Source: Novisyntrophococcus fermenticellae (GTDB lineage: Bacteria; Bacillota; Clostridia; Lachnospirales; Lachnospiraceae). Taken from it: a DNA stretch of 64,000 bases. A model generated the notes under the pieces. That model worked only from the letters and a program-made list of their open reading frames with translations, was not told where the DNA came from and searched no databases. Position numbers and translations under genes: made by a program. Below are positions 1 through 64,000 of the stretch, piece by piece. Within the stretch, counting starts at the first letter, position 1, and each line of letters begins with the position of its first letter. The stretch lies in contig NZ_CP076458.1 in the NCBI RefSeq assembly GCF_018866245.1, positions 1,240,001-1,304,000 on the forward strand, written 5' to 3'.

Positions 1-850
1 TCCCTCCAGAAATCGCAATCAACTTCCGTAAATCATATTTTGCACCTTTTTTTCCGTAGATTAACCTTGTAATACCCATCAAGAGGGCAAATGCGCAAGG
101 TCCAAGTAAATCACCAAGCGTCTTAGATGTGCCAAGACCAATTTCGGCAAAAAAGGAAGACCATTTTGACATTGCCTGCTCAGCCGCACCTGCACACACC
201 ATCAATACGAACAACATCCAAAATGTTTTTATTGAAAAAAGCTTTCTTGATGGAATCTGAACATCTTTTTCAACTAAAGTCTTCATCGGTACTTTAAGAA
301 ATAGAAACAGATTAAAAAGAGGAACAATACACCAGAGTATCGACAGCAAGCTCCAATGCTGCTCTCCAACTAATGTGAAAAATAATGTGGACAATAAAAC
401 AACCGCCACATAACCCCAACAATAGAATGAGTGTAAAATTCCCATGACACCCGATTTTTTATCCCCAGGTAAAGCTTCTGCAATAGGATTTACAACAACT
501 TCAATGAAACCGCCGCCTACAGAATTCAAAGTTACACCAATCAATAGCCCTATAAATGGATTCATAATCATTGGAAGTATACTCATACCAAGCAGCCCTG
601 CCAAACAACAGAGGTTAGCAATCGTTATCGAAACACGGTAACCGAAAACGTCAACAATCTTGGCCGCTAGAAAATCAACCAAAATTTGAATACAAAATCC
701 CACAGTAATAAGAAGTGTTATTTTTTCAAGAGAGACACCTAGCTGTGACTGAAATATAACAAATAAAAGCGGCGGTAAATTACTTACTATTGCTTGACAA
801 ATATATCCGCAAAAGCAAGCGTAAAGTGTGTGTTTATAATTTAATTTCAT
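1..850 (-). CDS. MFS transporter, C-terminus cut by window edge
   Basis: The reading frame is open from an ATG at 850 to the first base, so about 283 N-terminal residues are present and the stop lies outside the window. The protein is very hydrophobic, with repeated membrane-length segments separated by short charged loops, as in the major facilitator superfamily. A GGAGG ribosome site sits just before the ATG. It is the last gene of a leftward group behind two DUF1349 genes, divergent from an AraC regulator. That arrangement suggests uptake of a sugar or glycoside in the inner membrane, but the substrate is inferred from context only. Confidence 0.75.
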   Translation of the reverse strand, partial: MKLNYKHTLYACFCGYICQAIVSNLPPLLFVIFQSQLGVSLEKITLLITVGFCIQILVDFLAAKIVDVFGYRVSITIANLCCLAGLLGMSILPMIMNPFIGLLIGVTLNSVGGGFIEVVVNPIAEALPGDKKSGVMGILHSFYCWGYVAVVLLSTLFFTLVGEQHWSLLSILWCIVPLFNLFLFLKVPMKTLVEKDVQIPSRKLFSIKTFWMLFVLMVCAGAAEQAMSKWSSFFAEIGLGTSKTLGDLLGPCAFALLMGITRLIYGKKGAKYDLRKLIAISGG

Positions 851-974
851 GTATCCTCCATTGTTAGCCACCACTTATGAATAAACCAATAAATTGCGCA
901 AATAGCTTACAATTTCCTATCCCAAAAGTTCGTCGGCTCTGTACTCTGTCTTATAACAATTTGATTATCTGGAA

Positions 975-1562
975 CTACTTTCCCATCCGGATATTTTTAA
1001 CTTTCCTGTTTTCTATGGTTAAATCCTCATAGACACGAATCCCGCCAGTGCCGGTAGGAGCCTGTGCCAGCAGACCCACTTTCAAAGTTTCCTCTGTTGG
1101 TAAGTTAAAAAACCGCATCATATAGTAATTACTGCCATCTATTGAATAGTGAAATGCGAAAGACTGTCCTAAGCGACATAGCTGAAGCCAAACAGAACTT
1201 TCCTCTATATTGCAACCATTTGCATCGTCTGATTGACCATTTGTAACAACACTAACAACCGCATGTGTGTTAAAATCAGTAAGCTCAAAACATGCTTTTG
1301 CCCAGTGAGTCATATCCTGCATTACCATAATAGAAGAAGAATCATAAATATCTTTGAAATCAAGTGATACTTTTACGTTCATCACAAAATCACCTGTCAC
1401 CTCCGTATAATAGAAAGGAGCATTACTAAGCGATTCCGGGGTGACACCCTCTTCACCAATAGTTCCATTATTGCAGAAAAAATCACTCTGTGCTGGGGCG
1501 AAAATTTCGATTCTTTTTCCTGACTTGTTTATTGTACTTTGATTTAACCATTTAAACTCCAT
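975..1562 (-). CDS. DUF1349 (concanavalin-like fold) protein
   Basis: This 195-residue protein has the look of DUF1349, a beta-sandwich related to the C-terminal domain of glycoside hydrolase family 43 enzymes. Visible hallmarks are an early FCNNGT segment, a central stretch reading MVMQDMTHWAKACFEL, and a VWLQLCRLG strand followed by HYSIDGSNYYMMR. There is no signal peptide, so it probably stays in the cytoplasm. It lies 21 bases downstream of a paralogue of similar length on the same strand and upstream of an MFS transporter, so all three are probably one transcript. A role in handling a carbohydrate ligand is inferred; no catalytic residues can be assigned. Confidence 0.75.
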   Translation of the reverse strand: MEFKWLNQSTINKSGKRIEIFAPAQSDFFCNNGTIGEEGVTPESLSNAPFYYTEVTGDFVMNVKVSLDFKDIYDSSSIMVMQDMTHWAKACFELTDFNTHAVVSVVTNGQSDDANGCNIEESSVWLQLCRLGQSFAFHYSIDGSNYYMMRFFNLPTEETLKVGLLAQAPTGTGGIRVYEDLTIENRKVKNIRMGK

Positions 1563-1583
1563 AACAAACTCTCCTTATAATAT

Positions 1584-2195
1584 TTAATATTTTTCAACAC
1601 GCCATTCTGCGTCTGATTCCCACTGACACTCCGTAATCTCCATATTGGTAAATGTCGCTTTATAAGAACCGTCCACTGGACTTCCGGCATATATTCCAAA
1701 AGTGATTTCACCGGACGCTTCCCACATATGGAAAATTCTCATTTGCTGAAAGGAAATACCGTCCTGGCTACACTCAATACGGTAATCACTTCCCCTACGA
1801 GAAAAGCGATACCACATAGCCTTAATGTCTGAGGAAATATCTGTAGTTGCCCAATCAGAATAGCCATGATTAGTAACTACACTTCCCAATCGCTGTACTT
1901 TTTCGTCCTCATACTCAATCGAAGCCTTAAACCAGTTATCGCTGTCCAAGTACATTGCAACGCCACACTGGTCAAAACGACTACTGCTTTCAAACGCCGT
2001 CTTTACTATAAATGAAAAAAATTGTTCGGTTGTTTTTACCTGCAACACGGGAGCAGTATCATTTTGGAAACCATAATAAGTGCGCGCCCACAAATCCGTT
2101 CCCTTTTCTGTAACAATCTCTACCTTATCTTCACTTATCATTGCCTGAACTGGTTTACGAATCCACTTTGGATTGCATTTCAAAAAGTCAGCCAT
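1584..2195 (-). CDS. DUF1349 (concanavalin-like fold) protein
   Basis: This 203-residue paralogue of the next gene has the same order of motifs: a CGVAMYLDSDNWFKASIEY strand, a WYRFSRRGSDYRIECSQDG segment and a MRIFHMW strand. These match the DUF1349 beta-sandwich. A strong AGGAGG site precedes the ATG at 2195. It is the first gene of the leftward group and faces the AraC gene across about 120 bases. A TATAAT box on this strand (2240-2245) could be its -10 element. Two adjacent DUF1349 copies suggest a tandem duplication whose products may act together. Function is not known from sequence. Confidence 0.72.
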   Translation of the reverse strand: MADFLKCNPKWIRKPVQAMISEDKVEIVTEKGTDLWARTYYGFQNDTAPVLQVKTTEQFFSFIVKTAFESSSRFDQCGVAMYLDSDNWFKASIEYEDEKVQRLGSVVTNHGYSDWATTDISSDIKAMWYRFSRRGSDYRIECSQDGISFQQMRIFHMWEASGEITFGIYAGSPVDGSYKATFTNMEITECQWESDAEWRVEKY

Positions 2196-2315
2196 ACCTT
2201 TTCCTCCTAAAAGAATTAATTATCTACTAATACTATTGCATTATATCCCAATAAAAATGATTTTTCACTACACAAAATCACATATTTATAGTACAATATA
2301 ACAGAGGTGAAAATT

Positions 2316-3224
2316 ATGCAGTTCTACAAAACTACTACCGATGAAACGTTAAGAGAAACCGTTGCTCATGGCAGCGATAAATACCCTATCGCATATTATA
2401 TAGACGATATTCGGCAGTTTGACCTTGGATTTATAGACTGGCACTGGCATCGAGAGGTTGAATTTGTAACGGTCTCTCAAGGTAATGTAACTTGTATGAT
2501 TGGTCAAAACAAAATTTATCTGGAAAAAGGTTGGGGAATCTTTATAAACAGCGGTACTATTCATCGTTTTGAAACCAATAATATCGGCATCATGCCCAAT
2601 ATTGTATTTGCACCGGAACTGATTGCCACTGAAAAAAGTTTGATTCATGAGACATATATATTACCAATATTGTTATATGGTCCTGCCTATCAGATATTGA
2701 ACCCGAATATTTCATGGCAGAATACGATACTAATGCTATTGAATCAAATATACGACATACAGGAAAAGAATATAGATTCGTTATCTCCCCTAAATACACT
2801 TCTTCTAACTACTGAGCTATGGAAACATCTCTTTCAAAACGTAAATAGCGAGCCAGTTTTTGCAAAGGGAGTAAACTCTGCTTTTCAATCTTCTCGATTA
2901 CAAATTATGTTGCAATTTATCCATGACCATTATGCAGAAGATATAGGACTTGAGGATATAGCGAAAGCTACTAACATTAGCAAAAGTAGCACGTTGGAAA
3001 TTTTTCGTCGTGGAATCTGTCAATCTCCTGTTTCTTACCTGATTGAATATCGTTTAATACAAGCAGCTATTTTATTAAAGAACACAAAAAAAACGGTTTC
3101 TAATATATCATTAACTACCGGTTTTTCCACTGATACTTACTTTTGCAGAAAATTCAAAGGCTATTACAAGATGACCCCTGCCGAATATAGAAAACAGGTA
3201 TTACACAATAGCCCCTCGCTTTAG
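2316..3224 (+). CDS. AraC-family transcriptional regulator with N-terminal cupin
   Basis: The protein has about 302 residues. The N-terminal half is a cupin-type sensing domain with DWHWHREVEFVTVSQG and a later GTIHRFE. The last 100 residues hold two helix-turn-helix units ending in the AraC signature around FSTDTYFCRKFKGYYKMTPAEYRK. I prefer the ATG at 2316, because AGAGGTGA ends five bases before it; an in-frame GTG at 2307 overlaps that site. It is divergent from the DUF1349-DUF1349-MFS group, the usual layout for an AraC activator of a sugar-use operon. The inducer cannot be told from sequence. Confidence 0.88.
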   Translation: MQFYKTTTDETLRETVAHGSDKYPIAYYIDDIRQFDLGFIDWHWHREVEFVTVSQGNVTCMIGQNKIYLEKGWGIFINSGTIHRFETNNIGIMPNIVFAPELIATEKSLIHETYILPILLYGPAYQILNPNISWQNTILMLLNQIYDIQEKNIDSLSPLNTLLLTTELWKHLFQNVNSEPVFAKGVNSAFQSSRLQIMLQFIHDHYAEDIGLEDIAKATNISKSSTLEIFRRGICQSPVSYLIEYRLIQAAILLKNTKKTVSNISLTTGFSTDTYFCRKFKGYYKMTPAEYRKQVLHNSPSL

Positions 3225-3380
3225 CTTGTTAACTTAAACCTTAAATGAAAGGAAAGCCAGTATGCGCTTTAACCGCAATCGCCCGCGTATGTCCTCGTCT
3301 ATGCCGTAATAGATATTGCCACATTCTTTACAGCGCTACAACTTTGAAACACCCTCTGAAATTCCATTTTTGAAAAAAGA

Positions 3381-3416
3381 AAACGGTGGCTTTGATTTTA
3401 CTCAACACCACCGTTT
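3381..3416. terminator. Hairpin between AraC gene and oxidoreductase gene
   Basis: Perfect 9-bp arms AAACGGTGG and CCACCGTTT enclose an 18-base loop. It lies between the convergent AraC gene and the NAD(P)H oxidoreductase gene, so it may end transcripts from both sides. The U-tract is weak on either strand. The rest of the 297-base gap holds only a possible gene scrap (about 3245-3340, minus strand, reading CKECGNIYYGIDEDIRG) with no start codon. Confidence 0.5.
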
Positions 3417-3521
3417 CATTCTTTAATATTTATATCTAACCTTAAACGGTGTTAATCATACGTTAGTTTTAAGCAATGACTGTAAAACCGCCCACGGTAT
3501 TGGCTAAGCTGAAAGATTTTA

Positions 3522-4052
3522 TTAAAGCTGTTTCAAAAAATCTACATAATCCTGCGTGCTTCTTTCAATTATTTCTGCTGTTGGTTCATACTCAGCACCA
3601 TAAAAAGCGAAGAATGAACGATAGTCCGCATTGGTATAACTGAAAGTAGTTTCAAATGGAGTGAGCAGCTGCGCAAGCGTATAATGATAGCGACCCTTTT
3701 CACTATAATCTTCTTTCTTAATTCCTGCTGTAACTGCCAGCGCTACTTTACGCTCTTTCAGTTTATCACCACCATTTGAGCCATAGGCCCACCCGTGGGT
3801 CATAACATCGTCCATCCACTTTTTCATCAAAGGAGGGCAATTAAACCAATAAATTGGAAATTGCAAAATTAGATTACTGTGAGATTCAACCAGTTTTTGC
3901 TCCGCTTCAACATCAATGTTCCCATCGGGATAGAGTTTGTTCAATTCATGAACAGTAAATTGATCTGGGTGCTTTTTGAGTTCTTCCACCCAACGTTTGT
4001 TAATAATAGAGTTCTCCAAGTCAGAATGACTTACAAGTACAAGTGTTTTCAT
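3522..4052 (-). CDS. NAD(P)H-dependent oxidoreductase, flavodoxin-like fold (KefF/MdaB type)
   Basis: This 176-residue protein is of the Flavodoxin_2 / NQO1-like family. It begins MKTLVLVSHSDLENS, an FMN phosphate-binding loop, continues with LILQFPIYWFNCPPLMKKW, typical of KefF and MdaB quinone reductases, and then a GGDKLKERKVALAVTAG strand. It probably reduces quinones or other electrophiles with NAD(P)H in the cytoplasm. I place the start at 4052, because the AGGAGA site is nine bases upstream of that ATG but only three from an alternative ATG at 4058. It is divergent from an HxlR regulator, a common pairing in which HxlR senses electrophiles and controls the reductase. Confidence 0.85.
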   Translation of the reverse strand: MKTLVLVSHSDLENSIINKRWVEELKKHPDQFTVHELNKLYPDGNIDVEAEQKLVESHSNLILQFPIYWFNCPPLMKKWMDDVMTHGWAYGSNGGDKLKERKVALAVTAGIKKEDYSEKGRYHYTLAQLLTPFETTFSYTNADYRSFFAFYGAEYEPTAEIIERSTQDYVDFLKQL

Positions 4053-4090
4053 AATCATACATCTCCTTATAATTTTTGATTTTAGTATCT

Positions 4091-4150
4091 GCCCTTGTAT
4101 CTTGAATAGCAAACTTGTTTTGCTATTCAAGATACAAGGGCTTCTTTTTT
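4091..4150 (+). terminator. Long perfect hairpin with U-tract (23-bp arms)
   Basis: Arms at 4091-4113 and 4119-4141 are perfectly complementary around a five-base loop, and TTCTTTTTT follows on the plus strand. It has the form of a very strong intrinsic terminator reading rightward, yet no rightward gene ends here. On the minus strand the same DNA lies in the leader of the oxidoreductase gene (start 4052), where it could act as an attenuator-like stem or an operator. It may be the scar of a lost gene. Confidence 0.6.
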
Positions 4151-4399
4151 ATTATCGCTACAAGACGCTCTGTGCATACAAACAATCCTACTCCATATTT
4201 TTCTTATGAGTTCAAGATTTACGCCGAATGCAGCAACAAGCTAAGTCCCGCTCTCAATCTCGTATTTTAATGTTGTGAATCCATTTTGCCACAACCATAC
4301 TGTGCAAATCTAATTTCCTCTTTCATAGAATTGCTTCCTTTCTTAATATGAATTTGAACTCATCCCCATCCCAAAAGATGTTATTTGTTCAGGTCAGGC

Positions 4400-4428
4400 T
4401 TGACTTCTCCTCTATTATACAGTAGAAT
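4400..4428 (+). promoter_or_regulatory. Sigma-A-type promoter of the hxlR gene
   Basis: TTGACT (4400-4405) and TAGAAT (4423-4428) are separated by 17 bases, and the gene starts 58 bases further on. This is the only convincing promoter in the 434-base gap 4053-4486. The rest of the gap is the long hairpin and A+T-rich DNA with no visible gene. Confidence 0.65.
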
Positions 4429-4486
4429 ATCACATAAAAGAAGTACGCACTTTAAAGTTATATACTGAACTAAAGGAGAGTGTAAA

Positions 4487-4828
4487 ATGGCTATAGAAGA
4501 TTGCAGCCCAACCGGAATTGATATTAGTCAAACCGACTTTGGATATACAATGTCTCTTGTCTGCGGAAAATACAAAATGATTATTATGTACTGGCTTGCA
4601 GAGTATAAGCCCGTATTAAGATTCAATGAATTAAAACGTTGCTTGGGCACGATTTCTTTCAAAACACTCAGTAATACCCTAAAAGAGATGGAAGCAGACA
4701 AACTTATCATACGCACTGAATATCCACAAATACCACCCAAAGTAGAATATAGCTTGTCAGAGCGTGGAAAATCCTTAATTCCCGTTCTTGATTTGATGTG
4801 CGAATGGGGAGCGGCAAATCGCTTGTAA
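4487..4828 (+). CDS. HxlR-family transcriptional regulator
   Basis: This 113-residue single-domain winged-helix protein reads, in order, a G(K)YK core helix, LRFNELKRCLGTISFKTLSNTLKEME (recognition helix region) and the wing KVEYSLSERGKSLIPVLD. This order and length are typical of HxlR/YodB-type regulators. A strong AAAGGAG site precedes the ATG. HxlR proteins often sense electrophiles or formaldehyde through cysteines; one Cys lies near the N-terminus (EDCSP) and another in SLVCGKYK. The neighbouring divergent flavodoxin-like reductase is the probable target. Confidence 0.88.
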   Translation: MAIEDCSPTGIDISQTDFGYTMSLVCGKYKMIIMYWLAEYKPVLRFNELKRCLGTISFKTLSNTLKEMEADKLIIRTEYPQIPPKVEYSLSERGKSLIPVLDLMCEWGAANRL

Positions 4829-5047
4829 CGAATACTTACGCAACAGGCATTTAATTTGTGTTTCTGTCAGTCTTTTTTCAATCCGAATTTTAATCATTCC
4901 ATAGGAATATCAGCACTAGGATAGCCAGCAATTAAAATCGCTTGTCGTGCACACCGTATTATTAGATTCGTTTCTCTATGGGGTAAAAGCTGTTTCAAAA
5001 TTTTTTCTTTCTTTAGTATTTCTTTAGGGCGTGTATTATTAAAATCA
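4775..5047 (-). pseudogene. Remnant of two short overlapping genes of unknown function
   Basis: On the minus strand a start-less frame (about 5047 to 4894) encodes a plausible protein tail containing LKQLLPHRETNLIIRCARQA. Its TGA overlaps an ATG at 4897 that opens a frame of 40 residues (MIKIRIEKRLTETQIK...). That second frame runs antisense into the end of hxlR. The ATGA overlap is typical of coupled genes, so this looks like the broken edge of an operon cut at the junction with the hxlR cargo. I do not recognise either product. The rest of 4829-5157 holds nothing else. Confidence 0.3.
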
Positions 5048-5157
5048 AAACATATATCTTACAGCAGATATATTATGTATTTAAGTTAAGTATATGCTAT
5101 AATTAATTATATTCAAAGGAATATGATTAACAGTAGAATGTAGTAGGGTGAAATTAT

Positions 5158-5511
5158 ATGAAGCGACAAGTTGAGAAATATGATTTTAAAGCTTTTGGTC
5201 AAACCATAAAAGCAGCACGAAAAGCAAAGGGAATATCAAGGAACCAGTTAGCAGACCAGATGCACATTGCCCCTCGGTATATTGCATCCATTGAAAACAG
5301 CGGACAGCACCCAAGCCTGCAAATTTTTTATGAGCTTGTCACTCTTTTAGATGTATCGGTAGACCAATTCTTTTTTCCAAACAAGGAAACTGACAAATCC
5401 ACGCAGCGCAGACAGCTTGAAAGCCTGCTTGATGATATGAGCGATAAAGGATTGCGGATAGTTACCGCCACGGCAAAAGAGATTAAGGAAGTCGAAACAG
5501 AGGACGAATGA
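5158..5511 (+). CDS. XRE-family transcriptional regulator of the ICE
   Basis: This 117-residue protein has an XRE helix-turn-helix at about residues 12-70 (IKAARKAKGISRNQLADQM ... YIASIENSGQHPSLQIFYEL) and a short acidic C-terminal tail. It precedes mobC and the relaxase on the same strand, so a role in controlling transfer genes is likely. The ribosome site (GGGTGA) is weak. It is separated from mobC by a terminator and a large structured repeat, so the transfer genes probably have their own control. Confidence 0.85.
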   Translation: MKRQVEKYDFKAFGQTIKAARKAKGISRNQLADQMHIAPRYIASIENSGQHPSLQIFYELVTLLDVSVDQFFFPNKETDKSTQRRQLESLLDDMSDKGLRIVTATAKEIKEVETEDE

Positions 5512-5542
5512 ATGTCCAGAACAGAATTGAATATTGAATAAG

Positions 5543-5583
5543 AAGCGTTGCAGTCTTTTGAGGATTGCAGCGTTTTTCTTTTG
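5543..5583 (+). terminator. Intrinsic terminator after the XRE gene
   Basis: A 10-bp stem with two G-U pairs (CGTTGCAGTC with GATTGCAGCG, loop of seven bases) is followed by TTTTTCTTTT. It lies just after the XRE stop codon and reads in the same direction. Confidence 0.75.
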
Positions 5584-5640
5584 TGCTTCTTTGGCAAATT
5601 TGCGGTTTCCGTTGTTGTAGGTAGTAAGAGGAAAGTTTCT

Positions 5641-5723
5641 TAGCAAGCATAGGAAGTGGGTACCCACTTCCGTATTTTGTCCTGCAAAATGCTTGTTGGG
5701 AAGTATCCCAAACCCTCTAAAAA
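5641..5723 (+). other. Structured repeat, copy A, upstream of mobC (candidate oriT or control site)
   Basis: The DNA starts TAGCAAGCATAGG, carries a perfect 20-bp palindrome at 5652-5671 centred on GGTACC, a small ATTTTG/CAAAAT hairpin, then ATGCTTGTTGGGAAG, a TGGGA/TCCCA mini-hairpin and AACCCTCTAAAAA. GCAAGCAT pairs with ATGCTTGT to close a cruciform-like three-way fold. A second copy in the opposite orientation lies at 14136-14240, with the same ends but different, still complementary, inner arms. Copy A ends 18 bases before the mobC start. An origin of transfer or a shared regulatory site is inferred. Confidence 0.6.
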
Positions 5724-5741
5724 CGGAAAGGAGCGCAAAGC

Positions 5742-6071
5742 ATGAATGGACGAAAAAGAACGGTGCAAATTAAGTTTCGCGTTACCAATGAAGAGTTCGC
5801 ACTGATAGAGGAAAAAATGAAGCTCATACCCACCTGTAATATGGCGGCGTATCTGCGAAAAATGGCAATCGACGGATACATCATTCAGATAGACCATTCC
5901 GACATAAAGACAATGACAGCAGAGATACAGAAAATCGGGGTCAACATCAATCAGATTGCGCGCCGCGTCAATACGACGGGTAGCGCATACCTAGAGGATA
6001 TAGAGGAAATCAAGGAGGTGCTTAATGAAATATGGCGGTTACAAAGATTAATCCTATTAAAAGCACGTTGA
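5742..6071 (+). CDS. mobC: MobC-family relaxosome protein
   Basis: This 109-residue protein begins with a ribbon-helix-helix-like strand (RTVQIKFRVTNEEFALIEEKM), followed by YLRKMAIDGYI and the conserved MobC helix GVNINQIARRVNTTG. MobC proteins bind the origin of transfer and open it for the relaxase. Its last 40 bases overlap the relaxase gene, which means tight translational coupling. AAAGGAG precedes the ATG. The structured repeat directly upstream is the likely binding region. Confidence 0.9.
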   Translation: MNGRKRTVQIKFRVTNEEFALIEEKMKLIPTCNMAAYLRKMAIDGYIIQIDHSDIKTMTAEIQKIGVNINQIARRVNTTGSAYLEDIEEIKEVLNEIWRLQRLILLKAR

Positions 6072-7381
6072 GCAAAGCCCTTGACTATATCCAAAACCCG
6101 GGAAAAACGGACGGGAAAATGCTCGTGTCCTCTTTCGGCTGCTCCTTTGAAACGGCTGATATTGAGTTTGGATTTACCCTTTCGCAAGCATTGGATAAGG
6201 GAAACAACCTCGCTCATCATTTAATACAATCCTTTGAGCCGGGGGAAGTGGATTATCAGACCGCCCATGAAATCGGGCGGCGGCTTGCCGACGCTGTTAC
6301 CAAAGGGCAGCATGAGTATGTTTTGACGACGCATATTGATAAGGGTCACGTTCATAATCACATCATTTTTTGTGCTGTCAATTTCGTAGACCTCCACAAG
6401 TATAATTCCAACAAAAGAAGCTATTACGGCATACGGAACATGAGCGACAAGCTGTGTAGGGAACATGGTTTATCTGTTGTCGTTCCGGGCAAAGGCAGCA
6501 AGGGAAAAAGCTATGTAGAGTACCAAGCGGAAAAGATGGGTACGAGTTGGAAAGGAAAGCTAAAAATTACGGTTGATACCCTTATCCCTCAAGTGTCCGA
6601 TTTTGAAGAATTGTTGCTCCAATTGGAAGCGACAGGCTATGAAATCAAGCAGGGAAAATATATATCATGCCGCGCACCGGGACAGGAACGGTTTACCCGT
6701 TTGAAAACCCTCGGTGCCGATTATACAGAGGAAGCCTTAACAGAACGTATCAAGGGTAGACGCACCCGTGCCGCTAAAGCCCCACGGACAGAAAAAAAGG
6801 GCGTTTCCTTGCTGATAGATATTGAAAACAGTATCAAGATGCAGGAGAGCCGGGGCTATGAGCAATGGGCGAAAATCCACAATCTGAAACAGGCTGCTAA
6901 AACCATGAATTTCCTTACAGAAAACAAGATAGAACAATATGAGAACTTGACCGCTAAGATTGCGGAAATTGCGGCAGAGAGTGAACAGACCTACGACGCA
7001 TTAAAGACCGTCGAAACCCGCCTTGCGGACATGGCGTTGCTGATTAAGAATATCATTACCTACCAAAAGACAAAGCCTGCCTATGATGCATACCGCAAAG
7101 CAAAAAACAAAGAGAAATACCGCGCAGAGCATGAAAGCAATATCATTCTGCATGAAGCCGCAGCCAAAGCATTACGAGCGGCGCAGATTGGCAGCAAGCT
7201 GCCTAATGTCGCCACCCTGCAAGCAGAGTATGAAAAGCTGCAAGAGGAAAAAGAAAAACTGTATGCCGACTACGGCAAGCTGAAAAAACAAGTCAAGGAA
7301 TACAGCGTTATCAAGCAGAATATTAACAGCATTTTGCGGCTCAATAAAGATCCGGAACGGGGAAAGGAAGCGGAGCGATAG
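6032..7381 (+). CDS. MOBP-type relaxase
   Basis: This 449-residue relaxase/mobilisation nuclease (PF03432 type) nicks one strand at oriT and leads it into the recipient. Motif I with the likely catalytic Tyr is ALDYIQNPGKT near residue 19. The metal-binding histidines are in HIDKGHVHNHIIF near residues 105-118. Residues of about 280-430 are strongly charged and helical (coiled coil), as in other relaxases with a C-terminal scaffold region. Length fits the Tn1549-type family. It starts inside mobC and is followed by a strong two-way terminator. Confidence 0.92.
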   Translation: MAVTKINPIKSTLSKALDYIQNPGKTDGKMLVSSFGCSFETADIEFGFTLSQALDKGNNLAHHLIQSFEPGEVDYQTAHEIGRRLADAVTKGQHEYVLTTHIDKGHVHNHIIFCAVNFVDLHKYNSNKRSYYGIRNMSDKLCREHGLSVVVPGKGSKGKSYVEYQAEKMGTSWKGKLKITVDTLIPQVSDFEELLLQLEATGYEIKQGKYISCRAPGQERFTRLKTLGADYTEEALTERIKGRRTRAAKAPRTEKKGVSLLIDIENSIKMQESRGYEQWAKIHNLKQAAKTMNFLTENKIEQYENLTAKIAEIAAESEQTYDALKTVETRLADMALLIKNIITYQKTKPAYDAYRKAKNKEKYRAEHESNIILHEAAAKALRAAQIGSKLPNVATLQAEYEKLQEEKEKLYADYGKLKKQVKEYSVIKQNINSILRLNKDPERGKEAER

Positions 7382-7408
7382 CTTGCTATGTTTCTGTTTC
7401 ATAAAAAA

Positions 7409-7438
7409 TCGGCTCGAACTTCCCTTAGTTCGAGCCGA
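7409..7438. terminator. Bidirectional terminator between relaxase and small-peptide gene
   Basis: Perfect 11-bp arms (TCGGCTCGAAC and its complement) enclose an 8-base loop, with A-rich DNA on the left and a short AAA run on the right. It separates the rightward relaxase gene from the leftward 41-residue gene. Confidence 0.75.
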
Positions 7439-7442
7439 AATG

Positions 7443-7568
7443 TTAGTGCTTTGTATTTTTGTGATTTACTAAAGTTTTTGCAGCGTTACTTTTTGTACTC
7501 TTGCTACTGGATTTAGAAGCAAGTGCCTTAGCCGCAGCTCCAACTTTTCCACCGTGATGTACTGCCAT
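7443..7568 (-). CDS. Small basic protein of 41 residues, function unknown
   Basis: The ATG at 7568 is preceded by AAGGAGGT at ideal spacing, which argues for a real gene although the product is only 41 residues. It starts MAVHHGGKVGAAAK, continues with a Ser/Lys-rich middle (ASKSSSKSTKS) and ends in a His/Lys tail. There is no membrane segment and no Cys. It follows the DUF3892 gene on the same strand by 13 bases, so the two are probably co-transcribed. I do not recognise the family. A nucleic-acid-binding role or a peptide precursor would both fit its charge and size. Confidence 0.7.
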   Translation of the reverse strand: MAVHHGGKVGAAAKALASKSSSKSTKSNAAKTLVNHKNTKH

Positions 7569-7581
7569 ATTATTTACCTCC

Positions 7582-7860
7582 TTATACTCTCGGTAATCTA
7601 AGCAAATTATCGTATTGGGTATCATTTGGTTCTGAACGAACATATTTCTCACCTCTTGAACTTGTTGCTGGAACAAGATACGGATAAGGTGAAATATTAA
7701 CCTTAATGCTGTTCGGGTTTTTGATTAAGTGGTCGTGCAGTGTTGCTTTTGGGAAAAAGCCCGGATTATTGCAACCATCAATATAGATTTCGGCAATTTC
7801 CTGCGTGTTGTTGGAGTTGGCACACCCCTGTTGCATTTTGATTTTCTTTGCGTACATCAT
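7582..7860 (-). CDS. DUF3892 family protein
   Basis: This 92-residue protein matches DUF3892 in its visible pattern: IYIDGCNNPGFFPKATLHDHL, a PYPYLVPATSSRGEKYVRS block and a C-terminal DNLLRLPRV. The function of the family is unknown. An AGGAGG site precedes the ATG at 7860. It is the first gene of a leftward pair with the 41-residue protein. Upstream on the other strand lie a 17-base-spaced promoter and terminator of a probable small RNA, so the pair may be regulated with or by that transcript. Confidence 0.8.
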   Translation of the reverse strand: MMYAKKIKMQQGCANSNNTQEIAEIYIDGCNNPGFFPKATLHDHLIKNPNSIKVNISPYPYLVPATSSRGEKYVRSEPNDTQYDNLLRLPRV

Positions 7861-7941
7861 AATATGTACCTCCTATAATTTATTTGCAAACAGAAGAAGC
7901 CTTGTTGTGGTTATCTGTCATACAACCACAATATGTAGCGG

Positions 7942-7970
7942 TTGTATCTTTCCTCTAAAACTGGTATAAT
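7942..7970 (+). promoter_or_regulatory. Strong promoter for a probable small RNA
   Basis: TTGTAT (7942-7947) and a perfect TATAAT (7965-7970) are 17 bases apart. Just upstream, TTGTGGTT (7905-7912) and AACCACAA (7924-7931) form an inverted repeat that could bind a regulator. No open frame of useful length follows. Confidence 0.7.
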
Positions 7971-7976
7971 GACCAT

Positions 7977-8066
7977 AGGGATTTGGCATTACATAGTTAT
8001 ATGGAGTACCAAAGTAACAAGTAACAGTAGTTTGCGAGTACCAGTCGCAAATCTGCTGTTTTTTCT
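7977..8066 (+). ncRNA. Candidate small RNA of about 90 nucleotides
   Basis: A near-consensus promoter ends six bases upstream. A strong intrinsic terminator (stem 8024-8059: 7 bp plus 7 bp with one bulged base, loop GTACCAG, then TTTTTCTTTTT) closes the transcript. The only ATG-started frame inside has five codons, so a structured RNA is more likely than a peptide. It lies between the leftward DUF3892/peptide pair and the rightward XRE-ImmA pair. No known RNA family was recognised. The target is unknown. Confidence 0.55.
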
Positions 8067-8097
8067 TTTTCTATTTGCTTGAAGCACCGTTCCTTCG

Positions 8098-8175
8098 ATG
8101 CAACACCAGTATAACATATATGTTCCTCAAATGCAACACCTTTTTGTTGCATTCATGGAACGGCTATGCTATACT
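8098..8175 (+). promoter_or_regulatory. Promoter and repeated operator of the XRE-ImmA operon
   Basis: TTGCAT (8147-8152) and TATACT (8170-8175) are 17 bases apart. ATGCAACA occurs at 8098 and 8131 and in inverted form at 8145-8152, where the pair 8131-8138/8145-8152 makes a perfect 8-bp palindrome over the -35 box. This looks like an operator through which the XRE protein represses itself. Confidence 0.65.
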
Positions 8176-8199
8176 CTAAAAAAGAAGGGAGATGAACAT

Positions 8200-8544
8200 A
8201 TGGACAGCTTATCTTTTGGACAATATCTTGTTCAGTTGCGAGAAGAAAACTCAATAAGCCAGAGGAAATTAGCGGAAATAGCTGGTGTAACCAATTCCAC
8301 TATAAGCCGCATTGAAGCTGATAATGTCAAGCCTGACCCGGCTACATTAGAAAAATTAGCAGACGCATTAAAAGTTGAAAAAGAGGTTTTGTTAGCAAAA
8401 TGCGGTTATATTCCAGAAGAATTTGTTATTATTGCACGTAAAACAGGCGCTCTTTCGGAAGAAAAAAGAGCTGAAGCATATAAGATATTTAACGATACGA
8501 TTGATAAATTCCTCCTTGAAGATGATGATGACGAGGAGGATTAG
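8200..8544 (+). CDS. XRE-family repressor
   Basis: This 114-residue protein has an XRE helix-turn-helix at about residues 8-60 (LREENSISQRKLAEIAGVTNSTISRIEADNVKPDPATLEKLADAL) and a very acidic C-terminus (LEDDDDEED). I place the start at the ATG at 8200, which follows GGGAGATGAAC at good spacing. Earlier in-frame ATGs lie inside the operator. It forms a two-gene unit with an ImmA-type protease two bases downstream, as in ICEBs1, where ImmA cleaves the repressor ImmR when the element is induced. That control is inferred here. Confidence 0.88.
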   Translation: MDSLSFGQYLVQLREENSISQRKLAEIAGVTNSTISRIEADNVKPDPATLEKLADALKVEKEVLLAKCGYIPEEFVIIARKTGALSEEKRAEAYKIFNDTIDKFLLEDDDDEED

Positions 8545-8546
8545 CG

Positions 8547-9179
8547 ATGAAATATGATTGGTCAAAAATTACTTCCTCAGCATATTTAACACTATTAGAA
8601 CTTGATTTACATGAGTTTCCTATTCCTGCAAACAAAATAAAGTGTAAAAATGTAATGATATGTAGTTATCAGAAGTATTCAAAAAAAACAGGCTGTTCAA
8701 TAGAAAAAATAACTCTTGGGCACGAGCTTGATGATGCTTTTCTGCTAAAGGGGCTTCGTCCGGGTCTGACAATGATTTTATATGATAAAGAGAAATATGG
8801 TGCGCGCTTAAAACATACATTGTGGCATGAGGTAGGTCACATTAAATGTAACCATAAAAATCACGGTGAGCAAGAGGAAATAGAAGCCCACTTCTTTGCT
8901 GCGCAAGCTAATGCTCCAAATGTACTTATTAAAGCGATTTCTCAAAGAGGATATGCTATAACGATACCTTTTCTTATGGAATGTTTCGGGTTAAGCGAAG
9001 AAGCTGCGAAAAAGAAAAAAGAATATTTAAATAAATATGGATTTGAACATAGCAATGAATATGATGATGTAGTGTTGATGCAGTTTAACGATTACATAAA
9101 TAGAAAATACCCGCCCAAAACCACACATTTTTTTGATGATTATTATGATGATATGGAAAGAGAACGGGAAAAATGGTAA
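8547..9179 (+). CDS. ImmA/IrrE-family metallopeptidase
   Basis: This 210-residue protein has the zinc protease motif HEVGH in HTLWHEVGHIKCNH near residue 95, followed by EEIEAHFFAAQANAP, where the third metal ligand Glu is expected. This is the ImmA/IrrE pattern. Such enzymes cut the partner XRE repressor and so release an ICE or prophage from repression. The gene starts two bases after the repressor stop, which indicates co-translation. The C-terminal part is acidic and rich in Asp and Tyr. A terminator follows at once. Confidence 0.9.
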   Translation: MKYDWSKITSSAYLTLLELDLHEFPIPANKIKCKNVMICSYQKYSKKTGCSIEKITLGHELDDAFLLKGLRPGLTMILYDKEKYGARLKHTLWHEVGHIKCNHKNHGEQEEIEAHFFAAQANAPNVLIKAISQRGYAITIPFLMECFGLSEEAAKKKKEYLNKYGFEHSNEYDDVVLMQFNDYINRKYPPKTTHFFDDYYDDMEREREKW

Positions 9180-9184
9180 AAAAG

Positions 9185-9230
9185 GACAGGGCGCGGAAAG
9201 CCATTTATTGACTTCCGCGCCCCGTCTTTT
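9185..9230 (+). terminator. Intrinsic terminator of the XRE-ImmA operon
   Basis: A G+C-rich stem formed by GGGCGCGGAAAG and CTTCCGCGCCC is followed by GTCTTTTTAT, directly after the ImmA stop codon. Confidence 0.8.
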
Positions 9231-9253
9231 TATGGGTGCTGTTTTTGATGTTC

Positions 9254-9368
9254 TGTCACGCAGTAGAACGCCATTTTTTAGGGTTTAGGTATAAAACTCT
9301 TGCCCGGTCATTTTCGTGTCTGTAAAGCCCTATTACACAAGGCTCTTTTCGCCCCTATCGCGTGACAA
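9254..9368. repeat. Dispersed repeat of about 115 bp, copy C1
   Basis: This stretch aligns without gaps to 29060-29174, with roughly 70 per cent identity by eye. Shared blocks are TGTCACGCAGT at one end, AGGTATA, CTTGCC, AAAGCC, CAAGGCT, TTTTNGCCCCTA, and GCGTNAC at the other end. In this copy GTCACGC and GCGTGAC are inverted terminal repeats. It covers the last codons of the broken cysteine-rich gene and the intergenic DNA after it. Confidence 0.65.
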
Positions 9369-9718
9369 TAGACGCTGTTTTCTCTTGCGTTCCGTCGCTT
9401 GTATGCGCTGTATCTTCTTGCGGCAATCCGGGCAGTATTTGACATTGTTTGAGCTTGACACAAAGGCCGCGCCGCACACCAGGCAACGCCGCTTGTCCTC
9501 GGCTGCGTAAAGCTCGGAATATAACACTTTATCAAGGGGCAGGACAGCGGCGCGAAACCATTTGCAAAGCAGGGAGTATGAAATAAGCTGCGGACAAACG
9601 CACTCGTCCCCGTCGTCATGCAATATGCAATTTCCGTCAAAGCAGTTGCAGCACTCTTTCTTCACAAGGGCGTTTACCCGTCTGCTTTGGGGTGCGTCAG
9701 TCGCTTAATCTCACTCAT
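9333..9718 (-). pseudogene. Cysteine-rich VLP-type protein, frameshifted near its start
   Basis: The main frame holds CCNCFDGNCILHDDGDECVC, SYSLLCKWFR, and a second zinc-type cluster CLVCGAAF ... KYCPDC with a basic tail. This is the pattern of the cysteine-rich VLP family found in conjugative elements. The natural start is probably the ATG at 9718 (MSEIKRLT...), which overlaps the stop of the preceding gene. That start runs out of frame at a GGGG run (9689-9692 on the plus strand). One extra base there would rejoin MSEIKRLT to PQSRRVNALVKKECCN. So the gene is either broken by one base or read through a later start. A sequencing slip in the run is the alternative. Confidence 0.75.
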
Positions 9719-9921
9719 ATTTCATCGGCGGCGTAAACGGCAAGCTCCGCATACTCTGCTTCACTCAATGGGGCGATTTTTTCAAGGGTACGCACCGCAA
9801 GCTCCCTCATAGCCGCGTCCATATAGGGCAGCGCAGCGGTGATGTTGGCAGTTACCTCCTGCTTGCCGCCCTCGTTGTAAATGCTCTAAAGGTTTGTTTC
9901 CTCAATGGTAAATCTATTCAT
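9715..9921 (-). pseudogene. Transposon-transfer assisting (TTRAP-type) small protein with internal stop
   Basis: From the ATG at 9921 the frame reads MNRFTIEETNL, then a TAG at 9886-9888, then SIYNEGGKQEV, TAALPYMDAAMRELAVRTLEKI and ends AVYAADEI. The whole 68-codon frame fits the short TTRAP-type proteins of Tn1549-like elements, in which the stop position is usually a hydrophobic residue. A GGAGGT site precedes the ATG, and the stop overlaps the next gene (ATGA). The amber codon makes it a probable pseudogene. Confidence 0.7.
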
Positions 9922-9923
9922 GC

Positions 9924-10865
9924 TCATACCTCCAAATCGTGATTTTTTGAATTTGCCGCCTTTTTGGGGGCGGCTTTTTCCTTGTTCTTTGTAAGCTGCG
10001 CCCGGATAGACTGGCGGGGCTTGCGAATATCCTTATTGCGGTTTTCGTCTTTTGCAACCATAGCGTAAATGCAGCGTCGATCTTTGAGATTGCCAAGGGT
10101 CAGCGTCTTAAAGGGCAGTATGGCAAGCAGACGGTCGGTATCTTTGCTTGACGCAAGCTGTGTAAAATACAGCGATACCTCCACCATGAAATGGGTCGTG
10201 TTGGGGTTGTTCGGCTCTTTAAGGGTTTGAAGCCCGGACAAAATGCGTCGGGCTTCGCTTTCAATCCGGCTGTCCTGCAGAGCGGCAATATGCTCTTTGA
10301 AATTCCCCAGTGGTAACTTATCTAGTCTGTGTTTTTCCTCTTGCAGAATATAGCGCAAGGCTTCCGGGTCATTGGGCTTCACTTCAAAGCGTTCAAACTT
10401 TCCAAGCTGCGGCTCGGGGGCTGCGTCAAAACACTGTTTTGCAAGCTGTTCCCGCTCTCCTTTCTCGTAAAACAGCGTGTAGGTGTCAGCAGGCAAGGCA
10501 TGGTCGATAACATGCTTGAAATGCTGCGGATAATCAAGCTCGTATAAGCTGCCTTTCATTTTCTCGTCCTCGCTGTCGGTGATTGTAACAGCGTAAGCAA
10601 GAATATGGTCGTGGGTCTGCTCAGCATAGAAACGCCATGTATTGTGGGCTGCGGTGTCCTTTAGAAAAACGTCGCTCTCTCTGAAACAATGCGTCCCCGA
10701 CGGGCGGGAAAGCCAAAGCAGCGTTTTGTCCTCGGCGGCGGGACTTGCCGCCACTTTCTGAAAAATCTCTTTGTCAATCTGAAAATCACTTTGATAAAAT
10801 GCGGTATTCTGCCGCATGATTGCACCAAGAGAAGCGAATATATCCACGTTTTCAAACTTATTCAT
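9924..10865 (-). CDS. ICE accessory protein with C-terminal SIRAQL tail (DUF4316-type)
   Basis: The likely product starts at the ATG at 10865 (MNKFENVDIFASLG) and has 313 residues. An upstream extension of the frame overlaps the previous gene and has no ribosome site. The body has no motif I can name. It ends in a basic tail, RQSIRAQLTKNKEKAAPKKA, nearly the same as the tail of the anti-restriction protein encoded just upstream. It begins four bases after that gene's stop, so the two are coupled. DUF4316-type annotation is from recall of similar ICE proteins and is uncertain. Confidence 0.65.
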   Translation of the reverse strand: MNKFENVDIFASLGAIMRQNTAFYQSDFQIDKEIFQKVAASPAAEDKTLLWLSRPSGTHCFRESDVFLKDTAAHNTWRFYAEQTHDHILAYAVTITDSEDEKMKGSLYELDYPQHFKHVIDHALPADTYTLFYEKGEREQLAKQCFDAAPEPQLGKFERFEVKPNDPEALRYILQEEKHRLDKLPLGNFKEHIAALQDSRIESEARRILSGLQTLKEPNNPNTTHFMVEVSLYFTQLASSKDTDRLLAILPFKTLTLGNLKDRRCIYAMVAKDENRNKDIRKPRQSIRAQLTKNKEKAAPKKAANSKNHDLEV

Positions 10866-10869
10866 GGAA

Positions 10870-13800
10870 TTAGCTCTTTTCCAAATCCGGCTCTTTGTTC
10901 TTATTGTCCCTTTTTGGGGTAGCTTTCTTTTTATCTTCGGCAAGCTGCGCCCGGATTGAAGGCTTATGCTCCTGCTTCCCGCCGCCGCGCTCCTTGTCAG
11001 CTTTGATAGCAGCGGCAAGGTCAGATAGGTTAATTTGTCCCCCGGCTTTTACCTTTGCTTCCAACTCGTCCACGGTGGGCGTATTGTTGATAATGCCGTC
11101 AATCATGTTAAAATTTTGGTCGGTAGATTTCTCGGCGGCAGCAAGGGGATTGAAGCCATTGACTACCTCTGTCATACGTTCTTTGAGAATTAGTAAATTC
11201 TCGCTTTGTGCCGCAAAACTGATAAGCTCTTTTATTTGTTCCTGCTCCGACGAGATTTCCCCGGACAGCTTATCAAGCCGTTTGATTGCCATACGATAGG
11301 CAGCTTCCCCCATTGTTTTATTAGGGTCGGCGGTCATTACATTGTCATGGATTTTCTGTAAGCGTTCCGTTATATGCTGTAAATCAAAGGGGTGTTCCTG
11401 CTGTAAAAACTCCGGAACTTTGGTAAAAAGTCCCCCACGGTCTACATAATGGGCGGTGTCCTTACCGCTCTGATGAAGCACTATCATGTCGGAAATAGAA
11501 ATGCTATGCCCTTTGAAGTCCTCCGGGCGGTCAATATTGAAACGCTCAAAGATATGTTCAAGGGTCATGCCCGGTGTAAGGGGGGCGGTGTAGGTATGTT
11601 CATAATTTTCTGGGTCAACGGCAAGCCCCGCCGCCTGTAACCGCTCATAAGGCTCAAAACGGTAATCGCGTGTTTCGTCCCCACGCTTTAGCTGATAAAT
11701 GGAAAAGGTGTCGCGCTGCTCCTGTTCGACTGTCTGCTCCTTGCCTTTTTGAATTTCTGCAATATGCCCGTCAATGGTATCAATGAGTTCTGCGGCGGTG
11801 CTGCGGATTGTTTCAAGGGAGCTTTTCAGTTCCGCAAGCTCCTTGCCACTGCTCCACCCAGCAACATATCCAAAGGAATAATCTGACGTATCAAGCCCGT
11901 AATGCTGGCAAACGGTGTATGCGATACTTTCTGCTTCCACTTCACGGGTGCGGCGGTCAGGACGGTTTTGTTGTTCCTCTTTCGGGTCGGTCAAATCAAT
12001 GTCATGCAGCTTTGCATGAGCGATTTCATGTATCAAAGTTTTTAGTGTCTGCAACTGGCTTGCTCCCTCTAAAAGCACAATCCGTTTGTCTTCTAAATGG
12101 TAATAGCCCTGTGTACCGCCTGTCATTTCTTCAAAGCCTACGGGAACGGGGGAAGTCCTTTCAAGGGCAGCGAAAAAATCCTTGTACTGCTCCACATCAC
12201 CCGTTAGAGCGTCCACGGCAATATCGGGCAATTCCTTTCCCTCGGTCTGTGAAACATCAAAGACAGAAACCACCTTAAAGGCAGGGATAGTGACCTCGAC
12301 TTCCTCCGTTATAGGCTTGCCACTCTTACCAATAACGGGACGCTGCGTACTGGGGTCGATTTTTTCCATTTTCTTTTTTATTTTGAATGGGGACGGGGCA
12401 ATGATTTTGATACCCTTTTCGCCCTTTTTAACATTACGCTCAAACTGATTTTTCCAAGAGGAAAAGCCCGCAATAAGGGAAGCGTCCGACTTCTGCATGG
12501 CAATAAGCAGGGTATTGTTAAAGCTGTAATTATGAAACTTTGACATGACGCTTAAATATTCTTTGTAGCGTTCGCTATCAAACAGTTCTTGAATCCCCTG
12601 TTCCAAGCGGTGGGTAATCTCTTTGAGCTTTTCGGCGGGCTTCTCGGAAGTGAGAACAAGGGGAATAATGGGGCGTGGTTCGGTTGGCTCTGTGGTCAGC
12701 GTCGCCGCTTGCCTCGCACTAATTTCGTCCCTATCTGTCTTTTCGGGGTCGGGTGGCTGCGGGTAGCTCATAATGCGGTACTGCTCCGGCACGTCGCGCC
12801 CCTCATAGTGGCGTTCCCACTGGTCGCCGCTTGCCACAAGATAGCTGTTTCCGACAAACTCCCCTTGTTCCTTTCGGGCTACATAAATACCAAGGGCAAC
12901 GGTATCAATCCCGGCTTTCCATTCCTCCGGCATTTGTACCATACCGGATTTATTCAGATAGTAGTCGCCTAAATCTCCCGCCTTGTGTATGTCGGGGATA
13001 TGAACATAAAAATCCGTATTGTAGGTAAAATCTATCATCTGCCCGATACTCTCAAAGCCTTTTCGCCCCTGTGCGACGGCGTTAAACTTTTTAAGTTCGG
13101 CGGGGTCAAGCTGCCCGATACGCGCCGCAAGAAAATTTAGTTCGTCCACGGTGGAACTATTTATCACATCATAAGGTAGGGAAAGGGATTTATCTTGTGG
13201 ATAATCATAGCCGCCGATAAAGAGGTATTGCGGTTGGTCTGCGGTAATACCAAGAATTTGTATCGCTTCTTGTAGCTGTTCCCTTGTGGCGGGTAAACCA
13301 AGCCATGCGCCGCCTGGTTTGTCCGGGGATAGATTTTGAACATTGCCGATATAAATTGAAAATACTTCGCCCATGTGTTCACGCTCCTTTCGCTGCTCGG
13401 TGTGTTCAGAAACAGAAACACCGCTTATTGGAATGTCAGCGGTATGCTCCGGCTGTTGTACTTCCTCTCCCTCCACTGTGTAGCCCGGTAAGAGTTGACC
13501 GTTTACGCGAAAATCATTAGCGTAACCCTGCGGGATAGACGGCGATATTTCCGTGAATAGGTGGGAATACGCCTTGATACGTCCGGCAAGATATTTTTCC
13601 ATATCGGCTCTGTCTGAATAGACTTTTTTATCATGTCCGGCAATTTTTGTACGCCTAAGATTTTGCGGCGGATTTGTGTATATGCTCCATGTCAATTCCC
13701 ACGCCACGGGTACGGATTTTTCCGTTTCCCGGTCATACCTTGTCCGTTCATAAATATGGTGCGACATGGAATATACCATGTTGCTCATTTCCTGCCAGTC

Positions 13801-14112
13801 ATTGTTATGCTCGGATTTTTTCCATTGATTGGAGGTGTGCTTGACGGTGGGGGTTCTGGCATATTCAATCGCTTTATCAAACAACTGCGTTTGTCCCGCC
13901 TGTGCTTCCCATTCTGCCGACGCTTCGCGCAATTTATCATAAATCACCTGTTCAGCCGCCGCGCTTTCCGCGCGCATAGCTCGTAATTGCTCCACGGGTA
14001 AGGCCGTCAAGCCGGAAGTATCCCCGTTGCCCGCTCTGAAAGAAATGGTACGTTCAATTCTCATGTTCTCGGCGGGTTGTAGTCTATCATGGTCGTAAGA
14101 GGTATAAGGCAT
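10870..14112 (-). CDS. Large anti-restriction fusion: ArdA-like, ArdC-like with zincin motif, YodL
   Basis: This 1080-residue multidomain protein is likely delivered or made early in the recipient. Residues of about 1-215 are a conserved ICE N-terminal region. Residues of about 250-450 resemble ArdA (FSIYIGNVQNL ... GAWLGLPA), a DNA mimic that blocks type I restriction. Residues of about 485-745 resemble the ArdC single-strand-binding fold with a gluzincin site HEIAH near 695 and an EAES Glu downstream. Residues of about 800-910 match YodL (FSIYQLKRGDETRDYRFEPYE). It ends in a SIRAQL-type basic tail. Translation starts at 14112 after GCGAGGAAAGCT, 24 bases after structured repeat copy B. Confidence 0.85.
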   Translation of the reverse strand: MPYTSYDHDRLQPAENMRIERTISFRAGNGDTSGLTALPVEQLRAMRAESAAAEQVIYDKLREASAEWEAQAGQTQLFDKAIEYARTPTVKHTSNQWKKSEHNNDWQEMSNMVYSMSHHIYERTRYDRETEKSVPVAWELTWSIYTNPPQNLRRTKIAGHDKKVYSDRADMEKYLAGRIKAYSHLFTEISPSIPQGYANDFRVNGQLLPGYTVEGEEVQQPEHTADIPISGVSVSEHTEQRKEREHMGEVFSIYIGNVQNLSPDKPGGAWLGLPATREQLQEAIQILGITADQPQYLFIGGYDYPQDKSLSLPYDVINSSTVDELNFLAARIGQLDPAELKKFNAVAQGRKGFESIGQMIDFTYNTDFYVHIPDIHKAGDLGDYYLNKSGMVQMPEEWKAGIDTVALGIYVARKEQGEFVGNSYLVASGDQWERHYEGRDVPEQYRIMSYPQPPDPEKTDRDEISARQAATLTTEPTEPRPIIPLVLTSEKPAEKLKEITHRLEQGIQELFDSERYKEYLSVMSKFHNYSFNNTLLIAMQKSDASLIAGFSSWKNQFERNVKKGEKGIKIIAPSPFKIKKKMEKIDPSTQRPVIGKSGKPITEEVEVTIPAFKVVSVFDVSQTEGKELPDIAVDALTGDVEQYKDFFAALERTSPVPVGFEEMTGGTQGYYHLEDKRIVLLEGASQLQTLKTLIHEIAHAKLHDIDLTDPKEEQQNRPDRRTREVEAESIAYTVCQHYGLDTSDYSFGYVAGWSSGKELAELKSSLETIRSTAAELIDTIDGHIAEIQKGKEQTVEQEQRDTFSIYQLKRGDETRDYRFEPYERLQAAGLAVDPENYEHTYTAPLTPGMTLEHIFERFNIDRPEDFKGHSISISDMIVLHQSGKDTAHYVDRGGLFTKVPEFLQQEHPFDLQHITERLQKIHDNVMTADPNKTMGEAAYRMAIKRLDKLSGEISSEQEQIKELISFAAQSENLLILKERMTEVVNGFNPLAAAEKSTDQNFNMIDGIINNTPTVDELEAKVKAGGQINLSDLAAAIKADKERGGGKQEHKPSIRAQLAEDKKKATPKRDNKNKEPDLEKS

Positions 14113-14135
14113 AGCTTTCCTCGCTTTCTTTTAAT

Positions 14136-14240
14136 TTTTTAGAGGGTTTGGGAAACTTCCCAACAAGCAAAATTCCCGCCGTTCTCATAGAGAAAAGGCG
14201 GGAATTTTACGGAAAGGGTACCCCTTTCCTATGCTTGCTA
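14136..14240 (-). other. Structured repeat, copy B, upstream of the anti-restriction gene
   Basis: Read on the minus strand it starts with the topB stop codon (TAGCAAGCATAGGAA), then a GGAAAGGG/CCCTTTCC hairpin centred on GGTACC, then a 12-bp stem (AAAATTCCCGCC with its complement, 14169-14208), then TTGCTTGTTGGGAAG, the TGGGA/TCCCA mini-hairpin and AACCCTCTAAAAA. It matches copy A (5641-5723) at both ends, while the inner arms differ but stay paired. The 12-bp stem may also end topB transcripts. It ends 24 bases before the anti-restriction start codon. Confidence 0.6.
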
Positions 14241-16343
14241 CGAAAGTTCTTTGTCCCTCTGAATGGTAATTCGGTAATTGATGTATTTCCCGCCTGTGTC
14301 GGCTAAAAGCACTGTTCCGTCGTAGGTTTTACCCGTCTTTGGGGAGTAAAGCCCCTTGACCTTTGCCTTACCGTTTTTTAGGAGAGCGGCGGCAATTTTA
14401 GAGGTAAAGGCGGTTTTGCGTTCCTCAAAAAAACGGTCATTTTTCCACATGACAAAGGAACAATCCTTATCCCCGCAATAGTAATTTTTCTTGCCCTCGT
14501 ATACATCAGAGCCGCAGCGGGGGCATTTGCCTAAAGCGGTCTTTTCTGTTTTGAATAAACCGCCGTTCTCCCCGGAAAGGACGGGATAGGCTTTCACAAG
14601 CTCCTGCGCCATGCTTTCAATACCGCGCATGAAAATGTCCGGGTCGGCTGCGCCCTTTGCAATCAGCGTCAGAGCATTTTCCCATTCAGCCGTGAGCTTC
14701 GGAGAAGTGAGGGTATCGGGTAGTACGGCAATCAGATTTTCCCCGTCTTTAGTGGGGATAAGCTGCTTTCCCTTACGCTGCACAAAGCCGGATTTTACTA
14801 ACTTTTCAATGACAGCGGCGCGGGTGGCGGGTGTGCCTAATCCTTTCCGTTCCGCTTCCTCGGTGGTGTCCTCACTCCCGGCACGTTCCATAGCCGACAA
14901 TAGCGTGTCCTCGGTGTGGGGCTTTGGCGGGGCGGTGGTATGCTCCGTAACCTTTGCCGGGACAGGTTTCACGGTCTGCCCCTCGGAAAAAGGCGGTGCG
15001 TCAAGTTCCAAGACTTCGTTGTCGTCGTCCTCGGTGGAATCAGTTTTGCCTTTTAGTGTCGCCCGGAAACGGCGGTCAAGGTCTTTCCAACCAATACAAA
15101 GAATGGTCTTTCCTTTGGCGGTAAACTGTTGTCCTGCACATTCAAAAACTGCCGTAACTGCTTCGTAAACGTGTGGCTCGGCGGTGGCGCAGAGCAGACG
15201 GACACCTGCAAGGATAAGAATACTTCTTTCGCTCTCCGGCAGGGCGGAAAGGTCGGTTTTCCCAAGCTCGGCCGTAGGTATAATGGCGTGGTGGTCTGAT
15301 ACCTTTTTGCTGTTCAGCGTTCGGTAAATGTCGGTGGTAAAATCTGCGCCCTGCATAAAGGACAACTTACCCATGAGGACGGACACAACACCCGCCGTCG
15401 TATCGCCCATATCGTCAGAAAGAAACTGGCTGTCAGTACGGGGATAAGTCAAAAGCCGCTTTTCGTACAATGTTTGTGCAAGGTCAAGGGTTTGTTTCGC
15501 GGTGTAGGAATACAGGCGGTTTGCTTCCCTCTGCAAGCTCGTAAGGTCAAAGAGCTTCGGCGGGGCAACAGTCTTTTTCTCCTTTGCCACGGAAACGCAA
15601 ACAGCCTGCGACGCTTCACAAGCTGTTTTGAGGGATTCGGCTTCTTTGGCGGTGGAGATCCGGCAGCTTGCCGCGTCCACACCGCCTACATCAAGGCGCA
15701 CGATATGGTATTTTTCTTTTTGAAAGCCGGATATTTTTGCTTGCCGCTCGGTGAGCATAGCAAGGGTCGGGGTCTGCACCCGCCCTACGTTTAGGGTCTT
15801 ATCATACAGGACAGAGAAAAGGCGGGTCGCATTGATACCGACAAGCCAATCAGCCTTTGCCCTGCATAGGGCAGAGTGGAAAAGCGGGTCATACTCCCGC
15901 CCGTCTTTTAGTGTTGCAAAACCCTTTTTAATAGCTTCGTTCTCCATTGAGGAAATCCAAAGCCGGGAAAAGGGTTTGTTGCAGCCCGCTTGCAAATAGA
16001 CGAAACGGAAAATCAATTCACCCTCACGCCCTGCGTCGGTGGCGCATATCAGGCTTTCAACGTCAGGGCGGCGCATAAGCTCCCGCAAAAGGTTAAACTG
16101 CTTTTTCTTGTCCGGGGCAACGGTATACTTCCAATCCTGCGGCAGAATGGGTAAGGCTTCATAGCTCCATTTTTTGTACTGCTCCCCATAGGCGGCGGCT
16201 TCGGAAAGCCCCACCAAATGCCCGACGCACCAAGAAACAAGATAGCCCGCGCCCTCAATATAGCCGTCCTTTTTTTTCTTTGCTCCAAGAACGGCGGCGA
16301 TAGTCTGGGCGACGCTGGGTTTTTCTGCGATTATAAGTTTCAT
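14238..16343 (-). CDS. topB: DNA topoisomerase III
   Basis: This 701-residue type IA topoisomerase relaxes or decatenates DNA by cutting one strand. It starts MKLIIAEKPSVAQTIAAVLG (Toprim), with the acidic metal site in ICATDAGREGELIFR near residue 100. NVGRVQTPTLAML is near residue 190, and the catalytic Tyr is in LLTYPRTDSQFLS near residue 305. A zinc-ribbon-like segment CPRCGSDVYEGKKNYYCGDKDC lies near residue 610. An ATG at 16343 follows AGGAG and is preferred over one five codons upstream. TopB copies of this kind are regular parts of Tn1549-type elements and may aid plasmid-like replication and transfer. Confidence 0.95.
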   Translation of the reverse strand: MKLIIAEKPSVAQTIAAVLGAKKKKDGYIEGAGYLVSWCVGHLVGLSEAAAYGEQYKKWSYEALPILPQDWKYTVAPDKKKQFNLLRELMRRPDVESLICATDAGREGELIFRFVYLQAGCNKPFSRLWISSMENEAIKKGFATLKDGREYDPLFHSALCRAKADWLVGINATRLFSVLYDKTLNVGRVQTPTLAMLTERQAKISGFQKEKYHIVRLDVGGVDAASCRISTAKEAESLKTACEASQAVCVSVAKEKKTVAPPKLFDLTSLQREANRLYSYTAKQTLDLAQTLYEKRLLTYPRTDSQFLSDDMGDTTAGVVSVLMGKLSFMQGADFTTDIYRTLNSKKVSDHHAIIPTAELGKTDLSALPESERSILILAGVRLLCATAEPHVYEAVTAVFECAGQQFTAKGKTILCIGWKDLDRRFRATLKGKTDSTEDDDNEVLELDAPPFSEGQTVKPVPAKVTEHTTAPPKPHTEDTLLSAMERAGSEDTTEEAERKGLGTPATRAAVIEKLVKSGFVQRKGKQLIPTKDGENLIAVLPDTLTSPKLTAEWENALTLIAKGAADPDIFMRGIESMAQELVKAYPVLSGENGGLFKTEKTALGKCPRCGSDVYEGKKNYYCGDKDCSFVMWKNDRFFEERKTAFTSKIAAALLKNGKAKVKGLYSPKTGKTYDGTVLLADTGGKYINYRITIQRDKELS

Positions 16344-16388
16344 AAAAGCTCCTTTCATGGTAAAATAATTTAAATGGAGGTGATAAAT

Positions 16389-17447
16389 TTGGTTTTACTC
16401 AACATGTATGGGAAAATAGAGCCAATTACAATTTCAAAGAAATTAGGTGTTAGTATTTGCAATCCTGCCCCTGATTGGGTAAAGGGATTACAAGAAGATT
16501 TCATGGAGGAAATTTTAATTAACAATCATAAAATATCCTCATTTAAACAATCCGGTATAGATGTTTCTTGGGCTGTGGGTCGATATGATTTACAAAACAT
16601 TGTGGAGCAGTTAGGCTGGCAAGAAGATGGAAAAAACAATATGCAAATTATTGCTGAACATCTAATTGAAATCCAAGTATCAGATTTTGAAAGTTCATTA
16701 CTCCAAATGAAAAATGAAAATATGGACAGCCCCACATGTGAACCACAATATACAAGAAAATTTCTTAATTTTTGTTGCAAAGTGCAGTCATCAAGGAATG
16801 CAAAAAAAGTTGTTCCCAAGCAAATACCATTCTCGACATATAATTCAGATGACTTACAAAAAGAACCCCTTATAATCAATTATTTACAGGCAATGTTACA
16901 TCCACACCCTGCACACAAAGTTACGGTATCTGACTATACTCAAGGGGGAATAAACGCTTTAACAAAAATAGGGGAATTGATAGATGATTTCTTAGTAACA
17001 GATAAAGATTTTTGGTTATTTGATTACATAATAAATGCCTTATTTTCTGATGAAGAACTCAATTCATACCATGTTTTTAAAACTATGTCACTCATTGAAA
17101 TGCTCATTATCAATCCAAAAGGCAATGGCAAAACAGCAGGAGAAATTGAATTTAAACTTCCACAATTTTTGTCAGATAGGATACCTCAAAAAGACGGTGT
17201 GTTGTTTTCACAAATCATGCGTAAGCTAAGAAATAAAATTGCCCATGGTGATTTTGAGGCAGTGCAACAATTATTAGAACTGTATCGCCAAGCCTTTATG
17301 CAGAATTTTAGGTTTGATGAATTTGAATACAGTATTGAGAATTGGACTTATATGGATATATGCCTTCGTCTTGATGAAGCTCTTAACGAAATTTTATGGT
17401 TTATGCTATCTGATAAAGAGAAGTTGAATACACTTCAAATGAGTTAA
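16389..17447 (+). CDS. Cargo protein with HEPN-like RNase motif, possible defence gene
   Basis: I do not recognise the full protein (about 352 residues). Its last third holds QIMRKLRNKIAHGDFEAV near residue 280, which has the RxxxxH motif with following Gly of HEPN ribonucleases, as in Apea-like HEPN proteins. The N-terminal two thirds have no named motif, though a DVSWAVGRYDLQNIVEQLGW segment looks structured. GGAGGTGA lies five bases before a TTG at 16389, which I take as the start; an ATG at 16374 overlaps that site. The gene is clearly more A+T-rich than its neighbours, lies on the opposite strand, and ends in its own terminator. This suggests a separate insertion into the ICE. A role in phage or plasmid defence is inferred. 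Confidence 0.6.
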   Translation: MVLLNMYGKIEPITISKKLGVSICNPAPDWVKGLQEDFMEEILINNHKISSFKQSGIDVSWAVGRYDLQNIVEQLGWQEDGKNNMQIIAEHLIEIQVSDFESSLLQMKNENMDSPTCEPQYTRKFLNFCCKVQSSRNAKKVVPKQIPFSTYNSDDLQKEPLIINYLQAMLHPHPAHKVTVSDYTQGGINALTKIGELIDDFLVTDKDFWLFDYIINALFSDEELNSYHVFKTMSLIEMLIINPKGNGKTAGEIEFKLPQFLSDRIPQKDGVLFSQIMRKLRNKIAHGDFEAVQQLLELYRQAFMQNFRFDEFEYSIENWTYMDICLRLDEALNEILWFMLSDKEKLNTLQMS

Positions 17448-17468
17448 ATAAATAATTTGTTAATATAT

Positions 17469-17500
17469 CCGCCGCCCATAAAAGACGGCGGTATTTTTCT
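17469..17500. terminator. Terminator after the HEPN-like gene
   Basis: CCGCCG (17469-17474) pairs with CGGCGG (17486-17491), followed by TATTTTTCT on the plus strand. It lies between the convergent HEPN-like gene and the leftward DUF4366 gene. Confidence 0.75.
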
Positions 17501-17504
17501 ACTG

Positions 17505-18152
17505 TTATTCCTCGTATTCTTTTTCTTCGAAAATATCGGATTTAGTTTGCTCGTCCTCGGCTTCTTTGTCGTACTCGTCAAAATCAAATTCGTCAAGGTC
17601 GGTATTGCCCTTGACCGCCTGTTTCGGCTTCAAAACCTTAAAGTAATAGAACGCGCCGCCAATCCCGGCAAAGAGCAACAGCACCATGAGCAGCATACCG
17701 CCCGTATTGCTTTTTTCCTCTTTGGGCTGTTCCGGCTCCGGCTGCGGTGTCGGTTCGGGGGTGGGCTGCGGGGTAACTTCCAAATTTTGGGGTAGTTTAT
17801 CCTCGGCGTCTATGAGTGCCATTAAATCGGCTTCGTCCACTTGATTGAGGAAATGGACGGTATTTTCGCCCTGTGCGGCGTTGTCAATGATGATGTAAAA
17901 GTAGTTGCCGCCCTTGCTTTTTACAACAATAAACTGCTTATCCTCGGCGTCGTCGCCCTCTATGTCATCCACAAGGCTCATGTTGCCCTCCGGGGTAAGT
18001 GGCTGCGGCTCGGCGGTTTCTACAATTACGTTGCTGTCGTCGGTGGGAATTTCCTCACCACCGCCCGCATAGGCGGTAATAGAAAATCCGCCCATCAAGA
18101 TAAGGGCGGCAAGCAGTACAAAAAAGCTGCGGAAAAGTTTTTTATTCTTCAT
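17505..18152 (-). CDS. DUF4366 membrane-anchored ICE protein
   Basis: This 215-residue protein has a signal-like N-terminus (MKNKKLFRSFFVLLAALIL), an extracellular part rich in acidic residues, a Pro/Glu/Gln linker (PQPTPEPTPQPEPEQP), one membrane segment (GGMLLMVLLLFAGIGGAFYYF) and an acidic cytoplasmic tail. This layout fits DUF4366, found in the conjugation operons of clostridial elements. The ATG at 18152 has AGGAGG upstream and lies inside the end of the DUF4315 gene. The role is unknown; a surface or assembly factor of the transfer apparatus is plausible. Confidence 0.85.
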   Translation of the reverse strand: MKNKKLFRSFFVLLAALILMGGFSITAYAGGGEEIPTDDSNVIVETAEPQPLTPEGNMSLVDDIEGDDAEDKQFIVVKSKGGNYFYIIIDNAAQGENTVHFLNQVDEADLMALIDAEDKLPQNLEVTPQPTPEPTPQPEPEQPKEEKSNTGGMLLMVLLLFAGIGGAFYYFKVLKPKQAVKGNTDLDEFDFDEYDKEAEDEQTKSDIFEEKEYEE

Positions 18153-18399
18153 TCTCGGTGTCCTCCTGTTCGTCATAGTCTGTGGGAACGGCAGCAATGC
18201 CAGGGATAGGTTCGCCGGAGAGCATAGCAGTAAGTTCCGCAGGTGTTAGGCGCATAGTGCGTACAAGCTGAACGATTTGCAGATTTTCCGCTTCGGTTTT
18301 CTGCGCTTCAAGCCCTTTCAGCTTATTTTGATACTCTGTGATTTTCTCACGGGTCTTTTGGATTTCCCGGTCGATACGGTCAATTTTGTTATTTGCCAT
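18142..18399 (-). CDS. DUF4315 family protein
   Basis: This 85-residue protein is mostly one coiled coil (IDREIQKTREKITEYQNKLKGLEAQKTEAENLQIVQLVRTMRLTP) with an acidic tail, the DUF4315 pattern. It lies between the CHAP hydrolase and DUF4366 genes in the leftward transfer operon and overlaps the latter by 11 bases. A good GGAG site precedes the ATG. The function is unknown. Confidence 0.85.
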   Translation of the reverse strand: MANNKIDRIDREIQKTREKITEYQNKLKGLEAQKTEAENLQIVQLVRTMRLTPAELTAMLSGEPIPGIAAVPTDYDEQEDTENEE

Positions 18400-18431
18400 T
18401 GTGTCATACTCCTTTCAATTTTCAAAAATAG

Positions 18432-20531
18432 TCAGTCCCAATTCATCAGCCCGTAGCCTTTGATACAGGCATAGTCTAACGGGTAGCTCTTAATTTTGCA
18501 GGCGTCGCCGGAATTGCCCTCAACGGTGTAAACACGGCTTTCGTCTGTGCCGATAACAAGCCCTACATGGTCTGCGCTCCCGTCTGAATCCCAATCGAAA
18601 AAGATAGCGTCGCCGGGGGCTATGTTGCTGTAATTTTTATCGCCCCATTGTCCGCGGGAGGTAAACCAAGGAATCCCCTGCGACTGGCAAGCTGCAAAAC
18701 GCGGTTCGGATAAGCCTGCCTGTCCGTAGCACCAGGATACGAAACAGGCGCACCACTCGACGCGGCTGTTAAAGCCGTACCAGCTCCAATATGGAGAGCC
18801 GCCCACGTTCCCGACTTGCGACTTTGCAAGGTCTACAAGCTGCGGATTGCCGGGACGTGTGCCGTTTACCAAGTGAACGCCGCTTAAATCCTCGGACGGG
18901 TTCACATCGGGAGAGCCGCCGCCGAACAGCAAAGGCTTGTTGCCGCTTGTTTCCAAGTAAACGCGGTACATTTCAAGCTGTTCTGCCGTTAAAAGCTCCG
19001 GCACGAAAGAGGATATCGCCTTATTTGTCAGCTTGATATTGAGAATGTAATAGTTGTAGGGTACTTCGACGGTATAGGTGTCTGTATGGGTGTTTCCGTC
19101 CTCGTCCGTCCATGTATCGGTGCGGGTTTCCGTCCGATAGCGAATTTCTACTTCTTTGGTCAGCGTCAGCGTATACTGCCTGTCAAAGACGCGCTGCAAT
19201 TCTGCCTGTGCGCTCTGCGGGGTGTAACTCTGCAAAAGGGCGGTCAGATAGGAAGCCAGTTCGTGGGGGTTATGCCCGATATTGTCAAGGTCATAGCGGT
19301 ATTCATCATAGCCGGGGTTATCGCCCTCGATATGGTCTATCCTGTATTGCAGTTCATTTTCCTTTGCGGCATAGCTGTTTTCCACCGCCACAAGGTCGCT
19401 GTCCTCCGACGTGTAGGACGTTCCCAATATGCCGTTTAAGGTGCCGGAAAACATAGAGGAAAAAGAGGACAGCCCCGCAAAAATAATAATGAACAGCAGC
19501 AGCGCGGCAATGGCAATCACAACGCCTGTCGGGTGCCGCGCCACAAATGCAAATCCTTTCCGCGTTTGCTCGGCGGTTTTTTGTGCCGCCTTGCCGACAT
19601 TCTTTGCGGTCTTTACACCGCCCGACTTTACCGCTTTTGCATACTGCCGCTTGATTCGCTGCTTCTGCCAAAGGCGGGAAAGGGGGTTGCTTTTAAGCTG
19701 CGGGTTATTATGCAGCGTCTTATGATACTGAAAATCCACGTTTGCCTGAAACGCTGCTTTTTCCGCTTTGGCTGCCGCCCGGTAGGGTTTCAGCTTGTGG
19801 CTGCGGTAGCCCTGCCGCATTTTTCGCGCCCCGTATTTTACGCCGCGCTCCGCTAATTCCTCGGATTCGTGCGCTCCCTCAACACCGGAATTGTCCTTTT
19901 CAACAGAATGTATCTTGTTGTGGATAAAACTACCCGCTTCCTGCGCGGGGCGGGGCAACGGGTTTTTATTGGTTTTTCCGGGCATGGACTTTTCCCGTTC
20001 TTCAAAGTGCAGACGGGTTTTGCCTTTGCCTGTGGCTTCGTCAAAGGTGCGCTCGGTAACAAGTTTCTTTTTCTTCGGAATAGCCGCCTTTGCCGCGTCC
20101 AAGCGGTCAGCCGCTTTGTCGGATTTCCTGATATATTTTTCAAGCTCCGGCGTATGAAGTTCCTCGTCGGTAAATTGCAGCCGGGACGACTTCGTTTGTG
20201 CGGTAGCTTCCCGTTGCGCCCGCTGTACCGCCTTTTTGGACGCTTTGCGGGTATGCGCCGTATCTATGCGGTGAAAAAGCTGCTCGGCGGCTTCCGTGTC
20301 CTGCCTGTGGGATAGTTCGGGCGCAAGGGGCAACGGGGCGGTATTGGAATATACAGGGTCAAGCTGCGCCGCGTCCTGTGCTGCCTGTTGTTCCGGCGTT
20401 TTCTGAAAATCCGCGTCTTGCTCCCGTTTACTCACGCGCTCTGTTTCTCCTGTGGTTTCGTTTTGCTTCATCAACCCGTCACGGCTTATTTTCTGCGTGA
20501 TTTTGTCGCGGGGCTTTAAGGGGTCTTTCAA
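18432..20531 (-). CDS. CD1108-type transfer protein with C-terminal CHAP peptidoglycan hydrolase
   Basis: This 699-residue protein acts at the cell wall, like VirB1 in other type IV secretion systems. The first 330 residues are charged and probably cytoplasmic. One membrane segment (VVIAIAALLLFIIIFAGL) lies near residue 345. The C-terminal 130 residues are a CHAP amidase/peptidase domain with the nucleophile in EWCACFVSWCYG near residue 595 and a His in SADHVGLVIG. It opens with TTG at 20529-20531 after GGAGGTGAT, overlapping the methyltransferase stop. The domain order matches the CD1108 family of C. difficile conjugative transposons. Confidence 0.9.
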   Translation of the reverse strand: MKDPLKPRDKITQKISRDGLMKQNETTGETERVSKREQDADFQKTPEQQAAQDAAQLDPVYSNTAPLPLAPELSHRQDTEAAEQLFHRIDTAHTRKASKKAVQRAQREATAQTKSSRLQFTDEELHTPELEKYIRKSDKAADRLDAAKAAIPKKKKLVTERTFDEATGKGKTRLHFEEREKSMPGKTNKNPLPRPAQEAGSFIHNKIHSVEKDNSGVEGAHESEELAERGVKYGARKMRQGYRSHKLKPYRAAAKAEKAAFQANVDFQYHKTLHNNPQLKSNPLSRLWQKQRIKRQYAKAVKSGGVKTAKNVGKAAQKTAEQTRKGFAFVARHPTGVVIAIAALLLFIIIFAGLSSFSSMFSGTLNGILGTSYTSEDSDLVAVENSYAAKENELQYRIDHIEGDNPGYDEYRYDLDNIGHNPHELASYLTALLQSYTPQSAQAELQRVFDRQYTLTLTKEVEIRYRTETRTDTWTDEDGNTHTDTYTVEVPYNYYILNIKLTNKAISSFVPELLTAEQLEMYRVYLETSGNKPLLFGGGSPDVNPSEDLSGVHLVNGTRPGNPQLVDLAKSQVGNVGGSPYWSWYGFNSRVEWCACFVSWCYGQAGLSEPRFAACQSQGIPWFTSRGQWGDKNYSNIAPGDAIFFDWDSDGSADHVGLVIGTDESRVYTVEGNSGDACKIKSYPLDYACIKGYGLMNWD

Positions 20532-21478
20532 GAGTTATCACCTCCAATCCGCGCCCTTGCAAGGGCGCAATACTCGGTATTTAGTTCAATGCCAATATAG
20601 CTGCGGTTAAGGGTTTTCGCTGCAAGCCCCGTTGTACCGCTTCCAAAGAATGGGTCAAGGACAATGCCGCCTTTCGGACAGCCCGCCATAATACAGGTTT
20701 CCACTAACTTTGGGGGAAAGGCGGCAAAATGACCGCCTTTGTAGGGAACGGTATTGATAAGCCAAACGTCGCGCTTGTTGCGTATCGTGGGGATAAGCGC
20801 GTCGTCGTAATAGCCGCCTTTTCTCGCCCTGTTGATACCTTGCACCTTGCCTTGTCCGGGTACTTCCCCGGCGTATTTGTGATTTTCGCCGCGCCCGGAT
20901 TTATACCGCGCCGCTGTTGTAGGGGCTATGGGTTCGGCAATGGCGGCAGCGTCATAGAAATATTTTTTTGACTTCGTAAGCAAAAAAACGTGTTCATAGC
21001 AGCGGCTCGGACGGTCTTTGACGCTTTCGGGCATGGGGTTGTCTTTCTGCCAAATAATATCGCTGCGTAAAAACCACCCATCAGAGCGCAGAGCAAAAGC
21101 TAAAAGCCACGGAATGCCGATTAAGTCTTTTTGCTTGCAGCCCGCCGCCTGTCTTGCGCTTGATACGCCTTGCCCGTTTCTGCCTTTTGGGTTTTTCGGG
21201 TCGGTGTAGCTGCCCTTGCTGCCTGTGCCGCAATAGGTGTCCGCAATATTCAGCCAAAACGTACCGTCTGAACGGAGTACCCGGCGCAGTTCCCGGAAAA
21301 CCGCAACAAGCCTTTCAATGTACTGTTCCGGCGTGTCCTCGCGTCCAATCTGTGCATCAAGTCCATAATCCCGCAAAGCATAGTAGGGCGGCGACGTTAC
21401 GGCACAATGGACGCTTTCGTTGGGAAGTTCCTTTAAAGCAAGAAGCGCGTCCCTGTTGATGATTGCGTCCGTTTTCAT
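20528..21478 (-). CDS. Site-specific DNA methyltransferase (beta class, N4-cytosine/N6-adenine)
   Basis: In this 316-residue enzyme the catalytic motif TSPPYY is near residue 28 and the S-adenosylmethionine site FDPFFGSGTTGLAA is near residue 280, the beta-class order. TSPPY is more common in N4-cytosine enzymes, but the base cannot be settled by reading. No restriction endonuclease gene is adjacent, so it is an orphan. It sits inside the type IV secretion operon with ATGA overlap to virB4, which suggests it modifies the element's own DNA against host restriction or tags oriT. A conserved target-recognition insert lies between the two motifs. Confidence 0.9.
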   Translation of the reverse strand: MKTDAIINRDALLALKELPNESVHCAVTSPPYYALRDYGLDAQIGREDTPEQYIERLVAVFRELRRVLRSDGTFWLNIADTYCGTGSKGSYTDPKNPKGRNGQGVSSARQAAGCKQKDLIGIPWLLAFALRSDGWFLRSDIIWQKDNPMPESVKDRPSRCYEHVFLLTKSKKYFYDAAAIAEPIAPTTAARYKSGRGENHKYAGEVPGQGKVQGINRARKGGYYDDALIPTIRNKRDVWLINTVPYKGGHFAAFPPKLVETCIMAGCPKGGIVLDPFFGSGTTGLAAKTLNRSYIGIELNTEYCALARARIGGDNS

Positions 21479-23874
21479 GCGCCCCTCACTTCCTCCGGCT
21501 TCGTCGTCATTACTCGGTAAAGCTCGGTATTTTGAGGGAAACGGTCTACAAATGGCAGTACCACGTTGCCGTAGAAAATAAGCCCCTCGCCCGCTTCGGT
21601 GTGGGTAACGTACTTCATTTGCTGCGGGGAAATGTTAAGCTGTTTTGCAAGGATAGCCCGGTCACCGGCGGCCTGATTGAGCATAAGCACAAAATCGCTG
21701 TTTTCAAAAATGTTCTCTACCTCGCGGGAAGATAGCAAATCCTTGACGTTCTGCGTGATTGCGGTCGGTATGCCGCCCCACTTTCTGAATCGCTTCCAAA
21801 TTTCCACGCTGTAAGCGGCGGTCTGTTCCTCTTTCAAGAGTAGATGAAACTCGTCCATATAGTAGCGCGTCGCCTTATGCTCGGCGCGGTTGACTGTTAC
21901 CCGGTTCCATACCTGGTCTTGCACAATGAGCATACCTAACTTTTTTAGCTGCTTTCCAAGCTGCTTAATATCAAAGCAGACAAGGCGGTTTGAAAGCTCC
22001 ACATTGGTACGGTGGTTAAAGACGTTAAGGCTCCCCGAAACGTAAAGCTCCAATGCCGACGCGATACGCGCCGCTTCCGGCTCCGGCTGCTTTAAAAGCT
22101 CGTCGTAAAGGTCGCCCAAGATAGGCATTTTCACCGGGTCGGGGTCGGCAAGAAACGGACGGTAGACATTGCGGACAGCCCGGTCAATGACTGTTTTATC
22201 CACTGGCTGCAAGCCCTCTTTCCCGCCAATGACCAGCTCGCAAAGAGAAAGAATAAAGTCGCTTTTCAGCGCAAGAGGGCTGTCGTCCTCGCTGTAATTT
22301 AAGTTAATATCCATAGGGTTGACATACTGTGTGCTTGTGGGAGAAATGCGGATAACCTGTCCGTGGAGCCTTTGCACAAGGGGGTAATACTCGGCTTCCG
22401 GGTCGCAGATAATAATATCGTCGTCGGTAATGAGAAAAGCATTTGTAATTTCCCTCTTTGCCGCAAAAGATTTACCGCTACCCGGCGTTCCCAAGATAAG
22501 CCCGTTCGGGTTTTTCAGTTTCTTTCGGTCACATAAAATCATATTGTTGGAAAGCGCGTTCAGCCCATAATAAAGGGCTGCGCCCTCTTGAAAAAGCTCC
22601 TGTGTGATGAACGGAATAAAAATTGCGGTACTGCTCGTTGTCAAGCCCCTTTGAATTGGGATAAGATTTTCCCCAATGGGGACGCTTGATAGAAGGCCCG
22701 CTTCCTGCAAGTAGTCAAGACGGGTCAAAGCGCAGTTGTATTTTTGCGCGATACCCTTAACGGCGAACACGTCATTTTCAAGTTTGCGCTTCGTGTCTGC
22801 CATGTTCACCACAAGGAACGTAAGTAAAAACATGCGCTCATTCCTGCTCTGTAAATCCTGCAAGAGATTTTTCGCTTCGCTGCCGAATGTGGCAAGGTCG
22901 GACGGGATAATATCCATGTCATACCCGCTGCGGACAGCTTTTTTTTGTTCCTCAATTTTCATTTTGTCAAGGTCGGTAATTTTGCGCTTAATGGTCTTGA
23001 TTGCTTCGCTCTGGTCGATACTGCGGATATGCAGATTGACAATAACGCCCGTTTCAAGGTCGAGAATATCCGCAAGCATACGGTCGTTTAACTCCGGCGC
23101 AAGGATTTCAAGGAAACTCGCCGCACCGATTTTTTTACCCATGCGGAATGTGCGCCCCTCACCAAAACGGAAAGAGGACGGGGCAATAAAATCCTTTGTA
23201 GACAACCCGGACGGGGCAAGCCAAGAAAAATCAAAGGAAAAAGGCTCTCCCTCCGGGTGAAATACGCCATGCAGCATTTTCAACCGTTCATAGCCCGTCA
23301 TGGGGTGAGCTGATACGCCAAGCACCTTAAAGTTGTTGAGTACGTCGGTTTCGATACGGGCAAGCCGCGCCTTTGCTGTGGTAAGGGTGTCCGCTTCAAT
23401 GGAAAAGGTGATAGCCTTGTACTTGACAATCCCGTTGTTTCCTTTTTCAAGCTGATTTTTCAGCATAGCCGCATACTCGGCACGAATGGAGTTGAAAGCG
23501 TCCTCCTGCGGGGGAATCTCAATTGCCTTTTCTGCTTCACTTCGTTGCGTCCCTTGATTGATAAAGGAAAGCTGCACCGATACGGAAGCGTCAAAATAGT
23601 TAAGGAAGTCGCACCAGTTTTCAAAAATGGCGGTCTTGTCGTCTGCCTGTGCAAGCTGATAGTTAATATCTTCAAATACAATGCTCTTGCTGAATTTCTT
23701 TTCTGTTACCCTGCAAATCCCGTCGGGGTACATGGTAAGATAGGGAATCGTCTGCTGCGCGGTATGCGCTTTCCCGTCCCCCTTTGCCTTTTGGATAATG
23801 GCGGCAATCTGCTTTTTCCCGGCGCGGGTCAGCTTGCGCTTATTTCTTACAGGTTTTGTTTTTGCCGTTGACAA
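21475..23874 (-). CDS. VirB4-type ATPase
   Basis: This 799-residue conjugation ATPase powers pilus or channel assembly at the membrane. Walker A is GTPGSGKSFAAK near residue 465 and Walker B is in RYYMDEFHLLL near residue 670, followed by FRKWGGIPTAITQNVKDLL. The first codon is TTG (23872-23874) behind AAGGAGG, inside the end of the PrgI gene. The N-terminal 350 residues form the usual VirB4 membrane-facing region. PrgI-VirB4 adjacency is standard for Gram-positive type IV systems. Confidence 0.93.
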   Translation of the reverse strand: MSTAKTKPVRNKRKLTRAGKKQIAAIIQKAKGDGKAHTAQQTIPYLTMYPDGICRVTEKKFSKSIVFEDINYQLAQADDKTAIFENWCDFLNYFDASVSVQLSFINQGTQRSEAEKAIEIPPQEDAFNSIRAEYAAMLKNQLEKGNNGIVKYKAITFSIEADTLTTAKARLARIETDVLNNFKVLGVSAHPMTGYERLKMLHGVFHPEGEPFSFDFSWLAPSGLSTKDFIAPSSFRFGEGRTFRMGKKIGAASFLEILAPELNDRMLADILDLETGVIVNLHIRSIDQSEAIKTIKRKITDLDKMKIEEQKKAVRSGYDMDIIPSDLATFGSEAKNLLQDLQSRNERMFLLTFLVVNMADTKRKLENDVFAVKGIAQKYNCALTRLDYLQEAGLLSSVPIGENLIPIQRGLTTSSTAIFIPFITQELFQEGAALYYGLNALSNNMILCDRKKLKNPNGLILGTPGSGKSFAAKREITNAFLITDDDIIICDPEAEYYPLVQRLHGQVIRISPTSTQYVNPMDINLNYSEDDSPLALKSDFILSLCELVIGGKEGLQPVDKTVIDRAVRNVYRPFLADPDPVKMPILGDLYDELLKQPEPEAARIASALELYVSGSLNVFNHRTNVELSNRLVCFDIKQLGKQLKKLGMLIVQDQVWNRVTVNRAEHKATRYYMDEFHLLLKEEQTAAYSVEIWKRFRKWGGIPTAITQNVKDLLSSREVENIFENSDFVLMLNQAAGDRAILAKQLNISPQQMKYVTHTEAGEGLIFYGNVVLPFVDRFPQNTELYRVMTTKPEEVRGA

Positions 23875-24226
23875 TAGCCGATACCTCCTTTTCCAGTTTT
23901 CTCTGCCGTGCCAAAACGGCGTAAAAGTTTTCCGTCTGATATGGTCGCTCTTTGGGTCGGATAAATTTTGTCTGAATGATGTTTTTTACCACGACTTCAA
24001 GGGGTTGCCCGTGCTTTTCATACATGGCAATGAGGAAGCAGGGCAGCATGACAACAATCATTACAAACGCTGCAAAGCTCGTTCCCGTGCTGTCTTTGAG
24101 TAAAAAGAAAAGCGGCAATCCGATTAGGAGAGCCGCCGAAAAGCAGATGATTTGCCGCTTCGTCAGGTTGAGAGCGACTTTTGTTTTGATACGGGATAGG
24201 TCTTTTGGTACGGGTACATACGCCAT
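23840..24226 (-). CDS. PrgI-family membrane protein
   Basis: This 128-residue protein starts MAYVPVPKDLSRIKTKVALNLTKRQ, with two membrane segments (ICFSAALLIGLPLFFLL and FAAFVMIVVMLPCFLIAMY) and a basic tail (RPKERPYQTENFY). This matches the PrgI/VirB3-like family of Gram-positive conjugation systems. An AAGGAGG site precedes the ATG. The gene overlaps virB4 by 35 bases. Confidence 0.9.
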   Translation of the reverse strand: MAYVPVPKDLSRIKTKVALNLTKRQIICFSAALLIGLPLFFLLKDSTGTSFAAFVMIVVMLPCFLIAMYEKHGQPLEVVVKNIIQTKFIRPKERPYQTENFYAVLARQRKLEKEVSAIVNGKNKTCKK

Positions 24227-24247
24227 AGTGAACCTCCTTTCTGCGCC

Positions 24248-25117
24248 TTAATGCGCTGAAAATATTGATTTCGCCAGCGCGCCGGATTTGAACAGGGAAA
24301 AGCAGAGGATAACGGTATAGGCTGCAAGGGAAAATATCGCGCTGTGCAGATTGTCCGCTATTATCATGTCGTTTACCAAAACCGCGTAAATGCCGACGCA
24401 TATCATAATTAAAAAGCCTTGAAAGCCAAGAGCAAACAGGCTTTTAAGGTAGTTGTTTCCTATCTGCCCCCACTCCCGGTTTGTCATGGTTGCAAACGGA
24501 ATCGGGGATACGGAACAATAAAGGTAAATTTCTATCATACGCCCGTACAGGATTACCGTTATCAGCACCGACATGATTTTCATGCAAAGGCTGACAAGGC
24601 TTGTTTCCATAACGAGCAACAGCAGTTCGGGGATTTCCATAGCGTCAAGCCCGGATTGCATGGACGAAAGCGCGGCGGCAACATCAATATTTGTGTTGCC
24701 GCCGATTACGCCCGCCGCACCCGATACGACGTGCTGCGCCATATCGAACACCGCCATAGTGATAGTAAAGGTATTGGTAACGAGAAACACCGCTACCCAC
24801 GCCTTAAAAAACCACTTAAAGAACATGAACGTATCTATGTCGTGCATGTTGTTCTTTTCCGTTACCATGCTGATAAGCTCGTAGCATAGAACGTAGGTAA
24901 TCACAAGCCCCGCAATGGGTACGATTACATTTTCCGAAAGGGTCTGAATCATGGAAAAAATATTCGCATTCCAACCCTGCGGGGTCTTGCCTACCTCGGC
25001 GGCGATTGTGCCGACTTTTTCGTTTACGTCCCCGAACATAGTTGACAGATTCCCGTTAATGGCTCCGATAAGGATTTCCTTTATCCATTCGTTAATCGCA
25101 TCAAGTATGCTCTGCAT
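24248..25117 (-). CDS. VirB6/TrbL-like transfer channel protein (CD1112 type)
   Basis: This 289-residue polytopic membrane protein has an amphipathic N-terminus, then several membrane segments (VIVPIAGLVITYVLCYELI, AWVAVFLVTNTFTITMAVF, LMKIMSVLITVILY type, ALGFQGFLIMICVGIYAVLV and a last one near the C-terminus). Size and layout fit the VirB6/TrbL-like CD1112 family. It probably forms the inner-membrane part of the conjugation channel and follows the Maff2 gene by 16 bases. Confidence 0.87.
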   Translation of the reverse strand: MQSILDAINEWIKEILIGAINGNLSTMFGDVNEKVGTIAAEVGKTPQGWNANIFSMIQTLSENVIVPIAGLVITYVLCYELISMVTEKNNMHDIDTFMFFKWFFKAWVAVFLVTNTFTITMAVFDMAQHVVSGAAGVIGGNTNIDVAAALSSMQSGLDAMEIPELLLLVMETSLVSLCMKIMSVLITVILYGRMIEIYLYCSVSPIPFATMTNREWGQIGNNYLKSLFALGFQGFLIMICVGIYAVLVNDMIIADNLHSAIFSLAAYTVILCFSLFKSGALAKSIFSAH

Positions 25118-25133
25118 AGGCGTTTACCCGCCC

Positions 25134-25349
25134 TTAACCGAACAGGCCGGAAAGCAAAGGTACAAGGGTCGCGCCAATCAAAGCAACGCCGCCGCCCGCC
25201 ATGAGCTGCTTCATGCCCTGCGATTTTGCACCGGGATTGTCGTTGCCGTAGCCCTCCAAAAGATTGATAACACCCCAAATTCCCAAGCCCGCACCCAATG
25301 CGATTACAAGGGTCTGCAAAACACCTACTGCCGAATTGAAAAACGCCAT
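25134..25349 (-). CDS. Maff2-family small membrane protein
   Basis: This 71-residue protein has two hydrophobic helices (VGVLQTLVIALGAGLGIWGVI and MAGGGVALIGATLVPLL) joined by a Gly/Asn-rich loop. It matches Maff2, which has the size and two-helix shape of VirB2/TrbC pilins. The start is the ATG at 25349, behind GAGAGG. The 193-base gap upstream (25350-25542) holds several short inverted repeats, including GCCGC/GCGGC and GATAG/CTATC, and could be a control point within the operon; no gene is seen there. Confidence 0.87.
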   Translation of the reverse strand: MAFFNSAVGVLQTLVIALGAGLGIWGVINLLEGYGNDNPGAKSQGMKQLMAGGGVALIGATLVPLLSGLFG

Positions 25350-25542
25350 AAATGACCTCTCTTTCTGCCGCTTTTGCGGCTCACATATTCTTTGATTTTG
25401 TTTTTGGGTACAAAAAAGTGATAGTCCGTAAACTATCGCAAAAGAAATACCGCCCCATAGTTGGCGGCATATCACTATGAAATTGTAGTAGGGGCGCGTA
25501 CCCAATAGCCCCTTGTTTCTTTACGGATTGTATCACCTCCTG

Positions 25543-27381
25543 TTACTGCTCATGCAAAGCGGCTTCGTCGATTTCGTAGTAGTCAAAAACCTCGTCCGGC
25601 TTTACGATTGCAGGGCGTCGTCTTAACTGCTTTTCCATGTCAAAAGCGTTTTTGGGGTCTGCGTCGGAAAGGTATTGATAGTTCGGGTGTCGAGTTATAT
25701 CGTACTTATCAGAGAAAAACGGGCGCACGCCGCGTAGCTGTAAAATGCACTTTCCACCGTCCATAACGGCGATTTCGTCTTGCGTCATAAGCTCCTTTCC
25801 CAATTTCTGATAATTCAGTCCGTGGGAAACTTCCCGCCCTCTGTTTTCGGACGTGTTGAAGCTGTCTATCGTTTCCTTTCCCAAGATTTCAGAGATTTCT
25901 TTCAAGGTGGTTTTTTCTTTGCCGCCCAAGAAAAGCGTGGTGTCGCAGTTGCCGATTATGGTATCTGCATTGTCATTGTAAATGGCTTTTAGCTGTGACT
26001 GGCTTTGCAAAATAATAGAAGCCGAGATTTCCCGGCTTCGTATGGTGGCTATGAGCTTTTCAAACTTTGGTATCTGCCCGATATTCGCAAATTCATCTAA
26101 CAGGCAGCGCACATGAACGGGCAGCCGTCCGCTGTATACATCATCTGCCTTGTCGCAAAGCAGATTGAAAAGCTGTGTGTAAAGAATGGAAACAACAAAG
26201 TTAAAGGTGTCGTCGGTGTCGGAAATGATAACGAAAAGAGCGGTTTTGCGGTCGCCTATGGTGTCAAGCTCCATTTCGTCGGTTTCCATTAGCTCCCGCA
26301 GTTCCCGTATGTCAAATGGGGCTAACCTTGCGCCGCAGGAAATGAGGATTGATTTTGCAGTCTTGCCCGCCGCAAGTTTATATTTCTTGTACTGCTTCAA
26401 GGCAAAATGTTCCGGGTCTTTCTGCTCCAAACGCTCAAACATGAGGTCAACTGGATTTTGAAAATCCTCGTCGTCCTCGCGGGCTTCCGACGCATTTATC
26501 ATTTCAAGCAGGGTTGTAAAGTTCTTTTCATTCTCCGGGGCTTCATACCAGATATAGCCGATTAAGGCGGTGTAATAGAGCTTTTCCGCTTTCACCCAAA
26601 AATCCTCCGTGCTTTTTTCGCCCTCGCCTTTGGTGTTGCTTATAATAGTCGTAACGAGCTTCAAAATGTCCTTTTCGCTGCGGATATAGACAAAGGGGTT
26701 GTACCGCATACTTTTCTTAAAATTGATTGTATTTATCACCTTGATACGATACGGCTCATAGACTATTTTTCCATTTCTCCTTACGGGTTGCCCGTCCTCA
26801 CCGATTTTCGGGGTGCCACGGGCAAGCATTTTTCCACACTCTAATAAAACCGTTCCTTTGGGGTCAGTCACAACATAGCTGCTGTGCATTTGCATAAGGT
26901 TAGGCTTGACGAAAAAGCGGGTTTTTCCGCTGCCGCTGCCGCCGATTACAAGCACATTTTTATTTCTTGCGTACTTCGGCTGCTTCGGGCGGCTGCTCAT
27001 CATCAGCCGTTCGGTCTGGGTCAGAATGACGTTGTTTTCAAATACCGGGGCAACATAAGGCTTTATATCTGCTGCGCCGCCCCAACGGGCAGAACCGTAT
27101 TCTATTCCCTTGCGGTACTTTTTTGCGTTCCTGCCTTTGATGTATACGGCAAGCCGGATAATTGCCGCTCCTGCAATGCCAACAAGTAAATCCAACGGGT
27201 CAAAACTCGGCGTGGCATTTGCAAAGGCAGCGGCGAAACCGTCCCCGATTGACAAGAGCTTTGCGCTCATGTCAGCCCCCGGCGTAAGTCTGAAAGCCTG
27301 TGCCGCTTTATCAAAGAGATACACAAAGAGCAGATAGGGAATGTTGGGGATAATCAGCTTTTTCCAGTTTACATTGCTCAT
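25543..27381 (-). CDS. VirD4-type coupling protein (CD1115 family)
   Basis: This 612-residue coupling ATPase links the relaxase-DNA complex to the channel. Two N-terminal membrane segments precede YGSARWGGAADI, the usual VirD4 lead-in. Walker A is VIGGSGSGKTRF near residue 145, and the Walker B region is VRCLLDEFANIGQIPKFE near residue 425, with ILQSQSQLKAIY after it. The start codon overlaps the PcfB stop (ATGA). PcfB proteins are known partners of VirD4/PcfC in substrate recruitment. Confidence 0.95.
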   Translation of the reverse strand: MSNVNWKKLIIPNIPYLLFVYLFDKAAQAFRLTPGADMSAKLLSIGDGFAAAFANATPSFDPLDLLVGIAGAAIIRLAVYIKGRNAKKYRKGIEYGSARWGGAADIKPYVAPVFENNVILTQTERLMMSSRPKQPKYARNKNVLVIGGSGSGKTRFFVKPNLMQMHSSYVVTDPKGTVLLECGKMLARGTPKIGEDGQPVRRNGKIVYEPYRIKVINTINFKKSMRYNPFVYIRSEKDILKLVTTIISNTKGEGEKSTEDFWVKAEKLYYTALIGYIWYEAPENEKNFTTLLEMINASEAREDDEDFQNPVDLMFERLEQKDPEHFALKQYKKYKLAAGKTAKSILISCGARLAPFDIRELRELMETDEMELDTIGDRKTALFVIISDTDDTFNFVVSILYTQLFNLLCDKADDVYSGRLPVHVRCLLDEFANIGQIPKFEKLIATIRSREISASIILQSQSQLKAIYNDNADTIIGNCDTTLFLGGKEKTTLKEISEILGKETIDSFNTSENRGREVSHGLNYQKLGKELMTQDEIAVMDGGKCILQLRGVRPFFSDKYDITRHPNYQYLSDADPKNAFDMEKQLRRRPAIVKPDEVFDYYEIDEAALHEQ

Positions 27382-27860
27382 AGCTCAATCCCCCTGTCCT
27401 TTTTGTTCACTTTGACGCGCTGGTTGTTTTTTGCCGCCCCCTTTTCTTTCATGGCGGAAAGCAGCTTGCGGATTGAGGGCTTTTTCTCCTGCGTCAGCTT
27501 TTTTGCGGAAAATTCCTTAAAGGCTGCGGTCAGCGCGTCCGCGTCGCGCCCCTTGAAAAACACAAGGTAACGGGACGGGCTTTCGGTATTGTCCTTTTTC
27601 AAGGCAAAGTCAATCCCGTACTTTTTCGCGGTACCCTCAAAGGCTTTGATATTTCCGTCGGTGATTTCAATGTTGGAAACGCCCGCGTTCTGCTTCATAA
27701 GCTGTTTTAGGGTCTGCTTGCCGTGGGGCGTCGCCTGTTTTTCAAGCTGCTTTTTCATCTGTGAAAGCATGGATTTCATAGCTTTTTGCAGCAGCTTTGC
27801 AGATAGCTTTGTTGCCTTTATGGATATGGCAATGGTCTTTTCGTTTACTTCATCTTGCAT
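27378..27860 (-). CDS. PcfB-family protein (DUF3801)
   Basis: This 160-residue protein begins DEVNEKTIAISIKATKLSAKLLQKAMK, followed by a LKKDNTESPSRYLVFFKGRDADALTAAFKEF strand-helix pair. This is the PcfB/DUF3801 pattern. In pCF10 the PcfB-like accessory factor helps dock the relaxosome on the coupling protein. The tail KKPSIRKLLSAMKEKGAAK resembles the SIRAQL tails of two other proteins in this element. AAAGGAGG precedes the ATG. Confidence 0.9.
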   Translation of the reverse strand: MQDEVNEKTIAISIKATKLSAKLLQKAMKSMLSQMKKQLEKQATPHGKQTLKQLMKQNAGVSNIEITDGNIKAFEGTAKKYGIDFALKKDNTESPSRYLVFFKGRDADALTAAFKEFSAKKLTQEKKPSIRKLLSAMKEKGAAKNNQRVKVNKKDRGIEL

Positions 27861-27901
27861 TTACCGTCCTCCTTTCACGGTATGGCGGCGGTTTTGGGCA
27901 T

Positions 27902-28114
27902 TTATATCCGCACCCGCAGCCCGTTCAAATCCTCGGCGCGGACACCCACAAGATACCAGTTTTCAGCCATTTCCATACGGGTCGGTTTCCATTTGCCGCC
28001 TGTGAAAATCTCGAAACATTCCCTGCAATGCAGCCCGCCGTAATAATCGGCAAGGTCAAAGCGAATGTCGTAACGGTCGGTCTGTTCGTCAAAAATCAAT
28101 GCTCCCTGTTTCAT
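27902..28114 (-). CDS. DUF5348 family protein
   Basis: This 70-residue protein reads ALIFDEQTDRYDIRFDL, YYGGLHCRECFEIF, and ends in WYLVGVRAEDLNGLRVRI. The pattern fits DUF5348, a small all-beta protein always seen in this class of conjugative element between rep and pcfB. A GGAG site precedes the ATG. The function is unknown. Confidence 0.85.
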   Translation of the reverse strand: MKQGALIFDEQTDRYDIRFDLADYYGGLHCRECFEIFTGGKWKPTRMEMAENWYLVGVRAEDLNGLRVRI

Positions 28115-28128
28115 AGTGGATACTCCTT

Positions 28129-29031
28129 TCAGATTTTGCCGCTTGCCATGTCGTGAGTGACAAGGGCGGTATAGTAGCTGTCAATGGTGGTCGGGGCGTT
28201 AAACAAAACCGCCCGTAGATACTGCTTGATGTTGCGGATTTTGGTGGTGTTCTCCCGCATACAGTCAAAGACAAATTGAATGTGGCTGCTGTTCAGCTTC
28301 AAAAACTTAGATTTCACAAGCTCGGCGGGATAATCGTCCCCGGCAATGCGGATTGTCTTTCTTGCGGTGCATATGGTTTCAAGCATGAGGTCAACAATTT
28401 CATTCAGACGGTCATTGTCGATATGGGGGTCTTGCAGGAGATAATCGTACTCGATATTGTCCTGTATAATTTCCCGGTATATCTCAATCGCGCTTTGAGT
28501 AGACGCTTCCTTTCCGCTCCTTTCCCCGTAAGGCAGGGGACTTTGGGAATGGATAGGAATGGAATCGGTACTTGATAAATCTGTATTTAATTTATCTTTT
28601 TTTGGTAAGTCAGTTCTTTGTATCTCTTTATTTAATTGCGTTGGATTTTCCAACGTAGGGTTATCCTGTGTAGGTTTTTCCAACGTTGGATTATCCAATA
28701 TTGGATTTTCCAATGTAGGTAAATCCGATATAGGCGGCTGCGGCTGCTCGTAAATCACATAGTCCGCGCCCCGCAAGCGTCCTTTCTCGTCGCGTTCTCT
28801 TGACCGTATGATATATCCGATGCGTTCAAGCTCCCGCACCGCTTCGCGTATCGCGTCAATTTTTTCCCGGTTGATATGAGATAGCCCCGCAAGGGTATAG
28901 TCCCAATCCTCCGGCAGGGATAGCATTTGCGATAGCAGCCCCTTTGCTTTAAGGGTTAAATCCTTGTTTCGCAAGTGGTGGTTGCTCATAACGGTATAAC
29001 CCTTGTTTCGTTCTACTCGGAAAACTGCCAT
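28129..29031 (-). CDS. Replication initiator-like protein with winged-helix N-terminus (DUF6017 type)
   Basis: This 300-residue protein has an N-terminal winged helix (residues of about 8-95: GYTVMSNHHLRNKDLTLKAKGLLSQMLSL ... INREKIDAIREAVRELERIGYI), as in RepA_N-like and DnaD-like initiators of ICEs. The middle has a Pro/Asn repeat (DNPTL/ENPTQ units). The C-terminal domain reads IEYDYLLQDP ... ETICTARKTIRIAGDDYPAELVKSKFLKLNSSHIQFVFDCM. It probably supports rolling or theta replication of the excised element. It is the first gene of the leftward transfer operon, with AAGGAG before its ATG. The repeat-coding DNA may itself be an origin. Confidence 0.8.
   Translation of the reverse strand: MAVFRVERNKGYTVMSNHHLRNKDLTLKAKGLLSQMLSLPEDWDYTLAGLSHINREKIDAIREAVRELERIGYIIRSRERDEKGRLRGADYVIYEQPQPPISDLPTLENPILDNPTLEKPTQDNPTLENPTQLNKEIQRTDLPKKDKLNTDLSSTDSIPIHSQSPLPYGERSGKEASTQSAIEIYREIIQDNIEYDYLLQDPHIDNDRLNEIVDLMLETICTARKTIRIAGDDYPAELVKSKFLKLNSSHIQFVFDCMRENTTKIRNIKQYLRAVLFNAPTTIDSYYTALVTHDMASGKI
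28631..28735. repeat. 15-bp tandem repeats inside the rep gene (candidate iterons)
   Basis: Six direct repeats of 15 bp start at 28646, 28661, 28676, 28691, 28706 and 28721, with a degenerate seventh at 28631. The core is TTNTCCAANGTNGG, and several units contain the inverted element TCCAANNTTGGA. They encode five-residue units such as DNPTL and ENPTQ. Iterons inside a rep gene are known from RepA_N plasmids. Confidence 0.65.
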
Positions 29032-29059
29032 TGCTTCATCAACTCCTTTGCTGTAGATT

Positions 29060-29174
29060 TGTCACGCAGTTAAAAGGTGATTTTGAGGGAAAAGGTATAT
29101 TACCCTTGCCACGTCAGAAACGCACCTGCAAAGCCGCGTAAATCAAGGCTATTTTTGCCCCTACTGCGTAACAT
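29060..29174. repeat. Dispersed repeat of about 115 bp, copy C2, upstream of rep
   Basis: It aligns without gaps to 9254-9368 and has the same end blocks, TGTCACGCAGT and GCCCCTACTGCGTAAC. On the minus strand it keeps a recognisable scrap of the cysteine-rich VLP gene's last codons (LRSRGKNSLDL against LSRDRGEKSLV). It ends 29 bases before the rep start codon, so it forms the rep leader. Confidence 0.65.
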
Positions 29175-29189
29175 GAGGGCATAAAAAAA

Positions 29190-29290
29190 CGGCGTTCCTA
29201 TCTTCCCAAAAGGGAATTAGTAAACGCCGCCGTAACACTTAAAAACGCCAATTCAAGGTTTGTCCTCCTTGCAATCGGCGTTTTAGGTGT
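29190..29290. other. Two strong hairpins near the right end of the ICE
   Basis: Hairpin 1 pairs CGGCGTT (from 29190) with AACGCCG (to 29229) around an inner TTCCC/GGGAA stem. Hairpin 2 pairs ACACTTAAAAACGCC (29235-29249) with GGCGTTTTAGGTGT (29277-29290) around an inner CAAGG/CCTTG stem. No gene lies in 29032-29362. The DNA may hold the rep promoter, a replication origin or terminal recombinase-binding sites. Confidence 0.5.
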
Positions 29291-29362
29291 GATTATAGAT
29301 ATGTTTAATTGTCTTTAGATTTTTTGAAAACCCTGTATTCATGCGGTTTTCCGTGGTTGTCA

Positions 29363-29659
29363 TTAAATACACGGTGCGGTAGGTCCGGTAGCACCGGTAA
29401 CACCAGTAACACCAGCAGGTCCTGTTGGACCGATTGGACCTATAGGTCCTCTTTGCCCCATCGGTCCGATCGGACCCATTGGCCCTCTTTGCCCCATAGG
29501 CCCCATCGGTCCCATAGGTCCCATAGGTCCAGGACATCCTCTGGGGCCCGGGGGTCCGGTAGGTCCCACATTACAAGACGGATACGGGGGTCTGCACCTA
29601 CATTCACTCATAGATACATCAGAATTGTTTTCGACTTTTTTTTCAAAAAATTCTTGCAT
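29363..29659 (-). pseudogene. Collagen-like exosporium protein, truncated by the ICE
   Basis: The 98-residue remnant begins [20 protein letters not shown], nearly the same as the intact paralogue at 33851-35437, and has about 20 Gly-X-Y triplets ([14 protein letters not shown] type). The triplet pattern breaks after GATGPT, giving APCI and a stop just where ICE-like DNA begins (about 29370). The BclB-like C-terminal domain is missing. Upstream DNA is also shared with the paralogue, including the sporulation-type promoter. So the ICE has probably inserted into a once full-length gene. A naturally short protein is the alternative. Confidence 0.7.
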
Positions 29660-29709
29660 TTAAATCTCCTTTCCTTATTGCTTATGCAGTTTGTTTCATC
29701 TGCTACTAT

Positions 29710-29736
29710 AAATATATGCATAAAAAAATAAAAAGT
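29710..29736 (-). promoter_or_regulatory. Sigma-K/E-like promoter of the truncated collagen gene
   Basis: On the minus strand AC, a spacer of exactly 16 bases and CATATATTT match the mother-cell sporulation sigma pattern (AC, 16-17 bases, CATANNNT). The same arrangement occurs before the intact paralogue. Confidence 0.5.
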
Positions 29737-29966
29737 TAAAAAGTATGGGTTAAAATGTCGAATTACATAAAAAACAGAGATATTCTAGGAGCGTTGTTTT
29801 TCTTAAATAACCGCATGCTTTACTGGGCTGAATTTCGTGATAATGCAGCCCAAGCCTCAGCGCAGACCAATATGCCTGTGGTTTGGAGCTGCACGCTCAC
29901 AAAATCATCCTCACTTAAACATAAAGGTATTTGGCTTCAATGTATTAGTAATAAATTTAGTTGCAT

Positions 29967-30000
29967 ATAAATAAAAGACTTCGGACCAATGGTCCGAAGT
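29967..30000 (-). terminator. Terminator of the gnd-zwf-cyclase operon
   Basis: Perfect 10-bp arms (ACTTCGGACC and complement, 29978-30000) enclose a 3-base loop, with CTTTTATTTAT after it on the minus strand, 47 bases past the cyclase stop codon. Confidence 0.75.
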
Positions 30001-30046
30001 GCGGGAAAAGCTTAAAGATTACGCAAAAGATGAGATAGGTAAACGC

Positions 30047-30664
30047 TTAGATGAGCAAGACTGCTCTTACTGGCGCCCCCTCTGCGCTTGGTACATTGAT
30101 TGGCAGTGCGCTCAGGAAGTATTCACCTTCTTCGATGTTTTTCAAAAGGAGACCTTCGAGAATAATGATTTCTAAAGATAACAGGATTTTATGAGTTTCA
30201 TGACCAGGCTGGTCCCGCTCTATACCAAGGCTATCGATTCCCACGCCGCACACCTTCTTATCGGCAAGGTACTCTGCCCCCGATTTGTCGAGATAGATAA
30301 AATTCTTACCGGGGTTTTTTACGAATGAATTTTTTGTTTTCAACAGAATAAAGTCCCCTTTCAAGATTGTTTTTCCAGAAAGGTGCTCTTTGGAAATTTT
30401 CTCATCTACCTGTACAAGATCAAATACCTTGCATTTTGTGAACACTTTTTCCAAATTAATGTTTTCTATTGTCTGGCCGTTCTCCAACATGTGAAGCGGC
30501 ATATCAATATGTGTACCTGTGTGTACGTTCATCTCAAGCTTTGTCTCATGCGCCGGTCCGTTTGAAAAGTCACTGACCACTGTAATGACTGGTTTTTTTG
30601 CAGGCTCATCCTTATAGACGTTCATATCCTTTGTAATCGGCATAGATATATCAAGTATTTTCAT
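30047..30664 (-). CDS. Cyclase-family metal-dependent hydrolase (kynurenine formamidase-like)
   Basis: This 205-residue protein carries the family signature HTGTHIDMPLH near residue 47, which binds the metal, and a late GVGIDSLGIE segment. Members hydrolyse amide or ester bonds, for example N-formylkynurenine or isatin; the substrate here is unknown. The start at 30664 overlaps the zwf stop (ATGA), which ties it to the pentose phosphate genes. An upstream in-frame ATG at 30685 lies inside zwf and has no ribosome site. No tryptophan-degradation gene is nearby. Confidence 0.82.
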   Translation of the reverse strand: MKILDISMPITKDMNVYKDEPAKKPVITVVSDFSNGPAHETKLEMNVHTGTHIDMPLHMLENGQTIENINLEKVFTKCKVFDLVQVDEKISKEHLSGKTILKGDFILLKTKNSFVKNPGKNFIYLDKSGAEYLADKKVCGVGIDSLGIERDQPGHETHKILLSLEIIILEGLLLKNIEEGEYFLSALPINVPSAEGAPVRAVLLI

Positions 30665-32196
30665 ATATTCCACCACTTTCTGCAATCGCGTGCCAGAAGC
30701 TCGAAGGACTGAATTGGTCCCATCGATCCGGCATCATAGTTGGGGAGATTGAGTTTTCTTCGTCTCCCGTATTCAGTAATCTTGTCAGCTATCATCCAAG
30801 AGGCCTCCACCTCGTCCCAACTAGAAAAGAGGGTAGAGTCTCCCTTGATTACGTCCAGAATAAGTTTCTCATAGGCTTCCGGCGTATTTCCCTGCGCACG
30901 GCTGGTGTGACTAGTATCCATTTTTGCGGACATAATCTCTTTCTCAGTGTTAAAGTCCCTTGTGTTAAATTGGAAGAATACACCAACATTCGGCTGTATC
31001 TTGATGACGAGCAGATTAGGCTCCTGTTCGGTATCATTGCTGAAATATAATATATCCGGCAAAGCTTTAAATTGGATAACGATTTCGGCCGCATGTACAC
31101 CCAGACGCTTTCCGGTTCTGATATAGAAGGGGGTACCCGCCCATCTGAAATTATTGATATAAAACTTCATTGCAATGAATGTTTCCGTGTTGGACCTTTC
31201 AGAAACTTCTTCCTGATAACCGGGGACAGGATGCCCATCGATGATTCCTTTGCCATACTGACCAAAGACAATGTTGTTCTTCAGCAATTCGGGAGAAAAG
31301 CGCTCAATTGAATTAAGAACCTTCAGCTTCTCCATCTTAATTGCATCTGGTGTCAAATTAATCGGAGCTTCCATTGCAATCAGAGATACGATTTGGAGCA
31401 GATGGTTCTGGACCATGTCGCGCATGGCTCCTGACTGCTCATAATAGCCGCCCCTGGCACCAACTCCATGCTTTTCTGCGAGCGATATCTGTATATTGTC
31501 AATAAACTGATTGCTCCACAGTGACTCGAAGACCAGGTTACAGAATCTGAGAACCAGAATGTTTTGAATCATTTCTTTTCCAAGATAATGGTCAATCCTG
31601 TAGATGTCGTCTTCCCGGAACACTTCCCGGAGTTTTCCATTTAAAAGCCGGGCAGTTTTTAAGTCTTTTCCAAACGGTTTCTCAATAATAAGACGTTTCC
31701 ATGAATTCTTCGTTACAGCTGCCATTTTACTCTTGTGCAGGTGCATCACGATGGTTTCAAAAAAATCAGGTGCCACCGCAAGATAAAACAACCTATTCCC
31801 GGGTATTTGATAGGTATTGTCTAATTCTCGAAGAAATATATCAAGCCCTTCATAGCCGACCGAATCCGTAAAATTCAGTTTAAAATAGTAGATAAGGCAG
31901 CTTAGATTCTTCCAAAGCATTTCGTCAATGTCATTTCTCGAATATTTTTTCAATTGTTCGAAAATCTGTTTTCGATACTGCTCGTGATCCATATCTTTTC
32001 GCCCTACAGCGACGATAGCAAAATGCTTGGGTAATCGCTGATCGTAAATCAGATTATATAATGCTGGAATCAGTTTTCTATTTGTCAAATCACCTGTTCC
32101 GCCGAAAATCACCATAAGTGCGGACATATCGCCTGTCACTTGATGTGCTGGATTTATATTCAACTTACCACACTCCGTTCTATATTTTGTCACCAC
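30661..32196 (-). CDS. zwf: Glucose-6-phosphate 1-dehydrogenase
   Basis: This 511-residue enzyme oxidises glucose 6-phosphate with NADP to 6-phosphogluconolactone, the first step of the oxidative pentose phosphate pathway. The nucleotide loop is [21 protein letters not shown] near residue 30 and the substrate site [10 protein letters not shown] is near residue 200, with EKPFGKDL before it. Length is standard. It overlaps gnd by seven bases and the cyclase gene by four, so the three form one leftward operon. No phosphogluconolactonase gene is next to it. Confidence 0.95.
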
Positions 32197-33590
32197 TGGG
32201 TATGATATGTGCCTTCTTTATCTATCCTTTTATAAGTATGGGTACCGAAGTAGTCACGCTGCGCCTGCAGTAGGTTCATAGGCAGGGTATGTGTTCTGAA
32301 ACTGTCAAAATAAGAGATGGCACTTGAGAAGGCGGGAACCGGAATGCCCGAGGTAATGGCGGTGGAAACAACGTTCCTCCACGCCTGCTCATACTGCTGG
32401 ATTGAAGTCTTAAAATAATTGTTCATAAGCAAATTTGCGAGCTCCGGCTCAGTCTGATATGCTTCGGCTATTTTGTTTAAAAACTGAGCCCTTATGATGC
32501 ATCCTCCCCGGAATGTCTTTGCAATGTTAGAGAGATTGAGATTCCATCCGTAATGCTTTGACGCTTCCAGCATCAGACTGAACCCCTGTGCATACGCGCA
32601 AATCTTGCTGGCATAAAGTGCTTTTCTTACCGACTCGGCAAAATCTGTTGTTTTTTGCTCTGATTTTATGCTGCCACCATATAATTGGCTTGCTGCCATC
32701 CGGAGATCCTTGGCAGAAGAGAGGTACCGTTCAAAAACTGCGCCGGTAATCGTCGGAATAGAAACACCCAAGTCGAGTGCAGCCTGACTGGTCCATTTAC
32801 CCGTTCCCTTCTGACCCGCAACATCCAAAATCATGTCCACCAGATAATTGTCCGAATCCAAATCCTTCTTGGTGAAGATATCCGATGTAATACTAATCAG
32901 ATAGCTATTCAGTTCCCCTTGATTCCATTCTTTGAATACCGCGTGCAGATCAGGCGGGCTCATATTCAGCATATTTTTCAAAATCAGGTACGCTTCACAA
33001 ATGAGCTGCATATCTGCATACTCGATTCCGTTATGGACCATCTTTACAAAATGACCCGCTCCATCTCTGCCGATATAATGGCAACATGGTTCTCCTTCTG
33101 CTCTCGCAGAGATATTCGTTAGAATCGGCTGAATCAATTCATATGCCTTTTCATCGCCGCCCGGCATAATCGCCGGCCCCGTGCGGGCACCTTCTTCTCC
33201 TCCGGAGATACCGACTCCGAAATAATGAAATCCTTCAGCCTCAAGTTCCTTGCTTCTGTTGATGGTTTGTTCAAAATAAGAATTACCTCCATCAATGATT
33301 ACGTCTCCCTCAGTAAGATATGGTTTCAATTGTCTGATGGTAGCATCAACCGCATTTCCGGCCTTTACCATCAAAATGATTTTTCTCGGCAGTTCCAGTG
33401 ATTGCACGAATTCTTCAAGGGTGAAGTACCCCTTCAGGGCTGTGCTGACGCATTTTGCAAGAAATTCTTCCGTTCTCTTTGCACTCCGGTTAAAAACCGA
33501 TACGGTGTAGCCGTGGTCTGCTATATTTAAGGCAAGATTTTTTCCCATAACAGCCAATCCGATAATTCCAATGTTCTGCTTACTCCTCAT
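32190..33590 (-). CDS. gnd: 6-phosphogluconate dehydrogenase, decarboxylating
   Basis: This 466-residue enzyme converts 6-phosphogluconate to ribulose 5-phosphate and CO2 with NADP reduction. The Rossmann start is [22 protein letters not shown] with FNRS after it. VDATIRQL and [12 protein letters not shown] are further signatures, and the catalytic region [21 protein letters not shown] is near residue 175. The C-terminal tail ([13 protein letters not shown]) is the usual cap over the partner subunit. It is the first gene of the operon, behind a near-consensus promoter. Confidence 0.95.
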
Positions 33591-33676
33591 ATTTCCTCCA
33601 CATTCTTAAGATTATCCCTTGCACATACCTCGTGCGGAGCGAGGCCGCATGTCTCTGTTTACCTGCAGATAGGTAA

Positions 33677-33705
33677 ATTATAGCAGTTTGCATGTATATG
33701 TTCAA
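33677..33705 (-). promoter_or_regulatory. Sigma-A promoter of the gnd-zwf-cyclase operon
   Basis: On the minus strand TTGAAC and a perfect TATAAT are 17 bases apart, 86 bases before the gnd start. The leader contains a CCTCG/CGAGG hairpin. Confidence 0.75.
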
Positions 33706-33779
33706 TTAAAACAAATAGTGAAAGTTGGTTGAACTGTGTTATATTTTATGTAATTGATAAGAATACAGAACCTATCATA

Positions 33780-33809
33780 GAAAAAGCCCCCCTTGATATG
33801 GGAGGCCTT
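33780..33809 (-). terminator. Terminator of the intact collagen-like gene
   Basis: On the minus strand AGGCCTCCC pairs with GGGGGGCTT (with G-U pairs) across a 7-base loop, followed by TTTTTC, 42 bases past the stop codon. Confidence 0.7.
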
Positions 33810-33850
33810 CTCTTACCATAAAACGTAGTTATTTGGTTTTGCGTTTTCCA

Positions 33851-35437
33851 TTATAAAATATTAATTCCAGCGCTGGCATAACCTGTTAACGTATTGACGA
33901 GCGAAATGCCGCTGGCCGTTAACGTAAATACCATCAGAAGTCTTGTTCCCGCTGTTACAGGAATATTTAATCCTGAAAGAGATCCGGAGGCAATATCTCC
34001 AATAGTTATAATTCCGCTGAAGTTTGGAGCAAGCGTAACTTCAGTTCCGGCAATAGGTGAAAAAGTATTATTCGGGGTTGCAGATTGATAAAGTTGGGCA
34101 TGAACTGTCAGGTCTGTTCCAATTAAGCTAAGCCCCAGAACAACACTGAAGTATGCTGTGACGTCCGAAATTATACCGTCTCTGGGTACTGAAAAAGCCA
34201 TGTTGGCTAACAGCCCACCTGCACCAGTCAGGTCAATTGTGGCACCCAAAACATTTGGCAGAACCGTACTGTTACCAAAAGCAATGACAGCTGGCAGTCC
34301 CACAAGTCCTAAAGCAATTGAAGTTGGTGCAACCGGAAGTCCGGATGCAAACGGAATAATTGCACCGCTGCCGGTAGGCCCAGTAGCGCCGGTAGGACCA
34401 GTGGCGCCAGTAGGACCGGTAGCGCCGTCAGCGCCGGTAGGCCCAGTAGCGCCAGTAGGACCGGTAGCGCCGTCAGCGCCGGTAGAACCAGTGGCGCCAG
34501 TAGGACCGGTAGCTCCGGCAGCGCCGTCAGCGCCGGTAGGGCCAGTAGCGCCAGTAATACCATTAGCCCCGGTAGGACCGGTAGGCCCTATAGCCCCAGC
34601 AGGACCAGTGGCACCAGTAGGACCGGTAGCGCCGTCAGCGCCGGTAGGACCAGTAGCTCCGGCAGCCCCGTTAGCCCCAGCAGGACCAGTGGCACCAGTA
34701 GGACCGGTAGCCCCGTCAGCGCCGGTAGGGCCAGTAGCGCCAGTAATACCATTAGCCCCGGTAGGACCGGTAGGCCCTATAGCCCCAGCAGGACCAGTGG
34801 GTCCAGTAGCGCCAGCAGCCCCGTCAGCGCCGGTAGGACCAGTGGGTCCAGTAGGACCGGCAGCCCCATTAGCCCCGGCAGCGCCAGTAGGACCAGTAGC
34901 GCCAGTAATACCATTAGCCCCGGTAGGACCGGTAGGCCCTATAGCCCCAGCAGGACCAGTGGGTCCAGTAGCGCCAGCAGCCCCGTCAGCGCCGGTAGGT
35001 CCAGTAGCGCCAGTAATACCATTAGCCCCGGTAGGACCGGTAGGACCTATGGCTCCAGCAGGACCAGTGGGTCCAGTAGCACCAGTAGCTCCGGCAACAC
35101 CATTGGCCCCGGTAGCGCCGGTCAAACCAGCAGGACCGGTCGGCCCGATCGGTCCCATCGGTCCTCTTTGCCCCATAGGCCCGATAGGTCCCATCGGTCC
35201 TCTTTGCCCCATAGGTCCCGTTGGTCCCATAGGCCCCATCGGCCCGACTGCGCCCCTGGGTCCCATTGGGCCGATAGGCCCCATTGCCCCCGCTGGCCCC
35301 ATGGGCCCCCTACATCCCCTGGGACCCGGAGGTCCGGTAGGTCCTATATTATAAGGCGGACACGGTGGTCTGCATCTGCATTCACTCATAGATACATCAG
35401 AATTCTTTTCGACTTTTTTTTCAGAAAATTCTTGCAT
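33851..35437 (-). CDS. Collagen-like exosporium glycoprotein (BclA/BclB type)
   Basis: The protein has 528 residues. A 30-residue N-terminus with a Cys pair ([11 protein letters not shown]) is followed by about 100 Gly-X-Y triplets (residues of about 31-350). The first part is rich in GPMGPMGP and GPIGP, then [11 protein letters not shown] units. The last 170 residues are a jelly-roll-like domain ([20 protein letters not shown] ... [18 protein letters not shown]) as in BclB-related proteins. Such proteins form hair-like filaments on the spore surface and are glycosylated on Thr. There is no Sec signal. It has a sporulation-type promoter and its own terminator. The paralogue at 29363 is truncated. 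Confidence 0.9.
34370..35140. repeat. Tandem Gly-X-Y coding repeats
   Basis: This is low-complexity coding DNA built of 9-base units and higher-order blocks, such as a repeated run encoding [20 protein letters not shown]. The larger blocks recur at least four times and are nearly identical, so copy number probably changes by recombination or slippage. Confidence 0.85.
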
Positions 35438-35485
35438 ATAAGATCCTTTCCTTTCTGATTTTGCAGTTTTCTTTATCTGCTACTA

Positions 35486-35512
35486 TAATATATGCCTACT
35501 GAAATAGGAAGT
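35486..35512 (-). promoter_or_regulatory. Sigma-K/E-like promoter of the intact collagen-like gene
   Basis: On the minus strand AC, 16 bases and CATATATTA, 49 bases before the start codon. Spacing and -10 are the same as in the truncated paralogue's upstream DNA, fitting mother-cell expression of an exosporium protein. Confidence 0.55.
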
Positions 35513-35544
35513 TCACAAAAAAGAAAGGAAAATGTCGAATTACG

Positions 35545-35596
35545 TAAAAATCGGCCCATCCATGTCTGCTGTAAACATAAGACATGGATGGGTCGG
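35545..35596 (-). terminator. Terminator of the dehydratase-activase gene
   Basis: A 16-bp stem on the minus strand (35580-35596 with 35551-35567, one G-U pair) has a 12-base loop and is followed by ATTTTTACG, 24 bases after the stop codon. Confidence 0.8.
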
Positions 35597-35619
35597 TTTT
35601 CCTTAAAAAAATTATGGAC

Positions 35620-38600
35620 TTAAGCCTCGCTCTGCAGATTCTTGCCGGCTGTTGACAGCATAAGTTTAATGCGGTTCAGCTGATTTACTTCGGAGGCACC
35701 GGGATCGTAGTCAATGGCTACGATATTGGCTTTCGGGTACTTTTTCCTTATGGCTTTGATAACGCCTTTTCCGACGATATGGTTAGGCAGACAGCCAAAA
35801 GGCTGCGCGCAAACAATATTCGGAACATCTTCGTGAATCAGCTCCATCATTTCTCCGGTTAAGAACCAGCCTTCACCGGTTTGATTACCTACAGATACAA
35901 TACTGGATGACATTCTGGCCAGATCATCAATTCTGGCAGGCGGAGTGAAGTGCTTACTCTTTTCGAATTCTTTCGTGGCGGCATCGCGCAGCCAGTTAAT
36001 GAAGCCGATTCCAAGATTGGCAACAACAGAACTGGATTTTTTTAATCCGTAGTGTTCTGTCTTGAAGTTTGTATTGTAAAAGCAATAGCACATGAAATCA
36101 ATCAAATCCGGGCATACTGCCTCAGCACCTTCTTTTTCCAGAAGATCAGCAAGATGGTTATTGGCAGCAGGGAGGAATTTTACAAGAATCTCCCCCACGA
36201 TACCTACCCGTGGTTTTTTTATATCAGTAATCGGCAGATTGTCAAAATCACGAATCATAGTACGGCAGATTTGTTTGAATTTCGTATGACTCACATGCCT
36301 GCCACTCAAAAAGTTGATGCAGTAGCGCTCCCATTTCCGGTGAAGTCTGTTGGCAGAGCCTTTTTTTACTTCATAAGGGCGCATACGATAGAGACATTTC
36401 ATCAGGATGTCTCCGAATTCCGCAGCATAAGAAAGCCGCAGAGCCAGCTGTGGTGTGATTTTGAATCCCGGATTGCTTTCCAGACCACTTAAATTTATGG
36501 AAATAACCGGTATATGGGACATATCAGCTTTTTCCAGAGCACGGCGGATGAATGCAATATAGTTGGATGCACGGCAGCCCCCTCCCGTCTGGGACATGAT
36601 GATTGCAACCTTATTCAAATCGTATTTTCCGGATAACAGAGCCTGCATAATCTGACCTACCACCATCAGGGAGGGATAGCATGCATCGTTATTTACATAT
36701 TTCAGTCCAACATCAACCGCTTCTTTGTTGTCATTAGCCAGAACCTCAAGATGATAGCCGCAGGAATTAAATGCTGACTCCAATAAAGAAAAGTGAATCG
36801 GCGACATCTGTGGGCAGAGGATGGTGTAGTCTTTACGCATCTCTTTGGTGAAGGATACTTTTTTGATGGAGGCCGGCCGTATTTTGCGTGCCTCTTTTGC
36901 ATCATCTCTGGCCCGAAGGGCAGCCAGCAGCGAGCGGACCCGAATACGGGCAGCACCTAAGTTATTGACCTCATCAATCTTCAGACAGGTATAAATCTTA
37001 TCATTTTTCGTTAAAATCTCATATACCTGATCCGTGGTGACCGCATCCAGACCGCAGCCAAATGAGTTAAGCTGAATTAAATCCAGATCCTCTCTCAGGC
37101 GAACATAATTGGCGGCTGCATACAGCCGGGTATGATACATCCACTGGTCATTGACCCGGAGCGGACGCTCCAATGCAGTTATATGGGAGACTGCATCTTC
37201 TGTCAGTACAGCAATTCCATAGGAATTAATCATCTCGGGTATTCCGTGGTGAATTTCCGGATCAATATGATAAGGACGTCCCGCCAGGACGATGCCTCTT
37301 CTGTGGTTCTTTTTCATCCAATCCAGCGTTTCTTCCCCTTTTTTCTGGATATCCTTTCTCATCTTGTCCAGTTCACGCCATCCCTGGTGCACAGCAGAAC
37401 GCACCTCATCTTCCGGAATCTGTGAAAACTCTTTAACCAGACCGTCTGCTAAAATCTCTTCGCTTGTAAATGCCAGGAAGGGATTTCTGAATGTGATGGA
37501 AGGATCTTTTAATTCATCCACATTGTTTTTTATGTTTTCAGCATAGGAAGTAACAATCGGACAGTTAAAGTGATTGACTGCTTCCGGGAACTCTGCACGC
37601 TCATAAGGAATACAGGGGTAGAATATGTATTTTATCCCCTGCTTAATCAGCCAGGTCACATGACCGTGGGCAAGCTTGGCAGGATAGCATTCCGACTCAC
37701 TGGGGATGGATTCTATGCCCAATTCGTATATCTTTCGTGTAGAGGTGGGGGAGAGCACCACCTGGTACTTCAGATTCGTGAAGAAGGTAAACCAGAATGG
37801 ATAATTCTCAAACATATTCAGTACACGCGGGATACCCACCTTGCCTCTTACCGCCTCATCTTCGGGAAGCGGTGTATAGTCAAAGAGCTTCTTGTATTTA
37901 TAGTCAAAAAGATTCGGAATATTATCCTTGTTCTTTTCTTTTCCGATACCGCGTTCACACCGGTTACCGCTGATATACTGGCGTCCGCCGGAGAAGCGGT
38001 TGACAGTCAGCCTGCAGTTGTTCGTACAGCCCTTACAGTTGGCCATCTTAGTGGAATATTGGAAAGCATTAATCTTCTCTATCGGAAGCATGGTGGTTTC
38101 TTTATCTTCACTGTAACGCTCCCGGGCAATCAGTGCCGCACCAAAGGCTCCCATAATTCCGGCTATATCAGGACGGATCGCCTGGCAGTTCGCAATTCTT
38201 TCGAAGCTGCGCAGCACGGCATCGTTATAGAAAGTTCCGCCCTGTACTACGATATGACTGCCCAGTTCAGAAGCATCAGATACCTTAATAACTTTATACA
38301 GTGCATTCTTTATGACAGAGTACGCAAGACCTGCGGAAATATCCGCTACGGTGGCTCCCTCTTTTTGTGCCTGCTTTACCTTGGAGTTCATAAATACGGT
38401 ACAGCGGGTTCCAAGATCAATCGGATGCTGCGCAAAAAGTGCCTCTTTCGCAAAATCCTGTACGCTGTAATTCAAGGACTGTGCGAAGTTTTCGATAAAT
38501 GAACCGCATCCGGAGGAGCAGGCTTCATTCAACTGCACGCTGTCCACGGTATGATTTTTGATTTTAATGCACTTCATATCTTGTCCGCCGATGTCCAGAA

Positions 38601-39849
38601 TACAATCCACCTTCGGATCAAAGAAAGCCGCAGCATAGTAATGGGAGACTGTTTCCACCTCTCCTTCATCCAGTAGGAGTGCTGCCTTAATCAGCGCTTC
38701 ACCATAACCGGTGGAACAGGAATAGGCGATATGTGCAGAGGAGGGCATCTGTTCATAAATCTCCTGAATGGCGCGAATGGAGGTGGCGAGGGGATTCCCC
38801 TGATTATTGCTGTAAAAGCTGTACAGCAGAGTTCCATCCTCAGCGACCAGTGCTGCCTTTGTAGTAGTGGAGCCTGCGTCAATGCCCAGATAACAATTGC
38901 CCTCATAGGTGGAAAGAACTCCCACGGCCACATTATTCTGGCTCTGCCGTTCCAGAAACTGATTGTATTCTTCCTCGGATGAGAATAAGGGTTCCATACG
39001 TTCCACTTCGAATTCGAGTGTGATTTTGCCATGGAGACGCTCTATCAGACCTTCCAGAGAAAGCTGTACCTTTTCATCCGCATTCAGAGCACTGCCGATA
39101 GCAGCGAACAGATGTGAATTCTCAGGTGCTATGGTGTGCTCCTCATCCAGATTCAGCGTCCGTACAAAACATTGCTTCAGCTCGGATAAAAAGTGCAGCG
39201 GACCGCCCAGAAATGCCACATGTCCGCGAATCGGTTTTCCGCATGCAAGGCCGGATATGGTCTGGTTAACGACTGCCTGGAATATAGATACCGACAGATC
39301 CTCTTTCGTAGCACCGTCATTAATCAGAGGCTGAATATCTGTTTTGGCGAATACACCGCATCGTGCCGCAATAGGATAGATGGAGTGGTAGTTTTTGGCA
39401 TATTCATTCAGCCCTGTGGCATCGGTCTGAAGCAGGGAGGCCATCTGGTCAATGAAAGAACCGGTTCCCCCCGCACAGATACCGTTCATACGCTGCTCTA
39501 CGTTGCCGCCTTCGAAATAGATGATTTTTGCATCCTCACCGCCAAGCTCGATGGCCACATCTGTTTTGGGTTCATGAGCCTTCAGAGAAGACGAGACAGC
39601 AATTACTTCCTGAACAAAGGGGATTCCCAGATGTTTTGCCAGGGTCAGGCCACCTGAACCGGTAATTACCGGACTTAAAGACAATTCACCCAATTCTTTA
39701 TGGGCTTTGGCCAGAAGTGTCTCCAGAGTTTCCTGAATGTTGGCATAATGCCTTTCGTAATCAGAAAAAACCAGGTTCTGCTGTTTATCGAGAACAGCAA
39801 TTTTAACGGTAGTTGAACCAATGTCAATACCAAGTGTATATGTATTCAT
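35620..39849 (-). CDS. Giant acyl-CoA dehydratase activase (BadF/BcrA ATPase pair plus DUF2229/HgdB-like)
   Basis: This 1409-residue protein holds two ASKHA ATPase domains, each with a phosphate loop ([15 protein letters not shown] near residue 8 and [18 protein letters not shown] near residue 325). Each also has the Cys motif that binds the shared 4Fe-4S cluster ([14 protein letters not shown] and [13 protein letters not shown]). A Cys-rich linker ([15 protein letters not shown]) follows, then DUF2229 and a dehydratase-like part ([37 protein letters not shown]). Smaller relatives activate 2-hydroxyacyl-CoA or benzoyl-CoA enzymes by ATP-driven electron transfer. The target of these large fusions is not established, and no dehydratase subunit genes lie nearby. 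Confidence 0.9.
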
Positions 39850-39942
39850 AAATAAAACTCCTTTTGGACAGTATCATGAAAAACTGTCATTCAATGGGTA
39901 GTACTTTGCTCGTCACGCATTTATTAAGTAGAAACATTACAT

Positions 39943-39971
39943 ATTATACGACATATTTTTTGGAATTACAA
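39943..39971 (-). promoter_or_regulatory. Promoter of the activase gene
   Basis: On the minus strand TTGTAA and TATAAT are 17 bases apart, about 94 bases before the start codon. The 247-base gap to the Na/Pi gene contains no other gene. Confidence 0.65.
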
Positions 39972-40096
39972 TCGTTAAAAAAATGGTTTTTGTTCCATAA
40001 AGCCGCATTTTACCTGGATTTTGTATAATTTGTCGTAAAATGGTAAAGTTTTTCCGATATAAAAAAAGAAAAGAATAAAAGGAGGATAAGCAGACA

Positions 40097-41068
40097 ATGA
40101 AAATGATATTGGGATTTTTGGGTGGACTGGCACTGTTTCTTTATGGCATGAATCTGATGATTGAAAATCTGCAAAGGTCGGCAGGCGGCCGGATGAAACA
40201 TATACTGGAATTTATGACAGGAAATCCGCTGCTGGGGGTAATTGCGGGAGCCCTCACATCGGCTGTGCTGCAAAGCAGCGGTGCCATAACAGTTATGCTG
40301 ATTGGGTTTGTAAGTGCAGGCTTGGTTACGCTGCCTCAGGCAATATCGGTTATTATGGGGGCCAATATCGGCACTACATTAACTGCACAGCTGCTGGCAT
40401 TTCATATGGGTGATTACATATGGGCGGTCATCTTCCTGGGATTTCTAATTCGTTTCATTTGGGAAAAAGAAGGGGTAAGGGCACTCGGAGGGGCAATCCT
40501 GGGATTTGGTCTCCTGTTTGTGGGAATAGAGAAGATGGAACAGGTAATGCAGCCACTGGCGGCCAGTCCTGTGTTTGCGGATATGATAAGAAAAGTAGCG
40601 GATATCCCGATACTCGGGCTTTTGACAGGAACATTAATGACGATGGTAGTACAAAGCAGTAACGCTACAATTGCCGTATTGCAGAATCTGGCCTCCCAGG
40701 CCGGACCGGACGGAATCAGCAGCATAATCGGCCTTGCCGGAGCAATTCCGATTATGATGGGAGACAATATCGGAACCACGATCACAGCGATTCTGGCAAG
40801 CATCGGTCAGTCGGCCGATGCAAAAAGGACGGCAGTTGCACACAGTGTTTTGAATATAAGCGGAAGTCTTTTATTTTTGCTGATAACACCCTGGTTTGGG
40901 AAGCTTGTAGCGTACATATCGCCGAAAGGACCTGAAATAAAAATCATATCCAGACAGATAGCGAATGCTCATACAATTTTTAATCTGGCATGTACATTCC
41001 TGTGGCTTCCATTTATCTGGTTAATGGTAAAAATAGTGAACTGGCTGATAAAAGATGAACAAGATTGA
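40097..41068 (+). CDS. Na+/phosphate symporter-like protein (Na/Pi-cotransporter family II)
   Basis: This 323-residue membrane protein has the two inverted family repeats, each with a QSS motif: TSAVLQSSGAITVM near residue 55 and MVVQSSNATIAVLQN near residue 190. ANIGTTLTAQLLAF and DNIGTTITAILAS follow them. It probably moves phosphate (or a related anion) with Na+. Many bacterial members have a C-terminal PhoU-like domain and about 550 residues; this one stops after the membrane part. GGAGG precedes the ATG. Confidence 0.9.
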   Translation: MKMILGFLGGLALFLYGMNLMIENLQRSAGGRMKHILEFMTGNPLLGVIAGALTSAVLQSSGAITVMLIGFVSAGLVTLPQAISVIMGANIGTTLTAQLLAFHMGDYIWAVIFLGFLIRFIWEKEGVRALGGAILGFGLLFVGIEKMEQVMQPLAASPVFADMIRKVADIPILGLLTGTLMTMVVQSSNATIAVLQNLASQAGPDGISSIIGLAGAIPIMMGDNIGTTITAILASIGQSADAKRTAVAHSVLNISGSLLFLLITPWFGKLVAYISPKGPEIKIISRQIANAHTIFNLACTFLWLPFIWLMVKIVNWLIKDEQD

Positions 41069-41084
41069 TAACTTATTAACCATT

Positions 41085-41160
41085 TTGTTTAAAAAATATC
41101 AATCCTGTTAAAAAAATAACTTTACTTTCCTTCACGTGTGGTGTATTCTATTAGCATCTA
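41085..41160 (+). promoter_or_regulatory. adhE promoter P1 with Rex-like operator
   Basis: TGTTAAAAAAATAACT (41106-41121) is a GTTA/TAAC palindrome like the Rex site TTGTTAANNNNTTAACAA. It abuts TTTACT (41121-41126), with TATTCT 17 bases later (41144-41149). The block is repeated at 41233-41308. Rex, the NADH/NAD sensor, is known to control adhE in clostridia. Confidence 0.6.
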
Positions 41161-41232
41161 AAAGTAAAATCGAATTCAGACAGGCAGAAAAGCTTAGTAT
41201 CGGGGAATAAGATTGTTTGCCTTTTAACGACC

Positions 41233-41308
41233 CCGTTTAAAATATATTAATCCTGTTAGAAAAATAACTTTACTTTCAGATTTGTGCGGAGTATGTTATG
41301 ATTAATGC
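41233..41308 (+). promoter_or_regulatory. adhE promoter P2 with Rex-like operator, and a third palindrome downstream
   Basis: TGTTAGAAAAATAACT (41254-41269) abuts TTTACT (41269-41274), with TATGTT 17 bases later (41292-41297), the same layout as P1. A third palindrome, CGTTAAAAAAATAACG, follows at 41351-41366 near a TATATT box. The remaining leader up to 41547 holds an AAGTACT/AGTACTT inverted repeat and no gene. Confidence 0.6.
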
Positions 41309-41547
41309 AGAAAATCAAATGATAATATGCATTAGAACGTATATATATACCGTTAAAAAAATAACGTTATATATTCTGCACAAAAGAAAGAAGCGGATGG
41401 AAGAATAAATCTGCTGAATAATCCAGACATGTATGGAATCGGAAACAGGCCTCAAGTACTATGACGATGAGAAGGACCAACGCAGTACTTAGGGAGGATG
41501 AACTGAATCCGCTTCACATATAAAATCATATTTCAAGGAGGTTTGGA

Positions 41548-44208
41548 ATGGCAAGAATGACTACCGAAAAGGTACAGGCACCCATTGACAGCGTGGAGGC
41601 ATTAAAGGAGAGAATCGCTTCCATGAGAGAAGCACAGAAGAAATTTGCTACATACACACAGGAACAGGTGGATAAGATCTTTTTCCATGCGGCCATGGCA
41701 GCCAATAAGCAACGTATTCCGCTTGCCAAGATGGCCTGCGAAGAGACAGGAATGGGTGTCGTAGAGGATAAAGTTATTAAAAACCACTATGCAGCAGAGT
41801 ACATGTATAATTCATATAAGAATGTGAAGACCTGCGGTGTGATTGAACAGGATACTTCTTATGGAATTAAAAAGATTGCCGAGCCTATGGGCATTGTGGG
41901 GGCTGTCATTCCCACAACCAATCCTACATCCACAGCGATTTTTAAAACCCTGATTTGTCTTAAAACCCGGAATGCAATAATCATCAGTCCTCATCCCCGG
42001 GCCAAAAAGTGCACGATTGAAGCGGCCAGAATTGTTCTTGAAGCCGCTGTAAAAGCGGGGGCTCCGGAAGGAATTATTGAATGGATTGAAGAGCCGACCA
42101 TAGAATTGTCCAATGAACTTATGAAATCTGTGGATGTGATTCTGGCTACAGGTGGTCCCGGTATGGTGAAAGCTGCATATTCTTCAGGAAAACCGGCGAT
42201 TGGGGTCGGCCCCGGAAATACACCTGTCATTATGGATGAAAGCTGTGATGTAAAGACAGCCGTGTATTCGGTCATTCATTCTAAAACCTTTGATAATGGT
42301 ATGATTTGTGCATCTGAACAGTCCGTTACTGCACTGGCAGGTATCTATGATCAGGTGAAACAGGAGTTTATTGACAGAGGATGTCATATACTGAATAATG
42401 AGGAACTGGATAAAGTCCGCAAGATTATCCTGAACGAGGCAGGAGCAGTGAATGCCCGGATTGTTGGACAGAAGGCTTCTGTAATCGCTAAGCTTGCCGG
42501 TATTGACGTACCTGAGAATACCAAGATTTTGATCGGTGAGGTGGATTCCGTGGATGTTTCGGAACCGTTTGCTCATGAGAAGCTTTCCCCGGTGCTTGCT
42601 CTTTACAAAGCAAAAGACTGGAAGGATGCACTGAACAAGGCTGAACAGCTGATTGCAGACGGAGGCTATGGACATACCTCGTCTTTGTATATTAATCCGG
42701 CCGAAACAGAGAAAATTACAGAGCATTCTGAGCGCATGAAAACCTGCCGTATTTTAATTAATACACCGTCTTCTCACGGAGGCATCGGAGATCTGTATAA
42801 CTTTAAGCTCGCTCCTTCACTCACACTTGGGTGTGGCTCTTACGGGGGCAACTCCGTTTCAGAGAATGTGAATGTGAAGCACCTGATTAATATCAAAACA
42901 GTAGCAGAGAGGAGAGAGAACATGCTTTGGTTCCGCACCCCGCAAAAGGTATACTTCAAAAAAGGGTGCCTGCCAGTGGCACTGGATGAGTTAAAAACCG
43001 TATATGGCAAAAAGAAAGCATTCATTGTAACAGACACATTTTTGTTCAGCAACAACTATACAAAACCTATTACGGACAAGCTGGATGAGATGGGAATTAC
43101 CCATGCCTGTTTCTATGAAGTGGCTCCCGATCCAACCCTGCAGACTGCTAGAAAGGGACTGGAGCAGCTTAAAGCTTTCGGACCTGATGTTATTATTGCC
43201 CTGGGGGGCGGTTCTGCCATGGACGCCGGTAAGATTATGTGGCTGATGTATGAGCACCCGGAGTGCGAATTTGAAGATCTGGCGATGGACTTTATGGATA
43301 TCCGCAAGAGAGTATATACATTCCCGAAGATGGGAGAAAAGGCGATGTTTGTTGCGATACCGACCTCTTCCGGAACCGGTTCAGAGGTGACACCGTTTGC
43401 AATTATCACAGATTCCGATACCGGAACAAAGTGGCCGATTGCCGACTATGAACTGCTTCCTAATATGGCAATCATTGATACGGACTTCATGATGAATCAG
43501 CCGAAAGGGCTGACCAGCGCTTCCGGTATTGATGCGCTGACTCATGCGCTTGAGGCCTATGCGTCTATCATGGCAACAGACTATACCGATGGTCTGGCAT
43601 TGTCCGCAGTGAAGAATATCTTCGGATATCTGCCGGCAGCTTATGAAAAGGGTGCGGCTGATCCGGTTGCAAGGGAAAAGATGGCCAATGCTTCTACGAT
43701 GGCAGGCATGGCATTTGCCAACGCATTCCTGGGTGTCTGCCACTCCATGGCACATAAACTGGGAGCTTATCATCACCTGCCGCATGGTGTTGCGAATGCT
43801 CTTTTGATTGAACATGTTATGCGTTATAATGCGGATCCGGCTCCTGTCAAGATGGGAACGTTTTCTCAGTATCCTTATCCCCATGCACTGGAGCGGTATT
43901 GTGAAATTGCACGTTTCATAGGAATCTGTGGAAAAGATGATAATGAAACCTTTGAACTTTTCCTGAAAGCGATTGCAGAGCTGAAGGAAAAAGTCGGAAT
44001 AAAGAAGAACATTAAGGATTACGGCATAGAGGAGGCTGCATTCCTGGAGACGTTGGATGAGATGGTTGAGAATGCATTTAACGATCAGTGTACTGGTGCG
44101 AATCCGCGATATCCGCTGATGTCTGAGATGAGGGAGATGTATCTGATGGCTTACTACGGAGAAGTCCCCCAGGCTGAAAAAGCGGAGCCTGAGACAGATA
44201 CGGAGTGA
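41548..44208 (+). CDS. adhE: Bifunctional acetaldehyde-CoA/alcohol dehydrogenase
   Basis: This 886-residue fermentation enzyme reduces acetyl-CoA to acetaldehyde and then ethanol, using two NADH. The N-terminal aldehyde dehydrogenase half has its Cys nucleophile in DNGMICASEQSV near residue 254 and AVIPTTNPTSTAIFK earlier. The linker is around residue 450. The C-terminal iron alcohol dehydrogenase half has ALGGGSAMDAGKIMW, PTSSGTGSEVTPF and the iron ligands in GVCHSMAHKLGAYHHLPHG near residue 730. AdhE forms long filaments (spirosomes). An AAGGAGG site precedes the ATG. Three Rex-like palindromes upstream suggest control by the NADH/NAD ratio. Confidence 0.97.
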   Translation: MARMTTEKVQAPIDSVEALKERIASMREAQKKFATYTQEQVDKIFFHAAMAANKQRIPLAKMACEETGMGVVEDKVIKNHYAAEYMYNSYKNVKTCGVIEQDTSYGIKKIAEPMGIVGAVIPTTNPTSTAIFKTLICLKTRNAIIISPHPRAKKCTIEAARIVLEAAVKAGAPEGIIEWIEEPTIELSNELMKSVDVILATGGPGMVKAAYSSGKPAIGVGPGNTPVIMDESCDVKTAVYSVIHSKTFDNGMICASEQSVTALAGIYDQVKQEFIDRGCHILNNEELDKVRKIILNEAGAVNARIVGQKASVIAKLAGIDVPENTKILIGEVDSVDVSEPFAHEKLSPVLALYKAKDWKDALNKAEQLIADGGYGHTSSLYINPAETEKITEHSERMKTCRILINTPSSHGGIGDLYNFKLAPSLTLGCGSYGGNSVSENVNVKHLINIKTVAERRENMLWFRTPQKVYFKKGCLPVALDELKTVYGKKKAFIVTDTFLFSNNYTKPITDKLDEMGITHACFYEVAPDPTLQTARKGLEQLKAFGPDVIIALGGGSAMDAGKIMWLMYEHPECEFEDLAMDFMDIRKRVYTFPKMGEKAMFVAIPTSSGTGSEVTPFAIITDSDTGTKWPIADYELLPNMAIIDTDFMMNQPKGLTSASGIDALTHALEAYASIMATDYTDGLALSAVKNIFGYLPAAYEKGAADPVAREKMANASTMAGMAFANAFLGVCHSMAHKLGAYHHLPHGVANALLIEHVMRYNADPAPVKMGTFSQYPYPHALERYCEIARFIGICGKDDNETFELFLKAIAELKEKVGIKKNIKDYGIEEAAFLETLDEMVENAFNDQCTGANPRYPLMSEMREMYLMAYYGEVPQAEKAEPETDTE

Positions 44209-44242
44209 GCAGAGCAGGTATATGATTTAAACTAAAAAAATC

Positions 44243-44271
44243 TTGCAGTTCCTGAAAGTATTCGTTATACT
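44243..44271 (+). promoter_or_regulatory. Promoter of tgt
   Basis: TTGCAG and TATACT are 17 bases apart. The transcript would start near 44278, at the left arm of a leader hairpin. Confidence 0.6.
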
Positions 44272-44273
44272 GG

Positions 44274-44348
44274 AAAGGCATGACTGATGCAGCAAAGCGT
44301 GTATGAAATCAATTTTCGGACATGCTCTAAGCAGTGGTCATGCCTTTT
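44274..44348 (+). other. Structured leader of tgt
   Basis: AAAGGCATGAC (44274-44284) pairs with GTCATGCCTTTT (44337-44348), closing a loop of about 52 bases at the very 5' end of the tgt transcript. TTAAG follows the right arm, so it could also act as an adhE terminator. No preQ1-type motif could be assigned. Confidence 0.45.
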
Positions 44349-44372
44349 AAGATGAAAAGACCGAGGTAAAAG

Positions 44373-45506
44373 ATGTATAAAATTTTAAGCGAAGAAGGAA
44401 GAGCAAAGCGAGCCCGGATGGACACGGTACATGGGGTCATCCAGACACCTGTATTCATGAACGTGGGAACAGCTGCTGCAATCAAGGGAGCAGTTTCCAC
44501 CATGGATCTGCAGCAGATCAAGACGCAGGTGGAATTATCCAATACCTATCATCTCCATGTACGTCCGGGAGATGAGGTGGTGAAGAAGATGGGAGGGCTT
44601 CATAAATTCATGGTCTGGGATAAGCCCATTCTCACGGATTCGGGAGGCTTTCAGGTATTTTCACTGGCAGGATTAAGGAGAATTAAGGAAGAAGGTGTAT
44701 ATTTCAATTCGCATATAGACGGAAAGAAGATTTTTATGGGGCCGGAAGAGAGTATGCAGATACAGTCCAATCTGGCATCCACCATTGCTATGGCATTTGA
44801 TGAATGCCCTTCAAGTGTAGCCGACCGCAGTTATGTACAGGCTTCTGTCGACCGGACAGCAAGATGGCTGCAGCGCTGCAAGGATAAGATGACCTGGCTG
44901 AATCGGCAGAAAGATACCATTAACAGACATCAGCTCCTCTTTGGAATCAACCAGGGAGCAATTTATCCGGATATCCGGATTGAACACGCAAAGCGTATCC
45001 GGGAGATGGACCTGGATGGCTATGCTGTGGGAGGTTTGGCCGTAGGGGAAAGCCATGAGGAAATGTATCATATTCTGGATGAAGTGGTACCTTATCTTCC
45101 TAAGGATAAACCTGTTTATCTGATGGGTGTGGGAACACCTGCGAATATTCTGGAAGGCGTGGAACGTGGTGTGGACTTCTTTGATTGTGTATATCCCAGC
45201 AGGAATGGGAGGCATGGACACGTCTATACCAATCAGGGCAAACTGAATCTGTTCAATGCAAAATTTGAACTGGATGCCCGCCCCATCGAAGAGGGCTGCC
45301 AGTGTCCGGCATGCCAACATTATAGCAGGGCTTACATCCGTCATCTGCTGAAAGCGAAAGAGATGCTGGGGATGCGCCTTTGTGTGCTTCATAATCTATA
45401 TTTTTATAATACAATGATGGAAGAAATCAGGGATGCACTGGATGAAGGAAGATTTGCATCCTATAAGCGTAACAAACTGGAAGGCTTCCGTGAGATTCAG
45501 CCATAA
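44373..45506 (+). CDS. tgt: Queuine/preQ1 tRNA-guanine transglycosylase
   Basis: This 377-residue enzyme exchanges guanine-34 of GUN-anticodon tRNAs for preQ1. LTDSGGFQVFSLAGLRRI holds the Asp and substrate-binding residues near residue 90. GGLAVGES and the nucleophile Asp in FFDCVYPSRNGRHGHVYT are near residue 270, and the zinc site CQCPACQHYSRAYIRHLL is near 310. Length is standard. In many Firmicutes tgt lies next to yajC, as here. Confidence 0.96.
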   Translation: MYKILSEEGRAKRARMDTVHGVIQTPVFMNVGTAAAIKGAVSTMDLQQIKTQVELSNTYHLHVRPGDEVVKKMGGLHKFMVWDKPILTDSGGFQVFSLAGLRRIKEEGVYFNSHIDGKKIFMGPEESMQIQSNLASTIAMAFDECPSSVADRSYVQASVDRTARWLQRCKDKMTWLNRQKDTINRHQLLFGINQGAIYPDIRIEHAKRIREMDLDGYAVGGLAVGESHEEMYHILDEVVPYLPKDKPVYLMGVGTPANILEGVERGVDFFDCVYPSRNGRHGHVYTNQGKLNLFNAKFELDARPIEEGCQCPACQHYSRAYIRHLLKAKEMLGMRLCVLHNLYFYNTMMEEIRDALDEGRFASYKRNKLEGFREIQP

Positions 45507-45551
45507 GCTCGATTTCGCTTTGCTGCATCTCGCTTGAGCTAAGCGCCCTAT

Positions 45552-45612
45552 GCACAGAATAAACTTTATCCCTTAGCAAGCAAGCTTGCACAGAATAAAG
45601 TTTATTCTGTGC
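45552..45612. repeat. Repeated GCACAGAATAAA motif with perfect palindrome
   Basis: GCACAGAATAAA occurs at 45552-45563 and 45588-45599; the second copy is followed after one base by its exact complement (45601-45612). It lies between tgt and the yajC promoter and has no U-tract, so it may be a protein-binding site or a small repeat. Confidence 0.45.
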
Positions 45613-45639
45613 GCATGGCTGAATAGTAGCAAAAAAGAC

Positions 45640-45668
45640 TTGCCCAAATGACTGCTTTACGGTATCAT
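45640..45668 (+). promoter_or_regulatory. Promoter of yajC
   Basis: TTGCCC and TATCAT are 17 bases apart, 57 bases before the start codon. Confidence 0.6.
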
Positions 45669-45725
45669 GTGTATAGTGAAAGTGCGGCAAGGCGTACTTG
45701 AGTTATCTGAGAGGAGATACAAGAA

Positions 45726-46058
45726 ATGAACATGATTTTAGCAAACGCAGAAGGCGGAGCTATGGGCGGCGGATTTATGATTGTCTGGATGGTTGCAATT
45801 ATTGCACTGATGTATTTTATGATGATCCGTCCCCAGAAGAAGGAACAAAAGAGAGTTCAGTCTATGCTGAGTGACATGGCAGTAGGAGACGCTGTGGTCA
45901 CCACAGGTGGGTTTTACGGCATTATTATCGACATTACCGAGGAAGATGTAATTGTTGAATTCGGCAATAATAAAAACTGCCGTATCCCTATGAGAAAAGC
46001 AGCGATTGCAGAGGTTGAAAAGCAGTCGGATGCTATTGAATCAAATGATAATAAATAA
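45726..46058 (+). CDS. yajC: Preprotein translocase accessory subunit YajC
   Basis: This 110-residue protein has one N-terminal membrane helix (GGFMIVWMVAIIALMYFMMI), then the diagnostic RPQKKEQKRVQSMLSDMAVGDAVVTTGGFYGII and a cytoplasmic beta domain ending in DVIVEFGNNKNCRIPMRKAAIAEV. YajC associates with SecDF-SecYEG. A GGAGAT site precedes the ATG. An intrinsic terminator follows. Confidence 0.95.
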   Translation: MNMILANAEGGAMGGGFMIVWMVAIIALMYFMMIRPQKKEQKRVQSMLSDMAVGDAVVTTGGFYGIIIDITEEDVIVEFGNNKNCRIPMRKAAIAEVEKQSDAIESNDNK

Positions 46059-46069
46059 TCTTTTACAGG

Positions 46070-46099
46070 ACAGGTCATGGAGTGGCCTGTTTTTGTTTT
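46070..46099 (+). terminator. Terminator of yajC
   Basis: An 8-bp stem (ACAGGTCA with TGGCCTGT, one G-U pair, 5-base loop) is followed by TTTTTGTTTTC, 12 bases after the stop codon. Confidence 0.8.
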
Positions 46100-46155
46100 C
46101 GTAAAAATTTCTCCGGCACGGTACGGTTATGCAGTAAAATACTTTCGGTTTTTAG

Positions 46156-46184
46156 TTGAAAAAAGGATTAATTTGAAGTATGAT
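46156..46184 (+). promoter_or_regulatory. Promoter of leuB-ilvD-ilvB
   Basis: TTGAAA and TATGAT are 17 bases apart, 53 bases before the start codon. No T-box or leader-peptide attenuator fits in so short a leader. Confidence 0.65.
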
Positions 46185-46237
46185 AGATGGAAAACATCTT
46201 ATTTTTTGTGTTATAACCGCAAAAAGGGAGGAAATAT

Positions 46238-47320
46238 ATGAATTATAAAATTGGTTTAATCCATGGTGATGGTATAGGTCCTGAGATCGTGAATGAGGCA
46301 AAGAAAGTTCTGGATGCCGTATCAGATAAGTTTGGGCATACATTCACATATAAAAATCTATTGTTGGGCGGAGCATCTATCGATGTTCATGGTGTGCCGC
46401 TGACAGAAGAGACGGTCATGGATGCGAAAAGCTGTGATGCAGTGCTGATGGGCTCCATCGGAGGTGATGCGGCCACTTCACCCTGGTATCAGCTGGAACC
46501 GGCTAAACGTCCGGAAGCAGGGCTCCTTGCAATCAGAAAGAAATTGAACCTGTTTGCCAATTTAAGACCTGCATATCTTTACGATGAGCTTAAGGGTGCC
46601 TGCCCTTTGAAACAGGAAGTCATAGGAGACGGTTTTCATATGATTATTGTCAGGGAACTGACCGGAGGTCTTTATTTTGGAGAAAAGAAGACTTTTGTGA
46701 AGGATGGAGTGAAGACGGCGGTTGATACCTTGACTTATAATGAAAATGAGATCAGGAGAATTGCCAGACGGGCTTTCGATATTGCCATGAAGCGATGTAA
46801 AAAAGTGACCAGTGTGGATAAGGCCAATGTGCTGGATTCCTCCCGGTTATGGAGAAGCGTGGTGGAGGAGACGGCAAGGGAGTATCCGGAGGTGACTCTC
46901 GAACATATGCTGGTTGACAACTGCGCGATGCAGCTGGTGATGAATCCGGGACAGTTTGATGTAATCCTGACAGAAAATATGTTTGGGGATATCTTATCAG
47001 ACGAAGCCAGTATGGTAACAGGCTCTATCGGTATGCTGTCATCAGCCAGTCTGAATGAGACGAAGTTTGGGTTGTATGAGCCAAGTCACGGCTCTGCTCC
47101 GGATATTGCGGGTAAGAATCTGGCGAATCCCATCGCCACCGTGCTTTCGGCAGCCATGCTGCTGCGGTTTTCCCTGGACTTGGACCAGGAAGCCGATGCG
47201 GTGGAAGCAGCCGTAGAAAAGGTACTGAAAGCGGGATATCGAACCGCGGATATTATGTCAGAAGGTTGTGTGAAGGTATCTACCACTCAGACAGGAGATT
47301 TACTGGCAGAGAACCTGTAA
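46238..47320 (+). CDS. leuB: 3-isopropylmalate dehydrogenase
   Basis: This 360-residue enzyme of leucine synthesis oxidises and decarboxylates 3-isopropylmalate with NAD. The start is [44 protein letters not shown] is near residue 95, the substrate site [13 protein letters not shown] near 140, and the metal-binding [26 protein letters not shown] near 250. [19 protein letters not shown] follows. leuA and leuCD are not nearby. The next gene, ilvD, starts 23 bases later, so this is a mixed branched-chain operon. Confidence 0.95.
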
Positions 47321-47343
47321 CTGAATATAGGAGGAAAATTGAT

Positions 47344-49005
47344 ATGAAAAGTGATGCGGTAACAAAAGGGATGCAGCAGGCACCTCATAGAAGTTTATTT
47401 CATGCATTGGGTATGACACAGGAAGAATTGGACCAGCCACTGGTTGGAATCGTAAGCTCTTACAATGAGATCGTTCCGGGGCATATGAATCTGGATAAGA
47501 TAACAGAAGCGGTGAAAAAGGGTGTTGCCATGGCAGGAGGTACACCGGTTGTATTCCCGGCAATTGCTGTCTGTGATGGTATTGCCATGGGGCATATAGG
47601 GATGAAGTATTCTCTGGTAACCAGAGATTTGATTGCGGATTCCACAGAATGTATGGCTATGGCGCACCAGTTTGATGCACTTGTCATGATTCCGAACTGT
47701 GATAAGAACGTACCGGGTCTTTTGATGGCTGCGGCCAGGATTAATGTCCCGACTGTATTTGTCAGTGGAGGCCCGATGCTTGCGGGACGTGTGAATGGGC
47801 ACAAAACCAGCCTTTCTTCCATGTTTGAGGCAGTAGGTGCTTATACGGCAGGTACGCTGACAGAGGAAGAGGTTACAGAATATGAGTGCAGAACCTGTCC
47901 TACCTGTGGTTCGTGCTCCGGCATGTATACAGCCAACAGTATGAACTGTCTGACTGAGGTACTGGGGATGGGGCTGAAAGGGAACGGAACGATTCCCGCT
48001 GTTTACTCAGACCGTCTGATTCTGGCAAAACATGCCGGTATGCAGGTAATGGAGATGTACAGGAAGAATATACGTCCGAAAGACATCATGAGTGAAGATG
48101 CATTTTTAAACGCTCTGACTGTGGACATGGCTCTTGGCTGTTCTACGAACAGTATGCTTCATCTGCCGGCAATTGCCCATGAGGCAGGTTTTGACTTTGA
48201 TGTCGAACTGGCAAATAAACTCAGTGTCAGGACGCCGAATCTGTGCCATCTGGCACCGGCAGGTTCTACATATATGGAGGACCTGAATGAAGCAGGTGGT
48301 GTTTATGCTGTTATGAATGAGTTGGATAAACTGGGGCTGATTCACAGAGACTGCATTACAGTGACAGGAAAAACCATGGGTGAAAACATAAGGAACTGTG
48401 TAAACAGAAATCCTGAAGTCATTCGCCCGGCTGATAATCCATATAGTACAACAGGAGGGATTGCGGTTTTAAAAGGGAATCTTGCGCCGGAAACGGCAGT
48501 AGTCAAGCGGTCGGCTGTGTGCGAAGAGATGATGGTTCATGAAGGACCGGCCAGGGTATTCGATTGTGAAGAAGATGCGATAGCAGCTATCAAGGGCGGT
48601 AAAATCGTATCAGGTGATGTGGTGGTGATACGGTATGAGGGTCCTAAGGGAGGCCCGGGCATGAGAGAGATGCTGAATCCAACCTCTGCGATTGCCGGTA
48701 TGGGGCTTGGTTCCTCCGTGGCTTTGATCACTGACGGCCGGTTTTCGGGAGCGTCCCGGGGGGCATCCATCGGTCATGTGTGTCCCGAGGCAGCTGTAGG
48801 CGGCCCGATTGCCTTTATAGAAGAGGGAGATTTGATTCAAATAGATATTCCAAATAACAAGCTGAGTGTAGCGGTAAGCGATGAGGAGATGGCAGAGAGG
48901 AAGGCAAAGTGGCAGCCAAGGAAGCCTCAGGTGACGACAGGCTATCTGGCACGCTATGCCAAGATGGTTACAAGCGCTAAACGGGGCGCAGTTTTGGAGT
49001 TATAA
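47344..49005 (+). CDS. ilvD: Dihydroxy-acid dehydratase
   Basis: This 553-residue Fe-S enzyme removes water from 2,3-dihydroxy-isovalerate and its methyl homologue in valine and isoleucine synthesis. Cluster-binding cysteines are in [13 protein letters not shown] near residue 120 and [21 protein letters not shown] near 195, and the C-terminal signature [19 protein letters not shown] is near 470. The start at 47344 follows AGGAGG. A longer upstream frame overlaps leuB and is not likely used. Confidence 0.96.
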
Positions 49006-49026
49006 GCGGAAGGGAGAGAATACACT

Positions 49027-50706
49027 ATGCAAATGACAGGCTCACAGATCATAATAGAGTGTTTGAAAGAACAAGGAGTTGATACGGTATTTGGATATCC
49101 GGGAGGAACCATTTTAAACATCTATGATGAATTATACCGCCATCCGGAAATACATCATATCCTCACATCCCATGAACAGGGAGCATCTCATGCTGCTGAC
49201 GGCTACGCAAGGGCTACCGGAAAAGTGGGTGTCTGTATGGCTACCAGCGGACCTGGTGCAACCAATCTGGTCACAGGAATTGCCACAGCTTATATGGATT
49301 CCGTTCCTCTTGTGGCAATCACGGCGAATGTGGGCAAGGCGTTGCTGGGAAAAGACAGTTTTCAGGAGATTGACATCGCAGGCGTTGCTATGCCGATTAC
49401 AAAGCACAGTACCATTGTAAAAGACATCAGCCAGCTGGCCGGAGTGATTCGGCGTGCATTTATTATTGCAAAGAGCGGAAGACCAGGACCGGTACTTGTA
49501 GATGTGACAAAGGATGTGACGGCTGCAACCTATGAATATGAATATCAGGAACCGGAGCAGGCAGAGCGGGTAACGGATACAATTTGGATATCTGATCTGG
49601 AAAAAGCTGCAAAGCTGATCAACGAATCGAAAAAGCCTTATATTTTTGTCGGAGGAGGTGCATCTATTTCGGGCGCATCAGATGAGGTGCGTGAATTGGC
49701 ACATAAGATAGACGCTCCGGTCTGCGATTCCTTGATGGGAAAAGGTGCATTTGACGGAAATGATGAGTTATATACAGGAATGATAGGGATGCATGGCACC
49801 AAGACAGCAAATCTTGGAGTGACAAAGTGTGATTTGCTGGTGGGAATAGGAGTCAGATTTTCAGACCGGGTAACAGGTGATGCGAGAAAATTCGCCCGGA
49901 ATGCCAAGATCCTGCAATTGGATGTGGATGCTGCCGAGATTAATAAGAACGTGATGGTGGATGCCAGTGTAATAGGAGATGTAAAAGAAATCCTGAAACG
50001 TTTACTTCCGCTGTTAAATGAACAGAAGCATGAAGAGTGGATGCAAAAGGTCATGGATATGAAAGAAAAATATCCATTGAACTATAATCAGAATTTATTG
50101 ACAGGACCCTATGTGATTGAAGAACTTTACCGCATCACAAAGGGAGAGGCTATTGTCGTAACGGATGTTGGGCAGCATCAGATGTGGGCCGCTCAATACT
50201 ATAGCTACAATCGCCCTGGCCAGCTTATTACATCAGGGGGATTGGGCACCATGGGCTATGGTCTTGGTGCGGCTTTGGGAGCCAAGATGGGCAGGCCGGA
50301 GCATCTGGTTGTGAATGTGGCGGGAGATGGTTGTTTCCGTATGAACATGAACGAGATAGCTACCGCCGTGAGAAGTAATATCCCAGTGATTGAACTGGTG
50401 ATCAACAATCATGTACTCGGCATGGTGCGCCAGTGGCAGACATTGTTCTATGACCACCGCTATTCGAATACGATTCTGAATGATAAAGTGGATTTCGTGA
50501 AATTGGCCGAGGCTATGGGAGCAGTGGGAATCCGGGTTACGAAAAAAGAAGAGGTCGCCCCTGCAATCGAGAAGGCAGTTGCTTTGAATGTTCCGGTTGT
50601 GATAGATTGCCAGGTAGACTGTGATGAGAAAGTATTTCCGATGGTCCCGGCAGGAGCACCTATCGAGGATGTTTTTGACGAAAAAGATTTAAAAGATAAA
50701 AAATAA
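49027..50706 (+). CDS. ilvB: Acetolactate synthase large subunit
   Basis: This 559-residue thiamin diphosphate enzyme condenses pyruvate to acetolactate or with 2-oxobutyrate. The N-terminal signature is [15 protein letters not shown] with the catalytic Glu in [17 protein letters not shown]. The thiamin-binding motif [17 protein letters not shown] ... VINNHVLG lies near residue 435. No ilvN/ilvH regulatory subunit gene is adjacent, so either it is elsewhere or the enzyme works alone. It is the last gene of the operon. A new promoter for serC starts four bases after the stop codon. Confidence 0.94.
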
Positions 50707-50710
50707 AAGA

Positions 50711-50739
50711 TTGACAGAAAAATAACAAAGGATTATAGT
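50711..50739 (+). promoter_or_regulatory. Strong promoter of serC-serA
   Basis: A perfect TTGACA (50711-50716) and TATAGT (50734-50739) are 17 bases apart. The transcript would start near 50746, just before a structured leader. Confidence 0.75.
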
Positions 50740-50750
50740 ATATGATACCA

Positions 50751-50805
50751 GGGTCAAAAGGTCATGCGTTTCATGCTTGCATGAAAAAGCATGACTTTAG
50801 GACCC
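50751..50805 (+). other. Nested hairpin in the serC leader
   Basis: GGGTC (50751) pairs with GACCC (50801-50805), enclosing GGTCATGC/GCATGACT, which encloses TTTCATGC/GCATGAAA. The three stacked stems fold the first 60 bases of the transcript. No U-tract follows, so it is not a plain terminator. Function is unknown. Confidence 0.5.
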
Positions 50806-50850
50806 GCCAAAGTGAGCAAAAGGATTGAGAAGAATCAGGAGGATAGGAAA

Positions 50851-51939
50851 GTGAGCAGAGTTTATAATTTTTCCGCAGGTCCGGCCGTGCTGCCGGAAGA
50901 GGTATTAAAAGAAGCCCAGGAGGAGATGCTGGACTATCGTGGAACGGGGATGTCTGTTATGGAGATGAGTCACCGGTCTAAGATGTTTGACAGTATTATT
51001 CAGGAGGCAGAAGCGGATTTACGTGAACTCATGCAGATTCCTTCGAATTATAAAGTATTATTCCTGCAAGGCGGCGCCTCTCTTCAATTTGCAATGGTGC
51101 CTATGAATCTGATGAAAAACAAGGTTGCCGATTATATCGTGACAGGACAGTGGGCAAAGAAAGCATGGCAGGAAGCACAAAAATACGGTAAGGCCAATAA
51201 AATTGCAAGCTCTGAAGACAAAACATACTCCTATATCCCAGACTGCACAGAGCTGCCTGTCAGCCCGGATGCAGATTATGTATACATCTGTGAGAATAAT
51301 ACAATTTACGGAACTAAATATAAAAAGCTGCCGGATACGAAAGGAAAGCTTCTGGTCGCAGATATCTCATCCTGTTTTCTCTCAGAGCCTGTCGATGTGT
51401 CCAGGTACGGAATTCTTTTCGGAGGCGTACAAAAGAATGTAGGTCCCGCAGGCATGGTGATTGCGATTGTCCGTGAGGATCTGATTACTGAGGATGTACT
51501 TCCGGGAACTCCGACCATGATGCAGTATAAGACGCATGCGGATAATGACTCCATGTATAATACGCCAAACTGCTTTTGCATCTACATGTGCGGTAAGGTA
51601 TTCAAGTGGCTGAGGAATATGGGCGGACTTTCGGTTATGAAGCAGCGTAACGAAGAAAAAGCCGCAATTTTGTACGATTACCTGGATTCCAGCAAGATGT
51701 TTAAAGGTACGGTTGTAAAAGAAGACCGGTCCCTGATGAATGTTCCATTTGTAACCGGAGACAAGGAGCTGGATGCAAAATTCGTTGAGGCTGCTTCGGC
51801 AGCGGGTTTTGTGAACTTAAAAGGCCACAGAACGGTGGGAGGTATGCGTGCAAGTATCTACAATGCTATGCCAAAAGAGGGTGTTGAAGCCTTGGTTGCA
51901 TTTATGAAGAAATTTGAAGGGGAGAATGGGAATGTTTAA
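50851..51939 (+). CDS. serC: Phosphoserine aminotransferase
   Basis: This 362-residue enzyme depends on pyridoxal phosphate and makes 3-phosphoserine from 3-phosphohydroxypyruvate and glutamate. It starts VYNFSAGPAVLPEEVLKEAQ, with FLQGGASLQFAMVPMN near residue 75 and the PLP lysine in YGILFGGVQKNVGPAG near 195. HRTVGGMRASIYNAMP is near the end. I take the GTG at 50851 (MSRVYNF...) behind AGGAGG as the start; an upstream in-frame ATG lies inside the leader. serA starts eight bases before its stop. Confidence 0.95.
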   Translation: MSRVYNFSAGPAVLPEEVLKEAQEEMLDYRGTGMSVMEMSHRSKMFDSIIQEAEADLRELMQIPSNYKVLFLQGGASLQFAMVPMNLMKNKVADYIVTGQWAKKAWQEAQKYGKANKIASSEDKTYSYIPDCTELPVSPDADYVYICENNTIYGTKYKKLPDTKGKLLVADISSCFLSEPVDVSRYGILFGGVQKNVGPAGMVIAIVREDLITEDVLPGTPTMMQYKTHADNDSMYNTPNCFCIYMCGKVFKWLRNMGGLSVMKQRNEEKAAILYDYLDSSKMFKGTVVKEDRSLMNVPFVTGDKELDAKFVEAASAAGFVNLKGHRTVGGMRASIYNAMPKEGVEALVAFMKKFEGENGNV

Positions 51940-53095
51940 GTATAATTGTCTGAATCCGATTTCTGAAGTTGGTTTGGTAAATTTCGGCTCTGATTATGAA
52001 GAGACGAAGAACATCGATGATGCTGATGTGGTATTAGTAAGAAGTGCAAGAATGCATGATATGGAGCTGCCGGAGCAGTTAAGTGCCGTGGCAAGAGCCG
52101 GAGCAGGCGTGAATAACATTCCGCTGGAGTTATGTGCGGAACATGGGATCGTGGTGTTTAATACACCAGGGGCCAATGCTAACGGCGTTAAGGAGCTTGT
52201 TCTCGCAGGAATGCTGCTGGCATCCCGTGACATCGTGGGCGGTATTGAATGGGTAGAAAGCCAGAAGGAAAACCCGGATGTGGGAAAACAGGCAGAAAAG
52301 CAGAAGAAACAGTTTTCAGGATGTGAAATCAGCGGTAAGAAGCTGGGAATCATCGGTTTGGGTGCAATCGGACAATTGGTAGCAAATGCGGCAACACATC
52401 TGGGGATGGATGTCTATGGCTATGATCCATACATTTCTGTGGATGCAGCCTGGAATCTTTCCCGTTCCATACATCATATTCAGGCACTAGAAGAAATCTA
52501 CCGTGACTGTGATTATATCACGATACATGTGCCATTGCTGGAAAGCACCAGAAAGATGATCAATAAACAGGCCATAGATATGATGAAGGAAGGGGTTGTT
52601 ATCCTGAATTTTGCCCGTGATCTTCTGGTGGATGAAGATGCATTGGTAGAGGCCTTGCAGTCCCAAAAAGTGAAAAAGTATGTTACTGATTTCGCAAATC
52701 CGACGGTGGCGGGTGCACCGGGTACGCTGGTTACCCCGCATCTGGGAGCATCTACGGAGGAATCGGAGGATAATTGTGCCGTGATGGCAGTGAAGCAGCT
52801 GCGAGACTACATGGAGAATGGAAATATCAGGAATTCAGTTAATTTTCCAAACTGCGATATGGGACGCTGTGGGACCGAAGGACGTGTTGCAATTAACCAT
52901 AGAAATGTAGTTAATATGCTCAGCCAGTTTACAAAGGTTTTGGGCGATGCAGGGGTTAATATTGCGGATTTGACAAATAAAGGAAAAGAAGGATATGCTT
53001 ATACGCTGATAGATCTGGAAAGCCCGGCTACGGCGGAGATAATAGAGGCGCTGGAAGCTGTCGATGGAGTTCTGAAAGTACGGATTGTGAAATAA
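51932..53095 (+). CDS. serA: D-3-phosphoglycerate dehydrogenase with ACT domain
   Basis: This 387-residue enzyme takes the first step of serine synthesis, oxidising 3-phosphoglycerate. GKKLGIIGLGAIGQLVANAATHLGMDV is the NAD fold near residue 135, ILNFARDLLVDEDALVEALQ replaces the common NxARG motif near 230, and the catalytic His is in VTPHLGASTEESEDN near 270. The C-terminal 70 residues form an ACT domain (HRNVVNMLSQFTKVLGDAGVNI), usually the serine-sensing site. The start overlaps serC by eight bases. Confidence 0.94.
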   Translation: MFKYNCLNPISEVGLVNFGSDYEETKNIDDADVVLVRSARMHDMELPEQLSAVARAGAGVNNIPLELCAEHGIVVFNTPGANANGVKELVLAGMLLASRDIVGGIEWVESQKENPDVGKQAEKQKKQFSGCEISGKKLGIIGLGAIGQLVANAATHLGMDVYGYDPYISVDAAWNLSRSIHHIQALEEIYRDCDYITIHVPLLESTRKMINKQAIDMMKEGVVILNFARDLLVDEDALVEALQSQKVKKYVTDFANPTVAGAPGTLVTPHLGASTEESEDNCAVMAVKQLRDYMENGNIRNSVNFPNCDMGRCGTEGRVAINHRNVVNMLSQFTKVLGDAGVNIADLTNKGKEGYAYTLIDLESPATAEIIEALEAVDGVLKVRIVK

Positions 53096-53219
53096 CGGAC
53101 AAGAGAAAGAAACCAGTGCAGGAAAGGGAGACGCCGGCATTCGGCGATGCATGCCTGGCATGTATCACCAATGCCGGTTGTTCTGTATACCAAAGTATGC
53201 AAGAGAAGGAGGTTGTTAG

Positions 53220-54461
53220 ATGGCGGTTATCAGACCATTCAGGGCTTTAAGGCCGAGGGTTGATCTGGCAGAGAAAGTGGCGGCCTTGCCGTACGATGTT
53301 TACAGCAGAAAAGAGGCAAGGGATAAGGTTTCAGGGGATCCATATACCTTCCTTAAGATAGACAGACCGGAAACGCAGTTTGATGTGGAGTGTGATATGT
53401 ATGACCCGGCTGTTTACCGGAAAGCGGATGCGTTGCTGCAGCATATGGAGAAGGAAGGTGCATTTGTCCAGGATGAAAGAGCTTGTTATTATATCTATGA
53501 GCTGGTGATGTGTGGCCGGTCACAGACGGGACTGGTGGCCTGCTCTGCAGTTGATGATTATCTGAATGGTGTAGTTAAAAAGCATGAGAACACCAGAAGA
53601 GAGAAAGAAGAGGATCGCGTGAGGCATGTGGATACCTGCAGTGCACAGACAGGACCGATCTTTTTGGCTTATCGAAGTCAGGTTGAGATAAGACGAATTC
53701 TGAGCGAAGAAAAGAAGAAAGCCCCCATCTGTTCATTTACGGCTGAGGATGGCGTGAGACACAGCGTATGGGTGATTGAGGATGTGGTACATATGGAAAC
53801 TTTGACGAAACTGTTCGGACGGATGGAACACACCTATATTGCAGACGGGCATCATCGGGCGGCTTCGGCAGTTCGGGTTTCCCTGAAAAGAAGAGAAGAA
53901 TATCCTTCTTATACAGGGAAAGAGGAGTTTAACTTTTTCCTTTCTGTTCTATTTCCGGATGATGAATTAAAGGTTATGGATTATAACAGAGTACTGAAGG
54001 ATTTGAATGGATATACAGAAGAGGAGATCCTGGCTAAATTCAAGAAGGTCTGTAAGGTGGAGACAGTGTATGACGGACCATATCATCCAAAGGCAAAGGG
54101 AGAGATGGGCTTTTATCTTGCCGGGAGCTGGTATCGGCTTCAGATGAAGAGTGAAAGCTGTAAAAGCGATCCGGTGGGGGCGCTGGATGTGGCATTTTTA
54201 CAAAGAGAAGTATTAGAGCCCATATTCGGAATAAAAGACGTTAAGACAGATTCCAGAATAGATTTTGTCGGAGGAATCCGCGGGCTTGACGAGCTGGAAC
54301 GTCGGTGTGAAACAGATTCTGTCTGTGCATTTGCCATGTACCCCACATCAATGGAGGAATTATTTGCAGTGGCAGATGCAGATCTTTTGATGCCGCCCAA
54401 GTCAACCTGGTTTGAGCCAAAACTCAGAAGCGGCTTGTTTATCCATAAAATCGAACGATAA
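53220..54461 (+). CDS. DUF1015 family protein
   Basis: This 413-residue protein begins AVIRPFRALRPRVDLAEKVAALPYDVYSR, the DUF1015 signature, with a HENTRREKEEDRVRHVD block near residue 120 and YIADGHHRAASAVR near 215. Members are often found beside serA/serC and have been proposed to act on serine or cysteine metabolites as ADP-dependent kinases. Here the gene follows serA, which supports a link to serine metabolism. The 124-base gap contains a GC-rich inverted repeat but no gene. Confidence 0.88.
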   Translation: MAVIRPFRALRPRVDLAEKVAALPYDVYSRKEARDKVSGDPYTFLKIDRPETQFDVECDMYDPAVYRKADALLQHMEKEGAFVQDERACYYIYELVMCGRSQTGLVACSAVDDYLNGVVKKHENTRREKEEDRVRHVDTCSAQTGPIFLAYRSQVEIRRILSEEKKKAPICSFTAEDGVRHSVWVIEDVVHMETLTKLFGRMEHTYIADGHHRAASAVRVSLKRREEYPSYTGKEEFNFFLSVLFPDDELKVMDYNRVLKDLNGYTEEEILAKFKKVCKVETVYDGPYHPKAKGEMGFYLAGSWYRLQMKSESCKSDPVGALDVAFLQREVLEPIFGIKDVKTDSRIDFVGGIRGLDELERRCETDSVCAFAMYPTSMEELFAVADADLLMPPKSTWFEPKLRSGLFIHKIER

Positions 54462-54571
54462 ACTGCACTTAAGTTTGACTTTTCATATTCTTTCAAAAAT
54501 GATAAAATGAATTCAGGAGTGCGGAGCAATCCACAGTATCATCGGGTTAATAATAACAGAGGGAGGCACAT

Positions 54572-56896
54572 ATGGATAAATTATATGATTTAATGGACTG
54601 GGCTTCAATCGAAGCGGTTGTGTACTCAGAGGAGGATCATCCGAAACGTATATTAGGTTCCCATGTTACAAAAGATGGTGTGATCATTCAATGCTTTTTT
54701 CCGGGGACGGAAAAGGTAAGTGTGAGAACCCTTAAAGATGATTGTCTCTACGAGATGGAGATGGAAGATGAGGCAGGATATTTCGCTCTGCTGCTTGAAG
54801 GAGATTCGATTCCGAAATACGTCTATGTGTTGGAAGATGGACAGAACACAAAAGAAGTATATGATCCCTATGTCTTTCCGGGAATCATTACGGAAAAGGA
54901 AGAAAAACAGTTTCAGGCCGGAATTTGCTACCGTATCTATGAGAAGCTTGGAGCCCATCCTATGTGCCTGCAAGGGGTTTGGGGAACCTGTTTTGCAGTA
55001 TGGGCGCCTAATGCTCTGCGGGTCAGTGTAACCGGTGATTTTAATGGATGGGATGGAAGAATCCACCAGATGGAGCGTTTGGATCACAGTGGTATCTTTG
55101 AATTATTTATTCCCGGTGTAGGCCCGGAAGACCTTTACAAATATGAAATTAAAGCCAAAGGAGGACTTACCTATCTGAAAGCAGATCCTTATGCAAATGC
55201 TGCGGAGAATCGTCCGGGAACAGCATCTGTTGTGACCGACTTAAAGTACCAGTGGGCAGACAGGGAATGGATGACAGGACGCAGGAAGATTCAAAGTGAG
55301 AATCAGCCCATCTTTATCTATGAGGTACATCTGGGTTCATGGAGGGTGCCGGAAGATCGGGAGGACAAATATTTCTATAATTATAGAGAACTTGCGCCCA
55401 TGCTTGCCGGATATATAAAAGAGATGGGTTATACCCATGTGGAATTGATGCCCGTGATGGAGCACCCCCTGGATGAATCCTGGGGATATCAGGTTACGGG
55501 ATACTATGCTCCCACTGCAAGATACGGAACCCCTGAGGATTTTATGTACTTTATGGATTACATGCACCAGCAGGGAATCGGTGTGATTCTGGACTGGGTT
55601 CCGGCTCATTTTCCCAGAGATACTTTTGCAATGAGTGCATTTGATGGCACCTGCCTGTACGAGCATCTGGATCCAAAGCAAGGCGCCCATCCGCACTGGG
55701 GAACGCTGATTTACAATTACGGACGTCCGGAGGTACGCAATTTTCTTATATCCAATGCGTTGTTCTGGGCGGAGAAGTATCATGCCGACGGAATACGTAT
55801 GGATGCAGTGGCCTCCATGTTGTATCTGGACTATGGTAAGAATGACGGTGAATGGGTGGCTAATATCTATGGAGGCAATGAAAATCTGGAGGCTGTGGAA
55901 TTCCTGAAACAATTGAACTCCATATTTAAGAAAAAATATCCGGATGCCCTTCTGATTGCAGAGGAGTCCACCGCCTGGCCGAAGGTCACCGGAGAGGCAG
56001 CCGAAGAAGGCCTGGGTTTTGACTATAAGTGGAATATGGGATGGATGCATGATTTCACCGGCTATATGAGTTACGATCCTGTACACAGGGGTGCACATCA
56101 TGATGAATTGACATTCAGTATGGTGTACGCTTACAGTGAGCGGTTTTGCCTAAGCTTGTCACATGATGAGGTGGTTCATGGAAAAGCCTCCCTTCTGGAG
56201 AAGATGCCGGGAGATGAGGATCAGAAGTTTGCCAACTTGAGAGCTGCTTTGGGCTATATGACGGTGCATCCCGGTAAAAAGCTGTTGTTTATGGGACAAG
56301 ATATCGGACAGCACAGAGAATGGTCAGAGAGCAGGGGATTGGATTGGCCGGTTCTGGAGGAAGAAAAAAACCGTCTGATGAAGAATTATGTGCAAAGTCT
56401 GCTGCACATGTATCGGGAACAGAAGGCTTTATATGAACTGGATTTTGATGCGAATGGTTTTGAATGGATCAACAGTCTGGAATGGGAAAAGAATCTGCTG
56501 ATTTTTCTGAGAAAGGGAAAGAAGATGGAAGACACTTTGCTGGTAGTCTGCAATTTCTCCGGACAGGAGTATGAGAAGTATCAGATTGGAGTTCCCTATC
56601 CCGGAAAATATAAAGAAATTTTCAACAGCGATAATCAGTCATTTGGCGGAACAGGTTTTGTCAATCCAAGGGTAAAGTTTTCGAAACCGGAGGAGTGTGA
56701 TGAGAGAAAAAATTCCATCACGATAAATATTGCACCGCTCTGTGTTTCTTTGCTTCATTATACAAAGGCGGTGAAAAAGCTTGCGGATAATAAAGCTGCA
56801 AAAAAGAAAACCCCAATAACAGCCCCTTCTAAGCGTAAAGTTGATTTGAAAAAAGAGCTACAGGATAAGATAGAGAAAGAGGAAGCAAAGAGATGA
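54572..56896 (+). CDS. glgB: 1,4-alpha-glucan branching enzyme
   Basis: This 774-residue family GH13 enzyme adds alpha-1,6 branches to glycogen. A CBM48-type domain comes first (TCFAVWAPNALRVSVTGDFNGWDG near residue 145), then the catalytic barrel: ELMPVMEHPLDESWGYQVTGYYAP near 295, the nucleophile Asp in DGIRMDAVASMLYLDYG near 410, the acid Glu in LIAEESTAWP near 465, and SLSHDEVVHGKASLLEKMPGD near 530. A Lys-rich tail (KKKTPITAPSKRKVDLKKE) exceeds the usual family length. No other glycogen gene is adjacent. Confidence 0.95.
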   Translation: MDKLYDLMDWASIEAVVYSEEDHPKRILGSHVTKDGVIIQCFFPGTEKVSVRTLKDDCLYEMEMEDEAGYFALLLEGDSIPKYVYVLEDGQNTKEVYDPYVFPGIITEKEEKQFQAGICYRIYEKLGAHPMCLQGVWGTCFAVWAPNALRVSVTGDFNGWDGRIHQMERLDHSGIFELFIPGVGPEDLYKYEIKAKGGLTYLKADPYANAAENRPGTASVVTDLKYQWADREWMTGRRKIQSENQPIFIYEVHLGSWRVPEDREDKYFYNYRELAPMLAGYIKEMGYTHVELMPVMEHPLDESWGYQVTGYYAPTARYGTPEDFMYFMDYMHQQGIGVILDWVPAHFPRDTFAMSAFDGTCLYEHLDPKQGAHPHWGTLIYNYGRPEVRNFLISNALFWAEKYHADGIRMDAVASMLYLDYGKNDGEWVANIYGGNENLEAVEFLKQLNSIFKKKYPDALLIAEESTAWPKVTGEAAEEGLGFDYKWNMGWMHDFTGYMSYDPVHRGAHHDELTFSMVYAYSERFCLSLSHDEVVHGKASLLEKMPGDEDQKFANLRAALGYMTVHPGKKLLFMGQDIGQHREWSESRGLDWPVLEEEKNRLMKNYVQSLLHMYREQKALYELDFDANGFEWINSLEWEKNLLIFLRKGKKMEDTLLVVCNFSGQEYEKYQIGVPYPGKYKEIFNSDNQSFGGTGFVNPRVKFSKPEECDERKNSITINIAPLCVSLLHYTKAVKKLADNKAAKKKTPITAPSKRKVDLKKELQDKIEKEEAKR

Positions 56897-57717
56897 TAAC
56901 CTGGGAAGCTTTTCAGGAATGGATGGGAAAAACAGGAGTAAATGTCCTGCTGTTCCTGGGAAAAGTACTGATTGCAGTGGTGGTTTATTTCATCATAAGC
57001 AAGGTGATAAAAAAGATATGTAAAGTTTTAAAGCGTAACATGGAACGGTTTCATGTAGAACCCTCGGCTGCCAGCTTCGTGGTGTCGCTGCTGCGCTACA
57101 CGGTACTGGGTCTCACCATAGTGACTATAATCGTACAGCTGGATATCGTGGCAGAATCCTCTATCACAGCCCTTCTTGCCTCAGCGGGTGTGGCTATATC
57201 TCTGGCGCTGCAAGGCGGATTGTCCAACTTTGCAGGCGGAATACTGATACTTTTTTTGAAACCATTTAAAGCAGGAGATTATGTCATCTGCCAGGTGGAT
57301 AATGTTGAAGGTACCGTAAAAAAAATTGAGCTGTATTACACTACAATTCTGACCGCAGACAATAAGGTAACTATGATTCCAAATTCAAGGCTGACCAATA
57401 ACACGATTACCAATGTCACGGCTCTGGACAAGAGAAAACTGGAAATCAAGGTTAGAGTTTCGTATGAATCAGATATTCGGAAGACAAAACAGCTGTTACA
57501 GAAATTAGTGGAGACAGATGGAAGATTTCTGGAGGAGGACAGGCTGTTCTATGTGGATGAATTAAGTGACAGTGCTGTCGTAGTGGGACTGCAGGGCTGG
57601 GTGAATACCGGCGATTATATGCGGCTGCGTTGGGATATGCTGGAACGGATAAAACTGACCATGGAAGAGGAAGGAATCCGGATACCACATGGCATGGATA
57701 TCCAGGTTCAGCCGTAA
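56893..57717 (+). CDS. mscS: Small-conductance mechanosensitive channel (MscS family)
   Basis: This 274-residue protein has three membrane helices; the pore helix is ITALLASAGVAISLALQGGLSNFAGGILILF near residue 100, with its typical Ala/Gly pattern. FKAGDYVICQVDNVEGTVKKIELYYTTI and PNSRLTNNTITNVT form the beta domain. Such channels release solutes when membrane tension rises. The start codon overlaps the glgB stop (ATGA). Confidence 0.95.
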   Translation: MITWEAFQEWMGKTGVNVLLFLGKVLIAVVVYFIISKVIKKICKVLKRNMERFHVEPSAASFVVSLLRYTVLGLTIVTIIVQLDIVAESSITALLASAGVAISLALQGGLSNFAGGILILFLKPFKAGDYVICQVDNVEGTVKKIELYYTTILTADNKVTMIPNSRLTNNTITNVTALDKRKLEIKVRVSYESDIRKTKQLLQKLVETDGRFLEEDRLFYVDELSDSAVVVGLQGWVNTGDYMRLRWDMLERIKLTMEEEGIRIPHGMDIQVQP

Positions 57718-57765
57718 GCCCGGTTCGTATGGCCGTCAGGCACAGACGAAAGTGGTAAAAACCCC

Positions 57766-57794
57766 TTGCTTTTGTGGAATAAGGGTGCTATACT
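57766..57794 (+). promoter_or_regulatory. Promoter of the rimP-nusA-infB operon
   Basis: TTGCTT and TATACT are 17 bases apart, 99 bases before the rimP start. Confidence 0.65.
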
Positions 57795-57818
57795 GTATTC
57801 GTTATGATGTTACTGGAT

Positions 57819-57849
57819 GAAGAGTGGACGCGATGTCCACTCTTCTTTA
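57819..57849 (+). terminator. Terminator-like hairpin in the rimP leader
   Basis: Perfect 11-bp arms (GAAGAGTGGAC and complement) enclose a 5-base loop, followed by TTTATATC, about 20 bases after the predicted transcript start and 45 bases before rimP. It could cause partial early termination of the nusA operon. Confidence 0.5.
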
Positions 57850-57893
57850 TATCTATGCCTGGTAAATTAAAAACCGTAAAGGTGGTGAGAACG

Positions 57894-58361
57894 ATGAGCA
57901 AAAAAGAGACATATGAACAAAGAGCGGAGACACTCCTTGAACCCATTGTGGATGAGCATAAATTTGAGCTGGTAGATGTGGAATACGTGAAAGAAGGCGG
58001 AAACTGGTATCTTCGGGCCTATATTGATAAAGAGGGCGGAATTACGGTGGATGACTGTGAAGTGGTCAGCCGGGCGTTTGGTGCCATTCTGGATGAGAAG
58101 GATTTTATTGAAGATTCCTATATTCTGGAGGTCAGCTCTCCTGGCCTTTCCCGCCCCCTGAAAAAAGAGAAAGACTATGCCCGCAGCATGGGAAAAGAAC
58201 TGGAAATCAGAACATACCGTGCAATCAACAGACAGAAGGAATTTTACGGAGTATTACATGCATATGATGAGAACAGTGTGACAATTACTATGGAAGATGG
58301 AAAAGAGCAGATATTTGAAAAGACGGATATCGCATTAATTCGCCTTGCATTTGATTTTTAG
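57894..58361 (+). CDS. rimP: Ribosome maturation factor RimP
   Basis: This 155-residue protein needed for 30S subunit maturation has an N-terminal domain (LEPIVDEHKFELVDVEYVKEGGNWYLRAYIDKEGGITVDDCEVVSR) and the diagnostic YILEVSSPGLSRPLKKEKDYAR, followed by an Sm-like barrel. I use the ATG at 57894 behind GGTGGTGAG; a longer upstream frame includes the leader hairpin. It opens the conserved operon with nusA and infB. Confidence 0.95.
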   Translation: MSKKETYEQRAETLLEPIVDEHKFELVDVEYVKEGGNWYLRAYIDKEGGITVDDCEVVSRAFGAILDEKDFIEDSYILEVSSPGLSRPLKKEKDYARSMGKELEIRTYRAINRQKEFYGVLHAYDENSVTITMEDGKEQIFEKTDIALIRLAFDF

Positions 58362-58404
58362 TACAACGTATCAGTTTGTTGAGCACAGGAGGAAAAGAGA
58401 TAAG

Positions 58405-59517
58405 ATGAATACAGAATTATTGGAAGCCCTTAATATTCTGGAAAAGGAGAAGAATATTAGTAAGGATGCATTGCTGGAGGCAATTGAGCAGTCTCTCTTA
58501 CAGGCATGTAAAAACCATTTTGGAAAGGCCGACAATGTAAAGGTGACGATTAATCCGGATACCTGTGATTTTTCGGTTCGTGCGGAAAAAGAAGTGGTGG
58601 AAGAAGTAGAAGATCCAGTCTTGCAAATCAGTTTGGCGGATGCCAGAATGAAGGATTCCAAGTATGAAATCGGTGATATCGTGAATGTGGAAATTAAGTC
58701 CAAAGAATTCGGACGTATTGCTACACAGAATGCGAAAAACGTAATATTACAGAAAATCCGTGAGGAAGAGCGTAAAGTTCTTTTTAATCAGTATTATGAA
58801 AAGGAACACGATCTGGTAACCGGTATTGTTCAGAGGTATGTTGGCAATAATGTCAGTATCAACCTGGGCAAGGTGGATGCATTGCTGACAGAGAATGAAC
58901 AGGTAAAAGGGGAAACTTTCCACCCGACAGAGCGTATCAAACTCTATGTTCTGGAGGTTAAGGACACACCAAAGGGGCCCAAGATTCTGGTGTCAAGAAC
59001 ACATCCTGAGCTGGTGAAGCGTCTTTTTGAAGCAGAGGTAACCGAAGTCAGAGACGGGATTGTGGAGATGAAAAGTATTGCCAGAGAGGCAGGCTCCCGT
59101 ACCAAGATCGCGGTGTGGAGCAATGATTCGGACGTAGATGCGGTGGGAGCCTGCGTGGGTATGAACGGTGCCCGTGTGAATGCCATCGTGGAGGAGCTTA
59201 AGGGTGAGAAAATAGATATCATTAACTGGGATGAGAATCCGGCACTTTTAATAGAGAATGCGCTTTCACCGGCTAAGGTAATTTCTGTTATGGCCGATCC
59301 CGATGAGAAAACAGCCAAGGTGATCGTTCCCGATTATCAGCTTTCGCTGGCAATCGGTAAAGAAGGGCAAAACGCGAGACTTGCCGCCCGGCTTACAGGA
59401 TTCAAGATTGATATTAAAAGTGAGACGCAGGCAAGAGAGGCCGGGGACTTTGAGGATTTTGAGGAAGAATACGGCGAGGATATTGAGCCGGAGTCTGATC
59501 ATGAAGAACTAGTATAA
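58405..59517 (+). CDS. nusA: Transcription termination/antitermination factor NusA
   Basis: This 370-residue protein has an N-terminal RNA polymerase-binding domain (LEALNILEKEKNISKDALLEAIEQSLLQACK), an S1 domain near residues 130-200 (VTGIVQRYVGNNVSINLGKVDALL), and two KH domains (GACVGMNGARVNAIVEELKGEKIDIINW and LAIGKEGQNARLAARLTGFKIDIKS). It stops with an acidic tail, as is usual in Firmicutes. AGGAGG precedes the ATG. Confidence 0.97.
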   Translation: MNTELLEALNILEKEKNISKDALLEAIEQSLLQACKNHFGKADNVKVTINPDTCDFSVRAEKEVVEEVEDPVLQISLADARMKDSKYEIGDIVNVEIKSKEFGRIATQNAKNVILQKIREEERKVLFNQYYEKEHDLVTGIVQRYVGNNVSINLGKVDALLTENEQVKGETFHPTERIKLYVLEVKDTPKGPKILVSRTHPELVKRLFEAEVTEVRDGIVEMKSIAREAGSRTKIAVWSNDSDVDAVGACVGMNGARVNAIVEELKGEKIDIINWDENPALLIENALSPAKVISVMADPDEKTAKVIVPDYQLSLAIGKEGQNARLAARLTGFKIDIKSETQAREAGDFEDFEEEYGEDIEPESDHEELV

Positions 59518-59621
59518 GCGACATTAAATAACTTGCAGAAAGGTATTTATGATCGGCTATACTAGTACATCAGGAAGATTAAACTTCGGTGTTTTCGCAA
59601 AGAATAAAAGGATGTGATTAT

Positions 59622-59894
59622 TTGGGAACGGCAAAGAAGATTCCGATGCGTAAGTGTATCGGGTGCAACGAGATGAAAAGTAAAAAAGAACTGATACGGG
59701 TAATCAAGACCCCCGAAGGAGAAATCCTGCTGGATGCCACTGGTAAGAAGAACGGTAGAGGCGCATATGTATGCCGCACAAAAGCGTGTCTGGCAAAGGC
59801 AATCAAAAGTAAAGGGCTGGAGCGTTCTTTCCAGATGGTCATCCCGAAGGCGATATATGACAGCCTGGAAAAGGAGATGGAGACGATTGAATGA
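59622..59894 (+). CDS. rnpM: RNase P modulator RnpM (YlxR)
   Basis: This 90-residue protein reads PMRKCIGCNEMKSKKELIRVIKTPEGEILLDATGKKNGRGAYVC, the YlxR fold with its conserved GRGAYVC. YlxR proteins bind RNase P RNA. The start appears to be TTG at 59622 behind AAAGGATGTG, because no suitable in-frame ATG precedes the conserved region. It overlaps the next gene by eight bases. Confidence 0.92.
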   Translation: MGTAKKIPMRKCIGCNEMKSKKELIRVIKTPEGEILLDATGKKNGRGAYVCRTKACLAKAIKSKGLERSFQMVIPKAIYDSLEKEMETIE

Positions 59895-60192
59895 TAAAAG
59901 AATTTACTCCTTTCTGGGTCTGGCGATGAAAGGCGGCAAGATTGCAAGCGGTGAGTTTCAGGTGGAACATGCGGTTAAATCAGGAACAGCAGCACTTGTA
60001 ATTGTAACAGAAGACGCTTCAGAAAATACCAGGAAGAAATTTGGCAATATGTGTGAATACTACCGTACGCCAATCTGCTACTTCGGGAAGATGGAGGAAC
60101 TTGGAACAGCAATAGGAAAGGCATTCCGGGCATCGCTTGCAGTTACGGATGAGAATATGGCAAAAGCAATAGCGAAACAGATGAATGAGTAG
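59887..60192 (+). CDS. L7Ae-family K-turn RNA-binding protein (YlxQ)
   Basis: This 101-residue protein reads [46 protein letters not shown] and [34 protein letters not shown], the L7Ae/L30e fold of YlxQ. It starts with TTG at 59887 behind AAGGAG; an ATG four bases later is in another frame. Position between rnpM and infB is conserved across Firmicutes. Confidence 0.9.
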
Positions 60193-60215
60193 TGAATGGA
60201 AAGGTCGGTGGAAAC

Positions 60216-63200
60216 ATGCCAAAACTTAGAATACATGAACTCGCGAAAGATTTGAATAGAACGAATAGAGAGGTCATGGATTTTTTGAAGGATAGGAAAA
60301 TAGATGTTAAAAGTCACATGAGTGTCCTGGGGGAAGAGCAGGAAGCGATAGTTCGTAAAGCATTTGCTTCCAAGACAGACCAGGCAGGAAAATCAGAGGA
60401 GAAGTTAGTGGAGAAACCAAAGAAGAAATCGAATATTATTCAGGTGCTGCGTCCCCAGAACGCAACCAGCCAGGAGGCAAGAAAGAAATTACAGCAGCGT
60501 GCCCAGAGTGAGAAGGTATCCAGGGCTCAGACTGATCAGAAGGAAAAGACAAATGCAGTGGAGAGTAAGCCGGTGAAAGAAGAAAATTCCCAGAATGTAC
60601 AGATTCAGGAAAAAGTTTCTGCCCCGAAAGTGGAACGTACGGAAAATAAGCCGGAGGCGGCAAAAGTGCAGCAGGCGCCAAATGAAAGACCCGTACAAAG
60701 CCAGAGCGGTGAGCAGACCTCCCGCCCGCAGGGAGACAGACCGCAGCGTTCTTCTGGAGACAGAAGTGGACGTCCGCAGGGAGACAGACCGCAGCGCTCC
60801 TATGGAGACAGGGCAAACCGTCCGCAGGGAGACAGGAGTAACAATCGTCCGCAGGGAGACAGGAGTAACAACCGCCCGCAGGGAGATAGACCGCAGCGTT
60901 CCTTTGGCGACAGAAATGGACGTCCGCAGGGAGACAGACCACAGAGATCTTATGGGGACAGACCATCCTATACACAGGGAGACAGATCGTCTCGTCCACA
61001 GGGAGACAGAAATAATAACCGCCCGCAGGGAGACAGACCGCAGCGATCTTATGGGGACAGACCATCCTATGCGCAGGGAGATAGAAGTGGACGTCCGCAG
61101 GGAGACAGACCGCAGCGTTCCTTTGGCGACAGAAATGGACGTCCGCAGGGAGACAGACCGCAGCGTTCCTTTGGTGACAGGAATGGGCGTCCACAGGGAG
61201 ACAGACCACAGCGTCCTTATGGAGACAGACCACAACGCCCTTATGGAGACAGACCATCCCGCCCGGGAGACAGAAATGGCACTCGTCCTCAAGGTGGCAC
61301 CGCCCGGGACCGCGATCGGAAACCTCAGGTTGAATCAATGGATTTGGGATTGAAAAAACCTTCCAGAGATACAACTCATAAAGATAAGGATAAGACCAGG
61401 AGTAATCTCAGAGACAAGAAGTTCGGTGAAGACCGTAAACCGGCTGTGGGAAATCGTCCAAATCAGGGGCGCAGGCCAAATCAGGGACGCAGACCTAATC
61501 AGAATATTCCAAAGGCTCTTCAGAAACCTGTACAGAAGCCGAGGGAAGAAAAGAAAGAAGAGGTTAAGGAAATTCTGCTTCCGGAGAAGCTTACAATCAA
61601 AGAACTGGCTGATAAGATGAAGATGCAGCCTTCTGTGATTGTAAAAAAGCTTTTTCTGGAGGGTACCATGGTTACTGTTAACCATGAAATTTCATTTGAA
61701 AAGGCACAGGAAATTGCCCTGGATTATAACATCATCGCAGAACCCGAGATTAAGGTTGATGTGATCGAAGAACTGCTTCGTGAGGAAGATGAAGATGAAA
61801 AGGATATGGTTCCCCGTCCGCCGGTCGTTTGCGTTATGGGTCATGTTGACCATGGTAAGACATCCCTTCTGGATGCCATCCGAAACACGCATGTTACAGA
61901 CCGGGAAGCAGGTGGTATTACACAGCATATCGGTGCAACTGTAGTTCCTGTCAACGGACAGAATATCACATTCCTGGATACACCGGGACATGAGGCATTT
62001 ACTGCCATGCGTATGCGTGGTGCGAATTCTACGGATATTGCGGTTCTGGTAGTTGCAGCTGATGATGGAGTGATGCCTCAGACGATAGAGGCTATTAACC
62101 ATGCGAAAGCAGCAGGAGTTGAAATTATTGTTGCCATTAACAAGATAGATAAACCTAGTGCCAATGTGGAACGTGTAAAACAGGAACTTTCTGAGCAGCA
62201 GTTGATTCCGGAAGACTGGGGCGGCAGTACGGTATTTGTACCGGTATCTGCACATACTCATGAAGGTATTACGGAACTTCTGGAGATGATTCTGCTGACA
62301 GCAGAGGTTCTGGAGCTTAAGGCCGATCCAAAACGCAGAGCAAGAGGGCTGGTAATTGAAGCACAATTGGATAAGGGAAAGGGCCCGGTAGCCAATATTC
62401 TGGTACAAAAGGGTACTTTACATGTGGGAGACTATATCGCAGCAGGAGCATGTTCCGGTAAAGTCCGTGCGATGATGGATGATAAGGGCCGGCGTGTAAA
62501 GGAGGCTGGACCCTCCATGCCGGTTGAACTGCTTGGTCTGAATGATGTGCCTAATGCAGGCGAAATCATCGTTGCAACCGATACAGACAAAGATGCTAAG
62601 AATTTTGCAGCAACCTTTGTATCAGAAGGGAAGAACAGGCTGCTTGAAGATACAAAAGCGAAGATGTCTCTGGATGATTTGTTCAGCCAGATTAAAGAAG
62701 GAAACTTAAAGGAACTGAATATCGTAATAAAAGCCGATGTACAGGGATCTGTAGAGGCTATGAAACAGTCACTGGTCCGTCTCTCCAATGATGAGGTTGT
62801 GGTCAAGATTGTGCATGGCGGAGTTGGAGCTATCAACGAATCCGACGTTACGCTGGCTGCAGCTTCCAATGCGATCATTATAGGCTTCAATGTAAGACCC
62901 GACGTCCAGGCAAAGACCATCGCTGATCAGGAAGGTGTGGATATGCGTCTGTACCGTGTCATTTATCAGGCGATTGAGGATGTGGAAGCGGCCATGAAAG
63001 GAATGCTGGATCCTGTTTACGAGGAAAAAGTCATCGGACATGCGGAAATCCGTCAGCTGTTCAAAGCTTCTGGAATTGGAACCATTGCAGGCAGCTATGT
63101 GCTGGATGGCGCCTTCCAGAGAGGATGTAAAGTACGGATCAGCCGTGAAGGAAAACAAATCTACGAAGGCCCTCTGGCTTCACTCAAGCGTTTCAAGGAT

Positions 63201-63314
63201 GATGTGAAGGAAGTCAGGGCAGGATATGAGTGTGGTCTGGTATTTGAAGGCTTTAATGATATTCAGGAGTTAGATGTTGTAGAAGCTTATATTATGGTAG
63301 AAGTACCAAGATAG
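60216..63314 (+). CDS. infB: Translation initiation factor IF-2
   Basis: This 1032-residue GTPase brings initiator tRNA to the 30S subunit. The N-terminus ([25 protein letters not shown]) is followed by a very long charged linker. Within it, residues of about 170-355 are made of [10 protein letters not shown](Y/F)GDR repeats. A second IF2 N-terminal unit lies near residue 455. The G domain has [15 protein letters not shown] near 545, [12 protein letters not shown] and NKIDKP. Domains II-IV follow to [11 protein letters not shown]. The ATG at 60216 has GGTGG upstream. The linker is much longer than in Bacillus. Confidence 0.96.
60720..61290 (+). repeat. RPQGDR tandem repeats in infB
   Basis: About 20 imperfect repeats of 24-48 bp have the core CGTCCGCAGGGAGACAGA and code for RPQGDR units alternating with PQRSYGDR and NNRPQGDR. 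The region is low in complexity and strongly charged, so it is probably disordered and variable in copy number. Confidence 0.8.
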
Positions 63315-63346
63315 GCTTTGCAAAGCGAAAAGCAGAGGGTATTAAA

Positions 63347-63730
63347 GTGAGAAAAAACAGTATTAAAAACACCAGAATCAACGGTGAAGTACAAAAGGAA
63401 TTAAGCCAGATTATCCGCATGGAAATCAAAGATCCCAGGATTGCTATGATGACCTCGGTTACAGCAGCAGAGGTTGCTCCGGATCTGAAAACCTGTAAAG
63501 CGTATATCAGTGTACTTGGAGATGAGAAAGCGAAAGCGGATACACTGGCTGGTCTGCGTAGCGCAGAAGGTTATATCCGCAAACTGCTTGCGAAGAATGT
63601 TAATTTAAGAAATACACCGGTTATTCAGTTTGTTCTGGATGAATCCATCGAATATGGTGTTACCATGTCAAAGCTGATAGATGATTTAAATCAGAATGGA
63701 CCTGAAAAGGAAGATGAGAAGAGTGAATAA
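63347..63730 (+). CDS. rbfA: Ribosome-binding factor A
   Basis: This 127-residue KH-fold protein binds the 30S subunit and aids 16S rRNA 5'-end processing. It reads RINGEVQKELSQIIRMEIKDPRIAMMTSVTAAEVAPDLKTCKAYISVLGDE, with NTPVIQFVLDESIEYGVTMSKLIDDL near the end. The start is GTG at 63347 behind AGAGGGT. The next gene begins inside its last codons. Confidence 0.95.
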   Translation: MRKNSIKNTRINGEVQKELSQIIRMEIKDPRIAMMTSVTAAEVAPDLKTCKAYISVLGDEKAKADTLAGLRSAEGYIRKLLAKNVNLRNTPVIQFVLDESIEYGVTMSKLIDDLNQNGPEKEDEKSE

Positions 63731-64000
63731 ACTTACGGAGATATTAGAGGGGATTTCAACCGTGGCAATTGCAGGCCATGTGAACCCCGATGGGGACTGC
63801 GTAGGTTCCTGCATGGGTCTATACCTGTATCTGAAGGATAACTATCCGGATATCCGGGCAGACGTATATCTGGAAGAACCGGCAGAGATATTTCATTTTG
63901 TGAGAAATATTGAGGATGTAAAGACAGAATGCGAAACCGGCCGGGTATATGACCTGCTGTTTCTTCTGGATGTGAGCAGTATGGATCGTGTTGGTGTTGC
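63714..64000 (+). CDS. nrnA: DHH-family bifunctional oligoribonuclease/pAp phosphatase NrnA, cut by window edge
   Basis: At least 95 residues are present with no stop before the window end. The frame shows VAIAGHVNPDGDCVGSCMGLYLYLK, the first DHH motif with NPDGD, and LLFLLDVSSMDRVG, where the next Asp ligand lies. NrnA degrades nanoRNA and pAp with Mn2+. The start may be the ATG at 63714 inside rbfA, or a GTG nine bases later. Position after rbfA is standard in Firmicutes. Confidence 0.88.
   Translation, partial: MRRVNKLTEILEGISTVAIAGHVNPDGDCVGSCMGLYLYLKDNYPDIRADVYLEEPAEIFHFVRNIEDVKTECETGRVYDLLFLLDVSSMDRVGV

Follow-up and report, generated by a model that had tools for sequence, protein, structure and literature searches.

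Two facing copies of a covarying hairpin element as probable origins of transfer in a Tn1549-type ICE of Novisyntrophococcus fermenticellae

Why should one hairpin-rich element occur twice in the same mobile region, once before a mobC-relaxase operon and once, in the opposite orientation, between a topoisomerase gene and a gene with anti-restriction domains? The question is raised by a 64,000-nt stretch of the N. fermenticellae genome (NZ_CP076458.1, positions 1,240,001 to 1,304,000; hereafter the window), which contains the following features (a caret marks a predicted cut).

5590..5619, plus strand: promoter-like box TTTGGCA-N17-GTTGTA upstream of A (putative function)
5641..5723, plus strand: copy A of the element, proposed oriT before mobC-relaxase (from sequence, folds and a covariance model match of 84.8 bits at 5641-5719)
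5643..5651, minus strand: putative nic region of A, bottom strand TATGCTTG^C, predicted cut between the complements of 5644 and 5643, 8 nt from H1 (from motif and spacing)
5652..5671, plus strand: hairpin H1 of A, GGAAGTGGG/CCCACTTCC
5674..5690, plus strand: hairpin H2 of A, ATTTTG/CAAAAT
5696..5711, plus strand: hairpin H3 of A, TTGGGA/TCCCAA
5742..6071, plus strand: MobC (NikA-like; domain matches PF21983/PF05713)
6032..7381, plus strand: MOBP-type relaxase (domain match PF03432)
10870..14112, minus strand: polyvalent protein LPD34-ArdA-ArdC-N-M78-YodL, starting 27 nt after copy B
14136..14240, minus strand: copy B of the element, facing A, proposed second oriT (from sequence, folds and a covariance model match of 94.2 bits at 14140-14240)
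14148..14163, minus strand: hairpin H3 of B, TTGGGA/TCCCAA
14211..14229, minus strand: hairpin H1 of B, GGAAAGGG/CCCTTTCC
14230..14238, plus strand: putative nic region of B, TATGCTTG^C, predicted cut between 14237 and 14238 (from the same motif as in A)
14238..16358, minus strand: DNA topoisomerase III (topB), its stop codon being the first three bases of copy B

The first-pass annotation had described A and B as two copies with shared ends and paired inner hairpins, and this description holds. The 5' 15-mer is the same in both, a match that is near chance when taken alone (5 matches against 2.06 expected, with 3 mismatches allowed); the 33-nt 3' ends are identical but for one base, and this sequence is matched twice in the window and never in 100 shuffles. 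A and B each form more stable folds than dinucleotide shuffles do, whether treated as RNA or as DNA and whichever strand is taken (z -3.20 to -8.10). The gene behind B, previously called an anti-restriction gene, does contain ArdA and ArdC-N, but what it encodes is a polyvalent protein of 1080 aa, in which these domains are combined with LPD34, M78 and YodL.

The compensatory change and conserved fold noted between the two copies extend far beyond them, into a widespread element that is common in gut Clostridia. The covariance model search of related elements that had been proposed was run, and found the covarying element in 85 of the 391 genomes of the class. A total of 231 copies were classified by neighbourhood, and after 30 identical ones were dropped 201 distinct copies remained, of which 81 precede mobC or the relaxase gene (either gene, downstream and on the same strand), 53 follow topB and six face an antiparallel MobC. 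In an alignment of 90 distinct copies, which was fitted to the covariance model and so favours structure, standard pairs fill 96.0% of the pair cells (75.1 +- 0.6% in shuffles, 35-50% in slid controls) and two-sided changes occur in 436 cells (138.9 +- 10.5 and 38-88, respectively); any two-sided change is seen in 16 pairs, against 13.6 +- 0.9 in shuffles, a number reached by 10 of 500 shuffles. An unfitted MAFFT alignment of 41 copies has two-sided changes in 13 of the 25 RNAalifold pairs. Since the inner hairpins vary, DNA similarity searches with copy A gave few matches (one record each in plasmids and phages); a pattern for the 3' core and the covariance model succeeded where those searches failed. 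Some loci hold additional copies (a third one in L270, at 4127-4229 with 45.9 bits, and a weak one in L268, 29.2 bits) or several (two each in L067 and L068, three in L036), and in L278, whose relaxase is a 40%-identical relative, the only match is weak and oppositely oriented (23.4 bits).

What, then, is copy A? An oriT typically has an inverted repeat 5' of nic, at a short fixed distance. Copy A has such a repeat in H1, 8 nt from the putative nic, and of the 89 distinct copies that were parsed 79 have the same spacing. At the 5' end, 100 of 104 copies have GCTTGC on the bottom strand and 81 have RYGCTTGC, in line with the Tn1549 nic motif RYGCTTG^C as it is listed in a table of PMC7755788, a secondary source on which our assignment of the nic strand rests. 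In the B copy of locus L132 the base directly after nic is changed. The marks of a Tn1549-type oriT, the nic motif and adjoining mobC and relaxase genes, are both present at A, and the earlier proposal that A is an oriT or relaxosome site is supported by its place before mobC-relaxase, by this motif and by the layout of H1, 8 nt and nic. The sequence TCCTG in the H2 loop of A, which we take to resemble an RP4-type nic, was rejected as a candidate: H2 is variable, and other copies have no TCCTG. As far as that table and the element on pMG2200 allow comparison, the Tn1549 oriT is similar in nic motif (PMC7755788), in its site before mobC-relaxase and in ICE architecture, whereas here the motif is part of a covarying multi-hairpin element of about 100 nt, with a second copy facing the first.

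Copy B, in the window as in related ICEs, keeps the nic motif, the 8-nt spacing and the hairpins of A, and the best interpretation of it is as a second oriT in inverted orientation. Both copies are present in 24 of 26 loci with complete relaxase and topB matches, a frequency biased upward, as are those of A and B among the 201 distinct copies, by the many loci that were found via the element itself; the four loci fetched by relaxase similarity alone all have both copies, converging. Of the remaining two of the 26, L230 stops at the relaxase start, and L128 is the sole exception among 25 examined: it has A and topB, the next gene comes straight after topB, and the covariance model, run there without filters, gave nothing above 2 bits. 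A rule that both copies are always present was dropped after this recheck. The Tn1549-type element of pMG2200 has both, with RYGCTTGC at their 5' ends.

The two copies of an ICE are matched at H1. Between A and its own B the H1 stems differ by 0.60 edits, against 4.67 between ICEs (25 ICEs, p=5e-5), and the difference persists among ICEs with less than 90% relaxase identity (1.08 against 5.58; 12 ICEs, p=5e-5) and less than 80% (2.0 against 6.9; 6 ICEs, p=0.003). The simplest cause would be one trans-acting factor common to both copies, with MobC or the relaxase as the probable candidate. Concordance at H2 is much smaller (0.43 against 0.47 in the 12 ICEs, p=0.013; 0.43 against 0.52 in the six, p=0.005), and gene conversion or shared descent may contribute to the match of A and B. 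The 25 pairs were drawn from 74 loci and the window, and were noticed as a pattern pair (13, including the window), as a covariance model pair (5), by one pattern match with the second copy from the model (L055, L072 and L075) or by relaxase similarity (L268-L271). Short duplicate and weak loci were left out (among them L010, L016, L026, L029, L034, L036, L037, L060, L066, L074, L076-L078, L124, L134 and L138), and L135, where B scores 100.3 bits and A only 24.8, is excluded from the comparison. The window's own H1 stems differ by 4 edits, the largest number in the 25 ICEs. A decaying ICE as the background of these unequal stems is unsupported: a large serine recombinase is located some 5 kb to the left of where the window begins, and there is collagen-like coding sequence on both sides. 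A search with the end of a paralogous collagen-like protein matched only that protein.

It appears likely from these comparisons that A and B both serve as oriT sites for a single relaxosome of a Tn1549-type ICE, A being the main site and B a second oriT facing it. MobC (NikA-like) and the MOBP relaxase would recognise H1 together with the nic region beside it, and A would be nicked 8 nt from H1, in the strand with the sequence TATGCTTG^CTA. Transfer from A would begin with the DNA to the left of A and end with mobC-relaxase; at B the cut would fall on the opposite strand of the ICE, and here the topB and T4SS side would lead and the polyvalent gene would come last. Given the inversion of the sites, a strand starting from one of them would carry only the uncut complement of the other, and no early stop of transfer is expected.

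It could be argued that A is an oriT and that B, though derived from an oriT, is uncut in practice and serves as an operator at which MobC or the relaxase regulates the polyvalent-protein gene, just as mobC would be regulated from A. Matching H1 stems are expected of two binding sites for one protein, the gap between the end of A and mobC is 17-25 nt in each of the 25 ICEs, that between the end of B and the following gene is 19-33 nt in at least 9 of them, and the relaxase-encoding IMEs without topB (L276 and L277) have an A-type copy only. Yet B retains the nic region and the 8-nt spacing, neither of which an operator would need, in other ICEs it lies up to 133 nt from the next gene, and in 24 of the 53 B copies a promoter-like box comes after B, beyond the element. 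We regard this explanation as unlikely; co-regulation of the mobC-relaxase and polyvalent operons may occur. If instead the element were a cis-regulatory RNA leader of mobC and the polyvalent gene, its strong RNA folds would be accounted for, as would the position of both copies close before start codons in many ICEs, but the box just mentioned would exclude the element from the transcript in those 24 B copies, and in 15 of 19 island copies it is inverted and would read the element antisense. The six copies that face an antiparallel MobC do not fit a leader either, and no Rfam family matches within the window at gathering cut-offs. Sense-strand G-T and A-C pairs in H1-H3 (46 against 34) show no clear RNA-like excess; H2 leans that way (34 against 13) and H1 in the opposite direction (8 against 18), so that the counts do not decide which strand folds. 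Of the explanations considered, we give the RNA leader the least credence.

The first-pass annotation had further suggested that B lets the incoming strand express the anti-restriction protein early, as a single-strand promoter resembling Frpo/ssi of F-like plasmids, for which the parts of PMC11541004 consulted describe hairpin DNA near an anti-restriction gene. The strong single-strand DNA folds and the position of B just before the ArdA-containing gene agree with this. The same parts of that paper place the best function of anti-defence genes in the leading region of the T-strand, however, and with the predicted nic strand the polyvalent gene would enter late from either oriT, and from A as the non-template strand, a geometry that depends on this strand assignment and would change with nic on the other strand. 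A linear scan of both strands of the unfolded sequence found no sigma-70-like site at A or B. Moreover, the element is not specific to this gene, standing also before mobC and on islands, and unlike Frpo it carries a nic motif. Early expression from B is thus unsupported, and we consider it very improbable.

A reading of both copies as oriTs also bears on the islands. Nineteen of the 201 distinct copies lie beside a serine recombinase, none with a MOBP relaxase match within 4 kb; the scan for other families covered part of the ORFs of two of these islands. With this site, such small islands could hitch a ride on ICE transfer. In the sections of PMC5704250 seen, the MGIs that mimic the oriT of SXT/R391 ICEs are described as having an integrase and a helper-like oriT but no relaxase; the islands here differ in their serine recombinases, MOBP-type oriT and clostridial hosts, and their mobilisation is a prediction. 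The use of a helper is made less likely by the Tn1549 relaxase being cited as cis-acting, as far as the excerpt of PMC6856555 goes. In an empty-site search for island L073, the matches beyond its own genome were all short.

Two oriTs on one replicon (alpha and beta) are known from R6K, which differs from the present case in being a plasmid. The oriT of Tn1549 itself is reportedly the subject of work by Tsvetkova, Marvaud and Lambert from 2010. No report of two oriTs in Tn1549-type ICEs was found in the literature searched, whose coverage did not extend to that work or to Guedon 2025, and B is not claimed to be unpublished. A likeness in an ICE is ICEclc, with another relaxase class and host: according to the portions of PMC6561031 and PMC5714925 at hand, it has two oriTs and one relaxase, both oriTs serve transfer, and oriT1 (oriT2 less so) supports replication.

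We would extend the reading of A and B tentatively, and with less than even confidence, to Tn1549-type ICEs generally: they would have two facing oriTs read by one relaxosome, with H1 kept matched, and cuts on opposite strands would drive a pair of forks, for transfer or rolling-circle replication, away from the mobC-relaxase-polyvalent module, allowing transfer of either strand or bidirectional replication of the excised circle, with a population of small serine-recombinase islands living off the same oriT code. ICEs of this type carry vancomycin resistance in enterococci, e.g. on pMG2200. With a covariance model of the oriT, islands without mobility genes become recognisable as possible passengers, which tells what DNA these ICEs could mobilise. 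It is unusual for a second, inverted oriT to be conserved with an H1 that changes in step with the H1 of the first, and this offers a simple test of transfer or replication in both directions.

Both copies of the paired element that the first-pass annotation described are present:

5641-5723, plus strand: copy A, before the mobC-relaxase genes
14136-14240, minus strand: copy B, facing copy A, between topB and the ArdA/ArdC polyvalent gene

They share a layout in which a putative nic region (GCAAGCATA) is followed by hairpin H1 (a near-palindrome centred on GTAC), the variable hairpin H2, an internal GCTTG that pairs with the 5' GCAAGC, hairpin H3 (TTGGGA..TCCCAA) and ACCCTC. The window holds two matches to the 33 nt of the 3' end, against none in 100 shuffles, and folding z-scores of the copies ranged from -3.20 to -8.10 on both strands, as RNA and as DNA. 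The proposed compensatory change in paired arms was borne out: among 90 distinct copies, in an alignment fitted to the covariance model, the fold was kept in 96.0% of cells (shuffles 75.1%, slid controls no more than 50%), and two-sided changes numbered 436 versus 138.9 in shuffles. Both H1 and H3 are close to palindromes, so binding of a dimeric protein to the DNA duplex would account for their covariation as well; H2, with its widely differing arms and varying loop length, points to folding itself. A strong terminator-like hairpin lies at 5541-5577, between the upstream HTH gene and the mobC operon, and H1 of copy A (5652-5671) likewise scores as terminator-like.

The ICE that carries the pair measures about 36 kb, its ends being approximate, with the right end near 29,360. 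Collagen-like sequence is found on both sides (on the left at G000:C1:1231774-1233020 of the host contig, just left of the large serine recombinase), and a collagen-like gene (GXX repeats) appears to have been the insertion site of the ICE.

G000:C1:1233069-1234748: large serine recombinase, outside the window, some 5 kb before its start
29363-29659: short collagen-like reading frame, beside the right end of the ICE
33851-35437: paralogue of the collagen-like gene

The core pattern, with up to three mismatches, was present in 31 of 299 genomes of the same family; the reversed pattern, used as a control, appeared in no listed genome. With a covariance model built from 41 copies, whose E-values are rough, 85 of 391 genomes drawn from across the class scored as carriers of the element; as scoring stopped at 10 candidates per genome, this number may be low. 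Among named species genomes the exact core pattern gave at least 119 stretches, and many of the 80 matches listed are, judging by their titles, from Lachnospiraceae or Oscillospiraceae; these and the other counts are inflated by relatedness among copies. Two other PF03432 relaxase loci of this genome gave no match even at E<=5.

The proposed covariance search placed 81 of 201 distinct copies (231 minus 30 identical) before mobC or relaxase (class A) and 53 after topB (class B). A further 19 lie beside a divergent serine recombinase (class D), five have a recombinase on one side and an antiparallel MobC gene on the other (C+D), one lies before antiparallel MobC only and two are in A+D; 40 have none of these settings, 19 of them close to a contig edge. 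These classes rest on home-made profile searches, and their shares are not natural frequencies, the loci having mostly been located via the element itself. A MOBP-relaxase match lies within 4 kb of 75/81 A, 2/53 B, 0/19 D and 0/5 C+D copies. Two relatives with relaxases of about 40% identity, and no topB in the stretch, have one clear copy each, before mobC, scoring 61.3 and 43.2 bits; in a third, L278, the sole match is weak (23.4 bits) and reversed. In L067 (960-1272) and L068 (964-1375) two copies face each other only some 100-200 nt apart, bordering an island of a different type.

Small islands (L073, at about 1.6-7 kb; L069, L064, L070) combine a serine recombinase, the oriT-like element, a few cargo genes and a sigma-70-like gene; no MOBP relaxase was found near their element. 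Part of the reading frames was scanned, and no relaxase is among the genes named in L073 (serine recombinase, TetR regulator, ferredoxin/flavodoxin protein, sigma-70-like factor; a response regulator lies immediately outside) or among the five further genes named in L069. Other islands, L051, L054 and L136 among them, have the element flanked by a serine recombinase and an antiparallel MobC gene; no MOBP-relaxase match lies within 4 kb of it.

GCTTGC occupies the putative nic position in 100 of 104 copies, RYGCTTGC in 81, and the distance from there to H1 is 8 nt in 79 of the 89 distinct copies that could be parsed. An inverted repeat 8 nt from nic is seen in other oriTs. The opposite strand of the element's 5' end reads TATGCTTG|CTA, matching RYGCTTG|C, the nic given for Tn1549 in a table of PMC7755788 (the secondary source for the nic strand), where pRS01 and pRJ6 appear beside it with CTTG|C nics. 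The E. faecalis plasmid pMG2200 contains a Tn1549-type element in which A stands ahead of mobC and B behind topB, both with RYGCTTGC at their 5' ends. A review describes recruitment of the Tn1549 relaxase to oriT by MobC (PMC12857230). The nic motif, the spacing, the pMG2200 layout and this recruitment make copy A most likely the oriT, as had been proposed; in that role it adds a new host to known biology.

Many copies have, no more than 260 nt away, a box resembling a shared promoter (TTTGGCA-N16/17-GTAGTA), which might serve the sigma-70-like factor encoded by ICEs and islands:

5590-5619: promoter-like box, also in many related loci
L269 (related ICE) 11532, plus strand, and 18784, minus strand: promoter-like box
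L269 8571-9002: sigma-70-like factor
L073 (small island) 5906-6349: sigma-70-like factor

It is found upstream in the same direction in 40/81 A copies, downstream in the same direction in 24/53 B copies and downstream inverted in 15/19 D copies, and within 260 nt of none of the five C+D and two A+D copies. Where present it is nearly always aimed at the mobC-relaxase, polyvalent gene or recombinase side. Its density is 0.49 per kb-strand near copies versus 0.08 elsewhere in the same loci; a Monoglobus ICE has only two matches in 25 kb, at A and B, and the pMG2200 (L268) and L130 stretches have none. If the box is a promoter, its transcripts would run through the element in sense in A and in antisense in D but would miss it in B, which disfavours a function as an RNA leader.

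If nic is on the strand that reads RYGCTTG|C, A would send in the DNA to its left first (HTH gene, cargo, recombinase) and mobC-relaxase last, and B the DNA to its right first (topB, T4SS genes) and the polyvalent gene last. The ArdA gene would come first from neither copy, and the suggested role of copy B in early expression of the anti-restriction gene from the incoming single strand found no support. A strand begun at A would contain B only as its uncut complement, and the same would hold for A on a strand begun at B; with the sites inverted, transfer would therefore not be cut short. Two forks moving outward would copy the circle in both directions. ICEclc likewise has two oriTs in one ICE, as proposed here for A and B; according to PMC6561031 and PMC5714925 both serve transfer, and oriT1, less so oriT2, supports replication of the excised form.

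Copy B is usual, not universal. Both copies are present, converging, in all four ICEs retrieved solely through their relaxase similarity (L268-L271, 59.2-80.6% identity). Both are also present in 24 of 26 loci with good-length relaxase and topB matches in the home-made profile searches. One exception (L230) ends at the relaxase start; the ICE-like locus L128 (2339-4435) has A and topB but, by eye and by unfiltered search, no B, the next reading frame following topB directly.

Within an ICE, A and B agree closely in their H1 stems, with a mean of 0.60 edits in 25 ICEs versus 4.67 between ICEs. This holds with one ICE per relaxase cluster at 90% (n=12; 1.08 vs 5.58, p=5e-5), 80% (n=6; 2.0 vs 6.9, p=0.003) and 70% identity (n=5; 2.4 vs 7.6, p=0.017); of the 25 pairs, that of the window agrees least (4 edits). 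Concordance of H2 is smaller, but still present (normalised 0.43 vs 0.47, p=0.013, n=12; 0.43 vs 0.52, p=0.005, six ICEs). Copying of the whole element is ruled out as the cause, because in L129-L131 and L270 copy A lacks any H2 whereas its own B has a long one; partial gene conversion between A and B is possible. The H1 match is best explained by a factor that would read H1 in both copies, and this predicted factor is most likely MobC or the relaxase.
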